Source of the DNA: Acidobacteriota bacterium
GTDB lineage: Bacteria > Acidobacteriota > Terriglobia > Terriglobales > Acidobacteriaceae
Direction: 5' to 3'
Assembly (NCBI GenBank): GCA_021800255.1
Contig: JAJYZC010000004.1
Span: forward strand, 1-64,000
Length of the DNA stretch: 64,000 bases
Positions 1 to 64,000 of this stretch are shown here, piece after piece. The notes beneath the pieces are model-generated. The model did no database searches. It was not told where the DNA came from and was given only the letters and a program-made list of their open reading frames with translations. Each line of letters begins with the position of its first letter. Within the stretch, counting starts at the first letter, position 1. The translations under genes were made by a program, and so were the position numbers.

Positions 1-29
1 AAAAGGTGTCGATTTGGTAAAATTATCGG

Positions 30-569
30 ATGGTCAAACGACGGATTTTTCGCAACTTGAACCTAAGCACTCCGCTCGCTATCGGTCTGTGGGCAGGGAT
101 GTTTTCGGTTGTGGTGGCGGCCGTGGCGCTGACGTTTTGCACGCGAACCGTGCTGGCGGATGTGCTGCTGTCCAGATCCGCCTCAACCCCGCCCGAAGTG
201 ATACGCCAAGCGCCGGCGCCGCTGACGCCGCAAGAGGAGGCCAGGGAACTGGGCGACAAGCTGCACGGAATTGCCTCCTGGTATGGCGGATTGTTCAACG
301 GCCGGCGCACGGCTGACGGCGAAACGTACAACATGTACGCCATGACCGCCTGCCACAATACGCTGCCCTTCGGCTCCATCGTGCGGGTGATAAACCTGGT
401 GAACCACCGCTCGGTGGTGGTCCGGATCAATGATCGCGGCTACCTCTACAAAGGCCGGATCATCGATCTTTCTTACGGCGCAGCCAAAAAACTGGAGATG
501 GCCACGGCGGGGCTTGCCCCGGTGAAGCTCCAGGTGATCTCGCTGGGCGGGACCGAAACCAAGAGATAA
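30..569 (+). CDS. rlpA: RlpA-like double-psi beta-barrel protein
   Basis: A 179-residue envelope protein of the RlpA family, whose members bind or cleave peptidoglycan glycan strands. Residues about 15-42 form one hydrophobic signal or anchor segment. From about residue 80 the double-psi beta-barrel fold is clear: GIASWYG, then RRTADGE, TACHNTLPFGS, VVRINDRG and GRIIDLSYGAA. The IND-G and IDLS motifs, including the conserved Asp residues, are typical of the family. There is no SPOR domain, so this is the short form. The ATG at 30 is the first in frame; little upstream sequence is visible, so an earlier start or an operon partner cannot be excluded. The IS element begins 36 bp after its stop. 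Lytic activity is family knowledge and is not proved here. Confidence 0.85.
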   Translation: MVKRRIFRNLNLSTPLAIGLWAGMFSVVVAAVALTFCTRTVLADVLLSRSASTPPEVIRQAPAPLTPQEEARELGDKLHGIASWYGGLFNGRRTADGETYNMYAMTACHNTLPFGSIVRVINLVNHRSVVVRINDRGYLYKGRIIDLSYGAAKKLEMATAGLAPVKLQVISLGGTETKR

Positions 570-597
570 GCCTGCAAGCCCAAAATGAACAAGGGGT

Positions 598-605
598 CCT
601 CCTAG
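598..605. repeat. Target-site duplication, left copy
   Basis: CCTCCTAG occurs here and again at 2573-2580, immediately outside the two inverted repeats. An 8-bp duplication is the usual product of IS1595-family insertion, so this fixes the outer boundary of the element. Confidence 0.85.
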
Positions 606-628
606 GGTAATTATATACTTGCCACACA
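606..628 (+). repeat. Left terminal inverted repeat of the IS1595-family element
   Basis: Begins GGTAATTATATACTTG and pairs with the reverse complement of 2550-2572, with mismatches only at positions 3 and 17 of 23. Confidence 0.88.
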
Positions 629-653
629 CGCCCAGGAAAGGGGAAAATGCGGC

Positions 654-1418
654 ATGTCGCATTTTTACTGGGTGCTACTGGGAAACTCGTGGCGTGATTT
701 CATCTCGTCTTTGGGTAGCACCACGCTTGGTTTCCTGGTGCCGTTTATTGTGTTGCCTCTTGTCGGCCTTCTCCTCGCCCTTTTTGTCACCCTTGTGCGG
801 GAGGGTCCACGGGGCATTATGACGCACCTCCAGAAGACATTCGCGTTCGCTGCCATTGCCGCAGTTTTTGGTGAGGTGATTGTGTATCTCGCTATTTTCG
901 GAGGTTCGATGGTACGCGCGAACTATCAAGACCATCGAACACTATCCGATCAGAACCGTTCGCTTACCTCGCAACTGGAAACTCATAATCGCGGCATCAC
1001 GCAAAGCGATCCAGCCTACATGGGCTTAGTCCAAATACTCAGAGCATTTCAGTCGTATGGGTCGCGGGTCAAAGGACAACCATGCACGATATATTTCACA
1101 GCAACCGAGGATAGTCGTGCCATTGCGCAAGCAATCGCTGAGACATCTGCTCTCGTATCGGGATGCCATACATTTGGCCCAGATGCGCCCATGATGCCCG
1201 AGTGTAGTTCGAATGAGAACGAAGGAATGATTCCTGGAGCAATTGTTGTGCATACAAGCAGGAGTAGCGGGTACTCTCCTGCTGGAGTATTTCAGCGCGA
1301 GCTAGGGAATCTTCTCCCAACACGCCTTAGCTACGTCCAGCCCAGAAATGTATGCTTCCCGATTACGGGAAGATTGATGTGGCTACAATTTGGAACAGGC
1401 GTAGGCTGGAAGCAATGA
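654..1418 (+). CDS. Passenger ORF: membrane protein of unknown function
   Basis: A 254-residue protein inside the IS element. Two hydrophobic segments (about residues 22-47 and 62-85) precede a short coiled-coil-like stretch rich in Gln, Ser and Thr (about 88-115) and a soluble C-terminal domain of about 140 residues with several Cys. I recognise no family. The soluble half has no catalytic motif I can name. The start ATG at 654 lies downstream of an A/G-rich stretch (AGGAAAGGGG). Its stop overlaps the start of the next ORF in an ATGA, so the two are probably translationally coupled. Its position between the inverted repeats makes it cargo. Whether it helps the host or the element is unknown. 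Confidence 0.7.
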   Translation: MSHFYWVLLGNSWRDFISSLGSTTLGFLVPFIVLPLVGLLLALFVTLVREGPRGIMTHLQKTFAFAAIAAVFGEVIVYLAIFGGSMVRANYQDHRTLSDQNRSLTSQLETHNRGITQSDPAYMGLVQILRAFQSYGSRVKGQPCTIYFTATEDSRAIAQAIAETSALVSGCHTFGPDAPMMPECSSNENEGMIPGAIVVHTSRSSGYSPAGVFQRELGNLLPTRLSYVQPRNVCFPITGRLMWLQFGTGVGWKQ

Positions 1419-1558
1419 AGCCTGAATACCGCGAAGGGCCAGAGGCCCGCAAGAAATTCGACGAGGGAATGACTAAGCTCTTTCGAGTCCCGAAGTCTGC
1501 CGTCGTGGAAGGGAAACCCAAACCGAAGTCCAAACGTAAGAAATCCAGCAAGGGTTAG
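1415..1558 (+). CDS. Passenger ORF: small basic protein
   Basis: A 47-residue protein that starts at an ATG overlapping the previous stop (ATGA, 1415-1418). The N-terminal half contains EYREGPEARKKFDEGM and the C-terminal half is a Lys/Arg/Pro/Ser tail ending KSKRKKSSKG. Short proteins with an 'EGPEA..KF' start and a basic tail are, from memory, widespread hypotheticals, and no function is known to me. The coupling suggests co-translation with the upstream membrane protein. It could be a nucleic-acid-binding or chaperone-like partner, but that is only inference from charge. A longer reading from 1352 in the same frame is less likely because it overlaps the upstream gene by 67 bases. Confidence 0.6.
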   Translation: MKPEYREGPEARKKFDEGMTKLFRVPKSAVVEGKPKPKSKRKKSSKG

Positions 1559-1582
1559 CGTTTGCCACGCCCTTGCCGTTTA

Positions 1583-2524
1583 TCAGTGTGACGTAGCGCT
1601 GCCAGTGCCGGTCAGTTGTTCGTAGGTAAGGCGCTTGCCAAACACGTTACGCATCGCCAGTTCAAACCGCGCCTGATCGTCTTTGTTCTTGCGGTTGTTG
1701 TAGCGGAAGGTTTGCTCGTCGAGGTAACGGAAGAGATGAAACGGTTCGACGCTCACATACGTGCCATTGATGCCCCGCTTCAAGAGGGACCAGAAGTTTT
1801 CCAGGCCGCTCGTGTGTACGCGACCATTCACGTATTCGACAGCATGATCAACTACCTGATGCGCGTATTCTTGGGCCAATCCGCGGTAGGACTGGAGTGC
1901 ATCGGTGTAGAGCGCCGCGCCCGCTTCTACATGCTTCTTCACTTCGGCTTGAAGTGCGCCCCGCTTGCGGTTGGGAACCACCGTAGTACGGACGTTGCCG
2001 CCACGCTCAAGCAATCCCATTACTGCCGTCTTGTCTTTGCCGCCGGTGCCAGTAATGCGGCGCTCTCGCTTGCTGGTGTGCATATTGCGGGCCTTGCCGC
2101 CGATGAAGGTTTCGTCTGCCTCGACTTCGCCGCCCAGTTTGCCGCCCGCGAAATCATCGTGCATAGCCTTGCGAATCCGGTGAAGCATAAACCATGCCGT
2201 CTTTTGCGTCACGCCGAGCGCCCGCGCCACTTCGCAAGAGCTAACGCCATTCTTGCAATTGCAGATCATCCAAAAAGCGCACATCCACTTGTCGAGTCCG
2301 AGCGGAGAATCCTCAAAGATCGTGCCCACCTTGAGCGAGAATTGGTGCTTGCAGCCTTTGCAGAACCAGATGCGGCGCGTCTTGAGAAACGAATGCTCTT
2401 CCGAGCCTCAACGTGGGCAGAAAACAACGCCGTTCGGGAACCGAAGATTCAGAGCGTACTGAAAGCAGCGGTCGGGATCGCTGAAGTAGATGATCGCGTT
2501 TTGAAGTGTCTCGGGCGCTTCCAT
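1583..2524 (-). pseudogene. IS1595-family transposase, interrupted by TGA in the zinc ribbon
   Basis: Reading from ATG at 2524 gives a 313-codon frame: an N-terminal segment, a zinc ribbon (FCPR-stop-GSEE ... WFCKGCKHQF), then the ISXO2-type DDE domain with EVEADETFIGG, LYTDALQSY and the ENFWSLLKR motif. A TGA at 2408-2410 replaces the second Cys of the first CxxC, a one-base change from TGC or TGT. The downstream part stays open and could restart at GTG 2329 to give 248 residues with the full DDE domain but no zinc ribbon. The zinc ribbon and HTH normally help end recognition, so autonomous activity is doubtful. Selenocysteine recoding was considered and rejected for lack of any supporting structure. 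Confidence 0.85.
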
Positions 2525-2549
2525 GTAGTAACAACGCGCCTATTTTCTC

Positions 2550-2572
2550 TGTGTGTCAAGTATATAATTGCC
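2550..2572 (-). repeat. Right terminal inverted repeat of the IS1595-family element
   Basis: Its reverse complement begins GGCAATTATATACTTGAC and matches the left repeat at 21 of 23 positions. It contains a TTGACA reading toward the transposase gene, but no convincing -10 box follows at normal spacing. Confidence 0.88.
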
Positions 2573-2580
2573 CCTCCTAG
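2573..2580. repeat. Target-site duplication, right copy
   Basis: CCTCCTAG, identical to 598-605 and directly outside the right inverted repeat. Confidence 0.85.
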
Positions 2581-2696
2581 GGCAATCGCAGGGAGGGAAT
2601 CTTTGCCCGTCCATGCATTCGCCGGCGTCCCTGCGGGGTGCGGGAAGTTCTGGCGGACGCGATTCCCAGGGCGCGGCTGCGTTCCGCCTGGGCTAT

Positions 2697-3698
2697 TCAC
2701 CGGCAAAGGTTATGCAACTTGTCGTAAGGCTCCTCAGTTAGAGGCGGATAGGGCAAGTTGCGGGAATCGAGGTACTGATTGGGCAGCGAGCCGCCATTTT
2801 TGAGAGCCGCGTTCACGTTCTGGAAGTAGATGGGATTGCTCTCCACCTTGGGGAGCGACGCAAAGCGGAAACCCTGCTGGTGGAGGATCTTGAGCAGATC
2901 GGGCAGCATAAGCGTGGTGAAGGCGGTGCCGTGCAGGAGCAGGACGTTGGGAACCTCATGGCCGAAGGCGGTCAGTTCTTCCTCGCGGCCTACGCGCAGG
3001 AACTCCGCCGCGTTTTCCAGATAGCTCTGCTTGAGCCAGGCGATGGCTGCGGTGTCGTGGCGCGCCATGCAGCGTGCGTAGGGATCGTTCCAGGAATCGT
3101 CGTCAAAGTTGAGTGTGACCTGGGCGACGCGGTAACCGTGGCTTTGGAGCCAGGCGCGGACGTCATTCCGCTTGGCCAGAGTGTCGCCTTCTTCCAAATA
3201 AGGAAAGCGGAACCAGTGCCAGTCGCGATTTCCCGCAAATTGCGCCAGGAGCGGCTCATTGAGCGCGATGTCGTGCTCGAAGAAAGCGGCGGTATTGTCA
3301 GTGAGCGAGGGATGGTCCCAGGTGTGGCTGCCGATGTTCATGCCCGCCGCCAGCCAGATGCGGAGGGCCTGCTGCGCATCCTGGTCGCCGGGCAGCGAGA
3401 CGGCGTTTACAAAGCCGTACACGCCTTTGAGGTGGTGGGCCTTGAGTTCTTCTGTCAAGGTGGTAAGGATGCGGACACGGTTGTCGCCGGGCGGCAGGCT
3501 GCCGGCAGCGGGCAGATCATCAAAGGTGAGCGCGACCACCGGGTGACGCTGGAGATGGTAGGTTTTAGGCGGCTGCGGCGTTGCGGCCGGCTGGGCGGCC
3601 GAAGCGGAGCCCGCCGTGTGGGTTCGCCGTGCGAAGGCCGTCGCGCTCCCCGCGCCTAATGCGAACAGGATTGCGCATACCAACCAGCGATGCATCAT
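2697..3698 (-). CDS. Polysaccharide deacetylase (NodB homology domain), secreted
   Basis: Carbohydrate esterase family 4-type protein predicted to remove acetyl groups from an extracytoplasmic polysaccharide or peptidoglycan. From ATG 3698 (333 residues) there is a signal peptide (hydrophobic stretch ending in ATAFA), then the NodB motifs: TFDDLP (catalytic and metal-binding Asp pair), SHTWDH (metal-binding His-x3-His), RFPY, and LLLHG near the C-terminus. AAGGGAG about 10 bases upstream supports this start over the longer frame from 3737. The gene is convergent with the IS element and lies 117 bp from its right target duplication. Nothing indicates the exact substrate. Confidence 0.85.
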   Translation of the reverse strand: MMHRWLVCAILFALGAGSATAFARRTHTAGSASAAQPAATPQPPKTYHLQRHPVVALTFDDLPAAGSLPPGDNRVRILTTLTEELKAHHLKGVYGFVNAVSLPGDQDAQQALRIWLAAGMNIGSHTWDHPSLTDNTAAFFEHDIALNEPLLAQFAGNRDWHWFRFPYLEEGDTLAKRNDVRAWLQSHGYRVAQVTLNFDDDSWNDPYARCMARHDTAAIAWLKQSYLENAAEFLRVGREEELTAFGHEVPNVLLLHGTAFTTLMLPDLLKILHQQGFRFASLPKVESNPIYFQNVNAALKNGGSLPNQYLDSRNLPYPPLTEEPYDKLHNLCR

Positions 3699-4039
3699 GC
3701 GGCGATTCTCCCTTGCCGTCCTTGAGCAGTGTAACAATGCCCTTTGGAGTTGGACCAGAGCGGCTCCAGAGTTTATGTCTCATTTTGTAGAGATGAGGCT
3801 GTGGATTCCAAATTCTGGCTTGCGCGCTCCGCTTGTTTCCAAACTATGCCTCTCGGCCTCTCGCGCTCAAGAAATTCCGGTCTTTCGCAATTCCCATTTC
3901 CGCACAACCGTGAAGGAAGCTGGCCGCGCGCCGATATGACAAAAGGAACGGTCCTCCGGCTGCCTGCGCGGAAAAACCCTCTCTTCCAATGGTGGTGCAG
4001 AACTGCGCGCAGGGAAAGAACCCGCTCCAAGAGGCCTGC
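3699..4039. other. Divergent intergenic region
   Basis: 341 bp between the divergent deacetylase and PAS/GGDEF genes. It presumably holds both promoters, but I see no convincing -35/-10 pair, repeat or small gene. Confidence 0.4.
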
Positions 4040-4933
4040 ATGACCGATCGCATTGAACTCCTCGCCGCCGCGCTGAACAGCCTGCCGGATGGCATTGCCG
4101 TTTTCACCGGGGAGGGCGAAGTGGCGTTCTGGAACCAGGCTGCGGAGGCCATCACCGGCTTCGCTGCCGCGGACGTGCTGGAGCATTTCATTCCCGAGGG
4201 GCTGCGGCCGCTTCTCGATGGCGCGCAAAACGGCGATCCGCAATTGTGCGCAGACGTGGAAGCGGGACGCGGCTCCCTGGTTCGTTTGCGGCACAAGTTG
4301 GGCCACGAGGCGCCGGCCATCGCGCGCGCTTTTGTCCTGCGCGATGAGCTGGGCGAGCGCATCGGCGCGGCCGCCGTCTTTCATCCTGCGGAGAGCCTGG
4401 ATGCGCTGCCCCACGGCGAGACGGGCGAGGACGAAGGCGTGCTGGCCAGCCAGGCCGACTTCGAAGAGCGGCTCAGAAACGAGTTCGACGATTTCCTGCG
4501 CGGCGATGAGCCTCTCGGCGTCCTGTGGATCAGCGTCGATCAGGCCCCTGAGCTGCGCAAAAGCCACGGCGCCGGCGCTTGCCACGCCATGCTGGAAAAG
4601 GTCCGTCACGCGCTCGCCGTGGGCCTGCGGCCCGCTGAAGAATTGGGCCGCTGGGGCGACGATGAGTTTCTGGTCATCGCCCACGAGCGCACCCCGGAGA
4701 TGCTCGACGCCCACGCGCGCGTGCTCGCCGGCTTGGCCCGCACCGCCGACTTCCGCTGGTGGGGCGACCGCATCTCCCTTACCGTCAGCATCGGCGCGGC
4801 CCAAGCTGCGCACGGCAGCGAAACTCTTGCGCAACTGCTTGAATGCGCCCGTGAAGCCATGCAATCCAGCATCCGCTCAGGCGGCAACTGCGTCACGTCC
4901 GCTCCAGGGAGGCTCGCATGTTTGCCATCATAG
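4040..4933 (+). CDS. PAS / degenerate GGDEF (GDDEF) signalling protein
   Basis: A soluble 297-residue protein. Residues about 5-110 resemble a PAS sensor (NSLPDGIAVF, WNQAAEAITGF). Residues about 150-290 have the GGDEF cyclase fold, with the signature read as RWGDDEFL at about residue 203. The second Gly of GGDEF is Asp, so diguanylate cyclase activity is doubtful and a c-di-GMP- or GTP-binding or scaffolding role is possible. ATG 4040 is preferred over the longer frame from 3989 because an AGAGG lies 5 bases upstream. Its last 16 bases overlap the motA start, which argues for co-translation with the flagellar stator genes and a link to motility control. Confidence 0.75.
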   Translation: MTDRIELLAAALNSLPDGIAVFTGEGEVAFWNQAAEAITGFAAADVLEHFIPEGLRPLLDGAQNGDPQLCADVEAGRGSLVRLRHKLGHEAPAIARAFVLRDELGERIGAAAVFHPAESLDALPHGETGEDEGVLASQADFEERLRNEFDDFLRGDEPLGVLWISVDQAPELRKSHGAGACHAMLEKVRHALAVGLRPAEELGRWGDDEFLVIAHERTPEMLDAHARVLAGLARTADFRWWGDRISLTVSIGAAQAAHGSETLAQLLECAREAMQSSIRSGGNCVTSAPGRLACLPS

Positions 4934-5802
4934 GCATCGTCACGGTCTTTGTCGCCGTCCTCAGCGGCTTCCTCATGGAAAAGGGCCACATCGCCGTCCT
5001 GCTCCAGCCTGCCGAGCTGCTCATCATCGCCGGTGCGGCCTCGGGGACGGTGCTGGTGGCCAACCCACTCCGCGTTCTCAAGGCCATTGCCGCCGCTCTG
5101 GTGGGCGCTCTCAAAGGCTCGCCGTTCACCAAAGATCGCTACTTGAGCACGCTCAAAATGATGTACCAGTTCCTGAACAAGGTGCGCAAAGAGGGATTGC
5201 TGGCTGTGGAGATGGACGTTGAGAAACCTGCAGAGAGCGCCGTCTTCAAGGAGTATCCCGAGTTTCTCAGCGATCATCATGCTCTGGACTTTGTGTGCGA
5301 CACGCTGCGCACCGCCATTACCGGAGGCGTGGAGCCCTTCGACATGGACCAAATGATGGAGCTGGACATGGAGGTGCATCATCACGCCGCCATGCAGCCC
5401 GCCGATTCACTGACGACGGTCGCCGATTCGCTGCCCGGCTTTGGGATTGTGGCCGCGGTGCTGGGTGTGGTCATCACCATGGGCGCGCTGGGCGGCCCGC
5501 CGGACGAGATCGGCAAACACGTGGCCGCAGCCCTGGTGGGAACCTTCCTCGGCATTCTGCTCTGCTACGGCGTGGTCGGCCCTCTCAGCGCCAACATGCG
5601 CAAGATCGCCGAAGAAGAGAACGAATATCTGCACGTGCTCCGCGTCCTGCTGCTCTCGTTCCTCAAAGGCTCCGCGCCCATGATCGCCATTGAGATGGCG
5701 CGGCGCGCCATTCCCGCTTACGTCCGCCCCAGCTTCGACGAGATGGAGACAACCTGCAAGAACCGCGTCGCGCCGGCCGCAGCCGAAGAGGCAGCCGCGT
5801 AG
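4918..5802 (+). CDS. motA: Flagellar motor stator protein MotA
   Basis: A 294-residue inner-membrane protein of the MotA/ExbB superfamily that forms the proton-conducting stator with MotB. Four hydrophobic segments are visible: about 1-20 and 31-50, then the pair around 175-200 and 205-230, with the conserved LPGFGIVAAVLGVVITMG. The cytoplasmic loop contains the FLNKVRKEGLLAVE segment expected to contact the rotor. The C-terminus has the conserved VRPSFDEME motif. The start overlaps the end of the upstream PAS/GGDEF gene, and motB follows after 33 bp, so the three genes form one operon. Length and motif order are normal. Confidence 0.95.
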   Translation: MFAIIGIVTVFVAVLSGFLMEKGHIAVLLQPAELLIIAGAASGTVLVANPLRVLKAIAAALVGALKGSPFTKDRYLSTLKMMYQFLNKVRKEGLLAVEMDVEKPAESAVFKEYPEFLSDHHALDFVCDTLRTAITGGVEPFDMDQMMELDMEVHHHAAMQPADSLTTVADSLPGFGIVAAVLGVVITMGALGGPPDEIGKHVAAALVGTFLGILLCYGVVGPLSANMRKIAEEENEYLHVLRVLLLSFLKGSAPMIAIEMARRAIPAYVRPSFDEMETTCKNRVAPAAAEEAAA

Positions 5803-5835
5803 CGTGCGCGCGCTGAATGGGAGAAACACGAGATC

Positions 5836-6768
5836 ATGTCCGCCAAGCCCCAGCCCATCTTCGTCATCAAGAAAAAGTCCGCGCACGGCGGCCATCACGG
5901 CGGCGCCTGGAAGGTAGCCTACGCCGATTTCGTCACCGCCATGATGGCGCTGTTCATTGTCCTTTGGCTGATGGGCTCGAGCGAAAAGGTCCGGCAGGCC
6001 GTGGCCGGCTACTTCAACGATCCCAAAGGCACTGCCAACCTGTTGGGCACCACCATGTCTGGCAACGGCATCCAGGTGACCGAAACCGACGTAAACAAGC
6101 AGCGGTTGGAGGCTTTGAAACAGAAGCTCGAAAACGAGATCAACTCCAAAAAAGAGTTGCAAAAGTTAGCGAAACAGATTGACATCACCATTACGCCCGA
6201 GGGCCTGCGCATTGAGATGCTGGAAGGCAAGAACGGAACCTTTTATCAGAACGGCAGCGCCCAGCTCAGCGAACACGGCCAGGAGCTGCTCTCGCTGCTC
6301 GCCGCCGAACTGAAGACCCTGCCCAACCAATTGCTCATCGAGGGCCACACCGACGCCACGCCATATTCGAAAGGGGCCGATTACTCCAACTGGGAGCTAT
6401 CGGCCGACCGCGCCAATGCCGCGCGCCGCCTGCTGCAAGCCGACGGCGTGCGCTCCGATCAGGTGACTCAAGTGCGCGCCTACGCCGACCAGCTTCTGTT
6501 CGACAAGAAAAATCCCTTCGATCCCTCCAACCGCAGGATCACCATCCTGGTGAAAAACGCTCCCAACGGCGCGGCGCCGAAGATCGCACTGCCCCAGGGA
6601 TTCGCCGACTCGCACGCCGGCGCAAACCCTCCTGCCGCAGCCGCTCAGGCCAAACCGCAAAGCTCGGTTGCCAGGCCGGCCGCAGGCAAACCTTCGCCGG
6701 CATCCTTACCCTCCAAAACTTCCGGCATGAGCAGGGCCGCGGCGTTCCTCTTCAAAAGAAGGAAGTAG
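5836..6768 (+). CDS. motB: Flagellar motor stator protein MotB
   Basis: A 310-residue partner of MotA that anchors the stator to peptidoglycan. The N-terminus shows the plug/TM segment WKVAYADFVTAMMALF (about 25-40), in which Asp31 is the proton-binding residue, and then IVLWLMGSSE. A linker with a short coiled-coil-like stretch (about 85-110) leads to the OmpA-like peptidoglycan-binding domain (about 140-250) with LIEGHTDATPY and SADRANAARRLL. The C-terminal 60 residues are Ala/Pro/Lys-rich and probably disordered. Encoded directly after motA in the same operon. Confidence 0.95.
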   Translation: MSAKPQPIFVIKKKSAHGGHHGGAWKVAYADFVTAMMALFIVLWLMGSSEKVRQAVAGYFNDPKGTANLLGTTMSGNGIQVTETDVNKQRLEALKQKLENEINSKKELQKLAKQIDITITPEGLRIEMLEGKNGTFYQNGSAQLSEHGQELLSLLAAELKTLPNQLLIEGHTDATPYSKGADYSNWELSADRANAARRLLQADGVRSDQVTQVRAYADQLLFDKKNPFDPSNRRITILVKNAPNGAAPKIALPQGFADSHAGANPPAAAAQAKPQSSVARPAAGKPSPASLPSKTSGMSRAAAFLFKRRK

Positions 6769-6846
6769 CCGCACACGCGCACGAACGGTCAATGATTTAC
6801 CCTGGTGAACGGATTTCACGGCGGTTCTTCGGGAGGGTTTGCTTCG

Positions 6847-8442
6847 ATGGCCATCGTTGCAGGCGTTGATTTCGGCACACTGAGCGTTCGCGTGACTCTG
6901 GTTGACAGCGCCAAGGGCCCCCTTGGCGCGGCCTCGTCCGAATACCCGCTTCACCGCCGCCGCGACGATCCCAACTACGCCACGCAGTCCCACGCGGACC
7001 AGATGGCTGCGCTCGTCCGCGCTACACGGGATGCATTACGGAATACCGGGATCGATGGTGCACAGGTCGCAGCCATCGCTCTCGACACCACCGGCTCCAG
7101 CGTGATTCCTGTGGGCGCAGGCCCTGGAACGGAACTGGAGCCGCTCGATGAGTACTACCTATGGTGCGATCATCGCGCCTTCGCTGAGGCCGCCGAGATC
7201 ACTGCGAAGGCCCATGAGGTGGGCTTCGAGGGCATCGAGTGGTGCGGAGGAGTTTATTCCCACGAGTGGGGCTTTGCCAAGCTGCTGCACTGGCTGCGTC
7301 ACAACCCCGAAAAGCGCGCGCGCTTCGTCACCGCTCTCGAACACTGCGATATGGTGGCCGCTACGCTGTGCGGCGTGACCACGGTGAGGGGGCTCAAGCG
7401 CAGCGTCTGCGCCATGGGCCACAAGTGGATGTGGAACCCCAAGTGGGGCGGTCTGCCGCCGGAAGAATTTCTCGTCGCCGTCGATCCGCTCTTCGCAGGC
7501 ATTCGCGCGAAGCTGGGCGGCGAATACCTCACCAGCGACCATCTTGCCGGCCATCTCACGCCCCGATGGGCTGAACTCCTCGGCCTGCGCGCCGGAATCC
7601 CGATTCCCGTGGGCGCATTCGACGCCCACTGGGACGCCATCGGCTCCAACATTCGCGAGGGCGATGCCGTCAACGTCGTCGGCACCTCCACCTGCATCGT
7701 CGCCATGGCGCGCCAGGCGCAACTGGTTCCCGGCGTCTGCGGCGTGGTGCCTGGCAGCGTGCATCCGCACTACACGGGCATTGAGGCCGGGCTCTCCGCG
7801 GTGGGGGACATCTTCGACGCCATTGCCAAGCGCGCGGGCTCGACAGTTGGCGCGCTGAGCGACGGACTGGACGCCTACAAAGCCGGGCAGACCGGCCTCT
7901 TGCGCCTGAGTTGGGACAACGGCGACCGCACCGTGCTCGTCAATCCCGAGCTGGGCGGCATCACCCTGGGCTGGAACCTTGTCCACACCGCGCAGGACGA
8001 ACTCTTCGCCGCCATCGAGGGCACGGCGTTCCACACCCGCATCGTTCTCGAACGCATGGCCGCGCATGGCGTGCGCATCGACCGCGTCATCAACGCTGGC
8101 GGCATTCCGCAGAAGAATGAAGTGCTGAACCGCGTCTACGCCAACGTGCTCTCGAAGCCGGTGCTGGTGCCGGCGGGGATTCCGACCAGCCTGGGCTCGG
8201 GCATCTTCGCGCTGCTCGCCGCCGGCGCCTACAAGACCGTCGAAGAAGCGCAGGATGCGGTCTGCCTGCCATTTCGCACCGTCGCGCCCGATCCCCCATC
8301 GGCCGCCGTCTACGAGCAGCTCTACAAGCACTATCGCGAGGTGTACTTCGCGCTGGGCAAGCGGGACGCCGCTCCTGCGGCGCTGGGCGCGGTCTTGCCC
8401 GAGTTGCGGAAGATCGCAGCCGCAGTGCGCAAGGCGAATTGA
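6847..8442 (+). CDS. araB: Ribulokinase
   Basis: FGGY-family carbohydrate kinase of 531 residues, most like L-ribulokinase AraB (ATP-dependent phosphorylation of L-ribulose). Visible motifs are the N-terminal phosphate loop AGVDFGTLSVRV, DTTGSS, the sugar-binding WCDHRA, GAFDAHWDAIG near the centre and the C-terminal NAGGIPQKNEVLNRVYA. ATG 6847 is chosen because GGGAGGG lies about 10 bases upstream; an earlier GTG at 6805 in the same frame has no such site. No araA, araD or araC lies nearby, so it stands alone here. D-ribulose or xylulose kinases are related alternatives, but the WCDHRA region fits AraB. Confidence 0.88.
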   Translation: MAIVAGVDFGTLSVRVTLVDSAKGPLGAASSEYPLHRRRDDPNYATQSHADQMAALVRATRDALRNTGIDGAQVAAIALDTTGSSVIPVGAGPGTELEPLDEYYLWCDHRAFAEAAEITAKAHEVGFEGIEWCGGVYSHEWGFAKLLHWLRHNPEKRARFVTALEHCDMVAATLCGVTTVRGLKRSVCAMGHKWMWNPKWGGLPPEEFLVAVDPLFAGIRAKLGGEYLTSDHLAGHLTPRWAELLGLRAGIPIPVGAFDAHWDAIGSNIREGDAVNVVGTSTCIVAMARQAQLVPGVCGVVPGSVHPHYTGIEAGLSAVGDIFDAIAKRAGSTVGALSDGLDAYKAGQTGLLRLSWDNGDRTVLVNPELGGITLGWNLVHTAQDELFAAIEGTAFHTRIVLERMAAHGVRIDRVINAGGIPQKNEVLNRVYANVLSKPVLVPAGIPTSLGSGIFALLAAGAYKTVEEAQDAVCLPFRTVAPDPPSAAVYEQLYKHYREVYFALGKRDAAPAALGAVLPELRKIAAAVRKAN

Positions 8443-8596
8443 GCCGAACCTCTCATTTGTTGCCGGATCCCCGGTGTGCCGTTCTGATCTGCGCCGGGCC
8501 GCGGCCATTGTTCGGGCCCGTCACCTCAGCCGTAACGCTGCCGTAATGGCGCACTCCCAGTACGCGCCGATGCGCACCCGCTTCGTGAATCGGTGC

Positions 8597-11500
8597 TCAG
8601 GGAGCGACAGTCACCGTGAAGGCGCACTGATGCGCGAGGGATCCCGATGCGGCGGTTACGGTGACGGTGAAGGTCTGTGCCCAGAGACCGGTTGAATCGC
8701 TTGAGCGCGTGATGCTCGAGCTGCACCCGGAGAGAAGCACTGGAGCGGTGATGACCAGCAACGCAAGCCCGGCGGTGCGCCGTTTGCCGGCCAGCAGCAA
8801 TAGGATCATGCCCAGGGGCAGGCACGCGGCAAGTGACGCGCCCGCAGCGGCGATGGTGACCGTGAACGGCGTTGTTCCGGAAGGAGTGATGCTCGCGGGC
8901 AGACTGCAAGTGTCGCCGGACGGCAGTCCTGAGCATCTCAGTTGAATGGTTCCGCTAAAGCCGTTCAGCGCCGTGACGGAGAGGACGGCGCTGGCGTGCG
9001 ATCCGGCAGTCATGGTTACGGAGCTTGGGCCGGAGATCATGAAATCCGGGGCGGGTGGCGCCACCGTAATCGTGAGGGGTGAAGAGACGGAGCTCGAAAA
9101 GGCGCTGCTGCCACTATAGAGGGCAGTAAGCGCGAGTTCTTCCTGAGAAGCCGGAGCAAATGTGTAAGCGGCCGTTCCGCCCGAATTGAGAGCCACGGTA
9201 GCGAGCGAAGATGAGTTGCTGAAGAAGGTTACCGATCCGGTGGGAGTTGTGGACCCGGATGCAGGCGAGACCAGCGCCGTGAGGGTGATGGAATTTCCCA
9301 AAGTGACCTGGGCGGCGCTGGCGGAGATCGTAGTAGCGGTGCTGGCGATGTTCCCGGCAGAGGCCGTAAGCGTCAGAGGGGCGGACTGCGATGGGCCCGC
9401 ATAATAGTTGCCCGAGTAGGAGGCGTAGAACGTGTTGCCGCCGGCCGCGAGCGCGTTCGTGACCAGGGTTGCGGAGCCGTCGTAGGCCAGGGAAGCCGAT
9501 GCGATCAGCGCACCGGCGCCGGAGTAGAGACTGACGCTGCCGGGAAGGTAGTGCCAGTCTTGGGAACTGGGACCTGCCAGCACGGTTCCCGGCGGTCCCG
9601 AGACCTGGATGGAAAAGATGACACTCTGGCCGGCTCGATAGGGTCCACCGGAGGGAGTGATGGCGACGGAGGTTGGAAAGGGAGAGACGGAGACGACGAC
9701 GCTGTTCGACTCGGCCGAGGCGGCGACTGTGGTCGTGCCGCCGGACGCGGCAGTTACGGCATTGGGTCCGATGGGCATCAGACTCGACACGAGAGTAGCC
9801 GCGCCCGAGGCGCCGGTTATCGCCGAGCCCAGCATCGTCTGGCTGGGCTGGGACTGCGGATTGGTGTAATAGAACTCAACGGGACTGCCGGCAAGCGGAC
9901 TACCGCCGGAGGTGACGGTGGCGTTGAGAGTGACGCTTTGTTCAGCCTGGTCCGTGGAGGCGGCAGCCGTGAGCGCCGTGAACGAGGAGGCGAAGGTGGC
10001 GTTGGTCCAGTTCGACGCCAGCGCGTAAGCGTCCACACTCCCAAGGCCAGTGGCCAGATCGTAGCCCGGCTGCGCCGTGTACCCGAGCGTTCCGTCCGCG
10101 CAGTCTTTAGTCCCCGCCGTGCAGGGCACGTCATTGCTTCCAGTAGTCACGTCGTGGAAGACGTTGGGAGCCCTCTCCGCGAGCAGATAAAGGACGGAGT
10201 TGATGCTGCCGAGGCCGGGCGCGGCAAGGGTACCTCCGGCCACCAGGTAGTTGTTGATGAGGACGGCAATACCGGCAAAGACCGGCGTGGCCGCCGAGGT
10301 CCCGCCGACAAGAAGCGGGCTGCCGTTGTAGACGATCAGGTAGGGAACGGTCTCCGGCGATGCCGCCAGCGCCACATCCGGAACCATGCGGCCCGTCGTG
10401 ACCGCCGGCGCGACGTCGGACTGGTAGCCGGGCTTGGGGAAGATATTGCTTACGCCGCCGCCGCCGGCCAGCACCTCGCCGGGCGTGCTCCAGCCGGTCT
10501 CTGGCACATAGCCGAGCGCGGACCCGTCCTGCGCGTTGTTGCCCGAGCTCCAATACTGGGCAGACGAACCATCCGCAAAGGCGGTTCCGCCCACCGCGGT
10601 AATACCGGGCGCGCTCGCCGGAACCATGACGTTCAGCCCTTCGGTGGCTGAGGCGCTGCCGGCGGCGTCGCATCCGGCAGCTCCGGAGTCTCCTGAGGCG
10701 CTGACCCAGGTGATGCCTTCTGCGGCTGCCTGCAGCGCGAGCATCTGGTAAAACTGGCCGCCTGGAATCTCGCAGCCCGCGTAGCTGAAGCTGATGATCT
10801 GGGCAAGCTGGTTGTCGATCGCGTACGCGGCAGCAACCTGGACGGTCGTGCCCCAGACATAAAGTATGGACGCGCTGCGGGCTACCGCACCCACGGCCTC
10901 CAGATCGAGCGTCGCTTCTTCCAGGTCCAGCGTGGCGTTGGTTCCGCTCCCGCTCGAGGGAACCTCGATGGAGTGAAAGTCGTTGGCGGGAAGGCCGAAC
11001 CTTGCGCGATAGGCGCGATAGTCGTCGAGTCCGATGGGCGTCTGGCCAAGGATTGCGACGGTGACGCCGCTGCCCGTGATTCCGCGGTCGAAGAGCGAGC
11101 CGATGTCATAGATAGCGGCAAGATCTGCGGGGCCGAGATCGTTCGTGCCGTTGCCGGCGGCGTATTGCGAGGCCGGCGTACGCACCAACTGCGGGACGGG
11201 GTTGAAGTCGTCCAGGCCCATCACGCCGCACACGTAACGGCGCAGGCTGGCCGGAAGGGAAGCTGGAGCGACGTTGGCGAAGTGCATGCGGCCGCCCACG
11301 GCGAATCGATGAATGGAGGTTTGGAAGGCGGCTTCAACCTGGGCGGCCGTGCCGGAAAAGCTGATGAAAAGCCGGCCTCTGGCGATGCGAATATCCTTCA
11401 TGCCGGCTGCGGCCAGCCACGCGGCAACCTGCGCGGCGTCAGACCGGCGCGCACCGAAGCGCGCGGCGAATTGCTCCGGAGTAAGCCAGCGGCGATTGCC

Positions 11501-11767
11501 GGGTAATTGCGGATTCTGGCGGCCGGCGACAAACCTTTCGAGGGCCGCGCGTTTTTGTGTTCCCGGATCGAGCAGAACCTCGAGATTGCGCATGGGCATT
11601 GCGGGAGCAACCGGACCCCGGTCGTCGCCCGCGTAGAGATGAGCCATCCAAGCGCCGGCGGCGGCGCCTAACGTGCTCTGAGCGAAGCCGGCTGCGGGAG
11701 CCAGAACCAGGACCGCTGCCAACAACGCGGCGCGGGGCGCGGATGAGACGGCGAGGCGCGTACACAC
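8597..11767 (-). CDS. S53 (sedolisin/kumamolisin-like) protease with Ig-like repeats
   Basis: A 1,056-residue secreted serine-carboxyl protease. Residues 1-30 form a signal peptide ending FAQS. Residues about 38-195 are the pro-kumamolisin activation domain. The catalytic domain follows, with Glu284 and Asp288 (EEATLD), oxyanion Asp360 (SASGDSG) and Ser491 (GGTSAATP). A Ca-binding segment (DVTTGSND ... GYDLATGLGSVDA, about 550-585) closes it. The rest has several Ig-like 'big' repeats (TTISASAAQVTLGN, TPTGSVTFFSN). Near the C-terminus two hydrophobic stretches around a KRR surround an LLSGCSSS, followed by a final beta segment. This arrangement recurs, from memory, in Acidobacteria surface proteins. 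It is likely an acid-active extracellular protease. The gene is monocistronic. Confidence 0.9.
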   Translation of the reverse strand: MCTRLAVSSAPRAALLAAVLVLAPAAGFAQSTLGAAAGAWMAHLYAGDDRGPVAPAMPMRNLEVLLDPGTQKRAALERFVAGRQNPQLPGNRRWLTPEQFAARFGARRSDAAQVAAWLAAAGMKDIRIARGRLFISFSGTAAQVEAAFQTSIHRFAVGGRMHFANVAPASLPASLRRYVCGVMGLDDFNPVPQLVRTPASQYAAGNGTNDLGPADLAAIYDIGSLFDRGITGSGVTVAILGQTPIGLDDYRAYRARFGLPANDFHSIEVPSSGSGTNATLDLEEATLDLEAVGAVARSASILYVWGTTVQVAAAYAIDNQLAQIISFSYAGCEIPGGQFYQMLALQAAAEGITWVSASGDSGAAGCDAAGSASATEGLNVMVPASAPGITAVGGTAFADGSSAQYWSSGNNAQDGSALGYVPETGWSTPGEVLAGGGGVSNIFPKPGYQSDVAPAVTTGRMVPDVALAASPETVPYLIVYNGSPLLVGGTSAATPVFAGIAVLINNYLVAGGTLAAPGLGSINSVLYLLAERAPNVFHDVTTGSNDVPCTAGTKDCADGTLGYTAQPGYDLATGLGSVDAYALASNWTNATFASSFTALTAAASTDQAEQSVTLNATVTSGGSPLAGSPVEFYYTNPQSQPSQTMLGSAITGASGAATLVSSLMPIGPNAVTAASGGTTTVAASAESNSVVVSVSPFPTSVAITPSGGPYRAGQSVIFSIQVSGPPGTVLAGPSSQDWHYLPGSVSLYSGAGALIASASLAYDGSATLVTNALAAGGNTFYASYSGNYYAGPSQSAPLTLTASAGNIASTATTISASAAQVTLGNSITLTALVSPASGSTTPTGSVTFFSNSSSLATVALNSGGTAAYTFAPASQEELALTALYSGSSAFSSSVSSPLTITVAPPAPDFMISGPSSVTMTAGSHASAVLSVTALNGFSGTIQLRCSGLPSGDTCSLPASITPSGTTPFTVTIAAAGASLAACLPLGMILLLLAGKRRTAGLALLVITAPVLLSGCSSSITRSSDSTGLWAQTFTVTVTAASGSLAHQCAFTVTVAP

Positions 11768-11916
11768 TCTCCGTCCGCGGCAGGTGCATGTCCCTATCCG
11801 TTTCGGGCTTAGTTAACGAGGCATTTCTTGGAAGACTTTAACGAGGGAAGGGGCGTTTGGCGGGGATGTGAGCCGGGCGATTTTGCCTGAACTGGCGGTG
11901 GGATGCTTTGCAGCCG

Positions 11917-12522
11917 TCAGCGGAGGGTGGGGCAGGAGTCGAGCAGCGCGCAGACCAGCGCCAGGGGCAGGCCCATGACGTTGAAGTAGCAGCCTTCGAT
12001 GCGCGGAATCCAGCGTGCGGCGCCGCCCTGAATGGCGTAGGCGCCGGCCTTGTCCATAGGCTCGCCGCCGGCGATGTAGGCGCTGATCTCTTCCTCCGAT
12101 AAGGTCAGAAAGCGGACGGCTGTGGCTTCCGCGGCAACTTCGGTCGCGTCTGCGGTGACCAGAGCGACCCCGGTGAGAACGCGGTGGGTGCGGCCGGAGA
12201 GCAGACGCAACATGCGCGCGGCATCGGCGGCGCTTTCTGGTTTGCCCAGGATTTGACGGTCGAGCTCGACGGTGGTGTCGGCGCCCAGTACCGCCAGGGA
12301 CTTGCCGTCCAGGTATTTCTTCTCCGTAGGCTGGCTGCCGGCCGAAGCCAGATCACGAAAGACGGCCTGCGCTTTTTCGCGGGCCAGGCGCACGACGTAG
12401 GCGATTGGGTCTTCACCCGGCTGGGGGTCCTCGGGAATGTGCGCGGGGCGCACCTCGAAGGAATAACCGGCCTGCGCGAGCAAGGCGCGGCGGCGTGGCG
12501 AGGCGGAGGCTAACACCAGCAT
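11917..12522 (-). CDS. maf: Maf-family nucleoside triphosphate pyrophosphatase
   Basis: A 201-residue cytoplasmic house-cleaning pyrophosphatase that hydrolyses non-canonical or modified dNTP/UTP-type nucleotides. The family signature LASASPRRRALL is at the N-terminus, followed by GADTTVEL (catalytic Asp region), GKPESAADA and SGRTHRVLTGVAL. The start ATG 12522 begins directly at MLVLASASPRR; the frame extends upstream to 12591, but those residues are not family-like. It is divergent from the membrane protein gene at 12615. Which Maf subtype (dTTP/UTP or m7GTP) it belongs to cannot be decided by eye. Confidence 0.9.
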   Translation of the reverse strand: MLVLASASPRRRALLAQAGYSFEVRPAHIPEDPQPGEDPIAYVVRLAREKAQAVFRDLASAGSQPTEKKYLDGKSLAVLGADTTVELDRQILGKPESAADAARMLRLLSGRTHRVLTGVALVTADATEVAAEATAVRFLTLSEEEISAYIAGGEPMDKAGAYAIQGGAARWIPRIEGCYFNVMGLPLALVCALLDSCPTLR

Positions 12523-12614
12523 ATTGGAATTATGGCAGGCGCAAGCCTGGCCGGCCGCGATTACACTGGGGACGGGCCTTGGGGCAACCATAGTAAGGCC
12601 CAGGCAAGGGAAAA

Positions 12615-13505
12615 ATGCACTTTCACTTTCACTTTGTTTTTTCGGCGGTGCAGATTCTATGGACGCTCACCTTTGCGGCGCTACTGGTGCTGCTGGTGGT
12701 CTTGCTGGGACGCGACCGGGTGCGGCGCTATCCGTGGTTCACGGCGAGCATTGCGCTGGTCACGCTGCTCATGTTGTTCAGTCACCTATTCTTTGACCGC
12801 ACGCAGCCGCCGGTTTACAACCTCATCTTCATGGTTGTGACCGGCGTTGCGGCCGTGGTGAACCTGCTGGTGCTGGTGGAGATGGCGCGGCGCGGCTTTA
12901 AGGGCGCGCCGCGGCGAGCTTGGTGGGCGGCCACGGGAGCCACGCTGGCCGTGGGCGTGGCCGTACTCGTTGTCTGGGGGCCTTGGCCAGCCTGGAAGAC
13001 GTTTACCGCAGGTTCCTCCCAGGCCACGATCCGCGCCATACAGATGGCGGCCGACAAGGGCGATATTCTGGCCGGCGTTTTGACGATCGAGCTTTGGATC
13101 CTGGTAATCTGGTTTGGCCGCCGCTTCCATGCCGGCTGGCGCACCCATACGCAAGGCATCGTGATCGGCCTCTCCACGGCGGCTATCGCTGATCTGGCCC
13201 TGCGCGGGATGATACAGGTCATGGCTTTTCACACCCTCATCCGCAACCGCGCCGATTACGATCACTTTGTGGCTCTGCGCGGCAGACTCTTCAACGCCAA
13301 TAGCGTGGTCTATTTATGCGTGCTGGTATGGTGGATCGGCTGCCTGTGGATCGATGAGCCGGGGGCTGCGGCCTATGGCGGAATGCCGCCCGGCGCGACG
13401 GTAGAAACTTTGCCGGAAGAGCCGGGCTTGCCTCCTCCTCCGCCGGAGCTAACAGGAACGGAGGCCGGCGAAGAGCTTGGCGATGGCCGGTCTCCGCAGG
13501 GTTGA
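12615..13505 (+). CDS. Seven-helix membrane protein of unknown function
   Basis: A 296-residue integral membrane protein with about seven hydrophobic helices (near residues 8-30, 40-60, 68-90, 104-122, 150-168, 178-198 and 230-250) and a Pro/Gly/Glu-rich cytoplasmic-type tail of about 45 residues. The first residues are MHFHFHF, a His/Phe alternation. No catalytic motif or transporter signature is recognised. It starts 92 bp from the divergent maf gene. The remnant of dinG follows it, so the original 3' neighbour has been lost. Confidence 0.7.
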   Translation: MHFHFHFVFSAVQILWTLTFAALLVLLVVLLGRDRVRRYPWFTASIALVTLLMLFSHLFFDRTQPPVYNLIFMVVTGVAAVVNLLVLVEMARRGFKGAPRRAWWAATGATLAVGVAVLVVWGPWPAWKTFTAGSSQATIRAIQMAADKGDILAGVLTIELWILVIWFGRRFHAGWRTHTQGIVIGLSTAAIADLALRGMIQVMAFHTLIRNRADYDHFVALRGRLFNANSVVYLCVLVWWIGCLWIDEPGAAAYGGMPPGATVETLPEEPGLPPPPPELTGTEAGEELGDGRSPQG

Positions 13506-13568
13506 AGAGACAGTAATACTCGACCAGATGCGGCGAGATGCCGAGGACGCCGGGATGCAAACCGTCCG

Positions 13569-13797
13569 ATGTTCGACGAGTTCATGAAGCGCACGATGCC
13601 CGGAGACCAATGGGCTTCGGGCGGCTGATCCGCTCGCTCGAAGACCGCGGCGTGCTGGTGCTGCTGGACCCGCGCGTGAGGATGCGGCGATACGGGCAGA
13701 TTTTTTTTTGCAAAGCCTGCCGCCGTATCGGATGACGCAACAGATCGCCGACGTGGCGGCGTTCTTTTCGGAGAACAGCGGCCAAAGAGAGTCTTAA
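13569..13797 (+). pseudogene. dinG: Degraded C-terminus of a DinG-type ATP-dependent helicase
   Basis: Only the last ~65-70 codons survive, in at least two frames. From 13610 the frame reads GFGRLIRSLEDRGVLVLLD then PRVRMRRYGQIFF, which matches helicase motif VI and the tail of DinG/XPD-like helicases. Within the T9 run (13701-13709) the frame must shift to continue SLPPYRMTQQIADVAAFFSE to the TAA at 13795-13797. Upstream of 13610 the likely continuation (MFDEFMKRTMPGDQ) lies in a third frame. No N-terminal helicase domain is present in the window. It probably marks deletion or replacement associated with arrival of the neighbouring restriction-modification genes. Confidence 0.75.
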
Positions 13798-13994
13798 TAG
13801 CCAAAGCAGGGTGAGTTCGCGGTACCAAGTCGGAACACGGGGACCGAACTCGGCCCCTGACGGCGTTGAATGCCCCGGAGCCTGGTAATCGACTTTCGAA
13901 CCTGTGTACACTTGACCAAAGCGAGAACACAAGCCACGCAGGCTGCGGCCCCACGCGTGGCCCACCGCAAATCAGACCGCCGGAGCAATCGAAG

Positions 13995-15347
13995 TTGAAC
14001 CTCTCTCTCTTGGACGAACAGGATCGCGTAGCACCACACACTGGGCCGGAGCCGCAGCGCGAGAACAATCGCACGAGAATTGAGGACCGGGCGGCGCACG
14101 AATGGTACCGATTCGTTCTTTCTTTCCCTCCGCATCTCGTGCGGGATTATGCGGAAAAATTCTCATTAAACGAGGCGAGCTGTGTTTTAGACCCCTTTTG
14201 TGGAACCGGCACGACCGTTGTTGAATGCAAGCGCCTGGGAATTCCAAGTATTGGGGTCGAACGGAATCCGATGGCTTGGTTTGCGAGTCATACCAAAACG
14301 AATTGGTCGATCCCCCCTGACGGTCTCTGGCGGCACGCAAACGATGTGGCGGAAGCCGTCAACGAAAAGTTGGAGCGCCAGGGCTTGGATGGAGTGTCAG
14401 GACCCCTTTTCCCATCGCCAGTCGCCGAGACCGGGTTGAAGGGTTTACCCCACGAAGCCGCGAGGTTGCTGCTAAAAGACTCGATCTGCCCCAAGCCTCT
14501 GCATAAGGCTCTGATGCTAAGGGAGGCTCTGTCCGAGTTCAAAGTTAGCGATTTTATCGCGCATGAGCGCCTCGCACTTGCGAAAACAATCGTCTCCGAC
14601 ATAAGTAATTTGCATTTCGGCCCAGAAGTTGGCGTCGGACCGGCGCGCATCGACGCCCCGGCGGTTGAGTGCTGGCTCAGCAGAGTAAGGACTATCGTCG
14701 AAGACCTCCGCGTGTTGAGGTCGAAGAACCACACAAGAGCGACCGTTTATTGCGCAGACGCCCGGGATCTTTCAAACGTGCTTCAGCCTGAGAGCATCGA
14801 CGCCGTCATTACATCCCCCCCCTATCCAAACGAGAAGGACTACACGAGAACGACTCGGCTTGAGTCTGTGATCCTAGGTTTCTTGAACTCGAAAGAGGAC
14901 CTCCGCGAATTGAAATACGGACTGGTGCGCTCAAACACGCGAAGTGTGTATAAGGCGGATTCAGACGATCTGTTCGTAGCAAACAATGAAGAAGTTCAGC
15001 GGATAGCCGCAGCAATTGAGGCGAGAAGGATCGAGCTGGGCAAGACATCTGGCTTCGAAAGACTCTACCCGCGACTTACCCAACTTTACTTCGGAGGCAT
15101 GTATAGACACCTCGCCGATCTCCGCAGATTCCTCCGCCCTAACGCGCGGCTGGCTTATGTGGTTGGAGACCAGGCATCATACCTGCGAGTGATGATAAGG
15201 ACTGGAAGGATTTTGGCCGAAATTGCGGAATCACTCGGATACGAGGTTATCGGAATAGATTTGTTCAGAACGCGACTTGCCACTGCCACTCGGGAACAGC
15301 TTCGTGAAGAAGTGGTATTATTGCGCTGGAATTCAGAACAACAATAG
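13995..15347 (+). CDS. Putative DNA methyltransferase (SPPY type)
   Basis: A SAM-dependent DNA amino-methyltransferase of about 450 residues. Motif I is DPFCGTGTT (about residues 66-74, the SAM-binding loop) and the catalytic motif IV is TSPPYPNEKDY (about 273-283). The TSPPY form is typical of N4-cytosine and some N6-adenine enzymes. Between them lies a ~200-residue segment that may hold target recognition. TTG 13995 is chosen because CGGAG lies 9 bases upstream; the frame is open back to a TTG at 13866 without a ribosome site. The restriction-like gene starts 13 bp after its stop. Codons look more AT-rich than in the flanking genes, suggesting transfer. Target sequence and specificity class are unknown. 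Confidence 0.85.
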   Translation: MNLSLLDEQDRVAPHTGPEPQRENNRTRIEDRAAHEWYRFVLSFPPHLVRDYAEKFSLNEASCVLDPFCGTGTTVVECKRLGIPSIGVERNPMAWFASHTKTNWSIPPDGLWRHANDVAEAVNEKLERQGLDGVSGPLFPSPVAETGLKGLPHEAARLLLKDSICPKPLHKALMLREALSEFKVSDFIAHERLALAKTIVSDISNLHFGPEVGVGPARIDAPAVECWLSRVRTIVEDLRVLRSKNHTRATVYCADARDLSNVLQPESIDAVITSPPYPNEKDYTRTTRLESVILGFLNSKEDLRELKYGLVRSNTRSVYKADSDDLFVANNEEVQRIAAAIEARRIELGKTSGFERLYPRLTQLYFGGMYRHLADLRRFLRPNARLAYVVGDQASYLRVMIRTGRILAEIAESLGYEVIGIDLFRTRLATATREQLREEVVLLRWNSEQQ

Positions 15348-15360
15348 CCCGGAGGTTTCG

Positions 15361-16152
15361 TTGTCTAACCGCTATTCGAGCATTCTGGCGAGTGTTTTCG
15401 AGGCAAAGTACAGGCCAGGGGCCCGCGAGGTGGATTTCGAGAGGGCAGAATTTCAGTCGGCGGCTGACGCACTTGGCATCGAAATTCCGGCTAATCTGGG
15501 GGACCTTGTCTACAGCTTCCGCTATCGAGCTCCATTGCCAGCGTCTATCCAGCAAACTGCAGGGCAAGGCGAGTGCTGGATCATACGCCCGGCGGGACGT
15601 GGGAGGTATCGGTTCGCGTTGGTTCCGGACAAACCGATCGTGCCAAACACAAACATGACTACGATCAAGGTTGCGAACTCAACCCCTGGCGTCGTGGAAA
15701 TGTACTCGATGGGCGATGAGCAAGCCTTGCTGGCAAAGGTCCGCTACAACAGGCTTATCGATCTGTTCACCGGCCTCACGTGCTACTCGTTGCAAAACCA
15801 TCTGCGCACGACTGCTCCAGAAATGGGCCAAGTTGAAACGGACGAGATCTACATCGGAGTTAACAAGGCGGGTGCGCACTATGTAATTCCCGTGCAGGCG
15901 AAAGGTGGAACAGACAAGATCGGAATTGTGCAGATCGAGCAGGACATCGCCGTCTGTGCAAGTCGTTTTCCGTCACTAATCTGCCGGCCCATTGCCGCCC
16001 AATTCATGGCAGATGACGAGATTGCGTTGTTCGAATTCGGCTCGGATGATAACGGCGTCGGAGTCTCCTCCGAAAGACACTATAAGCTTGTGAGGCCAGA
16101 CGAGATTTCGGAGGCTGACCTGACGGAATACAAGAAATGGGCCAACAGTTAG
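15361..16152 (+). CDS. Putative restriction endonuclease, PD-(D/E)XK-like
   Basis: A 263-residue protein encoded 13 bp downstream of the methyltransferase. TTG 15361 is the likely start because GGAGG sits 5 bases upstream (15351-15355). The central segment GQVETDEIYIGV (Glu159, Asp161) followed by HYVIPVQAKGG (Gln179-x-Lys181) fits a PD-(D/E)XK nuclease core in which the acidic residue before the Lys is replaced by Gln, a known variant. The N-terminal 150 residues may bind DNA. The assignment rests on this motif and the methyltransferase neighbour. Together they would form a type II restriction-modification system. No control (C) protein or Vsr-type nuclease is seen. Confidence 0.7.
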   Translation: MSNRYSSILASVFEAKYRPGAREVDFERAEFQSAADALGIEIPANLGDLVYSFRYRAPLPASIQQTAGQGECWIIRPAGRGRYRFALVPDKPIVPNTNMTTIKVANSTPGVVEMYSMGDEQALLAKVRYNRLIDLFTGLTCYSLQNHLRTTAPEMGQVETDEIYIGVNKAGAHYVIPVQAKGGTDKIGIVQIEQDIAVCASRFPSLICRPIAAQFMADDEIALFEFGSDDNGVGVSSERHYKLVRPDEISEADLTEYKKWANS

Positions 16153-16276
16153 GATCCACCAAGCGATCGTTGCTTGCCAGGGTTAAGCGGCGGGTCCTTG
16201 ACACTGGCCTGAAAGCAAATGCCGTCCACCAATGCGGACACCCCGACGCACTGGGAATAGGGGAAGCGCACACGCT

Positions 16277-17152
16277 TTACAGCGGCAGGTTCTTCAGGTA
16301 GGCGCGGAGATCGTCGCCAAACTCAGGCCGCTTGAGGGCGAACTCGATGGTGGCCTGCAACATGCCAAATTTGTCGCCGGCGTCGAAGCGTTTGCCGGCG
16401 AAGGTGTAGCCGAAGACCTTTTCCTCTTTGAGCAACGCCTTGATGCCGTCAGTGAGCTGGATCTCGCCGCCCGCGCCGGGCTGGGTCTGCTCCAGCAGCT
16501 CGAAGACGCGAGGGGTGAGCACGTAGCGGCCGACGATGGCCTGCGTGGAGGGGGCGTCCTCGAACTTCGGCTTCTCCACCATGCCGGTGCAGTTGTAGAT
16601 GCGGGGATTGGCGGGGTCGGGCGAGCCGGCCAGCACGCCGTAGGCGCTGATGGCCGGCCCTTCGACGGTCTGCGTGGCCAGCACCGAACCGTCTTTCTCA
16701 TCGAAGACATCGATCAACTGCTTCAGGCAGGGAACCTCGGCGTCGATGACGTCATCCGGCAAGAGCACGGCGAAGGGCTCGTCGCCCACGAAATCCTTGG
16801 CGCAGAGGACGGCGTGGCCCAGCCCCAGCGGGTCTTTCTGGCGGACGTAACTGATGCGCGCCATGGTAGCCACGTTGCGCGAGACGGCCAGCAGATCCTG
16901 CTTGCCGCGGCGCTCGAGCGTAGCGTCCAGTTCGAAGCTGTGGTCGAAGTGGTCCTCCATTGTGCCCTTGCCGCGGCCGGTGATGATGATGATGTGCTCG
17001 ATCCCGGAAGCGATGGCCTCTTCGACGCCGTACTGGATGATGGGCTTATCCACCACCGGCAGCATTTCTTTGGGAATGACCTTGGTAGCGGGCAAAAAGC
17101 GCGTGCCTAACCCTCCCGCCGGAAAAACCGCCTTGCGTACCTCGCTGCTCAT
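16277..17152 (-). CDS. galU: UTP-glucose-1-phosphate uridylyltransferase
   Basis: A 291-residue cytoplasmic enzyme making UDP-glucose from UTP and glucose 1-phosphate for envelope polysaccharides. The nucleotidyltransferase signature PAGGLGTRFLPATK is near the N-terminus, followed by KEMLPVVDKPIIQYGVEEA. FAVLLPDDVID carries the metal-binding Asp pair, and GEIQLTDGIKALL is conserved. ATG 17152 follows an AAGGAG; the frame extends to 17221, but without homologous residues. mfd, on the same strand, ends 65 bp upstream. It may serve the same surface-glycan economy as the CpsB-like phosphatase at 48.3 kb, though the genes are unlinked. Confidence 0.95.
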   Translation of the reverse strand: MSSEVRKAVFPAGGLGTRFLPATKVIPKEMLPVVDKPIIQYGVEEAIASGIEHIIIITGRGKGTMEDHFDHSFELDATLERRGKQDLLAVSRNVATMARISYVRQKDPLGLGHAVLCAKDFVGDEPFAVLLPDDVIDAEVPCLKQLIDVFDEKDGSVLATQTVEGPAISAYGVLAGSPDPANPRIYNCTGMVEKPKFEDAPSTQAIVGRYVLTPRVFELLEQTQPGAGGEIQLTDGIKALLKEEKVFGYTFAGKRFDAGDKFGMLQATIEFALKRPEFGDDLRAYLKNLPL

Positions 17153-17217
17153 GCTTGCTCCTTCGGATTGCCGTGAGCGGCGCGTTGGCGCAACCGCATG
17201 GTTCTGTTGCAGAGCAT

Positions 17218-20200
17218 TCACGCACCGACCGGGGCCGGGGCCAGATCCGCAAGCAAGGCGCGAATCTCCAGCAGCACCTCGTCAGGGCGCGTGGCCGCTA
17301 AAGGATACTTGAGAACCCCTTGCGGGGTAAACTGCGCGCCGCGCCGGGCGTGGCGCGCCACCAGTTGCATTAGATGCGCGGGATCGACGGCGGCGTTTTC
17401 CATAAAGCGGATTTGCAGCCCGCCGCGCCGGCGTTCGATCTGGGCGATGCCCAAGCGCTCGCATTCCAGGCGCACGATGGCGGCTTCGAGCAGGTAAACT
17501 GTGGCGTCGGGCGGCGGGCCGTAGCGGTCCTCCAGTTCCGCGCGCACGTCGTTCACGGCCGCTTCGCTCACCGCGCCGGCGATCTTCTTGTAGAGGCGCA
17601 GGCGCTGGTTCTCCTCGGGCACGTAGCTTTCGTCAATGCGGAGGGCGATACCTAAGCTGAGTTGCGTGGAGGGACGCTCTTCGGCGCGCTCGCCCTTCAT
17701 CTCTTTGACCGCGGCTTCCAGCATCGAGGTGTAAAGCTCAAAGCCCACGGCCTCGATGTGCCCGCTCTGCTCGCCGCCGAGCATGTTGCCTGCGCCGCGC
17801 AGCTCCAGGTCGAGCGCCGCGATCTTGAATCCTGCGCCCAGGTCGCTGAACTCCTTGAGCGCGGCTAGGCGGCGGCGCGCGATGTCGGTCAGCTCCAGCT
17901 CGGGCGGAATCAGCAGATAGGCGTAGGCGCGGCGGTTGGAGCGGCCCACGCGCCCGCGCAACTGGTAGAGCTCGCTCAGACCGTGACGGTCGGCGCGGTT
18001 GATGAGGATGGTGTTCGCCAGGGGAATATCCAAGCCATTCTCGATGATCGTGGTCGCCACCAGCACGTCGAATTCGTGGCCCATGAAGGCCAGCATCACC
18101 TTTTCAAGCTCGGCCTCGCTCATCTGTCCGTGGGCCACGGCGACGCGCGCGGCCGGCGCCAGCTCCTGAATGCGCGCAGCGATCTCGTAGATAGACTCGA
18201 CGCGGTTATGCACAAAGAAGACCTGTCCGCCGCGCTCCAGCTCCAGCTCGATGGCCGAACGCACGATCTTTTCGTCGAACTTGGCCACCACGGTCTGAAT
18301 CGCCATGCGGTCTTTAGGCGGGGTTTCGATGATGCTCATGTCGCGCAGGCCCACCAGCGACATGTGCAGGGTGCGCGGGATGGGCGTGGCGCTCATGGCC
18401 AGCACGTCGATCTCCTTGCGCAGTTGCTTCAGGCGCTCTTTATGGCGCACGCCGAAGCGCTGCTCTTCATCCACCACCAGCAGGCCCAGGTCCTGGAACT
18501 TGATGTCTTTGGAGAGCAGCCGGTGCGTGCCGATGAGGATGTCCACCTTGCCCGTCTCCACGCGCGCCACGATCTCCTTTTGCTCTTTGGCGGTGCGAAA
18601 GCGCGAGATCATCTCAATGTGAATGGGGAACTGGGCAAAGCGGCGCTTGAAGGTCTCAAAGTGCTGAAAGCTGAGCACCGTGGTGGGCGCGAGCACGGCG
18701 ACCTGCTTGCCGTCCTGCACGGCCTTGAAGGCCGCGCGCATGGCTACTTCGGTTTTGCCGTAGCCCACGTCGCCGCAGAGCAGCCGGTCCATGGGCATGG
18801 GCGATTCCATGTCGTCTTTGATGGCGCGGATGGCCGCTATCTGGTCGTCGGTCTCGTTGAAGTCGAAGGCGTCCTCGAACTCGCGCTGGAACTCGTTGTC
18901 TGGTGAGAAGGCCGTACCCTCGACCGTGTGCCGCTCGGCGTAGAGCTTGAGCAGCTCGCCGGCCATGTCCTGCATGGCCTTGCGCACGCGCGCCTTGGTT
19001 TTGGTCCATTGCTGCGAACCCAGGCGGTTGAGCGGGGGGGCGGGTCCGGTATCAGTGGAGCGGTATTTCTGAATCAGATCCAAGCGGGTCAGCGGGACAT
19101 ACAGCCTGGCCTGCTCGGCAAACTCCAGGACCATGAACTCGACGGAGAGTCCATCCTGCTCAATCTCTTTCAGTCCCTGGTACTGCGCGATTCCGTGCTC
19201 GACGTGCACGACGTAGTCGCCGATACCGAGGTCGCGGAAGTCGGAGACGAAGGCCGCTGTCTTGGACCGCTTGGGTTCCGCGCCGCGGCGCGTGGCGGTC
19301 ACGTCGGCTTCATCGGAGAGATCGTTGGCCCCGAAGACGACCAGGTTGGCGTCTGCGAAGCTCACGCCCGCAGCCAGCGGCGTCCTGACAATCACCGGGA
19401 CGCGCAGGTCGCCGGCCAGATAGCTCGTTTCCTCAAGCACCGAATCGCCGCCATGATGCGCGATGCGGCTGCCCAGGCGGTAGGGGATCTGGTACTCGCG
19501 CAGGAGCGTGGCCAGGCGCTCGACCTCGCCCTGGTTGGGCGCGGCCAGAACGGTCCGCGTCTCTGCGGCCATCAGGTTCTTCAGTTGCTCGGTGAGCGCG
19601 GGAATCGAGCCGTGAAACCGAAGCGTGGGCCGCGTGGCCATCTCGATCTCGCCCAGGGTTGGGTCTTCGTCGAGCACGTCCACCGCGCCCAGTTGATCGA
19701 GGTCGAGCCCCATGTGCGACTGAAGCGCGGCCTGCAAAACCTCCGGGCGCAGGTAAATGTCTTCGGGGCGGATCAGGGAGCCGATGCCAGATCGCTCATG
19801 GCGCTGCTCAACCTTGTTCCACCAGCGGTCGATCTGGTTGCGCACCATGGCCGGCTCATCCACGAAGAGCGCGCACTTGGGAAGCAGCGTGAGCAGCGAT
19901 TTTTCCGCGCCCGCCACAGCGGCGAAGAACTCCCAGCCAGGAAAGACGCTCACGCCGCCAGCCGCCGCGGCCTCAGCGGCCATCTGTTCGTCTTCAACCT
20001 CGACGCGCTGGCGGCTGAGCCGCGCATTCACGGCCGCGAGCAGATGCTCGGTCACCGGCGTTTCGGTTAAGGGCAGCAGCAGCGCCTCGTCGAGGCCCGA
20101 CTGCGAGCGCTGGGTTTCGGGATCGAATTTGCGCAGGGTCTCGATTTCGTCGCCGAAGAACTCGATGCGCACCGGGCGGTCGGATTCCGGCGAATAGACG

Positions 20201-20778
20201 TCCACGATCCCGCCCCGGCGCGTGAACTGGCCCGGCATCTCCACCAGATCCATCTGCGTGTAGCCTACCGATGCCAAATGGCCGGTGAGCACCTCCGGAT
20301 CCATTTCTTCGCCGCGGCGCAGCGTGACGGCGAGGCCGGCGTAGTAATCACGGCCAAAGAGCCTGAGGGCTGCCGCCTCCACGGGGGCGACCACGATCTC
20401 TGCGGCGCCGGTGGCCAGCTTCCAGAGGGCTGCGGCGCGAGCCTCCTGCACGCCAGGATGAGGGGAGAGATTTTCAAAGGGAAGCACGTCGTGAGCCGGC
20501 AGCCGCGTAACGCGCGCCGGGTCTACCGCGCCGGTGAGCTCGCAGCCCGCGCGCAGCATCGGCTCCAGCGCCTCGGCGGCCTTGTTATCGGCCACCACCA
20601 CGACCACCGGCTGCCGGGCCGCCCGCGCCATCATTGGCAGATACAGCGCCCGCGCCGTCGCCGTGAGTCCGGACACACGTCTCCGCTCCGCACCCAGGCT
20701 CAGGTGCCTGCGGATACGCTCGAAGGCCGGCGAATGCTCCAGCTCCGCGAAGATCTCGCGGACGAACGGGAGAATCAT
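17218..20778 (-). CDS. mfd: Transcription-repair coupling factor Mfd
   Basis: A 1,186-residue DNA translocase that removes stalled RNA polymerase at lesions and recruits UvrA. Domain order is normal: N-terminal UvrB-like module (QFTRRGGIVDVYSPE about 185-200), RNA-polymerase-interacting domain (GDYVVHVEHGIAQYQGL about 515-530), helicase domain with Walker A GDVGYGKTEVA (about 660) and DEEQ box (LVVDEEQRFG). The second helicase lobe has YQLRGRVGRSNRRAYAYLL, which covers the translocation (TRG) region, and a C-terminal autoinhibitory domain follows. The ATG at 20778 gives a full-length family member. There is no sign of damage. Confidence 0.96.
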   Translation of the reverse strand: MILPFVREIFAELEHSPAFERIRRHLSLGAERRRVSGLTATARALYLPMMARAARQPVVVVVADNKAAEALEPMLRAGCELTGAVDPARVTRLPAHDVLPFENLSPHPGVQEARAAALWKLATGAAEIVVAPVEAAALRLFGRDYYAGLAVTLRRGEEMDPEVLTGHLASVGYTQMDLVEMPGQFTRRGGIVDVYSPESDRPVRIEFFGDEIETLRKFDPETQRSQSGLDEALLLPLTETPVTEHLLAAVNARLSRQRVEVEDEQMAAEAAAAGGVSVFPGWEFFAAVAGAEKSLLTLLPKCALFVDEPAMVRNQIDRWWNKVEQRHERSGIGSLIRPEDIYLRPEVLQAALQSHMGLDLDQLGAVDVLDEDPTLGEIEMATRPTLRFHGSIPALTEQLKNLMAAETRTVLAAPNQGEVERLATLLREYQIPYRLGSRIAHHGGDSVLEETSYLAGDLRVPVIVRTPLAAGVSFADANLVVFGANDLSDEADVTATRRGAEPKRSKTAAFVSDFRDLGIGDYVVHVEHGIAQYQGLKEIEQDGLSVEFMVLEFAEQARLYVPLTRLDLIQKYRSTDTGPAPPLNRLGSQQWTKTKARVRKAMQDMAGELLKLYAERHTVEGTAFSPDNEFQREFEDAFDFNETDDQIAAIRAIKDDMESPMPMDRLLCGDVGYGKTEVAMRAAFKAVQDGKQVAVLAPTTVLSFQHFETFKRRFAQFPIHIEMISRFRTAKEQKEIVARVETGKVDILIGTHRLLSKDIKFQDLGLLVVDEEQRFGVRHKERLKQLRKEIDVLAMSATPIPRTLHMSLVGLRDMSIIETPPKDRMAIQTVVAKFDEKIVRSAIELELERGGQVFFVHNRVESIYEIAARIQELAPAARVAVAHGQMSEAELEKVMLAFMGHEFDVLVATTIIENGLDIPLANTILINRADRHGLSELYQLRGRVGRSNRRAYAYLLIPPELELTDIARRRLAALKEFSDLGAGFKIAALDLELRGAGNMLGGEQSGHIEAVGFELYTSMLEAAVKEMKGERAEERPSTQLSLGIALRIDESYVPEENQRLRLYKKIAGAVSEAAVNDVRAELEDRYGPPPDATVYLLEAAIVRLECERLGIAQIERRRGGLQIRFMENAAVDPAHLMQLVARHARRGAQFTPQGVLKYPLAATRPDEVLLEIRALLADLAPAPVGA

Positions 20779-20918
20779 GTGAGTTCAGTTTACGGCATCG
20801 CGAGCCTTGTGGCCGGTTGCGCCGCTTCGTTCGCTCTGTTCGCCCTTCGGCCGATAGCAGATGCACCCTCCAGATGCGCAGGAAGGCAATTGGCGAACTC
20901 CCGCGGCGTGTCCGGCTC

Positions 20919-23405
20919 TCAGTTCACCGACGCCAGCCGCGAATAACGCGGCATCTCCTGGGGCGGCACTTGGGCATCCTGGTAAAAACGTTGTTTGGCC
21001 GCGTACATCCTTTTGTCGGCCTCGGCCAGAAGCTGTTCGGTTTCCGTTCCGTCCTGGGGGTAGAAGGCCGCGCCCAGACTCAGCGACAGGAAGTCTTTGC
21101 CGCAGACCTCGCGGCCGGCCCTTTGCGCCAGGGCGCTGAGCAGGACGGCGCGATCGCTGACCATAGCGGGCGGCATGTTGGGCGCCACGATGACGAACTC
21201 GTCACCACCCATGCGCGCCGTGTAATCGCTGTCGCGGCAGGCCTCGTGCATGAACGCGGCGAAGAGCTTGAGGACCTTATCGCCGGCCAGATGACCGTAG
21301 CGGTCGTTGACCTGCTTGAATCCGTTCAAGTCGCAGACCATGATGGCCACGGTCGCGTGTTCGCGCTTGTTGCGGTTTAGCTCTTGCTCCAAATACATCG
21401 AGAGCGCCCGCGCATTCGCCATGCCAGTCAGATAGTCGATGGTGGCCGAACTCTCCGCTTCGCGGTACCTGAGGGCGTTTTCAATGAAGAGCGCCACTCT
21501 GGCGGTGACCACCTGGAGAATGCGCAAATGGTCGCCGGTAAAGGCGTCGGGCTCGGCCTGGTAGAGCGCCAGCACGCCCACCAAACCGTTGACTCCCTCC
21601 AGCGGCACCACCAGCGCGGAGCGCGGCTGGCTGATGTTTTTCGGGTCATGCCGGAAGCCCACCTCGACGGCGGGGTTGCCGTTGATGATAGGGAGCGCGT
21701 TCTGCGCCACCCATCCGCACAGGCCTGTGCCCACGGGGATGCTCAGCGAGGAAAACAGCCGGAAGTTGTCGCCGCTGACGAACTCCGGCGTGATCCAATC
21801 GCCTTTGCGGACGAAAACGACGATGGAATCGTAGGGCACCAGCTTGCGCAGCCTCATAGCCACCAGGGAGAGCGTCTCGTCGAGGCTGAGAGAGTTACCC
21901 AAGTCCTGGCTCAATTCAAACAGGGTGTGCGCTTCCTGCCGCGCCGACGCTATGGAGGACAGGAAGTTGGTTGGATTGGCGCTCGCGGAGGGATCGTGCG
22001 CAAAGCCGGCGGCAGGCATTTCCCCTCTTTCGACGGCACAGTTGAAGCTGAGGGAATCGATGCTTTGCCGTTCCAAACCGCGGACGGCCAGGACTTCCAA
22101 CTCCCGGTAGCGGCGCTGAAGAATCTCGACAACCTTGGGATCGAAGGCCGCGCCGGCGTCCTTGGCGACCTCTTTCATAGCCTCATCCAGGGGCAGGGCC
22201 TTGCGGTACTGGCGATCGGAGGACAGGGCGTCGAGGCAATCCACGGCGGCCAGAATGCGCGCGCCGATGGGGATATCGTTTCCTTTGAGTCCATCCGGAT
22301 AGCCTTTTCCATTCCACTTTTCGTGGTGCGATCTGACGATGGGCGCCACCGGATAGGGAAAGGCGACCTTTTCCAGAATCTCGGCGCCCACGATGGGATG
22401 AATCTTCATCTTCTCGAACTCTTCGGGAGTCAGGCGGCCGGGCTTGTTGATGATGTGGTCGGGCACGGCCAGCTTGCCGATGTCGTGCAGCAGCGCGGCT
22501 GCGCGCAGCGCATCGATCTCCTCCTCGCTCAAGCCCATGTCTTTGGCGATCTCCACCGCGTAGGTGCGCACGCGCTGCAGATGCTTGTGGGTGGTGTGGT
22601 CTTTGGCGTCGATGGCCAAGGCCAGGCCTTCGATGGTGCGCAGGTGCAGCGCGCACACCTGTTCGACGTGGCTTTTTTCGGTTTCCACCTGCAGGCTCTC
22701 GATCTCTACGCGTTTCCTTTCCTCCTCCAGCCGGCTTAGATACATGTGGTAGGAGCGGTAGATTCCATACATGATGGGCAGGATTAAAAGCGAGTTTTGC
22801 CAACCGATAAAGCGGTCGGCGAAGCTCACCAGGCCCACAACGGCGGCGCCGGCTAAGTAGTATGGAAAGGACCAGAAGTAGGTCTCCGACCAGATAGTGC
22901 GCAGCGAATGCCCCTCGCTCAACGTGATCACGATGGCTACGGGGATGGTATTAGCTAGGAAGTAGACACAGGCTGCCGTCAGCAGCAATAGAGGCAGGCT
23001 AGTGCGCAGATACCCAGAAAGTGCGTGATAGGCAAAATAAGCGAAGCAGATGGCGATGGGGGTCATGCTGAGCACGTTGAAGACAACCTTGACCGCCTCC
23101 GGCCGGTGCCGTGTCTTCCATACGCTCTGCACCAGGGCGGCGGTGCAGCCAATGGCCAGCGTCTCTCCCAACGATAGTTCCAAGATTCCGAGCAGGACGA
23201 ACAAAAAATGCACCGACATGCTGCTCTCGATGCCCGGCAGCTTTACCTTCATGGTGGAGGCCAGCACCGCGATGATCAGATAACATGCGAACTTCAGCAG
23301 ATGCTCTGAGCGCCATTGCGAAAAAGCCAGCGCCAGCACCGCAACTCCGCATGCCGCGGTGGCGGCTACGAATACCTTAGCCGGAGTTGGCAAGCTGGGA
23401 TTCAT
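20919..23405 (-). CDS. Membrane HD-GYP / GAF / GGDEF signalling protein
   Basis: An 828-residue putative bifunctional c-di-GMP protein. Residues 1-215 contain about seven membrane helices, then a short coiled coil (about 222-250). The HD-GYP domain follows with HDIGK (307-311) and HHEKWNGKGYPDGL (360-373), with all metal and GYP residues present. A GAF domain (about 480-625) contains GTGLCGWVAQNALPI. The C-terminal GGDEF domain keeps the intact signature RMGGDEF (about 731-737), preceded by DLNGFKQVNDRYGH. Both the phosphodiesterase and cyclase centres look intact, so output may be switched by the GAF or membrane domain. ATG 23405 is chosen because the frame upstream to 23687 has no domain character. 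It is divergent from the repeat-bearing region. Confidence 0.9.
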   Translation of the reverse strand: MNPSLPTPAKVFVAATAACGVAVLALAFSQWRSEHLLKFACYLIIAVLASTMKVKLPGIESSMSVHFLFVLLGILELSLGETLAIGCTAALVQSVWKTRHRPEAVKVVFNVLSMTPIAICFAYFAYHALSGYLRTSLPLLLLTAACVYFLANTIPVAIVITLSEGHSLRTIWSETYFWSFPYYLAGAAVVGLVSFADRFIGWQNSLLILPIMYGIYRSYHMYLSRLEEERKRVEIESLQVETEKSHVEQVCALHLRTIEGLALAIDAKDHTTHKHLQRVRTYAVEIAKDMGLSEEEIDALRAAALLHDIGKLAVPDHIINKPGRLTPEEFEKMKIHPIVGAEILEKVAFPYPVAPIVRSHHEKWNGKGYPDGLKGNDIPIGARILAAVDCLDALSSDRQYRKALPLDEAMKEVAKDAGAAFDPKVVEILQRRYRELEVLAVRGLERQSIDSLSFNCAVERGEMPAAGFAHDPSASANPTNFLSSIASARQEAHTLFELSQDLGNSLSLDETLSLVAMRLRKLVPYDSIVVFVRKGDWITPEFVSGDNFRLFSSLSIPVGTGLCGWVAQNALPIINGNPAVEVGFRHDPKNISQPRSALVVPLEGVNGLVGVLALYQAEPDAFTGDHLRILQVVTARVALFIENALRYREAESSATIDYLTGMANARALSMYLEQELNRNKREHATVAIMVCDLNGFKQVNDRYGHLAGDKVLKLFAAFMHEACRDSDYTARMGGDEFVIVAPNMPPAMVSDRAVLLSALAQRAGREVCGKDFLSLSLGAAFYPQDGTETEQLLAEADKRMYAAKQRFYQDAQVPPQEMPRYSRLASVN

Positions 23406-23690
23406 TGATAGGACTCTTTCGTGTGCTGCCCTCGAAGCGCGTTTCCGGTGCGTGTGATCTGCTCGCACCCGCAGCGCGCGGCAGCGCGAGGAAACACATT
23501 GCTGCAACGCAGACAGGCGCCTATGGCCGGTCACACGGCCACGGAGAACCTGAAAATCCTCAATCTTTTCATCGACAAGCTGGTATGGCGCCTTTACAGA
23601 CGAAAGTGGTAACTCCACGCACAAGCGCGGCAAAGATTCGCAGCCCAGAGGCACTGCCAGAACTGTCAGTGGAGCGAATTGGGACACTTT
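23406..23690. other. Intergenic stretch upstream of the HD-GYP gene
   Basis: 285 bp lying between the HD-GYP start and the dispersed repeat. The minus frame is open through it, but the peptide has no domain-like features. I see no clear promoter, RNA or small gene. Confidence 0.4.
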
Positions 23691-23808
23691 CGGCCTTTTC
23701 GGAAATAGTGCAAGTCCTGTTGAGATTGATTTTCATGCCGCCATTCCTTGAAGTAGCGGCGACTCGAGAATGTGCTTTCGGTCTACAGAACTTCTGAAAA
23801 TGCGATAG
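23691..23808 (+). repeat. Dispersed repeat family 1, copy A
   Basis: About 118 bp with ends CCTTTTCGGAAATAG and TTCTGAAAATGCGATAG. The interior shares GAGATTGATTTTCATG, CTTGAAGT-GCGGC and CTTTCGGTCTACAGAA with copies C and D. Same orientation as copy D. It lies in the gap before the homocysteine methyltransferase gene. Confidence 0.8.
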
Positions 23809-23902
23809 GGCGCGAACCGCGCTGCCGGGCGGAGGGCCTGAGGAAACACACTGTTAACTGGTATGCGCTGCGGCCTGTGCGGCCCGGCGGTACCATCATT
23901 TT

Positions 23903-24880
23903 ATGGCCAAGAATGCCGAGCCTGCGGATTCCGTTCTGAGCGGGGTACATGTGCTCGACGGCGGACTGGCGTCTGAACTCGAATACCAGGGCGTGCGCAT
24001 CGACGGCCCTCTTTGGTCAGCGCACGCACTCGAGGACGCCCCGGAAAAAGTGGCCGCCGTGCATCGCGCCTGGATCGAAGCCGGCGCGCAGTGTATCGCC
24101 ACGTGCAGCTACCAGGTTTCGCGCATGGGTTATGCGGAGTTCGGCCTGCCGCCGGAGCGCGCCGATGCGGCCCTGCTGCGGTCGGTCGAGCTGGCCCGCA
24201 CGGTGGCCGCGGAGTTTCCCGGCCGCCGCGTGCTGGTGGCCGCCTCGCTCGGCCCTTATGGCGCCGCGCTTCACAATGGCGGCGAATATACGGGCGACTA
24301 CAATTGTTCCTTTGAAGATCTGGTGGCCTTTCACCGCGAGCGGATTGCGGTGCTGGCCGGGGCGCGCGGCGAACAGGCGCCCGATCTCCACCCCACCGGG
24401 CAAAGATCGCCCGGCGGGGGCCCCGATCTGCTGGCCTTTGAAACCTTCCCTTCGCTCGAAGAGGTCCGCGCCGTGGGTCAGGCTCTGGCTCCGTGGCCCG
24501 GCCTGCGCGCCTGGTTCAGCTTTTCCTGCCGGGATGAGAAGCACGTCTCGCACGGGGAGCCGGTCGCCGACTGCGCGGCGTTTCTGGAGCGGCTGCCCCA
24601 GACCGTGGCCATCGGCGTGAATTGCGTGCCGCCGAAGTGGATTTCTTCGCTCATCGCTGAACTGCGCGCCGCCTCCAGCAAGCCGGTCATCGTCTATCCC
24701 AACTCCGGCGAAGGATGGGACGCGGAGCATCGCTGCTGGACGGGAACTACTGATGCGGCGGAGTTTGGGGCAATGGCAGAAAAATGGTTTCGCGCCGGAG
24801 CGCAGATCGTGGGTGGCTGCTGCCGGACCCGGCCCGCGCATATTCGCCAGGTAGCGCAGGCGGCGACGGAAAACGGTTAA
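23903..24880 (+). CDS. mmuM: Homocysteine S-methyltransferase
   Basis: A 325-residue zinc-dependent enzyme transferring a methyl group (typically from S-methylmethionine) to homocysteine to give methionine. Visible motifs are LDGGLASELE at the N-terminus, ASLGPYGAALHNGGEYTGDY, DLLAFETFPS, GVNCVPP (zinc Cys) and GGCCRTRP (zinc Cys pair), so all three zinc ligands are present. Residues about 160-173 are an extra in-frame segment encoded by a 42-bp palindromic insertion flanked by CCCGATCT repeats. It lies in a loop just before DLLAFETFPS. The stop overlaps the 3' end of the convergent TPR gene by 4 bases. Activity despite the insert is likely but unproven. Confidence 0.9.
   Translation: MAKNAEPADSVLSGVHVLDGGLASELEYQGVRIDGPLWSAHALEDAPEKVAAVHRAWIEAGAQCIATCSYQVSRMGYAEFGLPPERADAALLRSVELARTVAAEFPGRRVLVAASLGPYGAALHNGGEYTGDYNCSFEDLVAFHRERIAVLAGARGEQAPDLHPTGQRSPGGGPDLLAFETFPSLEEVRAVGQALAPWPGLRAWFSFSCRDEKHVSHGEPVADCAAFLERLPQTVAIGVNCVPPKWISSLIAELRAASSKPVIVYPNSGEGWDAEHRCWTGTTDAAEFGAMAEKWFRAGAQIVGGCCRTRPAHIRQVAQAATENG
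24380..24429. repeat. Palindromic element inserted in frame in mmuM
   Basis: A hairpin (24391-24401 pairs with 24409-24419, 10 of 11 positions, loop AAAGATC) lies between two copies of CCCGATCT (24380-24387 and 24422-24429). The repeat-to-repeat distance is 42 bp, a multiple of three, so the reading frame is kept and 14 residues are added. The duplicated 8-mer looks like a target-site duplication. Confidence 0.75.
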
Positions 24881-25818
24881 GCCAGGCGCAGCGCCGCCGT
24901 GCCCCGGCGCGGAGGGATAAACCGCTGCGCGCGCCAGACGATGGAGAGCTGTTCGGAGCCGAGCAGCTTGCGGATCTGGCTGCGGGCATGGGCGGTCCAG
25001 GGACCGCAGTTATCCACCTTTACATAGGCCAGCCAATGGCGCAACGCCGCGCGGCGCCGGTCCACGCGTTCGTAGGCCAGGGCCAGGTTGTAGTGGGCGT
25101 CGGCATAACGCGGCGACAAGGCAACCGCTTTGCTGTAGGCGGCGATGGACTCGTCCATCCGCTCCAGCTCGTCCAGCACGTTACCCAGATCGAAATAAGC
25201 CAGCGCATAGCTGGGATCGGCCTCTGTGGCGCGCCGGTAGAGATCTTCGGCGCGGCCATATTGGCGCATGTGAAAGTAGAGGGTTCCCAAATTGATATAG
25301 GCCGGGGCATAGGCCGGATCGAGCCCGATGATCTCCTCGTATTGGGCGATGGCGCGTTGCTTTTCGCCGGCCTCCTCATCCTGGACAGCAGCCAGAAAGA
25401 GGTCTTGCACCCGGAGCGGACCCGAGGCCGGCGCCCTGCGCAGCGGCTCCGGCTTCAGCGCGGCGGTTGGCCGCTCCTGCGCCTCCGCACGTTCAAAGTC
25501 AAACAGCAACTGCCGGCGGACGGGATCTACCATCGTTCCGCAGTGACGGAAGGCGATCCGCGTGCCGGTGCGGACTACACACGCCTCGAGCAGCGGGTCG
25601 GCCATGCCCGCTACGGACTTCATGGCCAAAATGGAGTGCCGGATGGAGGCCGCGGGCACGTCTTCTTCGCGCAGCGCGCGCAAGGTTCGCAACTGGCCCA
25701 GGTGCTGGAATGTATAGGCCCGCAGTTGGGGAATCAATCCGGCCCGCTCCCACCCCTGCAACTGGCGGGAACTGATCTGTAAGATTCGCAAAACATCCTG
25801 ACGGCTATAGCTGGTCAC
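24877..25818 (-). CDS. MerR-type HTH / tetratricopeptide-repeat protein
   Basis: A 313-residue protein. The N-terminus (about 1-70) reads as a MerR-like winged helix-turn-helix (YSRQDVLRILQISSRQLQGWERAGLI) with a helical extension. The C-terminal half (about 140-270) contains at least three TPR units: AIAQYEEIIGLDPAYAPAY, RAEDLYRRATEADPSYALAY and SIAAYSKAVALSPRYADAH. The combination suggests a DNA-binding regulator that docks partner proteins through TPRs. Its ligand and targets are unknown. A GTG start at 25818 is preceded by GGAG. The 3' end overlaps convergent mmuM by 4 bp. From memory, such fusions recur in Acidobacteria without an assigned role. Confidence 0.75.
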   Translation of the reverse strand: MTSYSRQDVLRILQISSRQLQGWERAGLIPQLRAYTFQHLGQLRTLRALREEDVPAASIRHSILAMKSVAGMADPLLEACVVRTGTRIAFRHCGTMVDPVRRQLLFDFERAEAQERPTAALKPEPLRRAPASGPLRVQDLFLAAVQDEEAGEKQRAIAQYEEIIGLDPAYAPAYINLGTLYFHMRQYGRAEDLYRRATEADPSYALAYFDLGNVLDELERMDESIAAYSKAVALSPRYADAHYNLALAYERVDRRRAALRHWLAYVKVDNCGPWTAHARSQIRKLLGSEQLSIVWRAQRFIPPRRGTAALRLA

Positions 25819-26191
25819 TCTTGAGTACTCCCACAGGTAGTACGCGCTGCTACAAGGTTGGAATTCGGCGCGAACCCCTACTTACGGGTTCGCGCTTCCC
25901 GCCCGAACGTGAATGCGGCCCTTGAAACAGCTACGGAGAAACCACTCTAGAAGATGATTATGCCAAGACTCGAAGTGGATAAGCAGGCCGCAACTACAGC
26001 CGCAACCAAAAACACGTGGATAACAGGTGCAAGTCTTGGTTCCCGCGCTCAGCGGGCGGTCGCATTTCGAGATATTTCCCGGCCTGCCTGAAGCTTGGAA
26101 GGCGCGATCAGTAATTTCGTCAGAAGCATAACGAACCCGCCTCCTCAGAGTTCGAGTCCAGCGTACCGCCTTGGGCAAAGCAGTCCACACC
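25819..26191. other. Intergenic region with one hairpin
   Basis: 373 bp between comM and the TPR gene, both on the minus strand. The only clear structure is a 10-bp perfect stem, GCGCGAACCC (25868-25877) with GGGTTCGCGC (25886-25895), and an 8-base loop. It lacks a T run on either side, so it is a weak terminator candidate at best. No tRNA or small ORF was supported. Confidence 0.45.
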
Positions 26192-27748
26192 CTATGCCCA
26201 ATAGCTGCGGTCGAGCGTGCGATATTGGATGGCTTCGGCCAGATGCGGAACCGCGAGGCGCTCGGCGCCCTCCAGGTCAGCGATGGTGCGGGCAACCTTC
26301 AAAATGCGGTCGTGGGCACGGGCCGTGAGTCCCTGCTGCTGCATGGCCCTTTCCAGCAGGCGCTCAGCGTCGGGGCCAAGCTCGCAGTACGTCCGTATTT
26401 GGCGCGTGGTCATCTGCGCGTTGGCGTAGATTTTCTCCCCGTGCTTGTTGAACCGCTCGCGCTGGCGCTCGCGCGCGGCCATCACGCGGGCGCGAATCTG
26501 AGCCGAGCCTTCGGCTGCCGCCCCGCCGCGCAGTTCTTTGTACTGCACGGCGGGCACCTCGATATGGATGTCGATGCGGTCAAGGAGCGGGCCGGAGATC
26601 TTGGCCACGTACCGCTGGATCATGGGCGGCGTACACAGGCACTCGTGGGATTTGTCGTTGAAGTAACCGCAGGGACAGGGATTCATGGCGGCGGCAAGCA
26701 TAAAGCGCGCCGGGAAGCTCAAGGACATTGAAGCCCGTGCGATGGTGACGGTGTGATCTTCGAGGGGCTGGCGCATTACTTCAAGCACGTTGCGCGGAAA
26801 CTCCGGCAGCTCGTCGAGAAACAGCAGCCCGTTGTGGGCCAGCGAAACCTCGCCCGGCCGCGGCACCATGCCGCCGCCAATGAGTCCCGCGTCGGAGATG
26901 GTATGATGCGGCGAGCGGAACGGGCGCTGCGTCACGAGGCCTTCGCCGTTGAGCACTCCGGCGACGGAATGGATTTTCGTCGTTTCCAGCGCCTCCTCGA
27001 AGGTGAGCGGAGCGAGAATCGAAGGCAGCCGCTTGGCGAGCATCGTCTTGCCTGAGCCGGGCGGGCCGATCATGAGGATGTTATGTCCCCCGGCTGCGGC
27101 CACTTCCAGGGCGCGCTTGGCCGTCTGCTGGCCGCGCACATCGCGGAAGTCCACGTTGAACTCTTCGAGCTTTCCCAAGAGGTCCTGGGCGGACACACGA
27201 AACGGCTCCCGCTGGACGACCCCCACGACCGCCGTGTTGAGCAGTTCCAGAACGTCGAGCAGAGACGAGACCGGATAGACGTTGACGCCTTCGACCACCG
27301 CAGCCTCGGCAGCGTTAGCCGCAGGCAGAATCAGGTTGGGAATGTTTTTCTCGCGCGCCAGGATGGCCACCGGCAACATGCCAGCCACCGGGCGCACGCT
27401 GCCGTCGAGTCCCAGCTCACCCACGAGCAGGAACCGGCCCAGGTCGTTCATCTTCAGCGCACCGTACGCACCCAAGATGCCTACCGCGATGGGCAGATCG
27501 AACCCCGAACCTTCTTTTTTGAGGTCGGCGGGCGCGAGGTTGATGGTGATGAAGGTGGGCGGAATCGTGTGGCCGGAGTTTTTGATGGCGGCGCGCACGC
27601 GGTCGCGGCTCTCGCGTACTGAAGCATCGGGCAAGCCAACGGTATGGAAATGGTCCTCGTTTGAGACCACGCCGCTGTAGTCCACCTCGACATCGATGAG
27701 ATTGGCGTCGATGCCATAGACGGCGGCGCTGAGAGCCTTAAAAAGCAT
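26192..27748 (-). CDS. comM: ComM/YifB-family Mg-chelatase-like AAA+ ATPase
   Basis: A 518-residue member of the YifB/ComM family; ComM is a hexameric helicase promoting branch migration during natural transformation. The N-terminal Lon-protease-like domain (about 20-165; [25 protein letters not shown] region) leads to the AAA+ core with Walker [14 protein letters not shown] (about 217), Walker [12 protein letters not shown] and [10 protein letters not shown]. The C-terminal domain ends with [19 protein letters not shown] 27748 gives the conserved start [14 protein letters not shown]; the frame runs on to 27847 without homology. It suggests competence or recombination capacity, but no other com genes are near. 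Confidence 0.93.
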
Positions 27749-27941
27749 GGCTAGGTATAGAAACAAGTGTATCAGGGGGCGAAAATCTGGCCGCACCTGC
27801 TCATCCAGTGCGCGTAACTGCGCAGGTTCCAGGCGGCGGATACACATCCAACCCTGGAGAGGAAACGAAGATCATAAAGACAGGCGCGTGGCGCGGCCGA
27901 ATGGGGGGCGCGCACGTGCGGAGGGCCAGATTGGAGGGTAG

Positions 27942-28487
27942 ATGCGGATTCGTTTACGGCATGTCTATAGCGGCTTTTTCGTAGTTCTGGCACTGGTTTT
28001 GCTTGGCTGTGCGCCGGCGGCGTGGGCGCTGGGTCCAGCCGGCGACGTTTTCTTCGGGTACAGCCACCTGGGCAACGACGCATTTTATCAAAACGCGGGG
28101 GGGCTGGATGGATGGGAGGCGGCGTTCAATCTGAAGTTGAAGCCGCTGTTGGGCGCGGAGGCGGACGTGAGCCACTACGGGCTGGGAGCGACGGCGGCGG
28201 TTCCGCGGACCACAGTGGTGCTGGTAGGACCAAGGTTGACGGTGGGTATTGCGGGAATCCATCTGTTTGTGCACGGGCTGGTGGGCGGCGAGCACTCGGC
28301 TAACAGCAGCAAGACGGCGCCGGTATCGGGCGGGGCGCTGGCGGTGGCGTTCGGAGGGGGCGCGGATGTGCCCATCGCGCCCTTTTTCGCGTGGCGCGTG
28401 GCAGCCGATTATCTGAATGCTCCCACGGAGACGCCCAGTTCGGGGAGCCACGAACGGATTTCGACGGGGCTGGTCTTCCGTTTCTAG
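27942..28487 (+). CDS. Small outer-membrane beta-barrel protein
   Basis: A 181-residue secreted protein. A signal peptide occupies residues 1-29 (LVLLGCAPAAWA, so lipid attachment at the Cys is an alternative reading). The remainder alternates hydrophobic and polar residues in about eight strands and ends STGLVFRF, an aromatic C-terminal signal typical of outer-membrane barrels recognised by BamA. It resembles OmpA-like or OmpW-like 8-strand barrels in size. No partner gene is evident. Function is unknown. Confidence 0.75.
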   Translation: MRIRLRHVYSGFFVVLALVLLGCAPAAWALGPAGDVFFGYSHLGNDAFYQNAGGLDGWEAAFNLKLKPLLGAEADVSHYGLGATAAVPRTTVVLVGPRLTVGIAGIHLFVHGLVGGEHSANSSKTAPVSGGALAVAFGGGADVPIAPFFAWRVAADYLNAPTETPSSGSHERISTGLVFRF

Positions 28488-28639
28488 GGCCTGTTGACAC
28501 TATCTGGGGCAAGCAGTGTGGTGAGCGAAGATCGGGCCAGACGAGGCCGATCCTGAAGGCTTCGGCGGCTCGGAGCGAATAGAGAGCGAAGAACTGGGCG
28601 GCGGTAATCCAGCAGGGCGGAGTTGGCGTCCATCCAGGC

Positions 28640-28909
28640 GTGAAGACGGAAGCCGCGAAGAGGACGGAAACGCGCTACAGGTGTCCGTGCTGCGGATACA
28701 GGACGCTCAAGGCGCCGGAAGCAATGGGGTTGTGCCCGGTGTGCTGGTGGGAGGATGACGGACAGGACGACGAGGACGCTGCGGAGGTGCGGTTGACCGT
28801 GAACGGGCAACTGAGCCTGGAAGAGGCGCGGGAGCACTACGCGCAATGCGGAGCGGCCGATCCGCGGTTTCTACCTTACGTTCGTAAGCCCCTGCTCACC
28901 GAAGAGTAA
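28640..28909 (+). CDS. Cysteine-rich CPCC protein
   Basis: An 89-residue protein of the Cys-rich CPCC type. RYRCPCCGYRTL and then LCPVCWWEDDGQDDE form a probable zinc ribbon from two Cys pairs plus an extra Cys, followed by LSLEEAREHYAQCG, as usual for the family. The molecular role of CPCC proteins is not established. Some members occur near toxin or immunity loci, but nothing here supports that. It stands alone between the small beta-barrel gene and tig. Confidence 0.8.
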   Translation: MKTEAAKRTETRYRCPCCGYRTLKAPEAMGLCPVCWWEDDGQDDEDAAEVRLTVNGQLSLEEAREHYAQCGAADPRFLPYVRKPLLTEE

Positions 28910-29162
28910 CGTGTCTTAAGGGATGCGCGAGGGCGGCGCAACAGGCCAGCGGGTTTGACCCTTCCGGCAAAGCCCCGTACCATAAATCCAGGAAATTTCA
29001 CCGGCCACGCGGCGCCGATACCGCGAGCAGCGGCCTGAGGGGGCGGTTGCAAGGCGGCAGGCGGCGGAGTGTGGGCTGAAAGACGGTTAAGCGCTAACAA
29101 CCAGCGCCCAGCGGTTGTTTATTGCCCCGGAGCGGTAGTTCAAGCGGCTCGCCGCGGCGGGC

Positions 29163-30584
29163 ATGGAAGGCGATGCGTTGAGTTCTACGGACACAGCAGA
29201 AGACAAATCCCAACCAGACCCAGCCGAGACACAGGCGGCGGAGGGTGCAAGCAGCCCGGAAGGCCACCAACACGAAGGGCACGAGCACGGCCCTGTGCTG
29301 AACCCTGAGTGTACGCGAGAGCTGGTGATTGAAGCGCCGGCAGAGGAGGTTACGCAGGTCTACCGGAGGGTGACGGGCAACTACCGGAAGCAGGCAAAGA
29401 TACCCGGATTCAGGCCGGGGAAGGTTCCGGAGACGGTGATCCGCCGGCGTTTTGGGACCCAGATTCAGAAGGAAGTGATCGACACGCTTTTATCCGAGCG
29501 GTTCAACAAAGCGGTGCGGGAGATGGGCATCCGGCCAGTGGGGCATCCGCAGGTAACGGAGATGAGGATCGAGGATGGCGCACCCATGACGGTGAAGGCG
29601 GTCTTCGAGTATCTTCCTGATTTTTCCATTGAGGGCTACCGGGACGTGACGGTGGAGAAGCCCTCAGTGGAGGCGACCGAAGAGGAGTTCCAGGCGGAGA
29701 TCGAAGAGATGCGGGAGTCGCGGGCCACGATTGAGCCGGTAGAGGAGGAACGCGGTCTAAAGGACGGGGATTGGGCGCAGATCAGCTACAAGGGGCAGGT
29801 GCAGGCAGCGGAAGGCGAAGACGGCGAGCAGGCTCCGGCAGCCGAGCCGATTACGGGCGAAGATACGCTGGTGGAGATCGGGGGCAAGGACACGCTGGAG
29901 GCGTTCAATGAGGCGCTGCGCGGGGCTAAGCCGGGGCAGGAGTTGAAGGTGGAAGTCTTGTATCCGGCTGAATACGGCGAACGCAGTCTGGCCGGCAAGA
30001 CGGTGGCCTACGAGGTAGAAGTGAAAGGGATCAAGAAGCGCACGCTGCCGGAGCTGAACGACGATTTTGCCAAGGAGATGGGAGCTTACGCGAGCTATGC
30101 GGAGCTGGAGGCGCAGGTGCGCGAGCACGTGGCCCGCCGCAAGCGGCGCAGGGTGGAAGCAGAAACCAAGGACCGTCTGATGGCGGCGCTGGTGGAACGG
30201 TTTGCTTTCCCGGTACCGGAGTCGCTGGTGCAAGATCAGATCGACGCACGGCTGGAGCGGGGCTTGCGGGCGCTGGCGGCGCAGGGGATGGAGCCGGAGC
30301 AGATGCGCAAGCTGGACTTTGCGCGGCTGCGCGCGGCGCAGCGGGAGAGCGCGGTGGCGGAGGTGAAGACGCGCATCCTGCTCGACCGCATTGCGGCTGA
30401 GGAAAACATTACCGTCAGCGAAGAGGAAGTGGAGCGTGAGGTGCAGATAGCATCTATTCAGGCGCGCGAGCCGTTGGATACCCTGAAGGTGCGATTGACG
30501 CGGGACGGTGGGCTGGCTAGAATCCGGGAACAGTTGCAGCGGGAGAAGACTGCGACCATGTTATATGAGCGGCTGCCGGCGTAA
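29163..30584 (+). CDS. tig: Trigger factor (ribosome-associated chaperone)
   Basis: A 473-residue cytosolic chaperone that binds nascent chains at the ribosome exit. After an unusual acidic and His-rich N-terminal extension (about residues 1-45, HQHEGHEHGP), the ribosome-binding domain has the signature GFRPGKVP (about 80-87). The FKBP-like PPIase domain spans about 190-285 (DGDWAQISYKGQV ... AGKTVAYEVEVKGI), and the C-terminal chaperone domain follows with KTRILLDRIAAEENI. It is the first gene of a tig-clpP-(small coiled coil)-clpX cluster. The PPIase has a short insertion (GEDGEQAPAAEP). No good ribosome site precedes ATG 29163, so a start further in, near the conserved domain, is possible. 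Confidence 0.94.
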   Translation: MEGDALSSTDTAEDKSQPDPAETQAAEGASSPEGHQHEGHEHGPVLNPECTRELVIEAPAEEVTQVYRRVTGNYRKQAKIPGFRPGKVPETVIRRRFGTQIQKEVIDTLLSERFNKAVREMGIRPVGHPQVTEMRIEDGAPMTVKAVFEYLPDFSIEGYRDVTVEKPSVEATEEEFQAEIEEMRESRATIEPVEEERGLKDGDWAQISYKGQVQAAEGEDGEQAPAAEPITGEDTLVEIGGKDTLEAFNEALRGAKPGQELKVEVLYPAEYGERSLAGKTVAYEVEVKGIKKRTLPELNDDFAKEMGAYASYAELEAQVREHVARRKRRRVEAETKDRLMAALVERFAFPVPESLVQDQIDARLERGLRALAAQGMEPEQMRKLDFARLRAAQRESAVAEVKTRILLDRIAAEENITVSEEEVEREVQIASIQAREPLDTLKVRLTRDGGLARIREQLQREKTATMLYERLPA

Positions 30585-30698
30585 GCGAAGCCGGATCAGG
30601 CGCTTACCGCGGCGGAGGGGCTAGAAGCGAAGGACGGTTGGGCAGCAGCGGCCGGGAACGAGAAGTTGAGAATCAGGATCTGGGAAAAGGAAAAGCGA

Positions 30699-31289
30699 AT
30701 GGCATTGGTTCCCATGGTGGTGGAGCAGACGAGCCGGGGCGAGCGCGCCTACGACATCTATTCGCGTCTGTTGCGGGACAATATTATCTTTCTGGGTACG
30801 CCCATCGACGACCAGGTAGCCAATCTGGTGGTGGCGCAGATGCTGTTTTTGCAGGGCGAGGATCCGGAGAAGGACGTTTCACTCTACTTGAATTCGCCGG
30901 GGGGCTCGATCACGGCGGGTCTGGCGATCTATGACACCATGCAGTTCATCAAGAACAACGTGGTGACATACTGCATCGGGCAGGCGGCGAGCATGGCCGC
31001 GTTTTTGCTATTGGCGGGCACCAAGGGCAAGCGCTTTGCGCTGCCCAATTCGCGCATTTTGATTCATCAGCCGTCCATGGGAGGGTTGAGCGGGCAGGCT
31101 ACGGATATTGACATCCATGCGCGGGAGATTCTGCGCATTCGCGAGATTACCAACAACCTGATAGCCCGCCACACGGGCCAGCCCCTCGAGCGGATTGAAC
31201 GCGACGTGGAGCGGGATTTCATCATGAACGCGCAGCAAGCCAAGGAATACGGAATCGTGGACGAAATCATCGACCGGCCGCGGCCGTAG
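30699..31289 (+). CDS. clpP: ATP-dependent Clp protease proteolytic subunit
   Basis: A 196-residue serine peptidase forming the 14-mer that degrades substrates unfolded by ClpX. The catalytic Ser lies in GQAASMAAF and the His in RILIHQP; the Asp is expected near [13 protein letters not shown] 30699 follows AAAAGGAAAAG; the frame extends to a TTG at 30666, adding residues not needed by the family. Encoded 115 bp after tig and upstream of clpX, the usual order. Confidence 0.95.
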
Positions 31290-31322
31290 AGCGGAAGCAG
31301 CCGGTTGTGGGGTTGTGGAAGT

Positions 31323-31583
31323 ATGGGGTTCATGGAAGCAAGCCGGCAGTTGATCCAAGAGTTGGTTGCGCCAAAGATCAGCGCTCTCGAAGCCAGGATC
31401 GATGCGGCCGGGAAGAAGTTCGAATCGCTGGCAGCGCGTATGGAAAAGCGATTAGACGCGATGGATGCAAAGATGGAGCGGGATCAAAATCAGATCATGG
31501 ATACGCTTCACCGGATGGAGAGCTATCATCAGCTTGCGGAGCAGATAGTGAAGGTCGAAGGCAAGCTCCAGCAGGCTGCGTAG
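31323..31583 (+). CDS. Small coiled-coil protein between clpP and clpX
   Basis: An 86-residue, highly charged, almost wholly helical peptide with heptad-like spacing (ISALEARIDAAGKKF, LAARMEKRLDAMDAKMERD, ILE/LEU-rich positions). There are no membrane segment and no Cys. It lies in the same direction, 33 bp after clpP and 53 bp before clpX, so it should be co-transcribed. Similar short coiled-coil ORFs occur, from memory, at this position in related Acidobacteria, but I know of no function. An adaptor or oligomerisation partner of the Clp machinery is speculation. Starts at 31305 (GTG) or 31332 (ATG) are alternatives. Confidence 0.6.
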   Translation: MGFMEASRQLIQELVAPKISALEARIDAAGKKFESLAARMEKRLDAMDAKMERDQNQIMDTLHRMESYHQLAEQIVKVEGKLQQAA

Positions 31584-31636
31584 CGGCGTTTGCAGACCGA
31601 GGCAGGGATCGCTCGTTGAGAGGGGAGTGAAATACG

Positions 31637-32908
31637 ATGAAACCGCGCGTGGGACCGGAAGAAGCATTGCGCTGCTCGTTCTGCCACAAGTCGCAGGATG
31701 CGGTGGCCAAGTTGATCTCGTCGCCCAGCGACTACCCTCGCGCTTATATCTGCGACGAGTGTGTAGCCGTTTGCAACTCGATTTTGGAGGACGACCGCAG
31801 CGAGAGCACGCCCGCGGCGGTGGCCGGCCACCTGCCCAAGCCGCAGGAGGTAAAGAGCTTTCTGGACGACTTCGTGATCGGCCAGGACCAGACCAAGAAA
31901 AAGCTGGCGGTGGCTGTTTACAACCATTACAAGCGCGTGCAGATGAATCGTATGCGTAACAATGACGTGGAGCTAACCAAGTCGAATATTCTGCTGATCG
32001 GCCCCACGGGATCGGGCAAGACGCTGCTGGCGCACACGCTGGCCAAGATGCTGGATGTGCCTTTTGCGATTGTGGACGCTACCACGCTCACTGAAGCCGG
32101 CTACGTGGGCGAGGACGTGGAGAACATCATTCTCAAGCTGCTTCAGGCTGCCGACGGCGACGTCAACCGCGCGCAGCAGGGGATCATCTACATCGACGAG
32201 ATCGACAAGATCGGGCGCAAGGACGAGAACCCATCGATTACGCGGGACGTTTCGGGCGAGGGCGTGCAGCAGGCGCTGTTGAAGATTCTGGAGGGCACGG
32301 TAGCCAACGTGCCGCCGCAGGGCGGACGCAAGCACCCGCACCAGGAGTTCACGGCCGTGGACACGACCAATATCCTGTTCATCTGCGGCGGGGCCTTCGT
32401 GGGACTGGAGCGCGTGGTGGGCCGCCGGGTGGGCAAGAAAGCGCTGGGTTTCCGCTCGGTGGATGCAGAAGCGGATCAGGCCACCAGCCGTTCGCACCGC
32501 GACACCGAGCTGCTGCGGCAGACCGAGCCGCAGGACCTGATCAAATACGGCCTGATTCCGGAGTTCGTGGGACGGCTGCCGGTGATGGGCGTGCTGGACG
32601 AGCTGGACGAAGCGGCGCTGGTCGAGATCCTGAGCAAGCCCCGCAACGCCATTCTCAAGCAGTACCAGCGGCTGTTCGAGTACGAGAATGTGCGCTTGCA
32701 CTTTACCCAGGAGGCGGCTTGCGCCATCGCGCACGAGGCCATGGCGCGCAAGGTAGGCGCGCGCGGATTGCGCATGATCCTGGAAGAGCTGATGCTCGAT
32801 CTGATGTACCACCTGCCGTCGAACAAACGGGTCCGCGACCTGGAGATCACGAAGGATATGGTCGAGCGGCGCGATCTGTCGCTGTGCCTGCTGGAAAAAG
32901 CCGGCTGA
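31637..32908 (+). CDS. clpX: ATP-dependent Clp protease ATP-binding subunit ClpX
   Basis: A 423-residue AAA+ unfoldase. The zinc-binding dimerisation domain has Cys13, Cys16, Cys39 and Cys42 (CSFC ... ICDEC). Walker A is GPTGSGKT (122-129), Walker B is IIYIDEIDK, and the sensor and pore regions include ISRD-equivalent [16 protein letters not shown]. There is a short insert after GKKALGF ([19 protein letters not shown]) relative to the E. coli protein. The C-terminal D2 small domain ([18 protein letters not shown]) is complete. ATG 31637 follows AGGGGAG. Last gene of the tig-clpP-clpX cluster. Confidence 0.96.
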
Positions 32909-32928
32909 CGAATGCAGGTGTAAACGCC

Positions 32929-33044
32929 TAGAGCGGCGCCGGAACTTATGTATCATTATTGAGGTTTGTGCGTAGCGGCATTTTCTTAAAGGAAGATGCC
33001 GTTCGGCAGTGTACTTTCCTGGGTGCAGCAATTTTGGAACCGCT
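32929..33044 (+). repeat. Dispersed repeat family 2, copy 1
   Basis: About 115 bp running from CTAGAGCGGCGCCGGAA to TTTTGGAACCGCT, so its ends are inverted repeats of AGCGG-TTCC. It contains GAGGTTTGTGC and a hairpin around GGCATTTTC/GGAAGATGCC (32979-33001). The first ~65 bp match 42747-42815. It sits 21 bp after clpX and could act as its transcription end. Confidence 0.65.
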
Positions 33045-33315
33045 GTAATCAGTGAGCCTTTGGGGCCCTATTTGCAAGCCCAGCGTTCGGGGCTTTCTTG
33101 AGGACATGTGCGTTTTCGCTTCACTGGTTCCCAAAGCAACAGGGTGTCTGTCGCGGCGGATGGCTTGTTCTTCTGCCCCAGCCACGCAGACCTGCCGGCG
33201 CAGATCCTGACGGACGATCGTATCCGCGGCTTCGCCTTAAACTTAAAAACTCCGCCTAACGTCTATGTAAAGGCAGATGCAATTTATCTAGCATTTGTCC
33301 GAGGATAGACTCCCG
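33045..33315. other. Upstream region of the TonB-dependent receptor gene
   Basis: 271 bp between repeat family 2 and the receptor start. A short plus-strand ORF (33108-33308) has no protein-like features and is not called. No clear promoter was seen. Confidence 0.4.
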
Positions 33316-36300
33316 ATGATAAAGAGGCTGAGGCCGTTGGGCCTTGCGCTCAGCTCGCTATTCTTTTTGTTCTTTTTCGCGTTGGCGCCGCAGGCGCCTG
33401 CCCAATCGCCAACCGGCACGCTGACCGGCACGGTGGAGGATCCCACCGGTGCAGTAATCCCTCGCGCCCAGATCACGCTTACGCGCAACGGCCGTACCCT
33501 TAAGGCAACATCCGGCCCGGAGGGGCGCTATATCTTTCAGAGCCTGGCGCCTGGAGCGTATTCCATCTCCGCCATGAAAACGGGGTTTGCCCTCTTCACC
33601 AATAGCAGTGTGACGATCGCCGCGGGGCAGGTGAAGAAGATGAACCTCACTCTCCAGATTGCTGTGGCCCAGCAGCAGGTGCAGGTGAGGGCCGAAACCG
33701 GGCCGGCGATCAGCACCAATCCCGCCAACAATACCAATGCCCTGGTGATTAGCGGCAAGGCGTTGAACGCGCTCTCCAACGATCCCACCGAGCTTGCCAA
33801 CGAGCTGCAGGCCCTGGCCGGCCCCGCCGTCGGCCCCAACGGCGGCCAGATTTTCATTAACGGATTCACGGGCGGCCAGCTTCCGCCCAAGTCGGACATC
33901 TTGCGGATCATCGTAAACCGGAATCCGTTTTCGGCTCAGTACGACCGGCCGGGTTACGGGCGCATCGAAATTATCACCAAGCCGGGCACGAACAAGTTTC
34001 AAGGCTCCTCTTTTGTCATGGGCAATGACAGCTCGTTCAACACCCTCGATCCTTTCATCCTTCCGGGGACGACCATTCCCTCCTACTACAGCTACATGAT
34101 CAACGGATTGTTGAGCGGCCCGATCTCGAAAAATGCCTCGTTCTTTTTCAACATCGAGCAGCGCAACACCCAAAATGACAATATCTACACGACTCTATCC
34201 CCGGTGTTCGACAAGGCGACCAACACCTACAGCGCGCCCCAAAGCGCGAACGTGGTGGGAGGGCTGCTCAACCCGGCCGTACACACCAACATCACTCCGC
34301 GCCTTGACCTTCAACTGGGACAGAACAACACACTCAGTCTGCTCTATCAGTTTTACCGCGACAACGAGAGCGGCGCATTGAGTGGTTCATGGAGTCTGCC
34401 CAGCCAGGCTTACACGAGCGATCTGATCGAGCACAAGATTCAGCTCGACGATATGCAGATTATTAGCAATAGCCTGGTGAACGAAACGCGGCTCGAGTTC
34501 GTGCACAAGATCACCACGGAGACACCGGCGAGCACGGCGCCTTCGTTCAGCGTTCCCTCCGATTTCACCGACGGAGGCGACGCAAGCCAGTATCTTTCAG
34601 AGCATAACAACCACTATGAGCTGCAAAACTTCACCACCTGGACCGTGGGCAAGCAAACCGTCGAATTCGGCACCTGGCTGCGCGACAACGCCGAAGCCCT
34701 GAGCACGGATGCAGGCTTCAACGGCACCTTCAGCTTCAAGAGCATGTCGAGTTACCTCGACACGGTGAACGGCTTGGCGCAGGGCGAGACGGTGGCGCAG
34801 ATTGCCGCCGCGTGCCCCTCCGGCCAGGTTTGTACGCCCATCAAGCTGACCTACACGACCGGCCCCAAGAAGTTTGCGGGCAACATCTTTGACGGCGCGC
34901 TGTTCGTACAAGACGACTGGACGGTGAAACCGTATCTCACTCTTGCCGGCGGGCTGCGCTTCGAGACCGAGAACCACATCGCCGACCACGCCGACTGGGC
35001 GCCGCGGATCGACGTCGCATACGCGCTGGGCAAGCACAAGGGCGGCGGACATCCCAAAACCCTGCTGCAGGCTGGTTTTGGCTTCTTCTATCACCGTCTG
35101 CAAATCGGCAATCTGATGAGTCTCGAACAGTATCACGCAGGGCCGGGCGCGCAGATACAGACGGTCATCACCAATCCCACCTGCTTCAATCCCACCAGCC
35201 TGAGCGACATACCTGGAGGCACGGCCTCCTGCGGAGCTGGAAACACGCCGCCGGAGGTCTATGCCATCTCGCCGCACTACAGGTCGCCGCTCGCGGAGAT
35301 GACGGGCGTCAGCCTGGAGCGGCAATTGGGCAAGGTGGGTACGGTCACCTTCACCTATCTGCACACCTTCGGCATGCACGAGATGGTGACCCGGGACGCC
35401 AACGCCTATGAGCCTTTGCCCGGAACAGTTTTTTATAACAGCACCACCGGGCCGCGGCCGGACCCCAACCTGGGCATCGTGGAGCAGTACTATGCGGGGG
35501 GGATTTACAAGGAAAACCAGTTGATTGCGAACTTCAACTTCAACCTCTCGCAAAACCTGAGTTTTTTTGGCTTTTACAATTACAGCGACGCCAATTCCGA
35601 TGGCGGCGGCGGCTCGAATCCTTCGAACTCCTATGACCTGATGCAAGACTACGGGCGCGCGAGCTGGGTTCATCCCCAGTGGATGCTGCTGGTAGGTCAA
35701 TACGTGGGCCCGTGGGGGATCATTTTCAACCCTTTCATGATTGCGCAGGCGGGCAACCCCTATAACATCGTGACCACCACCGACCTCACCGGCGACAATT
35801 TTTTTAACGACCGTCCCGCGTACGCGAGCTCATCCGATTGCCCGTCCACTTCATCGAGTTATGTGCAAACGACATTTGGGTGCCTCAATACCGAGCCGGC
35901 GGCGGGCGATACGATCATCCCCGATGACTTGGGCACGAGTCCGGCCGCGGTAGCGCTGAATCTGCGCTTGGCGCGCACGTTCGGCTTCGGACCCGTAGTG
36001 GGGTCGGCGGCCGGCGCCTCGCGTCATGGCGGCCACCACGGCCACTTCCACCCCGGCGGCCCGTTTGGGGGAATGCACGGCGGGGTGTTCAAGGGCACAC
36101 CCGGCGGCGGGCGCCGGTACCAGCTCACCTTCAGCGTTCACGCCTTGAACATCTGCAACGACATCAACTACGGAATGCCCTCGGGAAGCCTGATTCCGAC
36201 GCTCAACAGCAGCACCGGCATCTACGAGCCCGATAGCCGTTTTCAACAATCCACCAGCCTAGCCGGCGGAATCTACTCCCAAGGCTCGGCGTCGCGTCGC

Positions 36301-36330
36301 GTCTATCTCCATGCCGAGTTAGATTTCTGA
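33316..36330 (+). CDS. TonB-dependent receptor-like outer-membrane protein
   Basis: A 1,004-residue outer-membrane protein. A signal peptide (LALSSLFFLFFFALAPQAPAQS) is followed by a carboxypeptidase-regulatory-like Ig domain (about 35-115: TLTGTVEDPTGAVIPRAQIT, GRYIFQSLAPGAYSI). A plug-like domain comes next (NPFSAQYDRPGYGRIEIITKPG), then a long beta-barrel ending YLHAELDF with a C-terminal Phe. This 'OAR-like' architecture is abundant in Acidobacteria and is thought to import large or plant-derived polymers, although the substrate is unknown here. ATG 33316 has GAGGA about 11 bases upstream. A Gly/His-rich stretch (about 900-930) is unusual and could bind metal. Confidence 0.88.
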   Translation: MIKRLRPLGLALSSLFFLFFFALAPQAPAQSPTGTLTGTVEDPTGAVIPRAQITLTRNGRTLKATSGPEGRYIFQSLAPGAYSISAMKTGFALFTNSSVTIAAGQVKKMNLTLQIAVAQQQVQVRAETGPAISTNPANNTNALVISGKALNALSNDPTELANELQALAGPAVGPNGGQIFINGFTGGQLPPKSDILRIIVNRNPFSAQYDRPGYGRIEIITKPGTNKFQGSSFVMGNDSSFNTLDPFILPGTTIPSYYSYMINGLLSGPISKNASFFFNIEQRNTQNDNIYTTLSPVFDKATNTYSAPQSANVVGGLLNPAVHTNITPRLDLQLGQNNTLSLLYQFYRDNESGALSGSWSLPSQAYTSDLIEHKIQLDDMQIISNSLVNETRLEFVHKITTETPASTAPSFSVPSDFTDGGDASQYLSEHNNHYELQNFTTWTVGKQTVEFGTWLRDNAEALSTDAGFNGTFSFKSMSSYLDTVNGLAQGETVAQIAAACPSGQVCTPIKLTYTTGPKKFAGNIFDGALFVQDDWTVKPYLTLAGGLRFETENHIADHADWAPRIDVAYALGKHKGGGHPKTLLQAGFGFFYHRLQIGNLMSLEQYHAGPGAQIQTVITNPTCFNPTSLSDIPGGTASCGAGNTPPEVYAISPHYRSPLAEMTGVSLERQLGKVGTVTFTYLHTFGMHEMVTRDANAYEPLPGTVFYNSTTGPRPDPNLGIVEQYYAGGIYKENQLIANFNFNLSQNLSFFGFYNYSDANSDGGGGSNPSNSYDLMQDYGRASWVHPQWMLLVGQYVGPWGIIFNPFMIAQAGNPYNIVTTTDLTGDNFFNDRPAYASSSDCPSTSSSYVQTTFGCLNTEPAAGDTIIPDDLGTSPAAVALNLRLARTFGFGPVVGSAAGASRHGGHHGHFHPGGPFGGMHGGVFKGTPGGGRRYQLTFSVHALNICNDINYGMPSGSLIPTLNSSTGIYEPDSRFQQSTSLAGGIYSQGSASRRVYLHAELDF

Positions 36331-36498
36331 GAGCCGGCGGCGTGAATTCTGGAGGCTGTGGAAGCAGGCGCAGCAGACGGCTGTCTTCAATCCTCTATTG
36401 ACCTCTGCATAAAGAATGTACCTATGGAATTGCTCACGTGACTCCACGTACACCGCTATGCCCAGACTCAAAGGGAGCGCCGGTCTGCAAATTGCTCA

Positions 36499-36617
36499 CT
36501 ACGGCATTTTCGGAAATACTGGGAACGATTGAGTGCCGAGAAAGTGGATTTTTCTTGAGGAAAAATCCACTCAGCAGGAGTGGTTTCTGTCTACACCTTT
36601 TCCGAAAATGCTATATC
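36499..36617 (+). repeat. Dispersed repeat family 1, copy B (divergent interior)
   Basis: Ends match family 1 (CTACGGCATTTTCGGAAATA and TTCCGAAAATGCTATA), but the interior differs. It holds a perfect 12-bp stem (AGTGGATTTTTC at 36543-36554 with its complement at 36560-36571). The shared ends around different interiors suggest that the termini are the functional part. Confidence 0.7.
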
Positions 36618-36625
36618 CCCGGGAC

Positions 36626-37630
36626 TCACCGGCCGATTGGGCTGGTGCTTGCGGACTTTATCAGCCGGAAGTACCGCTTGGCGCGCGCCACGTCCTTGAG
36701 GATTTGCGTCTTCAGCGCCTGCGGAGACGGCCACTCGCGTTCCCCGCGCAGGCGCAACAAGAATTCAAGTTCGATCGGCGTCTGCTCGTCGAGTTCCACC
36801 GGCTCGAAGTCCAGGATGTGTGACTCGACGGCGAACGACGCATCGCCAAAGGTGGGCCTATTACCAACATTGGTGACCGCCTGGAAGGCGCGCCCGTTCA
36901 GACGCAGCCGCGTCGCATAGACCCCGAAGGCAGGCAGCAACCCGTCGTAGGGCGCCAGATTCACGGTGGGAACCACGAGGCGCGAGCCGATGCCGCGCCC
37001 GCGAGCCGGAGTGGAGAGCACGGCGAAGGGCCGTCCCAGCATCCAGCGCGCGCGGCGCACATCGCCGGCGGCAACCAGCGCCCGGACGGCGGAGCTGGAG
37101 ACCTCCATCCCGCGCACGCGCACCGCCTCATGAACGCGCACCGTGAATCCAAACTCCGCGCCCATGACGGCCAGTTCTGTCACTCCGGCGGCGGCGCTGT
37201 GGCCAAAGCGGAAGTTATGACCCTCATGCAAGCTGCACACGCCGAGCACGTCCACCAAGATGCGGCGCACAAACTCCTGCGGCGGCAAGCTTGCGAGAGC
37301 CGCGTCAAAGGGCAGCACCAGCACCGCATCCAGGCCGGTGCGCGCCAGCAGCCGCAGCCGCTCCGCCAGCGGTGTAATCAGCCGCGGCGCTTTGATTGGA
37401 CGGAGAAACTGCTCCGGGTGTGGATCGAAGGTGAGGGCCACAGCGCGGGCGCTCAATCGTCGTGCTTCCTCCACCACGCCCGAGAGAATCTCCCGATGGC
37501 CCAGGTGCACGCCGTCGAAGTTGCCGACCGCGGCAGCCACCGGGCCAAAACCGGCGGGAATCTCCGTGAGCGCCCGAAAAACCCGTATATTCTGCGCCGC
37601 GCCCGCGCTGGCTTCCTTCTTACCGCTCAT
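36626..37630 (-). CDS. ribF: Bifunctional riboflavin kinase / FAD synthetase
   Basis: A 334-residue enzyme making FMN and FAD. The N-terminal nucleotidyltransferase domain has GNFDGVHLGHREIL, FDPHPEQFLRP and the EGHNFRFGHSAAAG loop, followed by VSSSAVRALVAAGDVRRA. The C-terminal riboflavin kinase domain has LVVPTVNLAP, GVYATRLRL and TNVGNRPTFGD. ATG 37630 overlaps the stop of the upstream metallo-hydrolase gene (ATGA), showing tight coupling. It is the last gene of the ygfZ-DUF1844-MBL-ribF operon. The TVN metal-binding motif is intact. Confidence 0.94.
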   Translation of the reverse strand: MSGKKEASAGAAQNIRVFRALTEIPAGFGPVAAAVGNFDGVHLGHREILSGVVEEARRLSARAVALTFDPHPEQFLRPIKAPRLITPLAERLRLLARTGLDAVLVLPFDAALASLPPQEFVRRILVDVLGVCSLHEGHNFRFGHSAAAGVTELAVMGAEFGFTVRVHEAVRVRGMEVSSSAVRALVAAGDVRRARWMLGRPFAVLSTPARGRGIGSRLVVPTVNLAPYDGLLPAFGVYATRLRLNGRAFQAVTNVGNRPTFGDASFAVESHILDFEPVELDEQTPIELEFLLRLRGEREWPSPQALKTQILKDVARAKRYFRLIKSASTSPIGR

Positions 37631-38427
37631 AAGATCACCGGCACAGTCTGTCCATCGTAGGCCAGTTGAACGTCTGCGGGCAGCGTGCGGTTGGTGGCTT
37701 CGTGGCCCAGGTCGTGGGCGATGTGGATCAGCCAGGTTTGGCGCGCGCCGATGCGCCGCGCCCACCCGAGCGCCTGCTCCACCGTGGCGTGGCTGGGGTG
37801 GGGTTTGTGGCGCAGCGCGGAAAGCACCAATTGGTCCAGCCCCACCAGCAGCTCAAAGCTAGGCTCGGGAATCGCGCTCACGTCGGTCAGGTAGGCTGCA
37901 TTCCCAAAGCGAAAACCCGCGATCTTCATCTCCCCGTGCAGGAGCGGGATGCGGAGAAATTGCACTCCATGCACCGTGTTGCGTTCGCCCAGAGGTTCGA
38001 TTCGCACGCGGGCGCGGTTCGGATAGGTGGCCTGCTCAGAGAAGGTGTAATCGAAGACACGCCTGAGCACCTCAGCCGCGTCAGGCGCGGCATAGAGCGG
38101 GATCGGACCGCCGCTCTCTCGCAGAGCTTTAAAGCTGAGCGGACGCAGATCGTCCATCCCTAAAATGTGGTCGGCATGCCCGTGCGTATAAAAAATTGCG
38201 TCCACGCGTGGAATTCCCGCGCGCAGCATCTGTTCGCGGAAGTCCGGACCGGTGTCGATCACCACTACGCGCTCAACCCCGGTCCCTGGTTCCTTCCAGC
38301 GCACCGCAGCAGATGGGCGCAATCGCCGGTCGCGCGGATCCGGCGAAGTACACACCGCGCAGTCGCATCCCAGCGTCGGAACCCCCATCGAGGTTCCTGT
38401 GCCCAGGAATGTAAGCTGACTCTCCAT
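37627..38427 (-). CDS. Metallo-beta-lactamase-fold hydrolase (PhnP-like)
   Basis: A 266-residue cytoplasmic MBL-fold enzyme. The metal motif THGHADHILGMDDLRPL, a PhnP/YycJ-like form, is at about residues 80-96. The N-terminal FLGTGTSMGVPTLGCDCAVC carries the Cys cluster typical of PhnP-like phosphodiesterases, and a His lies late in the sequence (LIHIAHDLGHE). PhnP cleaves phosphoribosyl cyclic phosphate, but no phn genes are nearby, so a general cyclic-phosphodiesterase or lipoate-type (LipB-neighbour) role is open. It overlaps ribF by 4 bases and follows the DUF1844 gene after 5 bp. Confidence 0.85.
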   Translation of the reverse strand: MESQLTFLGTGTSMGVPTLGCDCAVCTSPDPRDRRLRPSAAVRWKEPGTGVERVVVIDTGPDFREQMLRAGIPRVDAIFYTHGHADHILGMDDLRPLSFKALRESGGPIPLYAAPDAAEVLRRVFDYTFSEQATYPNRARVRIEPLGERNTVHGVQFLRIPLLHGEMKIAGFRFGNAAYLTDVSAIPEPSFELLVGLDQLVLSALRHKPHPSHATVEQALGWARRIGARQTWLIHIAHDLGHEATNRTLPADVQLAYDGQTVPVIL

Positions 38428-38432
38428 CCGGC

Positions 38433-39041
38433 TTAACGCTTGCCTGGCGGCGGAGGCGGCACGCTCTGCATGTTGATCATGCTGGTCAGCTCCAAGAAGG
38501 CCATGCGCGCGTCAAAAAGCACCGCTTGCAGGGTGCGGTCCTCGGCCGGGGTGAGATTGCCACGAGTCTTTTCCGCTAAGATTCCCAGCAGGTCAATGGT
38601 GTTGCGGGCGCCCAGAATGTCAATCTGCGGCTGCTGACCCTCGCGTGTCCCCGCTCCCATCTGGATCATGGCGGTAAGGTAAAACTGCTGCACCAGTTGG
38701 TCGAAGCTCGCCGGCGGCGGCGCGCCAGCGCCGGGATTCTGCGCCCGGAGCAGATCCTCAAGCCGCTGCGTCGAAGCCTCGTAGGCAGTTTTCTGCTCAT
38801 GGCTCTCTTCGGGGGTCGGCGCTGGAGGCAACTCGGCCGCCAGCGCCTGCTCGGGCGAGTGCGGCGGCGCTTCCGCTGTTGCTGTTTCGCGCCGGTCTTC
38901 GTTCACTACCAGCCGCGGTCCGGCGGCGGGCTCGGGCGGCGAGGCTGGGGCCTCTTGCGCCTTCTCGGGCCGGCTCTCTTTTTCCTGCTCCGCCTTCAAC
39001 TTGCGGCGGTCAATCACCTCAAACTTCGGAGTTTCGCTCAT
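38433..39041 (-). CDS. DUF1844 domain protein
   Basis: A 202-residue soluble protein. The N-terminal 105 residues are Glu/Pro/Ala-rich and probably disordered. The C-terminal domain (about 110-195) carries the DUF1844 pattern: FDQLVQQFYLTAMIQMG, then QIDILGARNTIDLLGILAEKT and LLFDARMAFLEL. The family has no known function and often sits beside MBL-fold hydrolases in Acidobacteria and Planctomycetes, as it does here. It is part of the minus-strand operon with ygfZ (22 bp upstream) and the MBL gene (5 bp downstream). Confidence 0.88.
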   Translation of the reverse strand: MSETPKFEVIDRRKLKAEQEKESRPEKAQEAPASPPEPAAGPRLVVNEDRRETATAEAPPHSPEQALAAELPPAPTPEESHEQKTAYEASTQRLEDLLRAQNPGAGAPPPASFDQLVQQFYLTAMIQMGAGTREGQQPQIDILGARNTIDLLGILAEKTRGNLTPAEDRTLQAVLFDARMAFLELTSMINMQSVPPPPPGKR

Positions 39042-39063
39042 GGTTGCTCGATTCCGTTCCCGT

Positions 39064-40323
39064 TCAAAGAGTTGGGGGCGCGACCAAAATGTGGGCCGTG
39101 CCCGTAGCCGTTCCCGCTTGGTAAGCGAAACTCTGGCTGCGCACCTCAGCCTCCGCCCGGATCATGGCCAGCGCAAACCCCCGTCTTCGCCTGGTCAGCG
39201 GCAACTCGGCCGCACTGGTAATCTGGCCGGCAACCGTACCGTCTGGGAGCGTCAGCTCTGTGCCGGCAGCCGGCGCCGGGCCCTCCAGCTCCAGCGGCCG
39301 CAGGCGCCGGTGTACGCTGCCCCGCGAGCGGATGCGCTCCACGATCTCCTGGCCCAGATAGCACCCCTTGTTGAAGTGCAAAGCCCTCATCTGCGAGGTC
39401 TCCTGGGGCAGGTCGCGCTCCATAATGTCGATCCTATAGGCCGGGATTCCCTCCGCGATGCGAAAGGCCTCCAGTGCAGCGCAACCCACGGGCGCGGCCC
39501 CGGCGGTGCGTAGGAACGACCACAGTTTGGTCAGTCCCGCCGACGGCAGCCAAAACTCGTAGTGCGGCGCCAGCACGCCGTAGCCGCGCAGAATCCTCAA
39601 CTCCCAGCCGTTCCACTCCACGCTGGTTCCGGCCATGGGCTGGCTGATTTGAGGCAGGCCCACGCGCTCCAGCACCTCGCCAGCCAACGGACCGGTCAGA
39701 CCCACGGCCGTCTCGGATCCCGTTTCGCCCGCCGCATCCCAGCCCAGGGGAATCAGTTCCACATCGTCCATGATGATGAAGCGGTTCAGGTGGGCCATCA
39801 GCTTCTCGTACTGGTCGGCGGCAATCTCCAGTTCCAGCCCCGACTCGCCGGCAAACGGCGTTCCCAGCAGGCGATCTCCCGCACCCTCCGCGCTTTTGAG
39901 CACGCCGGCGGCCGTTTTGCGCCGCTGCGGCGACATCTCCTCGCCCGCGCGCCACACCGTCAGATCGCCTTGAATCCGCCCCTGCGCATTCAGGACCAGG
40001 TTCCATGCTCCACTGTTCGGAAACAGGTCGTTGACCGTATTGGTCACCATCCCGCTCAGCCAGCGGAAACGGTCTTCCCCGCGCACGTCCACGCGCCGCA
40101 GCCAGCCCAGATCGTGGATGGCCGCACCCTTGGCCAGCGCGGCTATTTCCGCCTCTGGCGCGTCCAACCTCTGGGGGGTCAGCACCCCCCGGTACACGCC
40201 AAGTTCATGGGGTGTCTGCGCCAGCTCCAGCATTGCGGCCAGCGCCGTGGCTTGTATGGTTTCGGTAAGGCCGGCTTCTGTCATAAGGTAAATTGCCCGC
40301 AGTCCGGCAGTTTCTCCAAACAT
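39064..40323 (-). CDS. ygfZ: Folate-binding YgfZ/GcvT-like protein
   Basis: A 419-residue tetrahydrofolate-binding protein related to aminomethyltransferase GcvT, involved in maintenance or assembly of certain Fe-S proteins. The family signature KGCYLGQE is present near residue 310, followed by RIRSRGSVHRRL. The N-terminus has AAIHDLGWLRRVDVRGEDRFRWL, as expected for the folate-binding fold. The start is uncertain between ATG 40323 and ATG 40284 because neither has a good ribosome site. First gene of the four-gene minus-strand operon. Confidence 0.88.
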   Translation of the reverse strand: MFGETAGLRAIYLMTEAGLTETIQATALAAMLELAQTPHELGVYRGVLTPQRLDAPEAEIAALAKGAAIHDLGWLRRVDVRGEDRFRWLSGMVTNTVNDLFPNSGAWNLVLNAQGRIQGDLTVWRAGEEMSPQRRKTAAGVLKSAEGAGDRLLGTPFAGESGLELEIAADQYEKLMAHLNRFIIMDDVELIPLGWDAAGETGSETAVGLTGPLAGEVLERVGLPQISQPMAGTSVEWNGWELRILRGYGVLAPHYEFWLPSAGLTKLWSFLRTAGAAPVGCAALEAFRIAEGIPAYRIDIMERDLPQETSQMRALHFNKGCYLGQEIVERIRSRGSVHRRLRPLELEGPAPAAGTELTLPDGTVAGQITSAAELPLTRRRRGFALAMIRAEAEVRSQSFAYQAGTATGTAHILVAPPTL

Positions 40324-40422
40324 CTTTGGCGCCGCACCGCATCCTGATTATAGCCTTGAGGAAGTACATGCGGTGTTAAGGCGCATCCCCTGAAGCCAAG
40401 TGGGGATCCCGGGAGCAAGGCT

Positions 40423-42066
40423 ATGGTTGAAGAACAGCGAAGTGCAAGATTTACTCTGCGGGGATGGATTTTGGGGGTATCGCTATGCCTGGCGGCCACA
40501 ACGGCCATGCCCCAGTCCGCAGCGCCCGCGCGCTCGCAGCGACCCTCCTCAAGCGCCGCGCCATCCGCTACGGCCCCGGCTCCGCAAAAGAACCCAGCTC
40601 CAGCCCTTATTACTCCCGATCAGGCCAGCAATCTCTTCGCCGACGTCAATCAGATCATGAAGTTCGACTCCAACGATTCCGGCCTTCCCATCAAGAGCCC
40701 GGTCAAGCGCCAGCTCACCACCCGCGCCGCCGTGGAAAGGTACCTGGAGCAGAAGTTCAACAACGACAAGGACGCCCAGCGCATGGAACGCGACGAAATC
40801 GTCCTGAAAAAGTTTGGCTTGCTGGATCGCGACTTCGCGCTGCGGCCGTTTCTTCTGGCCCTCCTCAAAGAGCAGATCGAGGCCTATTACGACACCAAGA
40901 CCAAAACCATCTATCTGCTCAACTGGATCGACCCCGAGCAGCAAAAGCCGGTGCTGGCCCATGAGCTGACCCACGCGCTCCAGGATCAAAGCGTCGATCT
41001 GGAAAAGTGGGACGACCAGACCCCCAACCATGTCTCCCACACCGCCGCCGGCGATCAAGCGCATCTGGCCAAAGACGAAATGGACACCGCCCGCGACGCC
41101 GTGGCAGAGGGCCAGGCCACAGCCGTGATGCTGGATTACGCCCTCAAGCCAATGGGCAAGAGCCTGATTAAGGATCCGGAGGTATCGGCCATGGTGGAGA
41201 AGCACATGACCTCCTCCGGCTCGCCGGTGATGGCGCGTGCCCCGCTCGTGATCTCTGAGTCCCTGCTCTTTCCGTACCGTCAGGGCTTGAGCTTCGAGCA
41301 GGATGTGTGGATGGACCAAGGCCGCACTGCGGCCTTTTTGGGCGCGCTCGACCGTCCGCCAACCTCAAGCTGGGAGATCATCAATCCCCGCTACTACGAG
41401 GAGCACCGGATCCCGCCCATTCCTCTGCTGCCCAACATTCATCCCCTCGTTGACAAGCACTACCGACCCTACGACATCGGCCAGATGGGCCAGCTCGACG
41501 TTCGCATCCTCACCCAACTCTTTGGCGGGGATCAAGCCTCCCGCGATCTGACTCCGGCCTGGGACGGCGGCCTCTATTGGGCCGGTCAACTGCGCAGCGC
41601 CAAGACGCCTGCCGAGCAGGACACCACCAAGTCTCTCGCCCTCTTCTATCTCTCGATGTGGACCGACCCCTCCTCTGCGCAGGACTTCGCCAACCTCTTC
41701 GCCGGCAACCTGGGCAACGAATACTCCAGCCTCCATCTCGATACAGCGGCGCAGAGCTCCGCCCCGCAGGTAGACGGGGAGGTGGAAGAGGTCTATTCCA
41801 CCGAGGAAGGCCCGGTGGTCATTACCACCCGCGGCAATATGGTCTTTGTTGCGGAGAGCTTTCCGCTCAGTCTAGCCCGCCGGCTCACGGAGCTCATCCT
41901 GAACGCGCAGGGCGCCGGCAGTATGCGCATGGCTATCCTGGCTCCGCCTTATCCGAATTTGGAGCCGCCCCCAACGGAACCGCTCACCGCCGGCCTGGTC
42001 CGCTTCTTCGAGGGCTGCGGGGTGATGAAAGCCGCCGTGGACGCCGTCATGGGTGCGGCCCGCTAG
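40423..42066 (+). CDS. Secreted HExxH zinc peptidase-like protein
   Basis: A 547-residue protein. A signal-like hydrophobic stretch (about 14-32, WILGVSLCLAATTAMPQS) and a Pro/Ala/Ser linker precede the domain. The zinc motif is LAHELTHALQDQ (His-Glu-x-x-His near residue 183). About 45 residues later an acidic EGQATAVMLDY could supply the third zinc ligand, as in gluzincins. The C-terminal half (about 300-547) has no motif I recognise. It is probably a periplasmic metallopeptidase of unassigned family. The gene is monocistronic, divergent from ygfZ, and 75 bp upstream of tdk. Confidence 0.72.
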   Translation: MVEEQRSARFTLRGWILGVSLCLAATTAMPQSAAPARSQRPSSSAAPSATAPAPQKNPAPALITPDQASNLFADVNQIMKFDSNDSGLPIKSPVKRQLTTRAAVERYLEQKFNNDKDAQRMERDEIVLKKFGLLDRDFALRPFLLALLKEQIEAYYDTKTKTIYLLNWIDPEQQKPVLAHELTHALQDQSVDLEKWDDQTPNHVSHTAAGDQAHLAKDEMDTARDAVAEGQATAVMLDYALKPMGKSLIKDPEVSAMVEKHMTSSGSPVMARAPLVISESLLFPYRQGLSFEQDVWMDQGRTAAFLGALDRPPTSSWEIINPRYYEEHRIPPIPLLPNIHPLVDKHYRPYDIGQMGQLDVRILTQLFGGDQASRDLTPAWDGGLYWAGQLRSAKTPAEQDTTKSLALFYLSMWTDPSSAQDFANLFAGNLGNEYSSLHLDTAAQSSAPQVDGEVEEVYSTEEGPVVITTRGNMVFVAESFPLSLARRLTELILNAQGAGSMRMAILAPPYPNLEPPPTEPLTAGLVRFFEGCGVMKAAVDAVMGAAR

Positions 42067-42140
42067 CCGCTCTTTTCCGTGCGCGTTATCATGGGATTCC
42101 GGAAGCGAAGAAGGCCGTCTGCGAAGGCCGGAGGATCGCC

Positions 42141-42749
42141 GTGCAAGGCAAGCTGGAATTACTGCTGGGTCCGATGCGCAGCAACAAGACCGCGGAGCTG
42201 TTGCGCCGCGCCGAGATGAGGCGCCAGTACGCCAAGCAGTACGTCCTGGTGCTCAAGCCCAGCGACGATACCAAGGGCGGGCCGGGAGTGGTGGAGAGCC
42301 GCAATCCCAACGGCCACACCAAGATGCGCGCGCTGGAGTTCAACTCCGGCAATCCCTGGGAGGTGCTCGGCGCCATCGCGGAGACCGAGCGCGAGATCGG
42401 CAAGCGTGTGGAGTGCATCGCCATCGACGAGGGGCAGTTTGTCGATGGACTTTTTCTCTTTACCAAGCACCTGCTCGAAAGCAATCACGACGTTTTGGTG
42501 GCGGGCCTCGACCTCGACTTCCGCGCCATCCCCTTCGGCGAGATGCTGAACCTCACCTGGCTGGTCACCGCCTTCGGCGGCAGCATCACCGAGTGCATGG
42601 CCTACTGCTCCTGCGGCGCGCGCGCACTTTACTCGCAGCGGCTCATTGATGGCCAGCCTGCGCCTTACCTGAGTCCCGTCAAAATGCCGGGCGACTCCTA
42701 CGAGCCGCGGTGCGCAGAGCATTTTGTGCTGCCGGGCCGTCCCCACTAG
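42141..42749 (+). CDS. tdk: Thymidine kinase (type II, TK1-like)
   Basis: A 202-residue ATP-dependent thymidine salvage kinase. The P-loop reads LLLGPMRSNKTAELLRR (a Ser-Asn-Lys-Thr variant of the usual GPMFSGKTT). The base-recognition loop AIDEGQFVDG holds the catalytic Glu. A zinc site is formed by CSCGA and a later C near the end (EPRCAEHF). GTG 42141 is the start, with GGAGG 6 bases upstream; the frame is open upstream inside the peptidase gene. The TAG stop is part of a dispersed-repeat end (CTAGAGCGG). Substrate specificity is family knowledge. Confidence 0.9.
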   Translation: MQGKLELLLGPMRSNKTAELLRRAEMRRQYAKQYVLVLKPSDDTKGGPGVVESRNPNGHTKMRALEFNSGNPWEVLGAIAETEREIGKRVECIAIDEGQFVDGLFLFTKHLLESNHDVLVAGLDLDFRAIPFGEMLNLTWLVTAFGGSITECMAYCSCGARALYSQRLIDGQPAPYLSPVKMPGDSYEPRCAEHFVLPGRPH

Positions 42750-42815
42750 AGCGGTTCCAGAATGTGTGTGTCATTTTCAGGTTTGTGCCGAGCGGCATCT
42801 TCTGGCGGAAACGGC
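42747..42815 (+). repeat. Dispersed repeat family 2, copy 2 (truncated)
   Basis: CTAGAGCGGTTCCAGAA, then TCATTTTCAGGTTTGTGC and GAGCGGCATCTTCTGGCGG, matching the first ~65 bp of 32929-33044. The right end is not found. It begins at the tdk stop codon. Confidence 0.6.
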
Positions 42816-42982
42816 CGGACTTCATGGTTGACTCCTGGTTTGCAATCGGTTGAAGAGAGCGCGGAGTTCTGCCCGCCTCGAAAGCGGCTGCGGAACTAAG
42901 GCAAATTAACAGCAATCGGTGCGCCGGAGCGGGGTAAGGTTTCAGGCGAGCCGCATTTGGCTCCCGGTACAATAAAGGCTGA

Positions 42983-43894
42983 ATGGACAGTGTGATGGAG
43001 CTGGTGCAGATTGAGCCGGCGCGGCGGGCGCCCAAGCCCAAGCCGGAGTGGCTGCGGGTACGCGCGCCGGTGGGCGAGAACTTCCACGATCTGAAGAGGC
43101 TGGCGCGTTCCTTGGGGCTGCACACGGTGTGCGAAAGCGCGCAGTGCCCGAACATCGGCGAGTGTTGGCATCACAGGACGGCGACCTTCATGATGCTGGG
43201 CAACCTGTGCACGCGGCGCTGCGGATTCTGCGCCGTGCCCAAGGGCCGGCCGGAGGCCATCGACTTTGAAGAGCCGCGGCGCGTGGCCGAAGCCGTGGCC
43301 GTGCTGGGCTTGCAACACGCCGTGATCACCAGCGTGAACCGTGACGACGATCTGGTGGGTGGGGCGCGGGCCTTCGCTATGGTAATCGTGGAGATTCGCC
43401 GCCAGGCGCCGGACTGCCGCGTAGAAGTGCTGATTCCGGACTTCCAGGGCAATCAAGAGGCGATCCGGACCGTCGTGGATGCGCAGCCTGAAATCCTGAA
43501 CCACAACATGGAGACCGTGCCGCGGCTTTACCGCGTGGCGCGCTCCGGCGCGCGGTATGAGCGCTCGCTGGAGCTGTTGCGCTACTCCAAAGAGCTGCGG
43601 CCCGCGGGGCTGACCAAGTCGGGCGTGATGGTGGGCCTGGGCGAGGAGACGCGCGAGCTGCTCGCAGTCTTCCGCGATCTGGCGGCCGTGGGCTGCGACA
43701 TTCTGACCATCGGCCAGTATCTGCGGCCCTCGCGCGACCACCTGCCCATGGCGAGGCTCTACACGCCGCACGAGTTTGCGGAGCTGAAGACCGAGGCGCT
43801 GAAGATGGGCTTCCGCTACGTGGAGTCCGGCCCGCTGGTGCGGTCGAGTTATCATGCGCACGAACAGGCTATAGCATTTTCAGAAATACTGTAG
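42983..43894 (+). CDS. lipA: Lipoyl synthase (radical SAM)
   Basis: A 303-residue enzyme inserting two sulfurs into octanoyl chains on lipoate-dependent proteins. The auxiliary cluster is CESAQCPNIGEC and the radical-SAM cluster is CTRRCGFC. Also seen are VNRDDDLVGGARAF, FQGNQEA and NHNMETVPRLY. The C-terminal SSYHAHEQ fits the family, but the last residues (AIAFSEIL) and the stop codon come from dispersed repeat copy C, whose left end starts at 43870. The native tail appears to have been replaced. A lipoate-ligase-like gene lies at the far end of the window, unlinked. Confidence 0.95.
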   Translation: MDSVMELVQIEPARRAPKPKPEWLRVRAPVGENFHDLKRLARSLGLHTVCESAQCPNIGECWHHRTATFMMLGNLCTRRCGFCAVPKGRPEAIDFEEPRRVAEAVAVLGLQHAVITSVNRDDDLVGGARAFAMVIVEIRRQAPDCRVEVLIPDFQGNQEAIRTVVDAQPEILNHNMETVPRLYRVARSGARYERSLELLRYSKELRPAGLTKSGVMVGLGEETRELLAVFRDLAAVGCDILTIGQYLRPSRDHLPMARLYTPHEFAELKTEALKMGFRYVESGPLVRSSYHAHEQAIAFSEIL

Positions 43895-43989
43895 GCCGAA
43901 GGCACAAGCTCAAGCCGCCGCGACTTCAAGAAACGGCGACATGAAAATCAATCTCGACAAGACTGCGCCACTTCCGAAAATGCCGTAAG
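43870..43989 (-). repeat. Dispersed repeat family 1, copy C
   Basis: About 120 bp in opposite orientation to copies A and D. Its reverse complement begins TTACGGCATTTTCGGAA, passes TTGTCGAGATTGATTTTCAT and CCTTCGGCCTACAG, and ends TCTGAAAATGCTATAG. It overlaps the 3' end of lipA by 25 bp. Confidence 0.85.
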
Positions 43990-44035
43990 GCGATGGAGGA
44001 CCTGGGCGGTTTACTTTCCCGCTCAGCCCGAAATT

Positions 44036-44569
44036 TCAATCCCAATCCCGCCGCCCCTCGTTCCAGCCGAAGGCGTTCTCGAAGTGCGCGAACTCTTTTT
44101 TCTCGCCCGGCACCAGATAGACGCTGAGCACATCGAAGCGCGTCTGCGGGGGAGTTTCATAGGGCAACTGGCGCAGGTATTGGCGTGCCAACCGGCGCAA
44201 GGTGCGGCGCTTGTTGAAGTCAACGCTGGCCTCGGCGGGAGCCATGTCATGGGCGGTGCGGGTCTTTACCTCAATGAAGCACAGCATCGGCCCTTGCCAG
44301 GCGATCAGGTCGAGGTCGCCGGGCACGTTTCCCGCCGACCAGCGCCTGGCGGCCACCACGTAGTTCTTGCGCCTCAGGTACGAATAGGCTGCATCCTCTC
44401 CTTCAATGCCCGTGACGAGATGGGCAGCCGGAGCCGGCTGGCGTTCGCGCCGCGCAGCCAGCCAATCGAGCCCGGCGATGGCGCGCTCCAAGCAACCGAT
44501 GCGCAATTGCGCCAGCCATCCCATGGCCAACCATTGTCGTACGCAGCCGGCAAAAGGCGCAAATTCCAT
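44036..44569 (-). CDS. yraN: YraN family (UPF0102) nuclease-fold protein
   Basis: A 177-residue protein with the YraN core: VTGIEGEDAAYSYLRRKNY, then VPGDLDLIAWQG and LCFIEVKTRT, giving the Asp...Glu-x-Lys pattern of the restriction-endonuclease-like fold. Family members are of uncertain role, possibly nucleic-acid metabolism. The first ~45 residues before the core are extra and Ala/Arg-rich, so the start is uncertain. ATG 44569 is taken because residues before it lose all similarity; the frame runs open to 44800. It lies on the same strand as the bactofilin gene. Confidence 0.8.
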   Translation of the reverse strand: MEFAPFAGCVRQWLAMGWLAQLRIGCLERAIAGLDWLAARRERQPAPAAHLVTGIEGEDAAYSYLRRKNYVVAARRWSAGNVPGDLDLIAWQGPMLCFIEVKTRTAHDMAPAEASVDFNKRRTLRRLARQYLRQLPYETPPQTRFDVLSVYLVPGEKKEFAHFENAFGWNEGRRDWD

Positions 44570-44799
44570 CTCCTGGCGCACAGGATGCCATCTCCTGCGG
44601 CGAGACCGCAGGTGGGGAGATGACGTAGCGCAGGCGGCTGCGCTTTCGTGTCGAAGCAGTGCGCAATACAATCGGCAACGCCGCACAAAGGCGCCGCAGC
44701 CGATCCGGTCCGATCTCCGCAGCGCGTTCCCATAGGCTCGTTCGTTAGGGCCTGCCCACACAATCTGAGCTGCTCGCCCCCAGGTAGTGTTAGCAGACA

Positions 44800-45300
44800 C
44801 TAAGCCGGAAACGCCTTGGGGGCTTCGGCCGGCGCGGACGCAGCCGCCATGGCCGGCTTGCTGTCGGGCCTGCGGATGTCGATGCCGCCCTTAAAGTACG
44901 CACCGTCTTCGATGCTGATGCGGGCTGCCGCCACGTCTCCGCCCAGGGAACCCTCGGTGCGGATGTCCACGCGATCGGTGGCCGTAACATTGCCGCGCAC
45001 TTTGCCGAGGATGACGACCTCGCGGGCATTAATGTTGGCTGCTACGTTGCCATTGCGGCCCACGGTGACGCGGTTCCCGGGAAGGTTGATGCTGCCCTCG
45101 ACTTTGCCGTCGATATACAGCGACTCGGACCCGGTAATCTCGCCTTTGATCGACAAGCCCTTGCCGATGGTGGCCTGATCGGTAGGCGCGGCGGCCAAGC
45201 CGCGATTGGAGGGTTCGGGAACGGATGCCGGCGGCGCGGGGCGCGGCGGTTCCGGCGTTGGGGTGGGGATGTTCGATCCAGTCTGGCTGGGTTTCCACAT
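44800..45300 (-). CDS. Bactofilin
   Basis: A 166-residue cytoskeletal protein of the DUF583 (bactofilin) family that polymerises into filaments at the cell envelope. A Pro-rich N-terminus (1-38) is followed by a right-handed beta-helix with repeats of about 17 residues: IGKGLSIKGEITGSESLYID, VEGSINLPGNRVTVGRNG, VAANINAREVVILGKV and VRGNVTATDRVDIR. The C-terminus is Ala/Pro-rich. ATG 45300 is chosen; a TTG at 45309 has better spacing to AAGGAA and is an alternative. A weak 6-bp hairpin overlaps the stop. Confidence 0.9.
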   Translation of the reverse strand: MWKPSQTGSNIPTPTPEPPRPAPPASVPEPSNRGLAAAPTDQATIGKGLSIKGEITGSESLYIDGKVEGSINLPGNRVTVGRNGNVAANINAREVVILGKVRGNVTATDRVDIRTEGSLGGDVAAARISIEDGAYFKGGIDIRRPDSKPAMAAASAPAEAPKAFPA

Positions 45301-45639
45301 TGCGCTCAAGGTAGTTCCTTTTCTGTCCACTGAGGGACCTGGGGGATGCCAAGGCAACGCGATGGCTAGGACCCCAAAAAAATAATCCGTGCAGACCGCC
45401 GTGCTTGGGGCTTTCCGCAACTCACCGGAGGGCTGGCCGGAATGTGATTTCTTATGGCTCCGCCAGTTTGTGCGTTGCCGCCATTTTAAGGCTTGGCGCG
45501 GCAGTTGAGCGAATGGCCGGCTGCTGAAGACCGTCCAGTACCAACTATGGCAATAGCGGTTGGCGCGAACGATGGATGGAGCTTTCATCCGCCCAACTTC
45601 AGCCAGCGTGGAGGTCTGCGCATAGCCTACTCTTGAGTT
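45301..45639. other. Divergent intergenic region
   Basis: 339 bp between bactofilin and rnr. It contains an A8 run near 45375 but no convincing promoter pair, repeat or RNA. Confidence 0.4.
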
Positions 45640-48216
45640 ATGACGGATCGCGAATTGGTGGCGCGGATTGCCCGCTCGGCGGACGGCAAAGCCAGCTACA
45701 AGCAACTGGTGCGGGAGTTGGGCTTGGCTGGGGGCGGCGAGCGGCGCCTGTTGCGCGAACAACTGGCCCTCCTGGCCGCGCGCGGGGAATTGATCGCGCT
45801 GGGCGGGGAGCAGTGGAGCATTCCTCGTGCCGCGCCGGCGCGCGTCAATTTCATCGCCGGGCGCCTCGAATTGCACCGCAACGGCTATGGCTTTGTGCGC
45901 CCCGACGCACGGCATGCCGCCCAGGTTTCAGGCCAGCAAGACGTTTTTATCCCCCCCAACGCGATCGGCGGCGCCATGCAGGGTGACCAGGTACTGATCG
46001 AGCTCGACCCTCCGCGCGGCGATGGCCGTCAGGCGGGCCGCGTTACGCGTGTGATCGAACGGCGCAACCCGACCGTAGCCGGCATCTTTCATCTCGCCCG
46101 TTCTGACCGCGCGCAGGGTCACTCCGTCGTGCCCTTCGATGATCGCATGACGCAAACCATCCTGATTCCCTTTGGCTGGGAATTGCCGGCCGGAGGCGAA
46201 ACCACTTCGCCGCATCGTGTTCTTGGCAGGGAGGCGCTGGCGGCTCGAAAACCAGGAAGCGCGGAGCATCTTGAGGGCCTGGCCGTCGATGTCGAGATCA
46301 CAAGCTGGCCCACGCCTACCCGGCCTGCCATCGGCCGCGTGATCGAGGTGCTGGGATCGCTCGACGATTTCGGGGTTGACGTGGAGATGATGATCCGTAA
46401 GCACCAATTGCCGCGCGTCTTTCCGGAAAATGTGCTGGCCGAGGCCCGCCGGATCGCGCATCTCGACCCCGCCGCCGCCTCCCGCAGGACCGATTTCCGC
46501 GGCTTGCCCATCGTGACCATTGACGGCGAGTCAGCGCGCGACTTTGACGACGCGGTGCTGGTGAAGGAGCGCGAAGATGGGGGCTACGAACTGCAGGTGC
46601 ACATCGCCGACGTGGCCGAATATGTGCGCCCAGGCACGGCCCTCGACCTGGAAGCGCGGCTGCGCGGAACCAGCGTCTATTTTCCCGACCGCGCCATTCC
46701 CATGCTGCCGCAGGAACTCTCCACGGACATTTGCAGCCTGCGCCCCGGCGAGGACCGGCTGGTGCTGAGCTGCATCATCGGGCTCGACGCCGCGGGGCAG
46801 ATGGAGGGCTACCGGATCGCCGAAGGCGTCATCCGCTCGGCCGCGCGCATGACCTACGCTGATGTTCACGCGATCCTGGAAGGCGACGCGGCGACGCGGG
46901 CGCGGTTCGCCGGGCTGGCGCCCGAGTTTGAGCGCATGAAGCGGCTCGCGGTGCTGATGAACCAGCGCCGCGAGGAGCGCGGCTCCATCGACTTCGACCT
47001 GCCCGAGCCGGTGATCGAGTTCGACGAGTACGGCCAAATGCGTGGCGTAACCCGCGCCGAGCGCACCTGGGCCAACCGCCTGATCGAGGAGTTCATGCTG
47101 GCGGCCAACGAGTGCGTGGCCACATGGCTCGAGGACCTGGGCGCGCCCTCGCTCTACCGGATTCACGAAAAGCCCGAGCCGCTGCGCGTGGTGGAGTTCG
47201 AGGAACTGGCCGCCGGCTTCGGTTATTCACTTGGCCTCGGACCGCTGCCGGTGCGACGCGTACAGACCCGCGGCGAACGCCGCGAGGCGCACGGCCGTGG
47301 GCGCAACCCACGCATGCACGAGATCCCGGAAAACATCGCAGTCACGCCGCAAATGTATCAGGAGCTCGCCCGCCGCATTGAGGGCAAGCCAGAGGAGCGG
47401 ATTTTGAGCTATCTTATGCTGCGCTCGCTGAGACAAGCGCGTTACTCAGAGACCAACGAGGGTCACTTCGCGCTGGCCGCGCCCACTTACACGCACTTCA
47501 CCTCGCCCATTCGCCGCTATCCTGACCTGATCGTGCACCGCATTGCGAAAGCGCTGCTGCGCGCGGGCGTTCGCGGCGAAGGCGCGTTCGCGGCCGGCCG
47601 CCTCAGCTCGCCGTGGACGCATCCGAACGAGGGTCAACCGAAAGCCGGCTCACTCCATCCTGGCGCAGCAGCGGGGCGAAGGCGAGCGGGAGCGAGCTTC
47701 GCTTCTGCGCCGCCTATCGCCGAAGCCGAACTGGCCCAGATTGCGGAAGAATCCAGCCAGGCCGAGCGCCGCGCCGCCGACGCCGAGCGCGAGCTGATGG
47801 AGTGGAAGAAAGTCCACTTCATGCAGGACAAGGTGGGCGATGAATTTGCGGCCCTGGTCCTGAACCCCGCCAAATACGGCCTCTTCGTCGAACTGACCGA
47901 TCTCTTCGTCGAGGGACTGGTGCCCATCGATACACTGCGCGGCGACCGCTACACCTGGCGCGAAAACACGCATGAGATTGTAGGCGAGCGCTCCGGCCGC
48001 AGGTTCGGAATCGGCGATCGCGTGCAAGTAATTCTGGACCGCGTTCTAGCTCAGGAACGCAAGCTGCAATTCGCGCTCGTCGAGGAGAGCCCGCCGCTTA
48101 CAGCCAAGAAGGCCATTAAGCCTTCGGCAAAGCCAAAGAAGAACAAGCACTGGGACGCGGCTACTCGCACATCGAAAGGCAAAACGAAGTTTCGCCGCTC
48201 AGGAAGGAGACGGTAG
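45640..48216 (+). CDS. rnr: Ribonuclease R
   Basis: An 858-residue processive 3'-5' exoribonuclease. There is an N-terminal winged-helix-like region, cold-shock OB folds (about 70-200), then the RNB domain with TIDGESARDFDDAV (metal-binding Asp cluster) and HIADVAEYVRPG. Later come FALAAPTYTHFTSPIRRYPDL and AERELMEWKKVHFM, then an S1 domain (about 720-800) and a basic Lys-rich tail. Residues about 645-697 are an extra segment (GVRGEGAFAAGRLSS ... AGASFASAPP) inside the RNB domain, encoded partly by an imperfect palindrome at 47662-47711. The catalytic residues are intact. Confidence 0.94.
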   Translation: MTDRELVARIARSADGKASYKQLVRELGLAGGGERRLLREQLALLAARGELIALGGEQWSIPRAAPARVNFIAGRLELHRNGYGFVRPDARHAAQVSGQQDVFIPPNAIGGAMQGDQVLIELDPPRGDGRQAGRVTRVIERRNPTVAGIFHLARSDRAQGHSVVPFDDRMTQTILIPFGWELPAGGETTSPHRVLGREALAARKPGSAEHLEGLAVDVEITSWPTPTRPAIGRVIEVLGSLDDFGVDVEMMIRKHQLPRVFPENVLAEARRIAHLDPAAASRRTDFRGLPIVTIDGESARDFDDAVLVKEREDGGYELQVHIADVAEYVRPGTALDLEARLRGTSVYFPDRAIPMLPQELSTDICSLRPGEDRLVLSCIIGLDAAGQMEGYRIAEGVIRSAARMTYADVHAILEGDAATRARFAGLAPEFERMKRLAVLMNQRREERGSIDFDLPEPVIEFDEYGQMRGVTRAERTWANRLIEEFMLAANECVATWLEDLGAPSLYRIHEKPEPLRVVEFEELAAGFGYSLGLGPLPVRRVQTRGERREAHGRGRNPRMHEIPENIAVTPQMYQELARRIEGKPEERILSYLMLRSLRQARYSETNEGHFALAAPTYTHFTSPIRRYPDLIVHRIAKALLRAGVRGEGAFAAGRLSSPWTHPNEGQPKAGSLHPGAAAGRRRAGASFASAPPIAEAELAQIAEESSQAERRAADAERELMEWKKVHFMQDKVGDEFAALVLNPAKYGLFVELTDLFVEGLVPIDTLRGDRYTWRENTHEIVGERSGRRFGIGDRVQVILDRVLAQERKLQFALVEESPPLTAKKAIKPSAKPKKNKHWDAATRTSKGKTKFRRSGRRR
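47662..47711. repeat. Imperfect palindrome within an rnr insertion
   Basis: GGCGCAG at 47662-47668 pairs with CTGCGCC at 47705-47711, and the inner arms (AGCGGGGCG with CGCTTCGCT-like bases, allowing G-T pairs) extend the stem. It lies in a segment that has no counterpart in standard RNase R. Confidence 0.55.
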
Positions 48217-48341
48217 CCGTCGCGGGGTGTAATTCAGCCTGCCGAAATCGGCGGAGTGACAATTCGGTACTGGCTTTGAGCCAAGCTCTCAAGTTACCCG
48301 TTAAGTTGCTGCCGATCACCGATATGTCTGCCCGAGTCATA

Positions 48342-49127
48342 TCAATGACCGAATAAACTCGCCAGGAATCCTCTTCGCGGTTTTTCATCATCGTATAGTC
48401 CGATGGGTTCAGGTTGAGGGGGCAGAGGCGCGCCGTCGAATGCCGCGCGCGGATTATGAATGCAAAGGCGGTCTGCGGTGTCCTGGCCAAAGCGCGAGGC
48501 AAGTATTTTGTAAGCCTCTCCCATGGCCGGCGGCCGGCCTTTGAGGCTATGTGCATCGCTGGCGATAAAATGAACCCAGTTCTTCTTGAGCAGGGAATGA
48601 GAAACGGCTGCGGCCATTTTGCCGAAGCGTCCGGTGAGCGATGCCGCTGTAATCTGGATGAGACAGCCGCTGCGCATCCACTCGGCCATGCGCTCCGGTT
48701 TGGCCGCCAGCTCCGGATTGCGCTCCGGGTGCGTAATGATGGGCACGACTCCGCCCGCGTTGAATTGGTACAGCCATTCTGAAATCAAAGAAGGGATCAT
48801 CCCGTTCGGGAATTCGACAAGCAGATAGCGCTTGCCGTTGATTGTGTACTTGTACCGCTCGCGCAGGGCACCGGCGATGTTATCGTACGATAAGTGGAAG
48901 TCGCAGCCCAGGCCTAAATTTATGCGCCCGCCCAGGCGCTCGTTCAAAAGCACCAACCGCTCCTGATTGATCTCGGTCTGAAAAGCATACTGTTCGTTGG
49001 AGTGGGGCGTGCAAACAATATGTGTGACGCCTTCCGCAATGGAAGCCTCGGCTAACTGCAATGATTCCTCTATGGTCTTTGGGCCGTCATCTAAGCCGAA
49101 AAGCAAATGATAATGAATGTCAATCAC
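48342..49127 (-). CDS. CpsB/YwqE-type PHP tyrosine phosphatase
   Basis: A 261-residue metal-dependent phosphatase of the PHP superfamily, like CpsB/CapC/YwqE, which dephosphorylates tyrosine kinases controlling capsule or exopolysaccharide export. Metal motifs are MIDIHYHLLFGLDDGP (Asp-x-His-x-His), CTPHSNEQY, LVEFP, ITHPERN and FIASDAHS. The order and length match the family. No cognate Wzc-like kinase gene lies in the window. It is divergent from the phage module. Confidence 0.88.
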   Translation of the reverse strand: MIDIHYHLLFGLDDGPKTIEESLQLAEASIAEGVTHIVCTPHSNEQYAFQTEINQERLVLLNERLGGRINLGLGCDFHLSYDNIAGALRERYKYTINGKRYLLVEFPNGMIPSLISEWLYQFNAGGVVPIITHPERNPELAAKPERMAEWMRSGCLIQITAASLTGRFGKMAAAVSHSLLKKNWVHFIASDAHSLKGRPPAMGEAYKILASRFGQDTADRLCIHNPRAAFDGAPLPPQPEPIGLYDDEKPRRGFLASLFGH

Positions 49128-49377
49128 AGTCTTCTTTCTTTGCGCTCCTTTGCCACGCAGGAGAACCGTGAGCGGGCAGGCTTTGTGCTCCGCCCCGGCA
49201 CAGTTATTTTCTCAGTTTGACCTTGAAAAAACAACGCGGCCGCCAGCGAACGGTGATGAACTGCCGGCATAGAGAAGGGCAAGAAGCTCCTGAGTGTGGA
49301 AGTCTGCCGCTTGGGTCCGTCAGCGGCAGCAAAGTTATAGTTTTTTTGCGCAAAGGTGAGGACTGGCGGCCTTTGCG

Positions 49378-49383
49378 TATAAT
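49378..49383 (+). promoter_or_regulatory. Consensus -10 box upstream of the phage module
   Basis: A perfect TATAAT preceded by TGCG. No good TTGACA lies at 16-18 bp, so it may depend on upstream AT-rich sequence (T7 at 49341-49347) or an activator. Transcription would start near 49390. Confidence 0.5.
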
Positions 49384-49389
49384 TTCTCC

Positions 49390-49476
49390 GATTTCGAGTA
49401 GGATCGAATTTGTGAACCGGTAAAGGTACGAGCAGCCAGAAGAGAGGCACAGCCGCGAGGCTGTGCCTTTTTCTTT
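49390..49476 (+). ncRNA. Candidate short RNA or attenuated leader
   Basis: The stretch between the TATAAT and the terminator would give about 85 nt. It begins with a possible small stem (TTCGA-loop-TCGAA near 49393-49408) and ends in the terminator hairpin. No Rfam-like riboswitch pattern is recognised. It could be an independent sRNA or a leader that limits transcription into the portal gene. Confidence 0.4.
49445..49476 (+). terminator. Rho-independent terminator
   Basis: AGGCACAGCC (49445-49454) pairs perfectly with GGCTGTGCCT (49459-49468) around a GCGA loop, followed by TTTTTCTTT. It lies just 20 bp before the portal-gene start and points in the same direction as the phage genes. Confidence 0.85.
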
Positions 49477-49495
49477 CGACACAAGGAAGGTGCGC

Positions 49496-50779
49496 GTGAG
49501 GGTGGGGAAGCAATTGCGGGAGATATGGCGGCAGGCCCGCCACGGCGGCGATGCCGAGCGCGCGGAGCTGGCGGCCGCGGCGGAGGCGGAGCGCAGAACG
49601 CTGGCGCTGCCGGCTATCTTGAGCCCGGTGCATTTTCCGGCGCGGCACCTGCCCAAACCGACACCCATGAATCTGCGCCGGTTCGCGGAGACGCCGCTGG
49701 TGCGGCGGGCGATCAATGTTATTAAGGACCGTATCGCAGCCATGGACTGGCAGGTGCGGGTGCGGCGCGGGGTGAATCCGGGCGATGTGGCTTTTCTGGC
49801 GCGAAAGCTGCGCGCGCTGCGGCGGACCCTCGAGGAGCCGAACCCGGCCGACAGCTTTCGCACGCTGATTGAGCAAGCCATCGAAGACGCACTGACAGGC
49901 GGCTTCGGGGCCATCGAGATGGAGCCGACTGGAGATCCGGAGCAACCTGCAATGCTGTGGCCGGTGGACGGAGCTTCGATCCGCATCAACGCCAAGTGGG
50001 ACGGCGATCAAGACTCGCCGCGCTACGCGCAGCAGATGCCGGGGCAGGTTGAATCGTCGGCAGTGGAGCTGCGCGACAACCAGTTGATGTACATCCGCAT
50101 GAACCCGCGCAGCTTTACGCCCTTCGGGTTGGGGCCTCTGGAAGTGGCCTTCGAGACAGTGAACCAGTTCTTGAGCGCGCATCGCTTTGCAAGCAAGCTG
50201 GCGGCAAACCAGGTGGCGCAGTACGCGCTGTGGCTGAACGAGGCCACTCCGGCGCAGCACGACCGGCTCATCCGCTGGTGGCAGGACGAGATCGAGGGCA
50301 CGGGCCGCGTGCCGCTGCTCTCGACCGAGCAGAAGCCGGAGGTGCTCCGCTTTGCGCAGGGAACGGACGCGGATATGCGCCTGAACTGGCAGGAGTTTTT
50401 GATCCGCATGGTGGCCAACGCCTTCGGGCTGCCGCCGCTGATGCTGGGGTTGGAGGCGGACGTAAACCAGTCGACGGCCTCGGAGATGGCCGACGAGGCC
50501 TTCCGCGGAGCTATCTCGCCGTTGGCACTGCTGCTGGCTCAGCACATATCGCGGGACCTGTTTGCGAAATGTATCGGGTGGCGGGAGTTCGAGTTTGTCT
50601 TCAACGAGCTGAGCGCACGCGACGAGCAGACGGAGTTGCAGGTGCAAGTGCAACTGCTGCAGGCCGGCGTGTTGACTGTCAACGAAGTGCGGGCCATGCG
50701 GGGGCTGGGGCCACTGGAAACGAGGTATCAGGTTTCAGGGGTCAGGGATCAGGGTGCGGAGATCACAGATTCAGCCTAA
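49496..50779 (+). CDS. Phage portal protein
   Basis: A ~427-residue portal-like protein, the dodecameric DNA entry ring of a phage head. It has the features of the HK97/lambdoid portal family: N-terminal VRRAINVIKDRIAAMDWQVR, LIEQAIEDALTGGFGAIEM, then PLLMLGLEADVNQSTA-like GLPPLMLGLEADVNQST and FNELSARDEQTELQVQVQL near the end. GTG 49496 (5 bases after AAGGAAGG) is preferred; GTG 49490 and a further upstream TTG are in frame. The last ~17 residues (YQVSGVRDQGAEITDSA) are encoded by an intergenic-type repeat, TCAGGTTTCAGGGGTCAGGG. First gene of the phage module, with no terminase gene before it. Confidence 0.85.
   Translation: MRVGKQLREIWRQARHGGDAERAELAAAAEAERRTLALPAILSPVHFPARHLPKPTPMNLRRFAETPLVRRAINVIKDRIAAMDWQVRVRRGVNPGDVAFLARKLRALRRTLEEPNPADSFRTLIEQAIEDALTGGFGAIEMEPTGDPEQPAMLWPVDGASIRINAKWDGDQDSPRYAQQMPGQVESSAVELRDNQLMYIRMNPRSFTPFGLGPLEVAFETVNQFLSAHRFASKLAANQVAQYALWLNEATPAQHDRLIRWWQDEIEGTGRVPLLSTEQKPEVLRFAQGTDADMRLNWQEFLIRMVANAFGLPPLMLGLEADVNQSTASEMADEAFRGAISPLALLLAQHISRDLFAKCIGWREFEFVFNELSARDEQTELQVQVQLLQAGVLTVNEVRAMRGLGPLETRYQVSGVRDQGAEITDSA
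50727..50755 (+). repeat. TCAGG-type direct repeat in the portal 3' end
   Basis: Reads ATCAGGTTTCAGGGGTCAGG GATCAGGG when split, with four TCAGG units. Similar runs occur at 52061-52084 and 52181-52211 (the latter inverted). Confidence 0.6.
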
Positions 50780-50802
50780 GCGAGGAAATGAGACTTTGAT
50801 GC

Positions 50803-50926
50803 GTTACGGCATTTTCGGAAAAATGGTGTAGCCCTGTCGAGATTGATTTTCATGTCGCTGCTTCTTGAAGCCACCGCGGCTTGAACGCGCGCCTTCGGTC
50901 TACAGAATTTCCGAAAATGTTATAGC
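50803..50926 (+). repeat. Dispersed repeat family 1, copy D
   Basis: About 124 bp from GTTACGGCATTTTCGGAA to TTTCCGAAAATGTTATAGC. It shares CTGTCGAGATTGATTTTCAT, CTTCTTGAAG and CTTCGGTCTACAGAA with copies A and C. It lies between the portal and protease-like genes. Confidence 0.85.
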
Positions 50927-50988
50927 AGTGCAGCTTCGCGCTGCACGACCGATGCTGAACCCTGATCCTTAGCGAGCGGAGCGAGCAG

Positions 50989-51489
50989 ATGCGACTGGAA
51001 GCGATGGCAGTAAAGATGCCCCAGGTGGACGGGCATCCGAACCGGGTACCCTTCGAGGGTGTATTGACGGTGGTGAACGTGGCCAGCGACCGCGCGCCGG
51101 CAGGGGCGCGCGGGCATCGGGTGATATTGTTGCGCACGGCGGCGGAGAAAGCATTGCCTTCGTTGTTGGGCATGGCGGTGGATTACCGGCCGGGCTGGGA
51201 TGGCCACGATGCGCGGCGCAAGATCGGCCTTTTGACCGAGGCCGATGTGATTGGATCGCGGCTGGTGGTGCGCGGCTACCTGTATGCGCGGGACTTTCCA
51301 GATGTGGCCGCGGCGATTCAGGCGCATGTGCCCGAGACTCTGGGGATGAGTTACGAGCTGGCTGATGCGCGGGTCGAGGACATTCACGCCGAAGTATGGA
51401 AGCTTACGCGAGTGACCTTTACCGGGGCGGCGATCCTGCTCAGGGAAAAGGCGGCCTATCGGGCAACCAGCTTTCGCATGGCGAGTTAA
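50989..51489 (+). CDS. Putative phage prohead protease
   Basis: A 166-residue protein downstream of the portal gene, as is usual for capsid maturation proteases. The pattern of a central RLVVRGYLYARDFPDVAAAIQ after GLLTEADVIG, then LGMSYELADARVED, resembles the 'V.G.L......' and 'MS' positions of S78-like proheads. However, the catalytic His and Ser are not certain by eye (candidates are His near GWDGHDARR and Ser in GMSYEL). ATG 50989 follows a GAGCGAGC purine stretch. It would process scaffold and capsid. Confidence rests mainly on gene order. Confidence 0.6.
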   Translation: MRLEAMAVKMPQVDGHPNRVPFEGVLTVVNVASDRAPAGARGHRVILLRTAAEKALPSLLGMAVDYRPGWDGHDARRKIGLLTEADVIGSRLVVRGYLYARDFPDVAAAIQAHVPETLGMSYELADARVEDIHAEVWKLTRVTFTGAAILLREKAAYRATSFRMAS

Positions 51490-51656
51490 ACAGCAGCATG
51501 TTAGCAAGTCAAAGAGTGGGCAAACAATCAAGAAGCTGGGAGCTGCGCCCATGTCTTCTGTTACGAAACGCGCTTGCTGGAGAAGATAGCGAGAGAACGT
51601 TGACTTAACTGACTTGCTGACTTTCCGAGTAGCTGACCACTGAAGAAAGGAAGGGC

Positions 51657-52058
51657 ATGGAAATGGACGAGAAGAGCATCGTGGAGCGGCTAGAGACCGC
51701 GACTACCCTGCTGGAGCGGGCGCTGAGCGGGCTGCAAGAACACGTCACCTCGGCAAACTTGTTGGCCGGCGAGGTAGAGAAGATATCGGCGACCGTGGAG
51801 CAAAGCCGCCGGGAGGCGGAGCTGGCCGAGAAATTGGCCTCAGCCGAGCGGGAGCTAGCCGAGGTGAAGGCGGCGCAGAATGTGCTGACCTCGCTGCGCC
51901 GGACGATCCCTGCAGCTACCGCCGAGATGCTAGCCAAGCACGGCATTGGAGAAGGCCCGGTGGACGTGCGCGCACTGGACGCGGCTCTGGCCGGCTTGAG
52001 CCTGGAACAGCGAATTGCGGTGAAGACGCAATTGCTGCGCGGCGGAGCGATTTCGTAA
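51657..52058 (+). CDS. Coiled-coil, scaffold-like phage protein
   Basis: A 133-residue acidic protein. A long coiled coil fills residues about 5-75 (IVERLETATTLLERALSGL, EKLASAERELAEVKAAQ), with a compact C-terminal segment (about 85-133). It lies between the protease-like and capsid-like genes, where phages encode scaffolding proteins. AAGGAAGGGC precedes the ATG. No enzyme motif is seen. Confidence 0.6.
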   Translation: MEMDEKSIVERLETATTLLERALSGLQEHVTSANLLAGEVEKISATVEQSRREAELAEKLASAERELAEVKAAQNVLTSLRRTIPAATAEMLAKHGIGEGPVDVRALDAALAGLSLEQRIAVKTQLLRGGAIS

Positions 52059-52060
52059 GG

Positions 52061-52211
52061 GGTCAGGTTTCAGGTGTGAGGGCTCAGACCCGGCACGACT
52101 GAAACGCGGCGCCTGAACCCAGAAAGCTGGGCGAAAGCGGAGATTTAGGGATTGACTCTTGCAAATCTTCGCGAAGAGAACACCTGATCCCTGACGCCTG
52201 AACCTTGAAAC
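52061..52211. repeat. Inverted TCAGG/CCTGA repeats before the capsid gene
   Basis: GGTCAGGTTTCAGGTGTGAG at 52061-52080 is matched in inverted sense by CCTGATCCCTGACGCCTGAA (52183-52202), which runs into CCTTGAAAC. The ~150-bp interval could fold into one structure. No gene lies between. Confidence 0.55.
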
Positions 52212-52274
52212 TCGCCACGGTGGTTCGCCGCGGCGACCCGATCACTACGGCCCCATGGAGGGGGTGAAAAGCCT

Positions 52275-53243
52275 ATGAACGCAACCTTTGCAGACATTCA
52301 CGCGGCGGCGGACTACATTGGGCCGGGCGCAATCGAAGTGCCGCTGTATCAAACGGAGATTTTTGACATCTGCCGGCGCTCCAGTCCCTTTGGGCAGCGC
52401 ATCAAGCAGGTACCAGCGACGGGCCATCCCTCGCGCTTCTTTGAGGAAACGGCCATTCCCAATCCGGGCACGGCCGGTTTTGTGAATCCGCGCAGCATCT
52501 CACCCGCGGTGGTGAGTCCGACGCGCGTGGAACTGAGCGTGCCGCTGAAGGCCATCGTGGCGCAGATCAATTACAACCTCTTCGACATGGAGCTAGGCGA
52601 CCAGCAGAAGCAGTTCGCCTACCTGCAAGCCAAGGACCTGGTGGATACAGTAAGCGGCGTGATGGTAACGCACGACGTGGCCCTGTGGCAGGGCAACGAC
52701 ACCAGCCTGAGCGCGCCCACGACCACGCAGTACATGGGCTGCGCGGCGCAGATCGCGGCCGGGGGCAACACAGTGACCGTGACTACTTCAATGAAAATCG
52801 TGACCACGATCAAGACCACAGTTGCGCAGATGGTTTCGAACTCCGGCTACCATGTGCGGCCTACGGCCATCTACGCTAATCCCGTGCTGCTCGACCTGAT
52901 TGACCAGGAGATCATGTCCGATTACAACGTGGTGCTGCACAGCGACGAGATCACAGCCGGATTCCGGGTGAAGATGCTTTCCACGCAAGCCGGCGACCTG
53001 CCGCTGATTCCCGATTGGAGCCTGCCTTATACAGGCACGCCCGGGACGGGCAATGCGGTGCTGCCGGCCTACATCGTTACTGAGGATCTGATCGAGTATC
53101 ACTGGCTTGGCGATCCCGCTCCGCGGGTCTTCCAGCTTGGCCTGCCAAACTCCATGACCTACCAATATGTCGCGGTCAAGTTTGGCGCGCCGGTGGTCAA
53201 GGGCGCAAACTTCGCACACTATCAGGTGCTAGTTGACCGGTAA
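52275..53243 (+). CDS. Putative major capsid protein (HK97-fold type)
   Basis: A 322-residue protein in the capsid position of the module. It has features expected of HK97-fold coats: an N-terminal helical arm, the ELSVPLKAIVAQINYNLFDMEL stretch, a spine-like region (about 105-125), and a beta-rich P-domain-like C-terminus (AIYANPVLLDLIDQE, VQLGLPNSMTYQYVAVKFGAP-like segment). A strong GGAGGGGG lies upstream of ATG 52275. It is the longest gap-free candidate for the coat. No catalytic Lys/Asn crosslink site can be assigned by eye. Confidence 0.7.
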   Translation: MNATFADIHAAADYIGPGAIEVPLYQTEIFDICRRSSPFGQRIKQVPATGHPSRFFEETAIPNPGTAGFVNPRSISPAVVSPTRVELSVPLKAIVAQINYNLFDMELGDQQKQFAYLQAKDLVDTVSGVMVTHDVALWQGNDTSLSAPTTTQYMGCAAQIAAGGNTVTVTTSMKIVTTIKTTVAQMVSNSGYHVRPTAIYANPVLLDLIDQEIMSDYNVVLHSDEITAGFRVKMLSTQAGDLPLIPDWSLPYTGTPGTGNAVLPAYIVTEDLIEYHWLGDPAPRVFQLGLPNSMTYQYVAVKFGAPVVKGANFAHYQVLVDR

Positions 53244-53248
53244 GTAAA

Positions 53249-53278
53249 ACAGTTGTCAGCGGTCAGTTGTCAGCGATC
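53249..53278. repeat. GTCAGTTGTCAGC direct repeat
   Basis: Two tandem units of (A/G)GTCAGTTGTCAGC-like sequence (AGTTGTCAGCGGTCAGTTGT then CAGCGATCAC) directly after the capsid gene. Confidence 0.6.
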
Positions 53279-53330
53279 ACGCTTCGGGTTCATCAACCGG
53301 GCAATAACCTGCAAACAGCGTGAGCCGGGC

Positions 53331-53368
53331 CTGACAACTGACAACTGACAGCGGATGACTGACAACTC
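53331..53368. repeat. CTGACAA heptamer repeats
   Basis: CTGACAACTGACAACTGAC followed by AGCGGATGACTGACAACTC: three to four CTGACAA units, the inverse complement of the motif at 53249-53278. It lies 15 bp upstream of the next gene. Confidence 0.65.
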
Positions 53369-53382
53369 TGGAAGGACACGAG

Positions 53383-54006
53383 ATGGCGTATCTCGAACCA
53401 ACGGATTACCCGAACTACGGGTTGCCGCCTGGAACGACGGCGGACTGGATTACGGCGGCCACAGCGTTAATCAATAGTTACTGCCGGCGGCCGGATTTGA
53501 ACATCATCCAGTACATTGAGCGTCTGCGCGTGACGGCCGGCGCGCAGACGGTGCTTTTGAGCTATCTTCCGCTGGCGCCTTTGGCGCCGGCGACTACGCC
53601 GCTTGTAAGCATCGAAGGCCGGTACATCAAACCGAGGCGCGGAGAGCTTCCCAATGAACCATTGGCCGACATTGCGTGGGCGTTTTCGCTGCCCGGGCAG
53701 TGGACGTCAATCGACCCCAGCACGGTGGACTTCGATCCCGCCAATGGCGAGCTGACGCTGCCCTGGAACGTTTTTGGGCTGCCCTACAACGAAGTGCTAG
53801 TGACCTACACGGCGGGGCTGGCAGTCATCGGCGACGACGTGATGAGCGCGTGTGCGCAGATTGTGCGCAACGCGCAGGCTCAGCCGGCGCTGAATGCCAG
53901 CAGGACCAAAATGGACACGATGTGGATGCAGTATTTCTCGAGTTCGCTGATCGACGAAACGGTGCAGGCTTGGCTGGCCCCGTACGTAGCGAATAGGCTG
54001 GGGTGA
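53383..54006 (+). CDS. Putative head-tail connector / adaptor protein
   Basis: A 207-residue protein following the capsid gene. It contains ALINSYCRRPDLNIIQYIERL near the N-terminus, a beta-rich centre, and the pattern TVDFDPANGELTLPW ... VLVTYTAGL, which resembles gp6-like head-tail adaptors. AGGACACGAG precedes the ATG. The C-terminal helix contains DTMWMQYFSSSLIDETVQAW. Function is assigned by pattern and gene order. Confidence 0.6.
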   Translation: MAYLEPTDYPNYGLPPGTTADWITAATALINSYCRRPDLNIIQYIERLRVTAGAQTVLLSYLPLAPLAPATTPLVSIEGRYIKPRRGELPNEPLADIAWAFSLPGQWTSIDPSTVDFDPANGELTLPWNVFGLPYNEVLVTYTAGLAVIGDDVMSACAQIVRNAQAQPALNASRTKMDTMWMQYFSSSLIDETVQAWLAPYVANRLG

Positions 54007-54009
54007 GCG

Positions 54010-54444
54010 ATGAGCGATACGGCGCCGCGTAATCCGACTGCCGCCACGCAAATGCTGGCCGACGCCGTGCTACGCAGCGTGGGCGGAGCGACGGCTCTAC
54101 TGCGCGTGACCGGGACGAGCACGGATACCAGCCAGTTGGAAGTGGGGCTGGTGGCGACCACCTTTGCGGAGGTGGTCATCAGCCCGGTGGTGATGCGCAA
54201 GCAACGTCCGACGTGGAAAGAAGGCGGCGAGTCAAAGTGGGAACTGCTTGCGTCAGCGACCAGCGTAGAGCAGCAGGTGAACGCACTGGACCTGCCTTCG
54301 GCGCAGTCCCTTTTCGCCATGACATTAGCAGTCACCGTGGCCGGTCAAGACTATCTCATTGAGGCAACCGCCGCCAATGAAGCCTTTGGCCAGGTATATC
54401 TCTACAGACTGCTTTTGCGCGAGGCGCGCCAACAAGCGGTATAG
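54010..54444 (+). CDS. Phage module protein, possible head-closure component
   Basis: A 144-residue mixed alpha/beta protein that starts 3 bp after the connector stop. An N-terminal helix (AATQMLADAVLRSVGG) leads to beta-rich sequence (LEVGLVATTFAEVVISPVVM). No named domain is recognised. Size and position fit head-closure or stopper proteins, but this is inference from context. Confidence 0.5.
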   Translation: MSDTAPRNPTAATQMLADAVLRSVGGATALLRVTGTSTDTSQLEVGLVATTFAEVVISPVVMRKQRPTWKEGGESKWELLASATSVEQQVNALDLPSAQSLFAMTLAVTVAGQDYLIEATAANEAFGQVYLYRLLLREARQQAV

Positions 54445-54613
54445 AGGCAGTGAGCAGCTATTACTGACCAGTAGCTGGCGATCAGTCAACCGGCCAAACT
54501 GCGCCCGTCTCCTATTCTATTGGAACCGCTGATGTACGAAATGCCGGGCTGTCGTGTAGATTCTTGGTCACTAACCACAAATAACTTCCTATTGATAACT
54601 GTGCGGAGCACAC

Positions 54614-55099
54614 ATGCAGAATGCGAAAGACACATTTTATATGGCACTACGCACGCGCTTGACAACCATCAACCCAGAGCGGACGATTCTGCTGCGCGGA
54701 GCCGTGCGGCCAGGGATCCTGGTCGAGGAAGCCGAAGCGCCCTTCAGTCAGCTCCCCAACGATGTTTTTGTATTGCGGTGGCTCGGTCTGGGCGTGGACA
54801 TGAATCTCGCGTCAGCGATGGCCGCTGAGCAATGCGAAGTAATCTACCAGACAGTTGGGACGCAAAGCTTCGGAGGACTGGACCGCGGTCGCGCGTTGAG
54901 CGAAATGGACGAGGAGCTGATGGCTATGATTCAGCCTTTCTACACGCCCAAGCTCAATTACACGGCCACCCCGCCGGCTGCGATGCTGACGCAGGTCTTC
55001 TGGGATGAACCTGTTTTTGCGCCCATTCTCATCCAGCGTGACCGATTGTGCCGCACGGCAAGCGTGATGGTTTACAGCTATCAGGAGCAAGGAGAGTAA
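54614..55099 (+). CDS. Phage module protein, possible tail terminator
   Basis: A 161-residue protein with a helical N-terminus (KDTFYMALRTRLTTINPERT) and beta-rich core (VLRWLGLGVDMNLASAMAAEQCEVIYQT). Its length and position before the tail-tube-like gene fit a tail terminator. A possible ribosome site is GGAGCACAC before ATG 54614. It ends one base before the next start, so the two are coupled. Confidence 0.45.
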   Translation: MQNAKDTFYMALRTRLTTINPERTILLRGAVRPGILVEEAEAPFSQLPNDVFVLRWLGLGVDMNLASAMAAEQCEVIYQTVGTQSFGGLDRGRALSEMDEELMAMIQPFYTPKLNYTATPPAAMLTQVFWDEPVFAPILIQRDRLCRTASVMVYSYQEQGE

Positions 55100-56074
55100 A
55101 TGGCCGCAAGTTGGTATTCCGATCCGTCGCCGGTAACGCGCCGGGTGCGCGCTTATTTTGCGCCGGTAAACCGGATTGCGCAGACGCCAGTGCTCTTCGA
55201 TCCGTCGCAACAGGGCGGATTCAATCTGGACTCCCCGCCTGCTCCATGGATCAGCCTGGGATGGATTCAAGATTTTGTGCGCAAGCCGGTAAGTAAGTCG
55301 GCGCCGCTGCTGACCGGGATACCGGCCAGCCCGCAAGAACAGGTGCGCGAGACGCTGCAAGCGCAGGTTACTCTCCAGTTTTTAAGCTGGACAAAGTTAA
55401 CGATGGCGCTGGCGACCGGCTCACAGCACATGAATGTACTGGCGCCTGCAAGCGGCGCCGCTCCGGCGGCGGATGGAGCGCAAGCAGCGCCTGCCGTAAT
55501 TCCGCAAAGCGGCTCGACGAGCACGTCTATTCTTCTCGCCGAAGCGGATGCGGCAAAGTTTTCGCCCGGGTGCATCATCGCAGTCGATGGGGACTACACC
55601 GGGCAAACGGGCTTTGTGGGCACTCCAGTGGCAGGCGCATATGTGCGCCAGGCGCTTACGGATGTGGATTACATACGGCGTGTTACCTTCAATGTCGCGC
55701 TGGTTTCACAAGTCAATTCAACGGGACTGACCCTCGCCGAAGCATTGCAAGGCGGCGCACCGGCAGCAGGCGCCAAAGTCCAGGCGGTAACTGGCTTTGT
55801 GGACCGCGAAGGCGGCAGCTTCTATCAGGAGTGGTCAGGGCTCTTCTTAATGCAGGGTAGTCAGGGAGAAAGAATCTTCTTTTACTATCCGAGATTGCAG
55901 ACGATGACCGGAGCCGAAGAGACCGTGAATCCACTCAACGGGAAGAATCCAAATGGACAATCCCGGGTGCAACTCAAAGGGCAGTTTATGGCGCTTCCGG
56001 TTACGGACCCCCTAGATGGTGAACGCGTGGTGTGTTACCGAAGCTTTCTTCCCGCGGAAAACGCGCTTGTGTGA
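55100..56074 (+). CDS. Phage module protein, tail-tube-like
   Basis: A 324-residue protein beginning at ATG 55100, directly after the upstream stop (AAGGAGAGTAA overlaps the ribosome site). The middle is Ala/Gly/Pro-rich with SAAPAADGAQAAPAV, and the rest is beta-rich (SPGCIIAVDGDYTGQTGF, QEWSGLFLMQGSQGER). It may be a tube or sheath-like protein with an inserted domain, but no family is certain. The next gene's start lies 42 bp after its stop. Confidence 0.5.
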   Translation: MAASWYSDPSPVTRRVRAYFAPVNRIAQTPVLFDPSQQGGFNLDSPPAPWISLGWIQDFVRKPVSKSAPLLTGIPASPQEQVRETLQAQVTLQFLSWTKLTMALATGSQHMNVLAPASGAAPAADGAQAAPAVIPQSGSTSTSILLAEADAAKFSPGCIIAVDGDYTGQTGFVGTPVAGAYVRQALTDVDYIRRVTFNVALVSQVNSTGLTLAEALQGGAPAAGAKVQAVTGFVDREGGSFYQEWSGLFLMQGSQGERIFFYYPRLQTMTGAEETVNPLNGKNPNGQSRVQLKGQFMALPVTDPLDGERVVCYRSFLPAENALV

Positions 56075-56115
56075 CACGCGGCAGGGTATCAGGGCCGGCA
56101 GGCCAGGGAATCGAC

Positions 56116-58431
56116 ATGAAAGTAACCATTCAAGGGCAGGACTACACGGCTGCGCTCGACGCCTCGCATCCGTTGACCATCGACCGCAATCTCAATGCGC
56201 CTTCCATATGCCAGCTTTGGCTGAGCCTGCCGGCGAATGGCAGTCTCGCAGCGCCGTCTCGTTTCCAGTCACTCAAAATCATAGGCGACGACGGCACCAT
56301 GTATTTCACCGGCTACATCGCGGTAAGTCCGCTGCCTGAATACGCCGGCTTAGGCCTGGAAGGTCTGCGTTACCGCACGGCAATCCAAGCCATAAGCGAC
56401 GAGCTGCTGCTAGATCAGTTGTTGATGCCGCCTAGCATCATGATGAGCAACCTAACGGCTAGTCAAGTGATGGCCTTGCTAATCGCGGAGTCCGGCTCAA
56501 CCGCTCTCTCCGCGCAAGGACTTTCGCTGGCCACCGCGGTCAGCAATTATTCTCCGTGCAAGGGTACGAACTGGAGCACACGTGCCGGCGAGGCTGCGAA
56601 CATGGCGCGGGCCACATATCGCGCGATTAACGGCTCCCTGAACCTTTCCACCGTTCCGGCCATCGTGCATCCGTTGAATGAAACTGACGGCAGTCTGAGT
56701 CTGGCAGATCTGTCCTTTACAGCCAGCGTCAAGCGCGCGCTGGCCAACGATATTACAGTCTGCGGCGAAGACGAGCCAGTGGCTTACGTAACGGAGTACT
56801 TTTTGGGCGACGGCGTTACCACGCAGTTTGATTTGGCCTACGACCCTTACTTCCCGCCTATATCTCAAACCATTATTATTAACGAGCTCTTTAACGAGGA
56901 ACAAATCAATGAGACTCTGTGGTCCGCCAGCGGCGGTGCCGGCTATCTCACGTTGGGTTCCGGCGGGTTAGCAATGAACGGCGGTAACGGCATTGACGGC
57001 GACACGCTGATAACTTGGCTTAATCCGGTGGAAATGGGTGGAACACTGCTTCTCGAAGCTGTGGGCGTAACCCTGTCTCCGGGAAGCACGGGAATCCTGG
57101 CCGGTTTTTTTACCAGCCTTGAAACCGCAGCCAATTGTACCGCGGGTTTTCAGGCCACAGCTCAGCAGGGCACGGGAGCAGTGACTCTGCAACCGATTGT
57201 CCAGGGCACGGCGGCGGGGACGGCTTTTGCGCTGAATCCCGCGAACCAATACACGCTCCGCGTACGCGTACATTGCCCGGAGTGCGAGCGGCAGCGTTCA
57301 GTCTATTACTCCTTTGGCGACAACGGCCCGATAGCCGCCGGCGGTGAGTGGGTTTTGGCGCCGGGTAAGATCCAGATGGAGATTCAGGAGTTTGTCAACG
57401 GCGTAGGCGCAACGCCGGTGACGCTTTACGACGGCGGCATTTCCAGCCTGCCTGGAACCTGTATGGTGGTTCCGGCCAGCAGTATCAACCTGATCGGAAG
57501 CATCCGCGCCGTGTACCTGTCGAACTTGGGCTCGGGTTGGGTGGTCAGCACGCCACCTGCCGGCGGCCCATATACACGGCGCGTCGGACCTACAGCCGAT
57601 GCCGCCGAGTGCCATCTGGAGCGCACTGGCTTCGTTGTTTTTTATACCGGATACACGCCGGTCGCGGGAGAACAGATTGCGGTGAATTATCGCACCATCG
57701 GCCGCGCCGTGGGCCGCGCCGTGAACACGGTCAGCCAGCAGGCCCTGGCGCAGGCGGGTTCGCCTTGGGTGGCCTGTTGGATCGGCTCGGTCAGCAGACC
57801 GCCAACGCGCAGCTCCGCCGATTGCCGCTATGCCGCCCAGGTGTTGGCGCAGGCCGCGGCCAGCGTGAGCGCGCTGTGGAGCGGAACCTACAAAGGAAAT
57901 AGAACCAGCTTTGCCGCCGACGTCTGGCCTGGCGACGCGCTGCTGCTCAACGCGCCTTCGACAAACTTAAACACGGAAGTCGTAGTGCGCACGGTCAAGG
58001 TGATTTATATAAATAGTTATCCTGACTTAGTAGAGTACGAGATCGCTTTCGCCAACGACTGGGCCGACGACTTAGCTATCAAAACCAACGCCACAGTTCC
58101 CGTGAACACATGGCTTCCAGCGGCGGTCAATCCCACCGTGCTTACCAATCTCACTGGACTTACAGTCACCACATTGAACGGCAGTACGGTCACCATCAAT
58201 ACCGGAGCGGCTCCGCCCGCGGGCGGGGGCTTCGAGATACGCTTGCGAGATTGGGATTTCATGCCCGGCGAAGACCCGACGCTGGTGATGCGCGGTACGC
58301 AGTCAAACCTGACCTTCTCGCGCGTCTCGGCGAGCGATCGTTTTTATATCCGCATGTATGACGGTTCGACGCCGCCTAACTATTCGGAATTTTCAACCGC
58401 CCTATTCATCAACCTGCCGCTGAGCGGATGA
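56116..58431 (+). CDS. Large phage tail/baseplate-like protein
   Basis: A 771-residue protein, the largest of the module. The N-terminal MKVTIQGQDYTAALDASHPL resembles the first domain of baseplate-hub or distal-tail proteins. The rest alternates beta-rich and Gly-rich segments, with a CPECERQRSVYY Cys pair at about residue 425. The C-terminus (about 700-771) has Ser/Thr/Pro-rich strands, as in receptor-binding or fibre tips. ATG 56116 follows AGGGAA; the frame extends to 56032, overlapping the previous gene. Assigned by context only. Confidence 0.5.
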   Translation: MKVTIQGQDYTAALDASHPLTIDRNLNAPSICQLWLSLPANGSLAAPSRFQSLKIIGDDGTMYFTGYIAVSPLPEYAGLGLEGLRYRTAIQAISDELLLDQLLMPPSIMMSNLTASQVMALLIAESGSTALSAQGLSLATAVSNYSPCKGTNWSTRAGEAANMARATYRAINGSLNLSTVPAIVHPLNETDGSLSLADLSFTASVKRALANDITVCGEDEPVAYVTEYFLGDGVTTQFDLAYDPYFPPISQTIIINELFNEEQINETLWSASGGAGYLTLGSGGLAMNGGNGIDGDTLITWLNPVEMGGTLLLEAVGVTLSPGSTGILAGFFTSLETAANCTAGFQATAQQGTGAVTLQPIVQGTAAGTAFALNPANQYTLRVRVHCPECERQRSVYYSFGDNGPIAAGGEWVLAPGKIQMEIQEFVNGVGATPVTLYDGGISSLPGTCMVVPASSINLIGSIRAVYLSNLGSGWVVSTPPAGGPYTRRVGPTADAAECHLERTGFVVFYTGYTPVAGEQIAVNYRTIGRAVGRAVNTVSQQALAQAGSPWVACWIGSVSRPPTRSSADCRYAAQVLAQAAASVSALWSGTYKGNRTSFAADVWPGDALLLNAPSTNLNTEVVVRTVKVIYINSYPDLVEYEIAFANDWADDLAIKTNATVPVNTWLPAAVNPTVLTNLTGLTVTTLNGSTVTINTGAAPPAGGGFEIRLRDWDFMPGEDPTLVMRGTQSNLTFSRVSASDRFYIRMYDGSTPPNYSEFSTALFINLPLSG

Positions 58432-58494
58432 GCGCGCCGGCGAGTCAGCAGTTAGGAGCTATTTGAAACTTGATCCCTTTGGGGAGTGCAGCGA

Positions 58495-58722
58495 ATGCGC
58501 ATCATGAATGAATTCGAGGCTCAGGTGCTAAGCGATTTAAGCGTACTCAAATCGCAGATGACCGGCCTCGTGGGCGACGGTAACGGCGGCCGCCTGTCGG
58601 AACTGGAGCGGCGTATGGACCGGCACGAGCAGAACTGGCAGCGCGCAAAGGGTTTCCTGGCGGCCGTCAGCGTGTTGTTCGCGGTGATCGAAGTGGCTGT
58701 GAGGGCATGGCTCCGGCGTTGA
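58495..58722 (+). CDS. Small XhlA-like coiled-coil membrane protein
   Basis: A 75-residue protein: an acidic helical segment (NEFEAQVLSDLSVLKSQM), a coiled coil (RLSELERRMDRHEQNWQ) and one C-terminal membrane helix (GFLAAVSVLFAVIEVAVRAW) ending in basic residues. This layout is that of phage XhlA/hemolysin-type or holin-accessory proteins. GGGGAG 8 bases upstream supports ATG 58495. Last gene of the module. No endolysin follows, so a lysis role would need a partner elsewhere. Confidence 0.6.
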   Translation: MRIMNEFEAQVLSDLSVLKSQMTGLVGDGNGGRLSELERRMDRHEQNWQRAKGFLAAVSVLFAVIEVAVRAWLRR

Positions 58723-58779
58723 ACGGTTTTGCAAAAGGACCATTTTGCGACGCCGTGTACACAATTTCCTGCCATCCTG

Positions 58780-60411
58780 TCACTCCATCGGGCCGCTGGG
58801 GGCATGGGGCCGGTTGCCCTTGAGGAAAAACGAGAGCACGAAGAATACGGCCGCGCCAATGGCAAAGACCTGATAGCCGTCAATATAGGCCAGAGAATAG
58901 GCCTGAACAACGACACCTTGGTAGAAGCGGCCGTAAGCCTGATTGAGCGCGCCGGTGGCGCTGAGTCCAGAATGGAATAAGGCTTGCGAAAGCATGTTCA
59001 ATGATTCAGAGGAGTATACGTTACCAGGATAAAGGTGCGAGACAAGGACCTGCTGGTGAAACTGGGCTCGCCTGGCAAGAATCGTCGTTACGATGGAAGT
59101 GCCAAAGCTCATGCCGATGTTGCGCATGAAATTGATCAGCGCGGAGATGGAGTTATTCTTTTCCTTGGGCAGGCCGACGTATACCACAGTGGTGAGCGGA
59201 ACGAACAGGAACGGCAAGCCAACCATCTGCAGCACCCGGATCCAAGACCCGGCTCGAAAGCTGATGAGCGTATCCATGTGCCGGGTTGAAAACCACATCC
59301 CAATGGCCATCGCCGCCCATCCGACATGCACGAGACGGCGCGCCTGGACCTTGCCGAGCAGGCGCCCCACCATAGGCAATTCCAACAGCACAAACAAGCC
59401 GCCGAAGGACATCACCAGCCCGGCGCTCTCTGCTGTGTAGCCCATGAGTGTTTGCAGATAGAGAGGCATCATAACCAGAGTTCCGAACATCATCACGCCG
59501 AAGCCAAACATCATCAGGTTGCTGGTCAGAAAATTAAAGTGCTTGAAGAGGCGGACATCGATGACCGGATGGTCGTGAAACCATTCCCAAAAAATGAGGA
59601 TACCCAAAGCGACTGTGGCGACAAGGGTAAGCGTGAGGATGAAATGGGAGCCGAACCAGTCATCCTCCTGACCTTTGTCGAGAACCACCTGCAGGGCAGC
59701 TATACCGACGCTGAGCAGGCCGATACCGATAAAGTCGATCTTGACCGCCTTGCGCGCCATGAGACGAAGATACGGCGGGTCCTCAACCAGTTGCTCCACA
59801 AGCATGAGCGTCAGAATGCCAACCGGAATGTTGATGAAGAAGATCCAGCGCCAAGAATAATTGTCCGTGATCCAGCCGCCGAGCGTGGGGCCGATGATCG
59901 GCGCCAGCACTGTGGTAATGCCGTACATGGCAAAGGCCTGGCCGCGCTTACTCTCGGGAAAAGAATCTGCAAGGATAGCTTGCGCCACGGGCTGCAATCC
60001 GCCGCCGCCGGCCCCTTGCAGGACGCGAAAGAGAATGATCGCTGAGAGACTCGGCGCCAGGCCGCAGAGCACCGAACTCACAGTAAATAACAGCAGCGAC
60101 AGCAGAAAGTATTTCTTGCGCCCAATGGTGTTGGAGATCCATCCGCTCAGCGGCAGGATGATGGCATTGGCCACCAGATAGGAAGTGAGAATCCAGGTGG
60201 CCTCGTCATTACTGGAAGACAAGCTCCCAGCCATGTGCGGCAAGGCGACGTTGGCGATGCTGGCGTCGAGCATCTCCATGAACGCCGACAACGCGACGAC
60301 CGACGCGATGAGCCACGGATTATGCGCCGGCGCCCATGCAGCCGGGACAGGCGCTGCACGCCCAGCGTCCGGCGCAGGAAGTATACCTTCGTTTGAATCG
60401 GCCATGTCCAT
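58780..60411 (-). CDS. DHA2-family MFS efflux permease (EmrB/QacA-like)
   Basis: A 543-residue inner-membrane drug:proton antiporter with about 14 helices. Diagnostic motifs are MEMLDASIANVALPHM in helix 1, WILTSYLVANAIILPLSGW (motif B region) and GWRWI-like YSWRWIFFINIPVG. A Pro-rich tail precedes the first helix. It is the last gene of a minus-strand operon with HlyD-type adaptor and TolC-type genes, so it likely works as a tripartite pump across both membranes. Substrate unknown. Confidence 0.93.
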   Translation of the reverse strand: MDMADSNEGILPAPDAGRAAPVPAAWAPAHNPWLIASVVALSAFMEMLDASIANVALPHMAGSLSSSNDEATWILTSYLVANAIILPLSGWISNTIGRKKYFLLSLLLFTVSSVLCGLAPSLSAIILFRVLQGAGGGGLQPVAQAILADSFPESKRGQAFAMYGITTVLAPIIGPTLGGWITDNYSWRWIFFINIPVGILTLMLVEQLVEDPPYLRLMARKAVKIDFIGIGLLSVGIAALQVVLDKGQEDDWFGSHFILTLTLVATVALGILIFWEWFHDHPVIDVRLFKHFNFLTSNLMMFGFGVMMFGTLVMMPLYLQTLMGYTAESAGLVMSFGGLFVLLELPMVGRLLGKVQARRLVHVGWAAMAIGMWFSTRHMDTLISFRAGSWIRVLQMVGLPFLFVPLTTVVYVGLPKEKNNSISALINFMRNIGMSFGTSIVTTILARRAQFHQQVLVSHLYPGNVYSSESLNMLSQALFHSGLSATGALNQAYGRFYQGVVVQAYSLAYIDGYQVFAIGAAVFFVLSFFLKGNRPHAPSGPME

Positions 60412-60431
60412 TTGCCCTTTTGCCTAACTGC

Positions 60432-61697
60432 TCAATGAAGCCGGACGCGCGGCTCGACAGATAGTCCTACCCGCAGAAGATGGTTAGGATCCTGTCCGGG
60501 GTTAAAGACAATGCGAACGGGCACCCGCTGCACAACCTTTACGTAATTACCGGTGGCGTTCTCAGGCGGCAGCAGGCTGAACTGCACGCCGGTGGCTCCT
60601 GCAATTCCCTGTATCTTGCCGGTGTAATCGCGATCGGTGGCGTCCACGTGAATCTTGACGGACTGGCCAGGGCGCATGCCTTTCAGCTCGGTTTCCTTAA
60701 AGTTCGCCGTGACCCAAATATCGCGCGTCGGTACGATCGTCATTAAAGTTTGGCCGGGCGCAACATTCTGGCCGGCTACCGCGGTGCGCTTGCCGACGAT
60801 GCCTTCGGCAGGCGCGATGATCGTGGTGTATTGCAGGTTCAGTTCGGCGCGATGGAGTTCGGCCTCGGCCTCTTCGACGGCTGCTGCGGCAGCCTGCGCC
60901 TTGGCGCGGGTAACTTGCATCTGCTCCGGCCGCGTGTGCGCGCTGCGGAGTTCGGCTTCGGCGTCCTGCAGGCGGCTGCGCGCCTGCGTAACCTGCTGGT
61001 CGGCAGCGGCCACGCCGGCCTGGGCCTCGACTACGGCCGCTGCGCTCGACTTAGATGCGGCTACGGCCCGGTCATATTCCTGGCGGGAAATCTCCCGTTT
61101 CCCGATCAACTGCTGGTAGCGCCGCAGATCGTCCTGTATCTTCACATTGTTGGCCTCGGTTTGTGTCAGACGCGCTTCGGCCTCCTGAAACTGCTTTTCT
61201 GCGGCCACGATTCCGGCTTGCGCGCCCTGCACATCTGCCTCGGCCGAATGGACCTGGCTCAAGGTGCTGACCGAGGTGATGGGCACGCCGCCCAGCGCGG
61301 CGCTGGCTTCAGCCTGAGCCTGAGTCAGATGCGCCTTGGCCAGTTCAACAGCAACCTGATAATCGGTTGGGTCAAGCTGCACAAGCACCGTTCCTTTCTC
61401 AACATATTGCGTGTCGTCCACGGTTACCCTGGTGACGTAGCCGGGAACGCGTGCGCTGATGGGATGCAGGTACCCCTCAATCTCCGCATCGTCAGTGCTG
61501 GCGAATTGCGAGTAGTAACGCCAAATCCCCACAACGCCCACGATGATCACTGCGAGGACCGCAAGCAGGATGCGCTTCTTTCTTCCGTCGAGTTTCCCGT
61601 TTCTGGGAGCAGCGTCCGTCGCCGTTGCGGCTTCTGAGCTCGCGTTCGGTTCCCTTGTGTGGATTTCTTGACTCATCGGTTGTTCTTCATGGTTCAT
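60432..61697 (-). CDS. HlyD/EmrA-family periplasmic adaptor
   Basis: A 421-residue membrane-fusion protein. A short N-terminal tail and one membrane helix (about 45-65, ILLAVLAVIIVGVVGIW) anchor it. A biotinyl-lipoyl domain (VLVQLDPTDYQVAVELAKA) and a long alpha-hairpin (about 110-260, LTQAQAEASAALG, QVTQARSRLQDAEAELR) follow. The barrel domain has TVVGKRTAV-like GIVGKRTAVAGQNVAPG and RPGQSVKIHVDA. It links the MFS permease to the TolC-like channel. ATG 61697 starts 2 bp after the TolC stop; ATG 61676 is an alternative. Confidence 0.93.
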   Translation of the reverse strand: MNHEEQPMSQEIHTREPNASSEAATATDAAPRNGKLDGRKKRILLAVLAVIIVGVVGIWRYYSQFASTDDAEIEGYLHPISARVPGYVTRVTVDDTQYVEKGTVLVQLDPTDYQVAVELAKAHLTQAQAEASAALGGVPITSVSTLSQVHSAEADVQGAQAGIVAAEKQFQEAEARLTQTEANNVKIQDDLRRYQQLIGKREISRQEYDRAVAASKSSAAAVVEAQAGVAAADQQVTQARSRLQDAEAELRSAHTRPEQMQVTRAKAQAAAAAVEEAEAELHRAELNLQYTTIIAPAEGIVGKRTAVAGQNVAPGQTLMTIVPTRDIWVTANFKETELKGMRPGQSVKIHVDATDRDYTGKIQGIAGATGVQFSLLPPENATGNYVKVVQRVPVRIVFNPGQDPNHLLRVGLSVEPRVRLH

Positions 61698-61699
61698 GG

Positions 61700-63139
61700 C
61701 TATTTCTCTCCCAGATAGCTGAGACCGTCGCGCTCGGCAACGCCCATGGCGCGAGCCAGATTGAGTTTGGAGACACTGTAGCGGTAAAGGCTTGCAATGT
61801 AGACTTCATCGGCTTGCGCAACGGCTTGCTGCGCCTGCACGACTTCCACATTGTTGGTGACGCCGGATGCAAACCGGTCACGAGATTGATCGAGGGTCTG
61901 GGCCGCGAGGGCAGTGTTGGTCTGCGCCACATTGACCTGATTGGCATTGGTATTCAGATTGAGAAGCGCGGTGCGAACGTCGTAATCGATCTGCTCCTTC
62001 AGGTCGGAGAGTTTGTTTTGGGCCTGGTGAAGGCGGGCTTCCGCCGTCTCAATCTCTCCCCGCACGCGCCCTCCCTGAAACAAAGGCACTTTTACCGATC
62101 CGGCAACCAGGTACGTTTGATGGCCGTCGGTGAACCCTCCCGTGCCAATGTCACCCCAATTCGCATTGACCCCGACGGAGGGGTACCGCTCGGCGCGCGC
62201 CGCGCGCAACTGCGCTTCAGCCGCAGCCACTTCGGCCATCGCGGCCTGATAGTCGCCTCGATGCTGGTAGGCCTCGGCAACAGCATCCGCAATCGCCTGA
62301 CTAGCCATCGGCGTGTAGGGAACCTGGGTCGCAAGTTCAAACTTCTGGCCATCCGGCAGACCGATTGCACGGGCCAGATTCAGCTTTTCCGTGGCGTAGG
62401 TGTTTTCCGCGGTCAGCAGGTTTTCCTGTTGCGTCTTCAGCTCCACAAGCGCGCGCAGAGTATCGATTTGCGGGTTCAGACCGGCGGTTTCCCGGTCCTT
62501 CGCAAGCTGGTAAAGCGCCTGCGCCGTGTTTCGTTCGGCCGTCGCCGCCTGCACTTGGGCCTTGCCGGCGATCTCCATCAGGTACGCATTCCCTACCGCC
62601 AGTACGACCGTGTCGCGCGCCTGCTGATAGGTGAAGCGCGAAGCGGAAAGCTGGTGGGAGGCAGCGCGCGATGCTTGCAGATCGCTCAGGTTCAGCAGAG
62701 GTGCGGAGACATAGAGCCGCGTGTCGAAGACGTGGAACGGGCTGGGAATAGCAGGAATTGTGGGAGGCAGCGTGTTGGGTCCAACCATCGCCTGAAGGTT
62801 GAGCTCCTGTTGCAATCCGCTCACGGCCCCATTGACCTGTGGCAGCAGGCGGCTGAGCGCCTGCCAGCGCGTGCCGTTGGCGGCGTTCGTCTCTTCTCCG
62901 CTCAGCAGCAGCCCCAGGTTCGCGCGCAGCCCGCGGTTGATGGCCTCACGCAGGGTCAGGTTCAGGGTTCCCGCTGCCGGCTTGCTGCTCGGAACGCTGC
63001 CCAGAAAGGGATTCTGGGCCGAATCGATGTCTGGCGTCTGCTGCGCCTGTACAGTGGGAACTCCGAAGAGAGCGGCTGCGGCAAGCAATACGGCAGCCCA
63101 CTCTCTAGCTTTCGCACGATTTCTTCGAAACATCGGCAT
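61700..63139 (-). CDS. TolC-family outer-membrane efflux channel
   Basis: A 479-residue outer-membrane factor. A signal peptide (AAVLLAAAALFGVPTVQAQ) precedes two structural repeats, each with long coiled-coil helices: about 70-260 (NLTLREAINRGLRANLGL ... AQALYQLAKDRETAGLNPQ) and 280-470 (AEAQLRAARAERYPSVGVNA ... DQSRDRFASGVTNNVEVVQA). Both OEP motifs are present. It starts 17 bp after the CMD-like gene and is the channel of the tripartite pump encoded by the next two genes. Confidence 0.93.
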   Translation of the reverse strand: MPMFRRNRAKAREWAAVLLAAAALFGVPTVQAQQTPDIDSAQNPFLGSVPSSKPAAGTLNLTLREAINRGLRANLGLLLSGEETNAANGTRWQALSRLLPQVNGAVSGLQQELNLQAMVGPNTLPPTIPAIPSPFHVFDTRLYVSAPLLNLSDLQASRAASHQLSASRFTYQQARDTVVLAVGNAYLMEIAGKAQVQAATAERNTAQALYQLAKDRETAGLNPQIDTLRALVELKTQQENLLTAENTYATEKLNLARAIGLPDGQKFELATQVPYTPMASQAIADAVAEAYQHRGDYQAAMAEVAAAEAQLRAARAERYPSVGVNANWGDIGTGGFTDGHQTYLVAGSVKVPLFQGGRVRGEIETAEARLHQAQNKLSDLKEQIDYDVRTALLNLNTNANQVNVAQTNTALAAQTLDQSRDRFASGVTNNVEVVQAQQAVAQADEVYIASLYRYSVSKLNLARAMGVAERDGLSYLGEK

Positions 63140-63156
63140 GGTTGACTCCTATGGAC

Positions 63157-63534
63157 TTACTTGTTCTCTGGCGCCATCGCCTCAAAGACCGGCTCGGAGT
63201 CGCCAACAACCTTCGTCGCCAACGCGAAGCGCACAATGCGCACGGTCTCAAGAACTTTTTCCGGCGCGATGCCCTGCATCTTGGCTTTATTGGCCATGGC
63301 CTGAATGCAGGCTTTGCTGCTGGCCGCAAGCGCCGAGGCGAGATAGATCAGCGTGCGGGTCTCTTCATCGAGCGCGCCCTCGGCCGGCATGGCGTAGCCG
63401 CGCGAGCGCAAGTGCTCGTAGAGGAGTCCCTCGTCGACTGCAACCGCCTTTTCAATGGCCGAGGGGACCGACCCCATCATCTGACGCATCATGCCAAAGA
63501 CCTGTTTGACGGTTGGTTTTTGTTCCGGATTCAT
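63157..63534 (-). CDS. Carboxymuconolactone-decarboxylase-like protein
   Basis: A 125-residue all-alpha protein of the CMD/AhpD-like fold: DEETRTLIYLASALAASSKACIQAMANKA. Unlike AhpD it lacks CxxC with a following His (only one Cys is present), so a redox role is doubtful. ATG 63534 is the start because AAGGGAGAAG lies 6 bases upstream; the frame extends to 63738 over the next gene without support. First gene of the efflux operon, and perhaps a binding or regulatory partner of its substrate. Confidence 0.8.
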   Translation of the reverse strand: MNPEQKPTVKQVFGMMRQMMGSVPSAIEKAVAVDEGLLYEHLRSRGYAMPAEGALDEETRTLIYLASALAASSKACIQAMANKAKMQGIAPEKVLETVRIVRFALATKVVGDSEPVFEAMAPENK

Positions 63535-63619
63535 CTGCTTCTCCCTTTTTGTTGGTTGGTTGTTGGTTGGCATCGGCTGACTCATCCTATAAGAAGAAAG
63601 TCCCGCAACGCCTTGTTTG

Positions 63620-64000
63620 TTACAAAAAGACCTGCACGCCGGTAGACGATGTTGCAAAATGACTCTGGATCTCCATTGGAATTGCAGCCTGCGCCTGCGC
63701 GCCGGGCACGAAACCGGGACGGAAGAGCCTTTGGCCAACTTGAAGAGCTTCTCTCTCGACGGTTCCGCGATCCGCCTCCACGCCCAGCGTGCGCAGCGTC
63801 ACAAGAAAGTCACGATGACGGCGCGCCTGGCGGTACTCAGGCTCTCGCGGAGGGTGCGGCAGAGCCTTCTCAGCGAGATCAAAATCAAAATCGACCAGCA
63901 AGGTTCCGTGCACCAGCAGGGACCTCCACCTGCGGGCCTGCGCATTGCCGGAGATCTTGCGGCCAGCGACAGCGACATCCGACGTTCCCTGCACAACGCC
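63620..64000 (-). CDS. Lipoate-protein ligase-like protein (partial, continues past the window)
   Basis: The visible 126 residues are the C-terminal part of a lipoate/octanoate ligase (LplA/BPL fold): SDVAVAGRKISGNAQARR (substrate loop with catalytic Lys) and SLLVHGTLLVDFDFDLAEKAL. The following RRHRDFLVTLRTLGV fits the accessory C-terminal segment. The 5' end lies beyond 64000. It probably attaches lipoate to E2 subunits and complements lipA at 43 kb. Located upstream of the efflux operon, 85 bp away. Confidence 0.8.
   Translation of the reverse strand, partial: GVVQGTSDVAVAGRKISGNAQARRWRSLLVHGTLLVDFDFDLAEKALPHPPREPEYRQARRHRDFLVTLRTLGVEADRGTVEREALQVGQRLFRPGFVPGAQAQAAIPMEIQSHFATSSTGVQVFL

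Follow-up and report, generated by a model that had tools for sequence, protein, structure and literature searches.

Rickettsia, Wolbachia and Methanocaldococcus all harbour palindromic elements that lie in frame within coding sequences (PMC2229807, PMC2996958). The RPE of Rickettsia are palindromic and dispersed, lie in frame in conserved household genes, are translated, and are tolerated in non-structured regions, all of which also describes the family of 42-nt insertions presented here, whose in-frame insertion sites are likewise empty in relatives. The two differ in size, with RPE-1 type elements spanning 105-146 bp and the present ones 38 nt plus 4 (42 nt per insertion). Their hosts are unrelated, the one studied here belonging to a free-living soil lineage, and the likeness is one of behaviour. 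Moreover, the target duplication of RPE is listed as unknown, whereas in the 42-nt family a 4-bp repeat can be measured, along with a preference for CCG targets.

A second class consists of intragenic REPs tagged by GTAG or CGTC, which occur in several bacteria, including in uvrA and other repair genes (PMC3733652). These are hairpins of 20-40 nt, often in dimers or clusters, and the 42-nt family resembles them in being a short hairpin repeated many times per genome and present inside genes, uvrA among them. Unlike them, it has no GTAG or CGTC tag, forms head-to-tail tandems, usually with a 42-nt period, instead of inverted dimers, has a freely covarying stem, and shows a 4-bp repeat. REP insertions inside RAYT genes (RAYT, REP-associated Y1/HUH transposase) have been described for subclass 2.4 (PMC6006769), and PMC3733652 mentions RAYT-type transposases of Acidobacteria that have other repeats at their flanks. 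Lastly, bacterial MITEs such as RUP, Correia/NEMIS and ERIC (PMC2229807) are also non-autonomous and show short direct repeats at insertion; however, they measure about 100-200 bp, end in inverted repeats and frequently have TA motifs at the termini, and in this the 42-nt family differs.

The mmuM insertion

The window, i.e., the whole stretch of DNA analysed, comprises 64,000 nucleotides from the draft genome of a member of the Acidobacteriaceae. It contains an mmuM-type homocysteine S-methyltransferase gene with an intact open reading frame, whose product matches NCBIfam PRK09485 with 341 bits (cut-off 215) and has E. coli MmuM (5dml) as its nearest solved structure, with E = 5e-27. The features of the locus are presented in Table 1.

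Table 1. Features of the mmuM locus, in window coordinates.
Feature	Position	Strand	Basis and remarks
mmuM-type homocysteine S-methyltransferase gene with insert	23903..24880	+	325 aa + stop; ORF list, NCBIfam PRK09485, structure 5dml
42-nt insertion, +14 residues	24380..24421	+	absent in 14 relatives; 24388-24429 equivalent owing to flanking repeat
Left CCCGATCT	24380..24387	+	final ATCT = putative duplicated target; CCCG fits the family's target preference
Hairpin element proper, CCACCCC...GGGGGCCCCG, 38 nt	24388..24425	+	end-to-end R1 match, 33.8 bits, E 4e-5
Stem, left arm	24391..24401	+	sequence
Stem, right arm (one mismatch against left arm)	24409..24419	+	sequence
Right CCCGATCT	24422..24429	+	sequence; relatives have a single CCCGATCT

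The original prediction described a palindrome inserted in frame in this gene, and its reading of the locus proved accurate. The hairpin (24391-24419) has eleven stem positions with one mismatch and lies between two copies of CCCGATCT whose starts are 42 nt apart; the sequence between the repeats reads CCACCCC ACCGGGC AAAGATC GCCCGGC GGGG GC. The fourteen added residues preserve the frame, and alignment shows the conserved Cys 241, 306 and 307 of the product to be intact. The expectation that relatives would carry an uninterrupted gene was also borne out: each of the 14 compared is exactly 14 residues shorter and has CCCGATCT, or a near variant, once. Given this single repeat and the exact difference in length, the 42-nt unit is, as far as sequence comparison goes, a true insertion; given that no relative examined in the genome collections or among same-genus genomes shares it, it would have entered in the host's own lineage. 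The opposite course, in which the relatives lost an ancestral 14-residue segment, has a practically negligible probability, as the segment is absent in all 14 relatives and in distant homologues such as E. coli MmuM, and the perfect repeat that encloses a family hairpin is not what such a loss would leave behind.

The hairpin alone is unremarkable. The window holds 26 overlapping hits of equal stringency, corresponding to fewer distinct hairpins, whereas random windows matched for dinucleotide composition have 4-11, and the single-strand folding z-score of the mmuM hairpin is only -1.28, an ordinary folding energy. Hairpin strength, being at chance level in this GC-rich window, was thus rejected as evidence. 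What carries the case beyond chance, in the sequences compared, is the 14-residue gap in the relatives and the recurrence of the element across the genome.

The AlphaFold2 model of MmuM with the insert has a mean pLDDT of 89, and region 157-170, which corresponds to the insert, is its only low-confidence internal stretch, located between helix 137-154 and strand 176-182. The model suggests that the protein probably still folds, with the insert in the connection from a helix to the following barrel strand, and it would presumably remain active.

The window also contains three copies of a roughly 100-nt repeat (23713-23808, 43868-43973 and 50821-50926), two direct and one inverted, which are 76-84% alike. 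One of them is directly upstream of mmuM, and shorter related stretches are found at 36580-36618.

A dispersed hairpin family

A second genomic copy of the stem had been expected. In its literal form this expectation failed, since it is in their stems that family members vary, and a search of the genome for the exact mmuM stem finds only itself; at the level of the family it held, with many further copies in the genome. A covariance model (R1) was built from 16 other copies, with the mmuM copy held out. In the host genome, R1 yielded in all at least 33 hits at E < 1e-3, the mmuM copy included, and at least 48 at E <= 1. A pattern search that kept the ends and the loop and left the stem free produced 20 host-genome hits, many of them in tandem with a 42-nt step, and 0 control hits.

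These results bear directly on the reading of the mmuM unit as a local accident, in which slippage or template switching produced an 8-bp duplication and a hairpin that belong to no family. The uniqueness of the exact stem in the genome and the fact that hairpins this strong arise by chance speak in its favour. Nevertheless, R1, built without the mmuM copy, recovers that copy end to end at E = 4e-5, and the same 42-nt unit, with identical ends and clean empty sites, is present in at least five other genes. The family search refutes the local accident, which we regard as highly improbable. Judged from these sequence matches, the mmuM unit is instead one copy of a dispersed hairpin family.

Regarding its distribution, R1 found hits in 27 of 27 same-genus genomes and none in other families of the class in a first survey, while of 150 genomes sampled across the order at least 77, covering at least 19 of 42 genera, had hits at E <= 1e-4. 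Because 150 candidates or fewer were scored per genome in the R1 survey, its copy numbers are lower bounds. Tandem arrays usually have a 42-nt period. A 43-nt step was observed in one array, at positions 1607-1901 of locus L135 (genome G020).

No known structured RNA family was recognised: against the curated covariance models of Rfam, five copy-bearing loci yielded nothing at E <= 1. Searches of the open-access literature turned up no description of the 42-nt family, nor of protein-coding palindromes in Acidobacteriota. The family is a new one within an already known, rarely seen class of translated mobile DNA.

Anatomy and stem covariation

The family consensus is CCACCCC-(6)-GAAGACCT-(6)-GGGGACCCCG(G). 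Its ends (CCACCCC and GGGGACCCCGG) and its loop are conserved and the outer four stem pairs are invariant; variation is confined to the inner stem, where changes on one side are compensated on the other. In the covariation test, 96.3% of the cells are paired and 6 of 10 pairs changed on both sides, a result equalled by 0 of 500 shuffles; the same covariation emerged again from a set of 43 distinct sequences, most of which belong to relatives. Given the compensatory variation, what is conserved in the stem is its paired state and not its sequence. Both selection for structure and hairpin-templated correction could produce this pattern. The GTAG (GT[AG]G) and CGTC tetranucleotides are absent from the foot of the hairpin, where the conserved feet are CCA-CCCC and GGGG-ACCCCG.

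Insertion footprint and target

Among 53 non-redundant isolated copies, 19 are flanked by a 4-bp direct repeat with at least three of four positions matching, compared with 3.8 expected by permutation. In terms of individual matches, 101 were counted against 59 expected, a value reached in 0 of 20000 permutations, and no shift other than 42 gives the signal. More than half of the copies have a poor 4-bp repeat or none, for which age or another mode of insertion would account. Upstream, CCG is preferred at positions -8 to -6 (p = 1.4e-4, 2.5e-7 and 2e-3), together with T at -1. On these repeat statistics, a fixed 8-bp target duplication of CCCGATCT was rejected in favour of a 4-bp duplication (ATCT) combined with the CCG preference.

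The right end of the element (...CCCCG or CCCCGG) resembles the CCG preference, so that insertion would recreate a target beside itself. This may help to build tandem arrays, although slippage alone is also sufficient.

Some copies lie in the loops of other hairpin repeats (L197, L214, L223, L224, L128, L129 and L232). At window positions 36543-36571 there is a hairpin, AGTGGATTTTTCTTGAGGAAAAATCCACT, and a kindred repeat in a relative (L129) holds a family element in its loop. Compared with the element-free hairpin of the window, the L129 insertion looks like 37 nt with no duplication. Single-stranded hairpin loops may be preferred targets.

Insertions in other genes

In the host genome, in-frame units were found in uvrA (one), nadB (three), cysN (three, one of them decayed), trpD (three), and a glutamyl-Q tRNA(Asp) synthetase-like gene (one), all gene names other than mmuM being assigned from recognisable sequence motifs and not by family search. 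Comparison with 5-14 relatives per gene revealed empty sites for all of them: the relatives are 14 aa shorter in mmuM and uvrA, 42 aa shorter in nadB and cysN, shorter by about three times 14 aa in trpD, and 14 or 15 aa shorter in gluQ. In one relative, a single unit is located near the same trpD position (L182). By this sequence evidence, at least five household genes besides mmuM hold in-frame copies, each adding 14 aa. Further copies lie in a molybdopterin oxidoreductase gene, in the gene of an IS256-like transposase, and in a gene with no assigned function whose relatives hold other variable inserts.

Codon usage placed 32 copies inside genes, and 26 of these fall in two of the six frames, a count in which tandem units are not independent. 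This bias would fit the removal of insertions that encode less tolerable peptides. Openness of all six frames as a special adaptation was also considered and rejected: 83 of 97 cores are open in all six, but so are 35-44% of shuffles.

Candidate mobilising enzymes

The likeliest mobilising step, to which we assign a little under an even chance, is that the element is REP-like and moved in trans by a RAYT through a single-stranded hairpin. Y1 genes exist in 13 of 13 genomes tested, and sibling hairpin families that share one plan (5' CCCACCC or CCC, a variable paired stem, and a GGGGCACCCG tail) flank RAYT genes, often in inverted orientation; it is this flanking that makes RAYT action in trans the leading hypothesis. 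The sibling CCCACCCTTTCC..GGAAAGGATGGGG flanks RAYT genes at L251 (on both sides), L239, L255 and L298. The sibling CCCGTTCATCGC..GCGATGAGCGGG lies close upstream of RAYT genes at L238 (G000:C2, in the host genome), L240, L241 and L249, and is also found downstream, in inverted orientation, in L238 and L249. A third, CCCAGGTCTC..GAGACCTGGG, occurs at RAYT locus L305. Hairpin density in the first 24 Y1 loci is 0.19/kb, compared with 0.018/kb in control loci drawn from a different genome mix.

As in RAYT-flanking REP systems, then, repeats surround the Y1 genes, and members of the 42-nt family itself interrupt RAYT genes, keeping the frame, at a single codon junction and in both orientations. 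These inserts (L240, L245 in G017, and L246 in G004) lie between YIHRNP and VKRGLV, with opposite orientations in the two genomes; on this sequence evidence there were at least two independent insertions at that junction. On the other hand, the family differs from RAYT-flanking REPs in that R1 copies flank 0 of 54 Y1 loci (13 genomes), being either inside the gene, at three loci, or distant. The missing GTAG or CGTC tag at the foot also tells against the RAYT route, and the main point against it is the 4-bp repeat. Y1 chemistry of the IS200/IS605 type would not be expected to give a 4-bp duplication of varied sequence.

The sibling family at L251, L239, L255 and L298, sought with the pattern CACCCN{16,34}GGRTGGGGCACCC, has at least 60 exact hits in some same-genus genomes, none in the host genome and 0 control hits. 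Its inner stem is fully variable yet paired, with all six inner pairs complementary in 26 of 34 distinct sequences.

The significant 4-bp direct repeats of varied sequence, as well as the CC...GG tips, speak for another reading, in which the element is a minimal MITE and an insertion-sequence transposase of the DDE type, one producing 4-bp duplications, moves it. We consider this unlikely: 38 bp containing a hairpin offers very little room for a pair of DDE transposase binding sites, the ends (CCACCCC and CCGGGGTCCCC) are not simple inverted repeats, a freely varying and compensated inner stem is unexpected for a sequence-specific end, and no full-length insertion sequence with these ends was present among the loci read.

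The original prediction likened the mmuM insert to the mobile palindromes of Rickettsia. As a class defined by behaviour this comparison stands, but the nearest molecular relatives found here are the REP-like hairpins around RAYT genes and not the RPE.

Proposed mechanism

Very probably, the feature represents one copy of a mobile hairpin element, about 38 nt long and non-autonomous, that inserts with a 4-bp duplication, can multiply in tandem, and would be recognised partly by its fold. The element would consist of 5'-CCACCCC, a variable stem, a GAAGACCT-type loop, the complementary stem, and GGGG(A/G)CCCCG(G)-3'. Its copies have spread within the genome, with movement presumably by copying, each entering at a CCG-N-NNNN site where the last four N are duplicated, which would add 42 nt, a multiple of three. 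After insertion the element can multiply in tandem, usually with a 42-nt period. Because the stem drifts freely while staying paired, recognition is likely structure-based, and the mobilising factor would appear to read the conserved ends, the loop and the folded hairpin; among candidate enzymes, a RAYT-type Y1 transposase that acts in trans comes first. Within genes, copies would survive at places where the 14 extra residues become part of a protein loop. As to active movement, no strain pair differing by one copy was observed.

A more specific version, which we hold to be doubtful, is that the tips, the loop and the fold suffice for recognition, leaving the stem free to evolve by compensatory change, that insertion makes the 4-bp duplication next to CCG, and that the CCCCGG right end recreates a target and seeds the in-frame 42-nt tandem arrays. 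If this were true, the element would follow neither standard Y1 chemistry, which makes no duplication, nor standard DDE chemistry, which requires fixed ends, and a different mobilising chemistry would be at work.

Significance

Rickettsia and Wolbachia are the main known sources of protein-coding palindromes, to which intragenic REPs add a handful of genomes. The 42-nt family is spread through a soil lineage that is abundant, and it combines clear empty sites with a short direct repeat, a preferred target, covarying stems, and siblings beside candidate transposase genes. Many natural filled and empty pairs (uvrA, nadB, cysN, trpD and mmuM) are thereby at hand, on which both the mobilising enzyme and the consequences of 14-residue insertions for enzymes could be tested.
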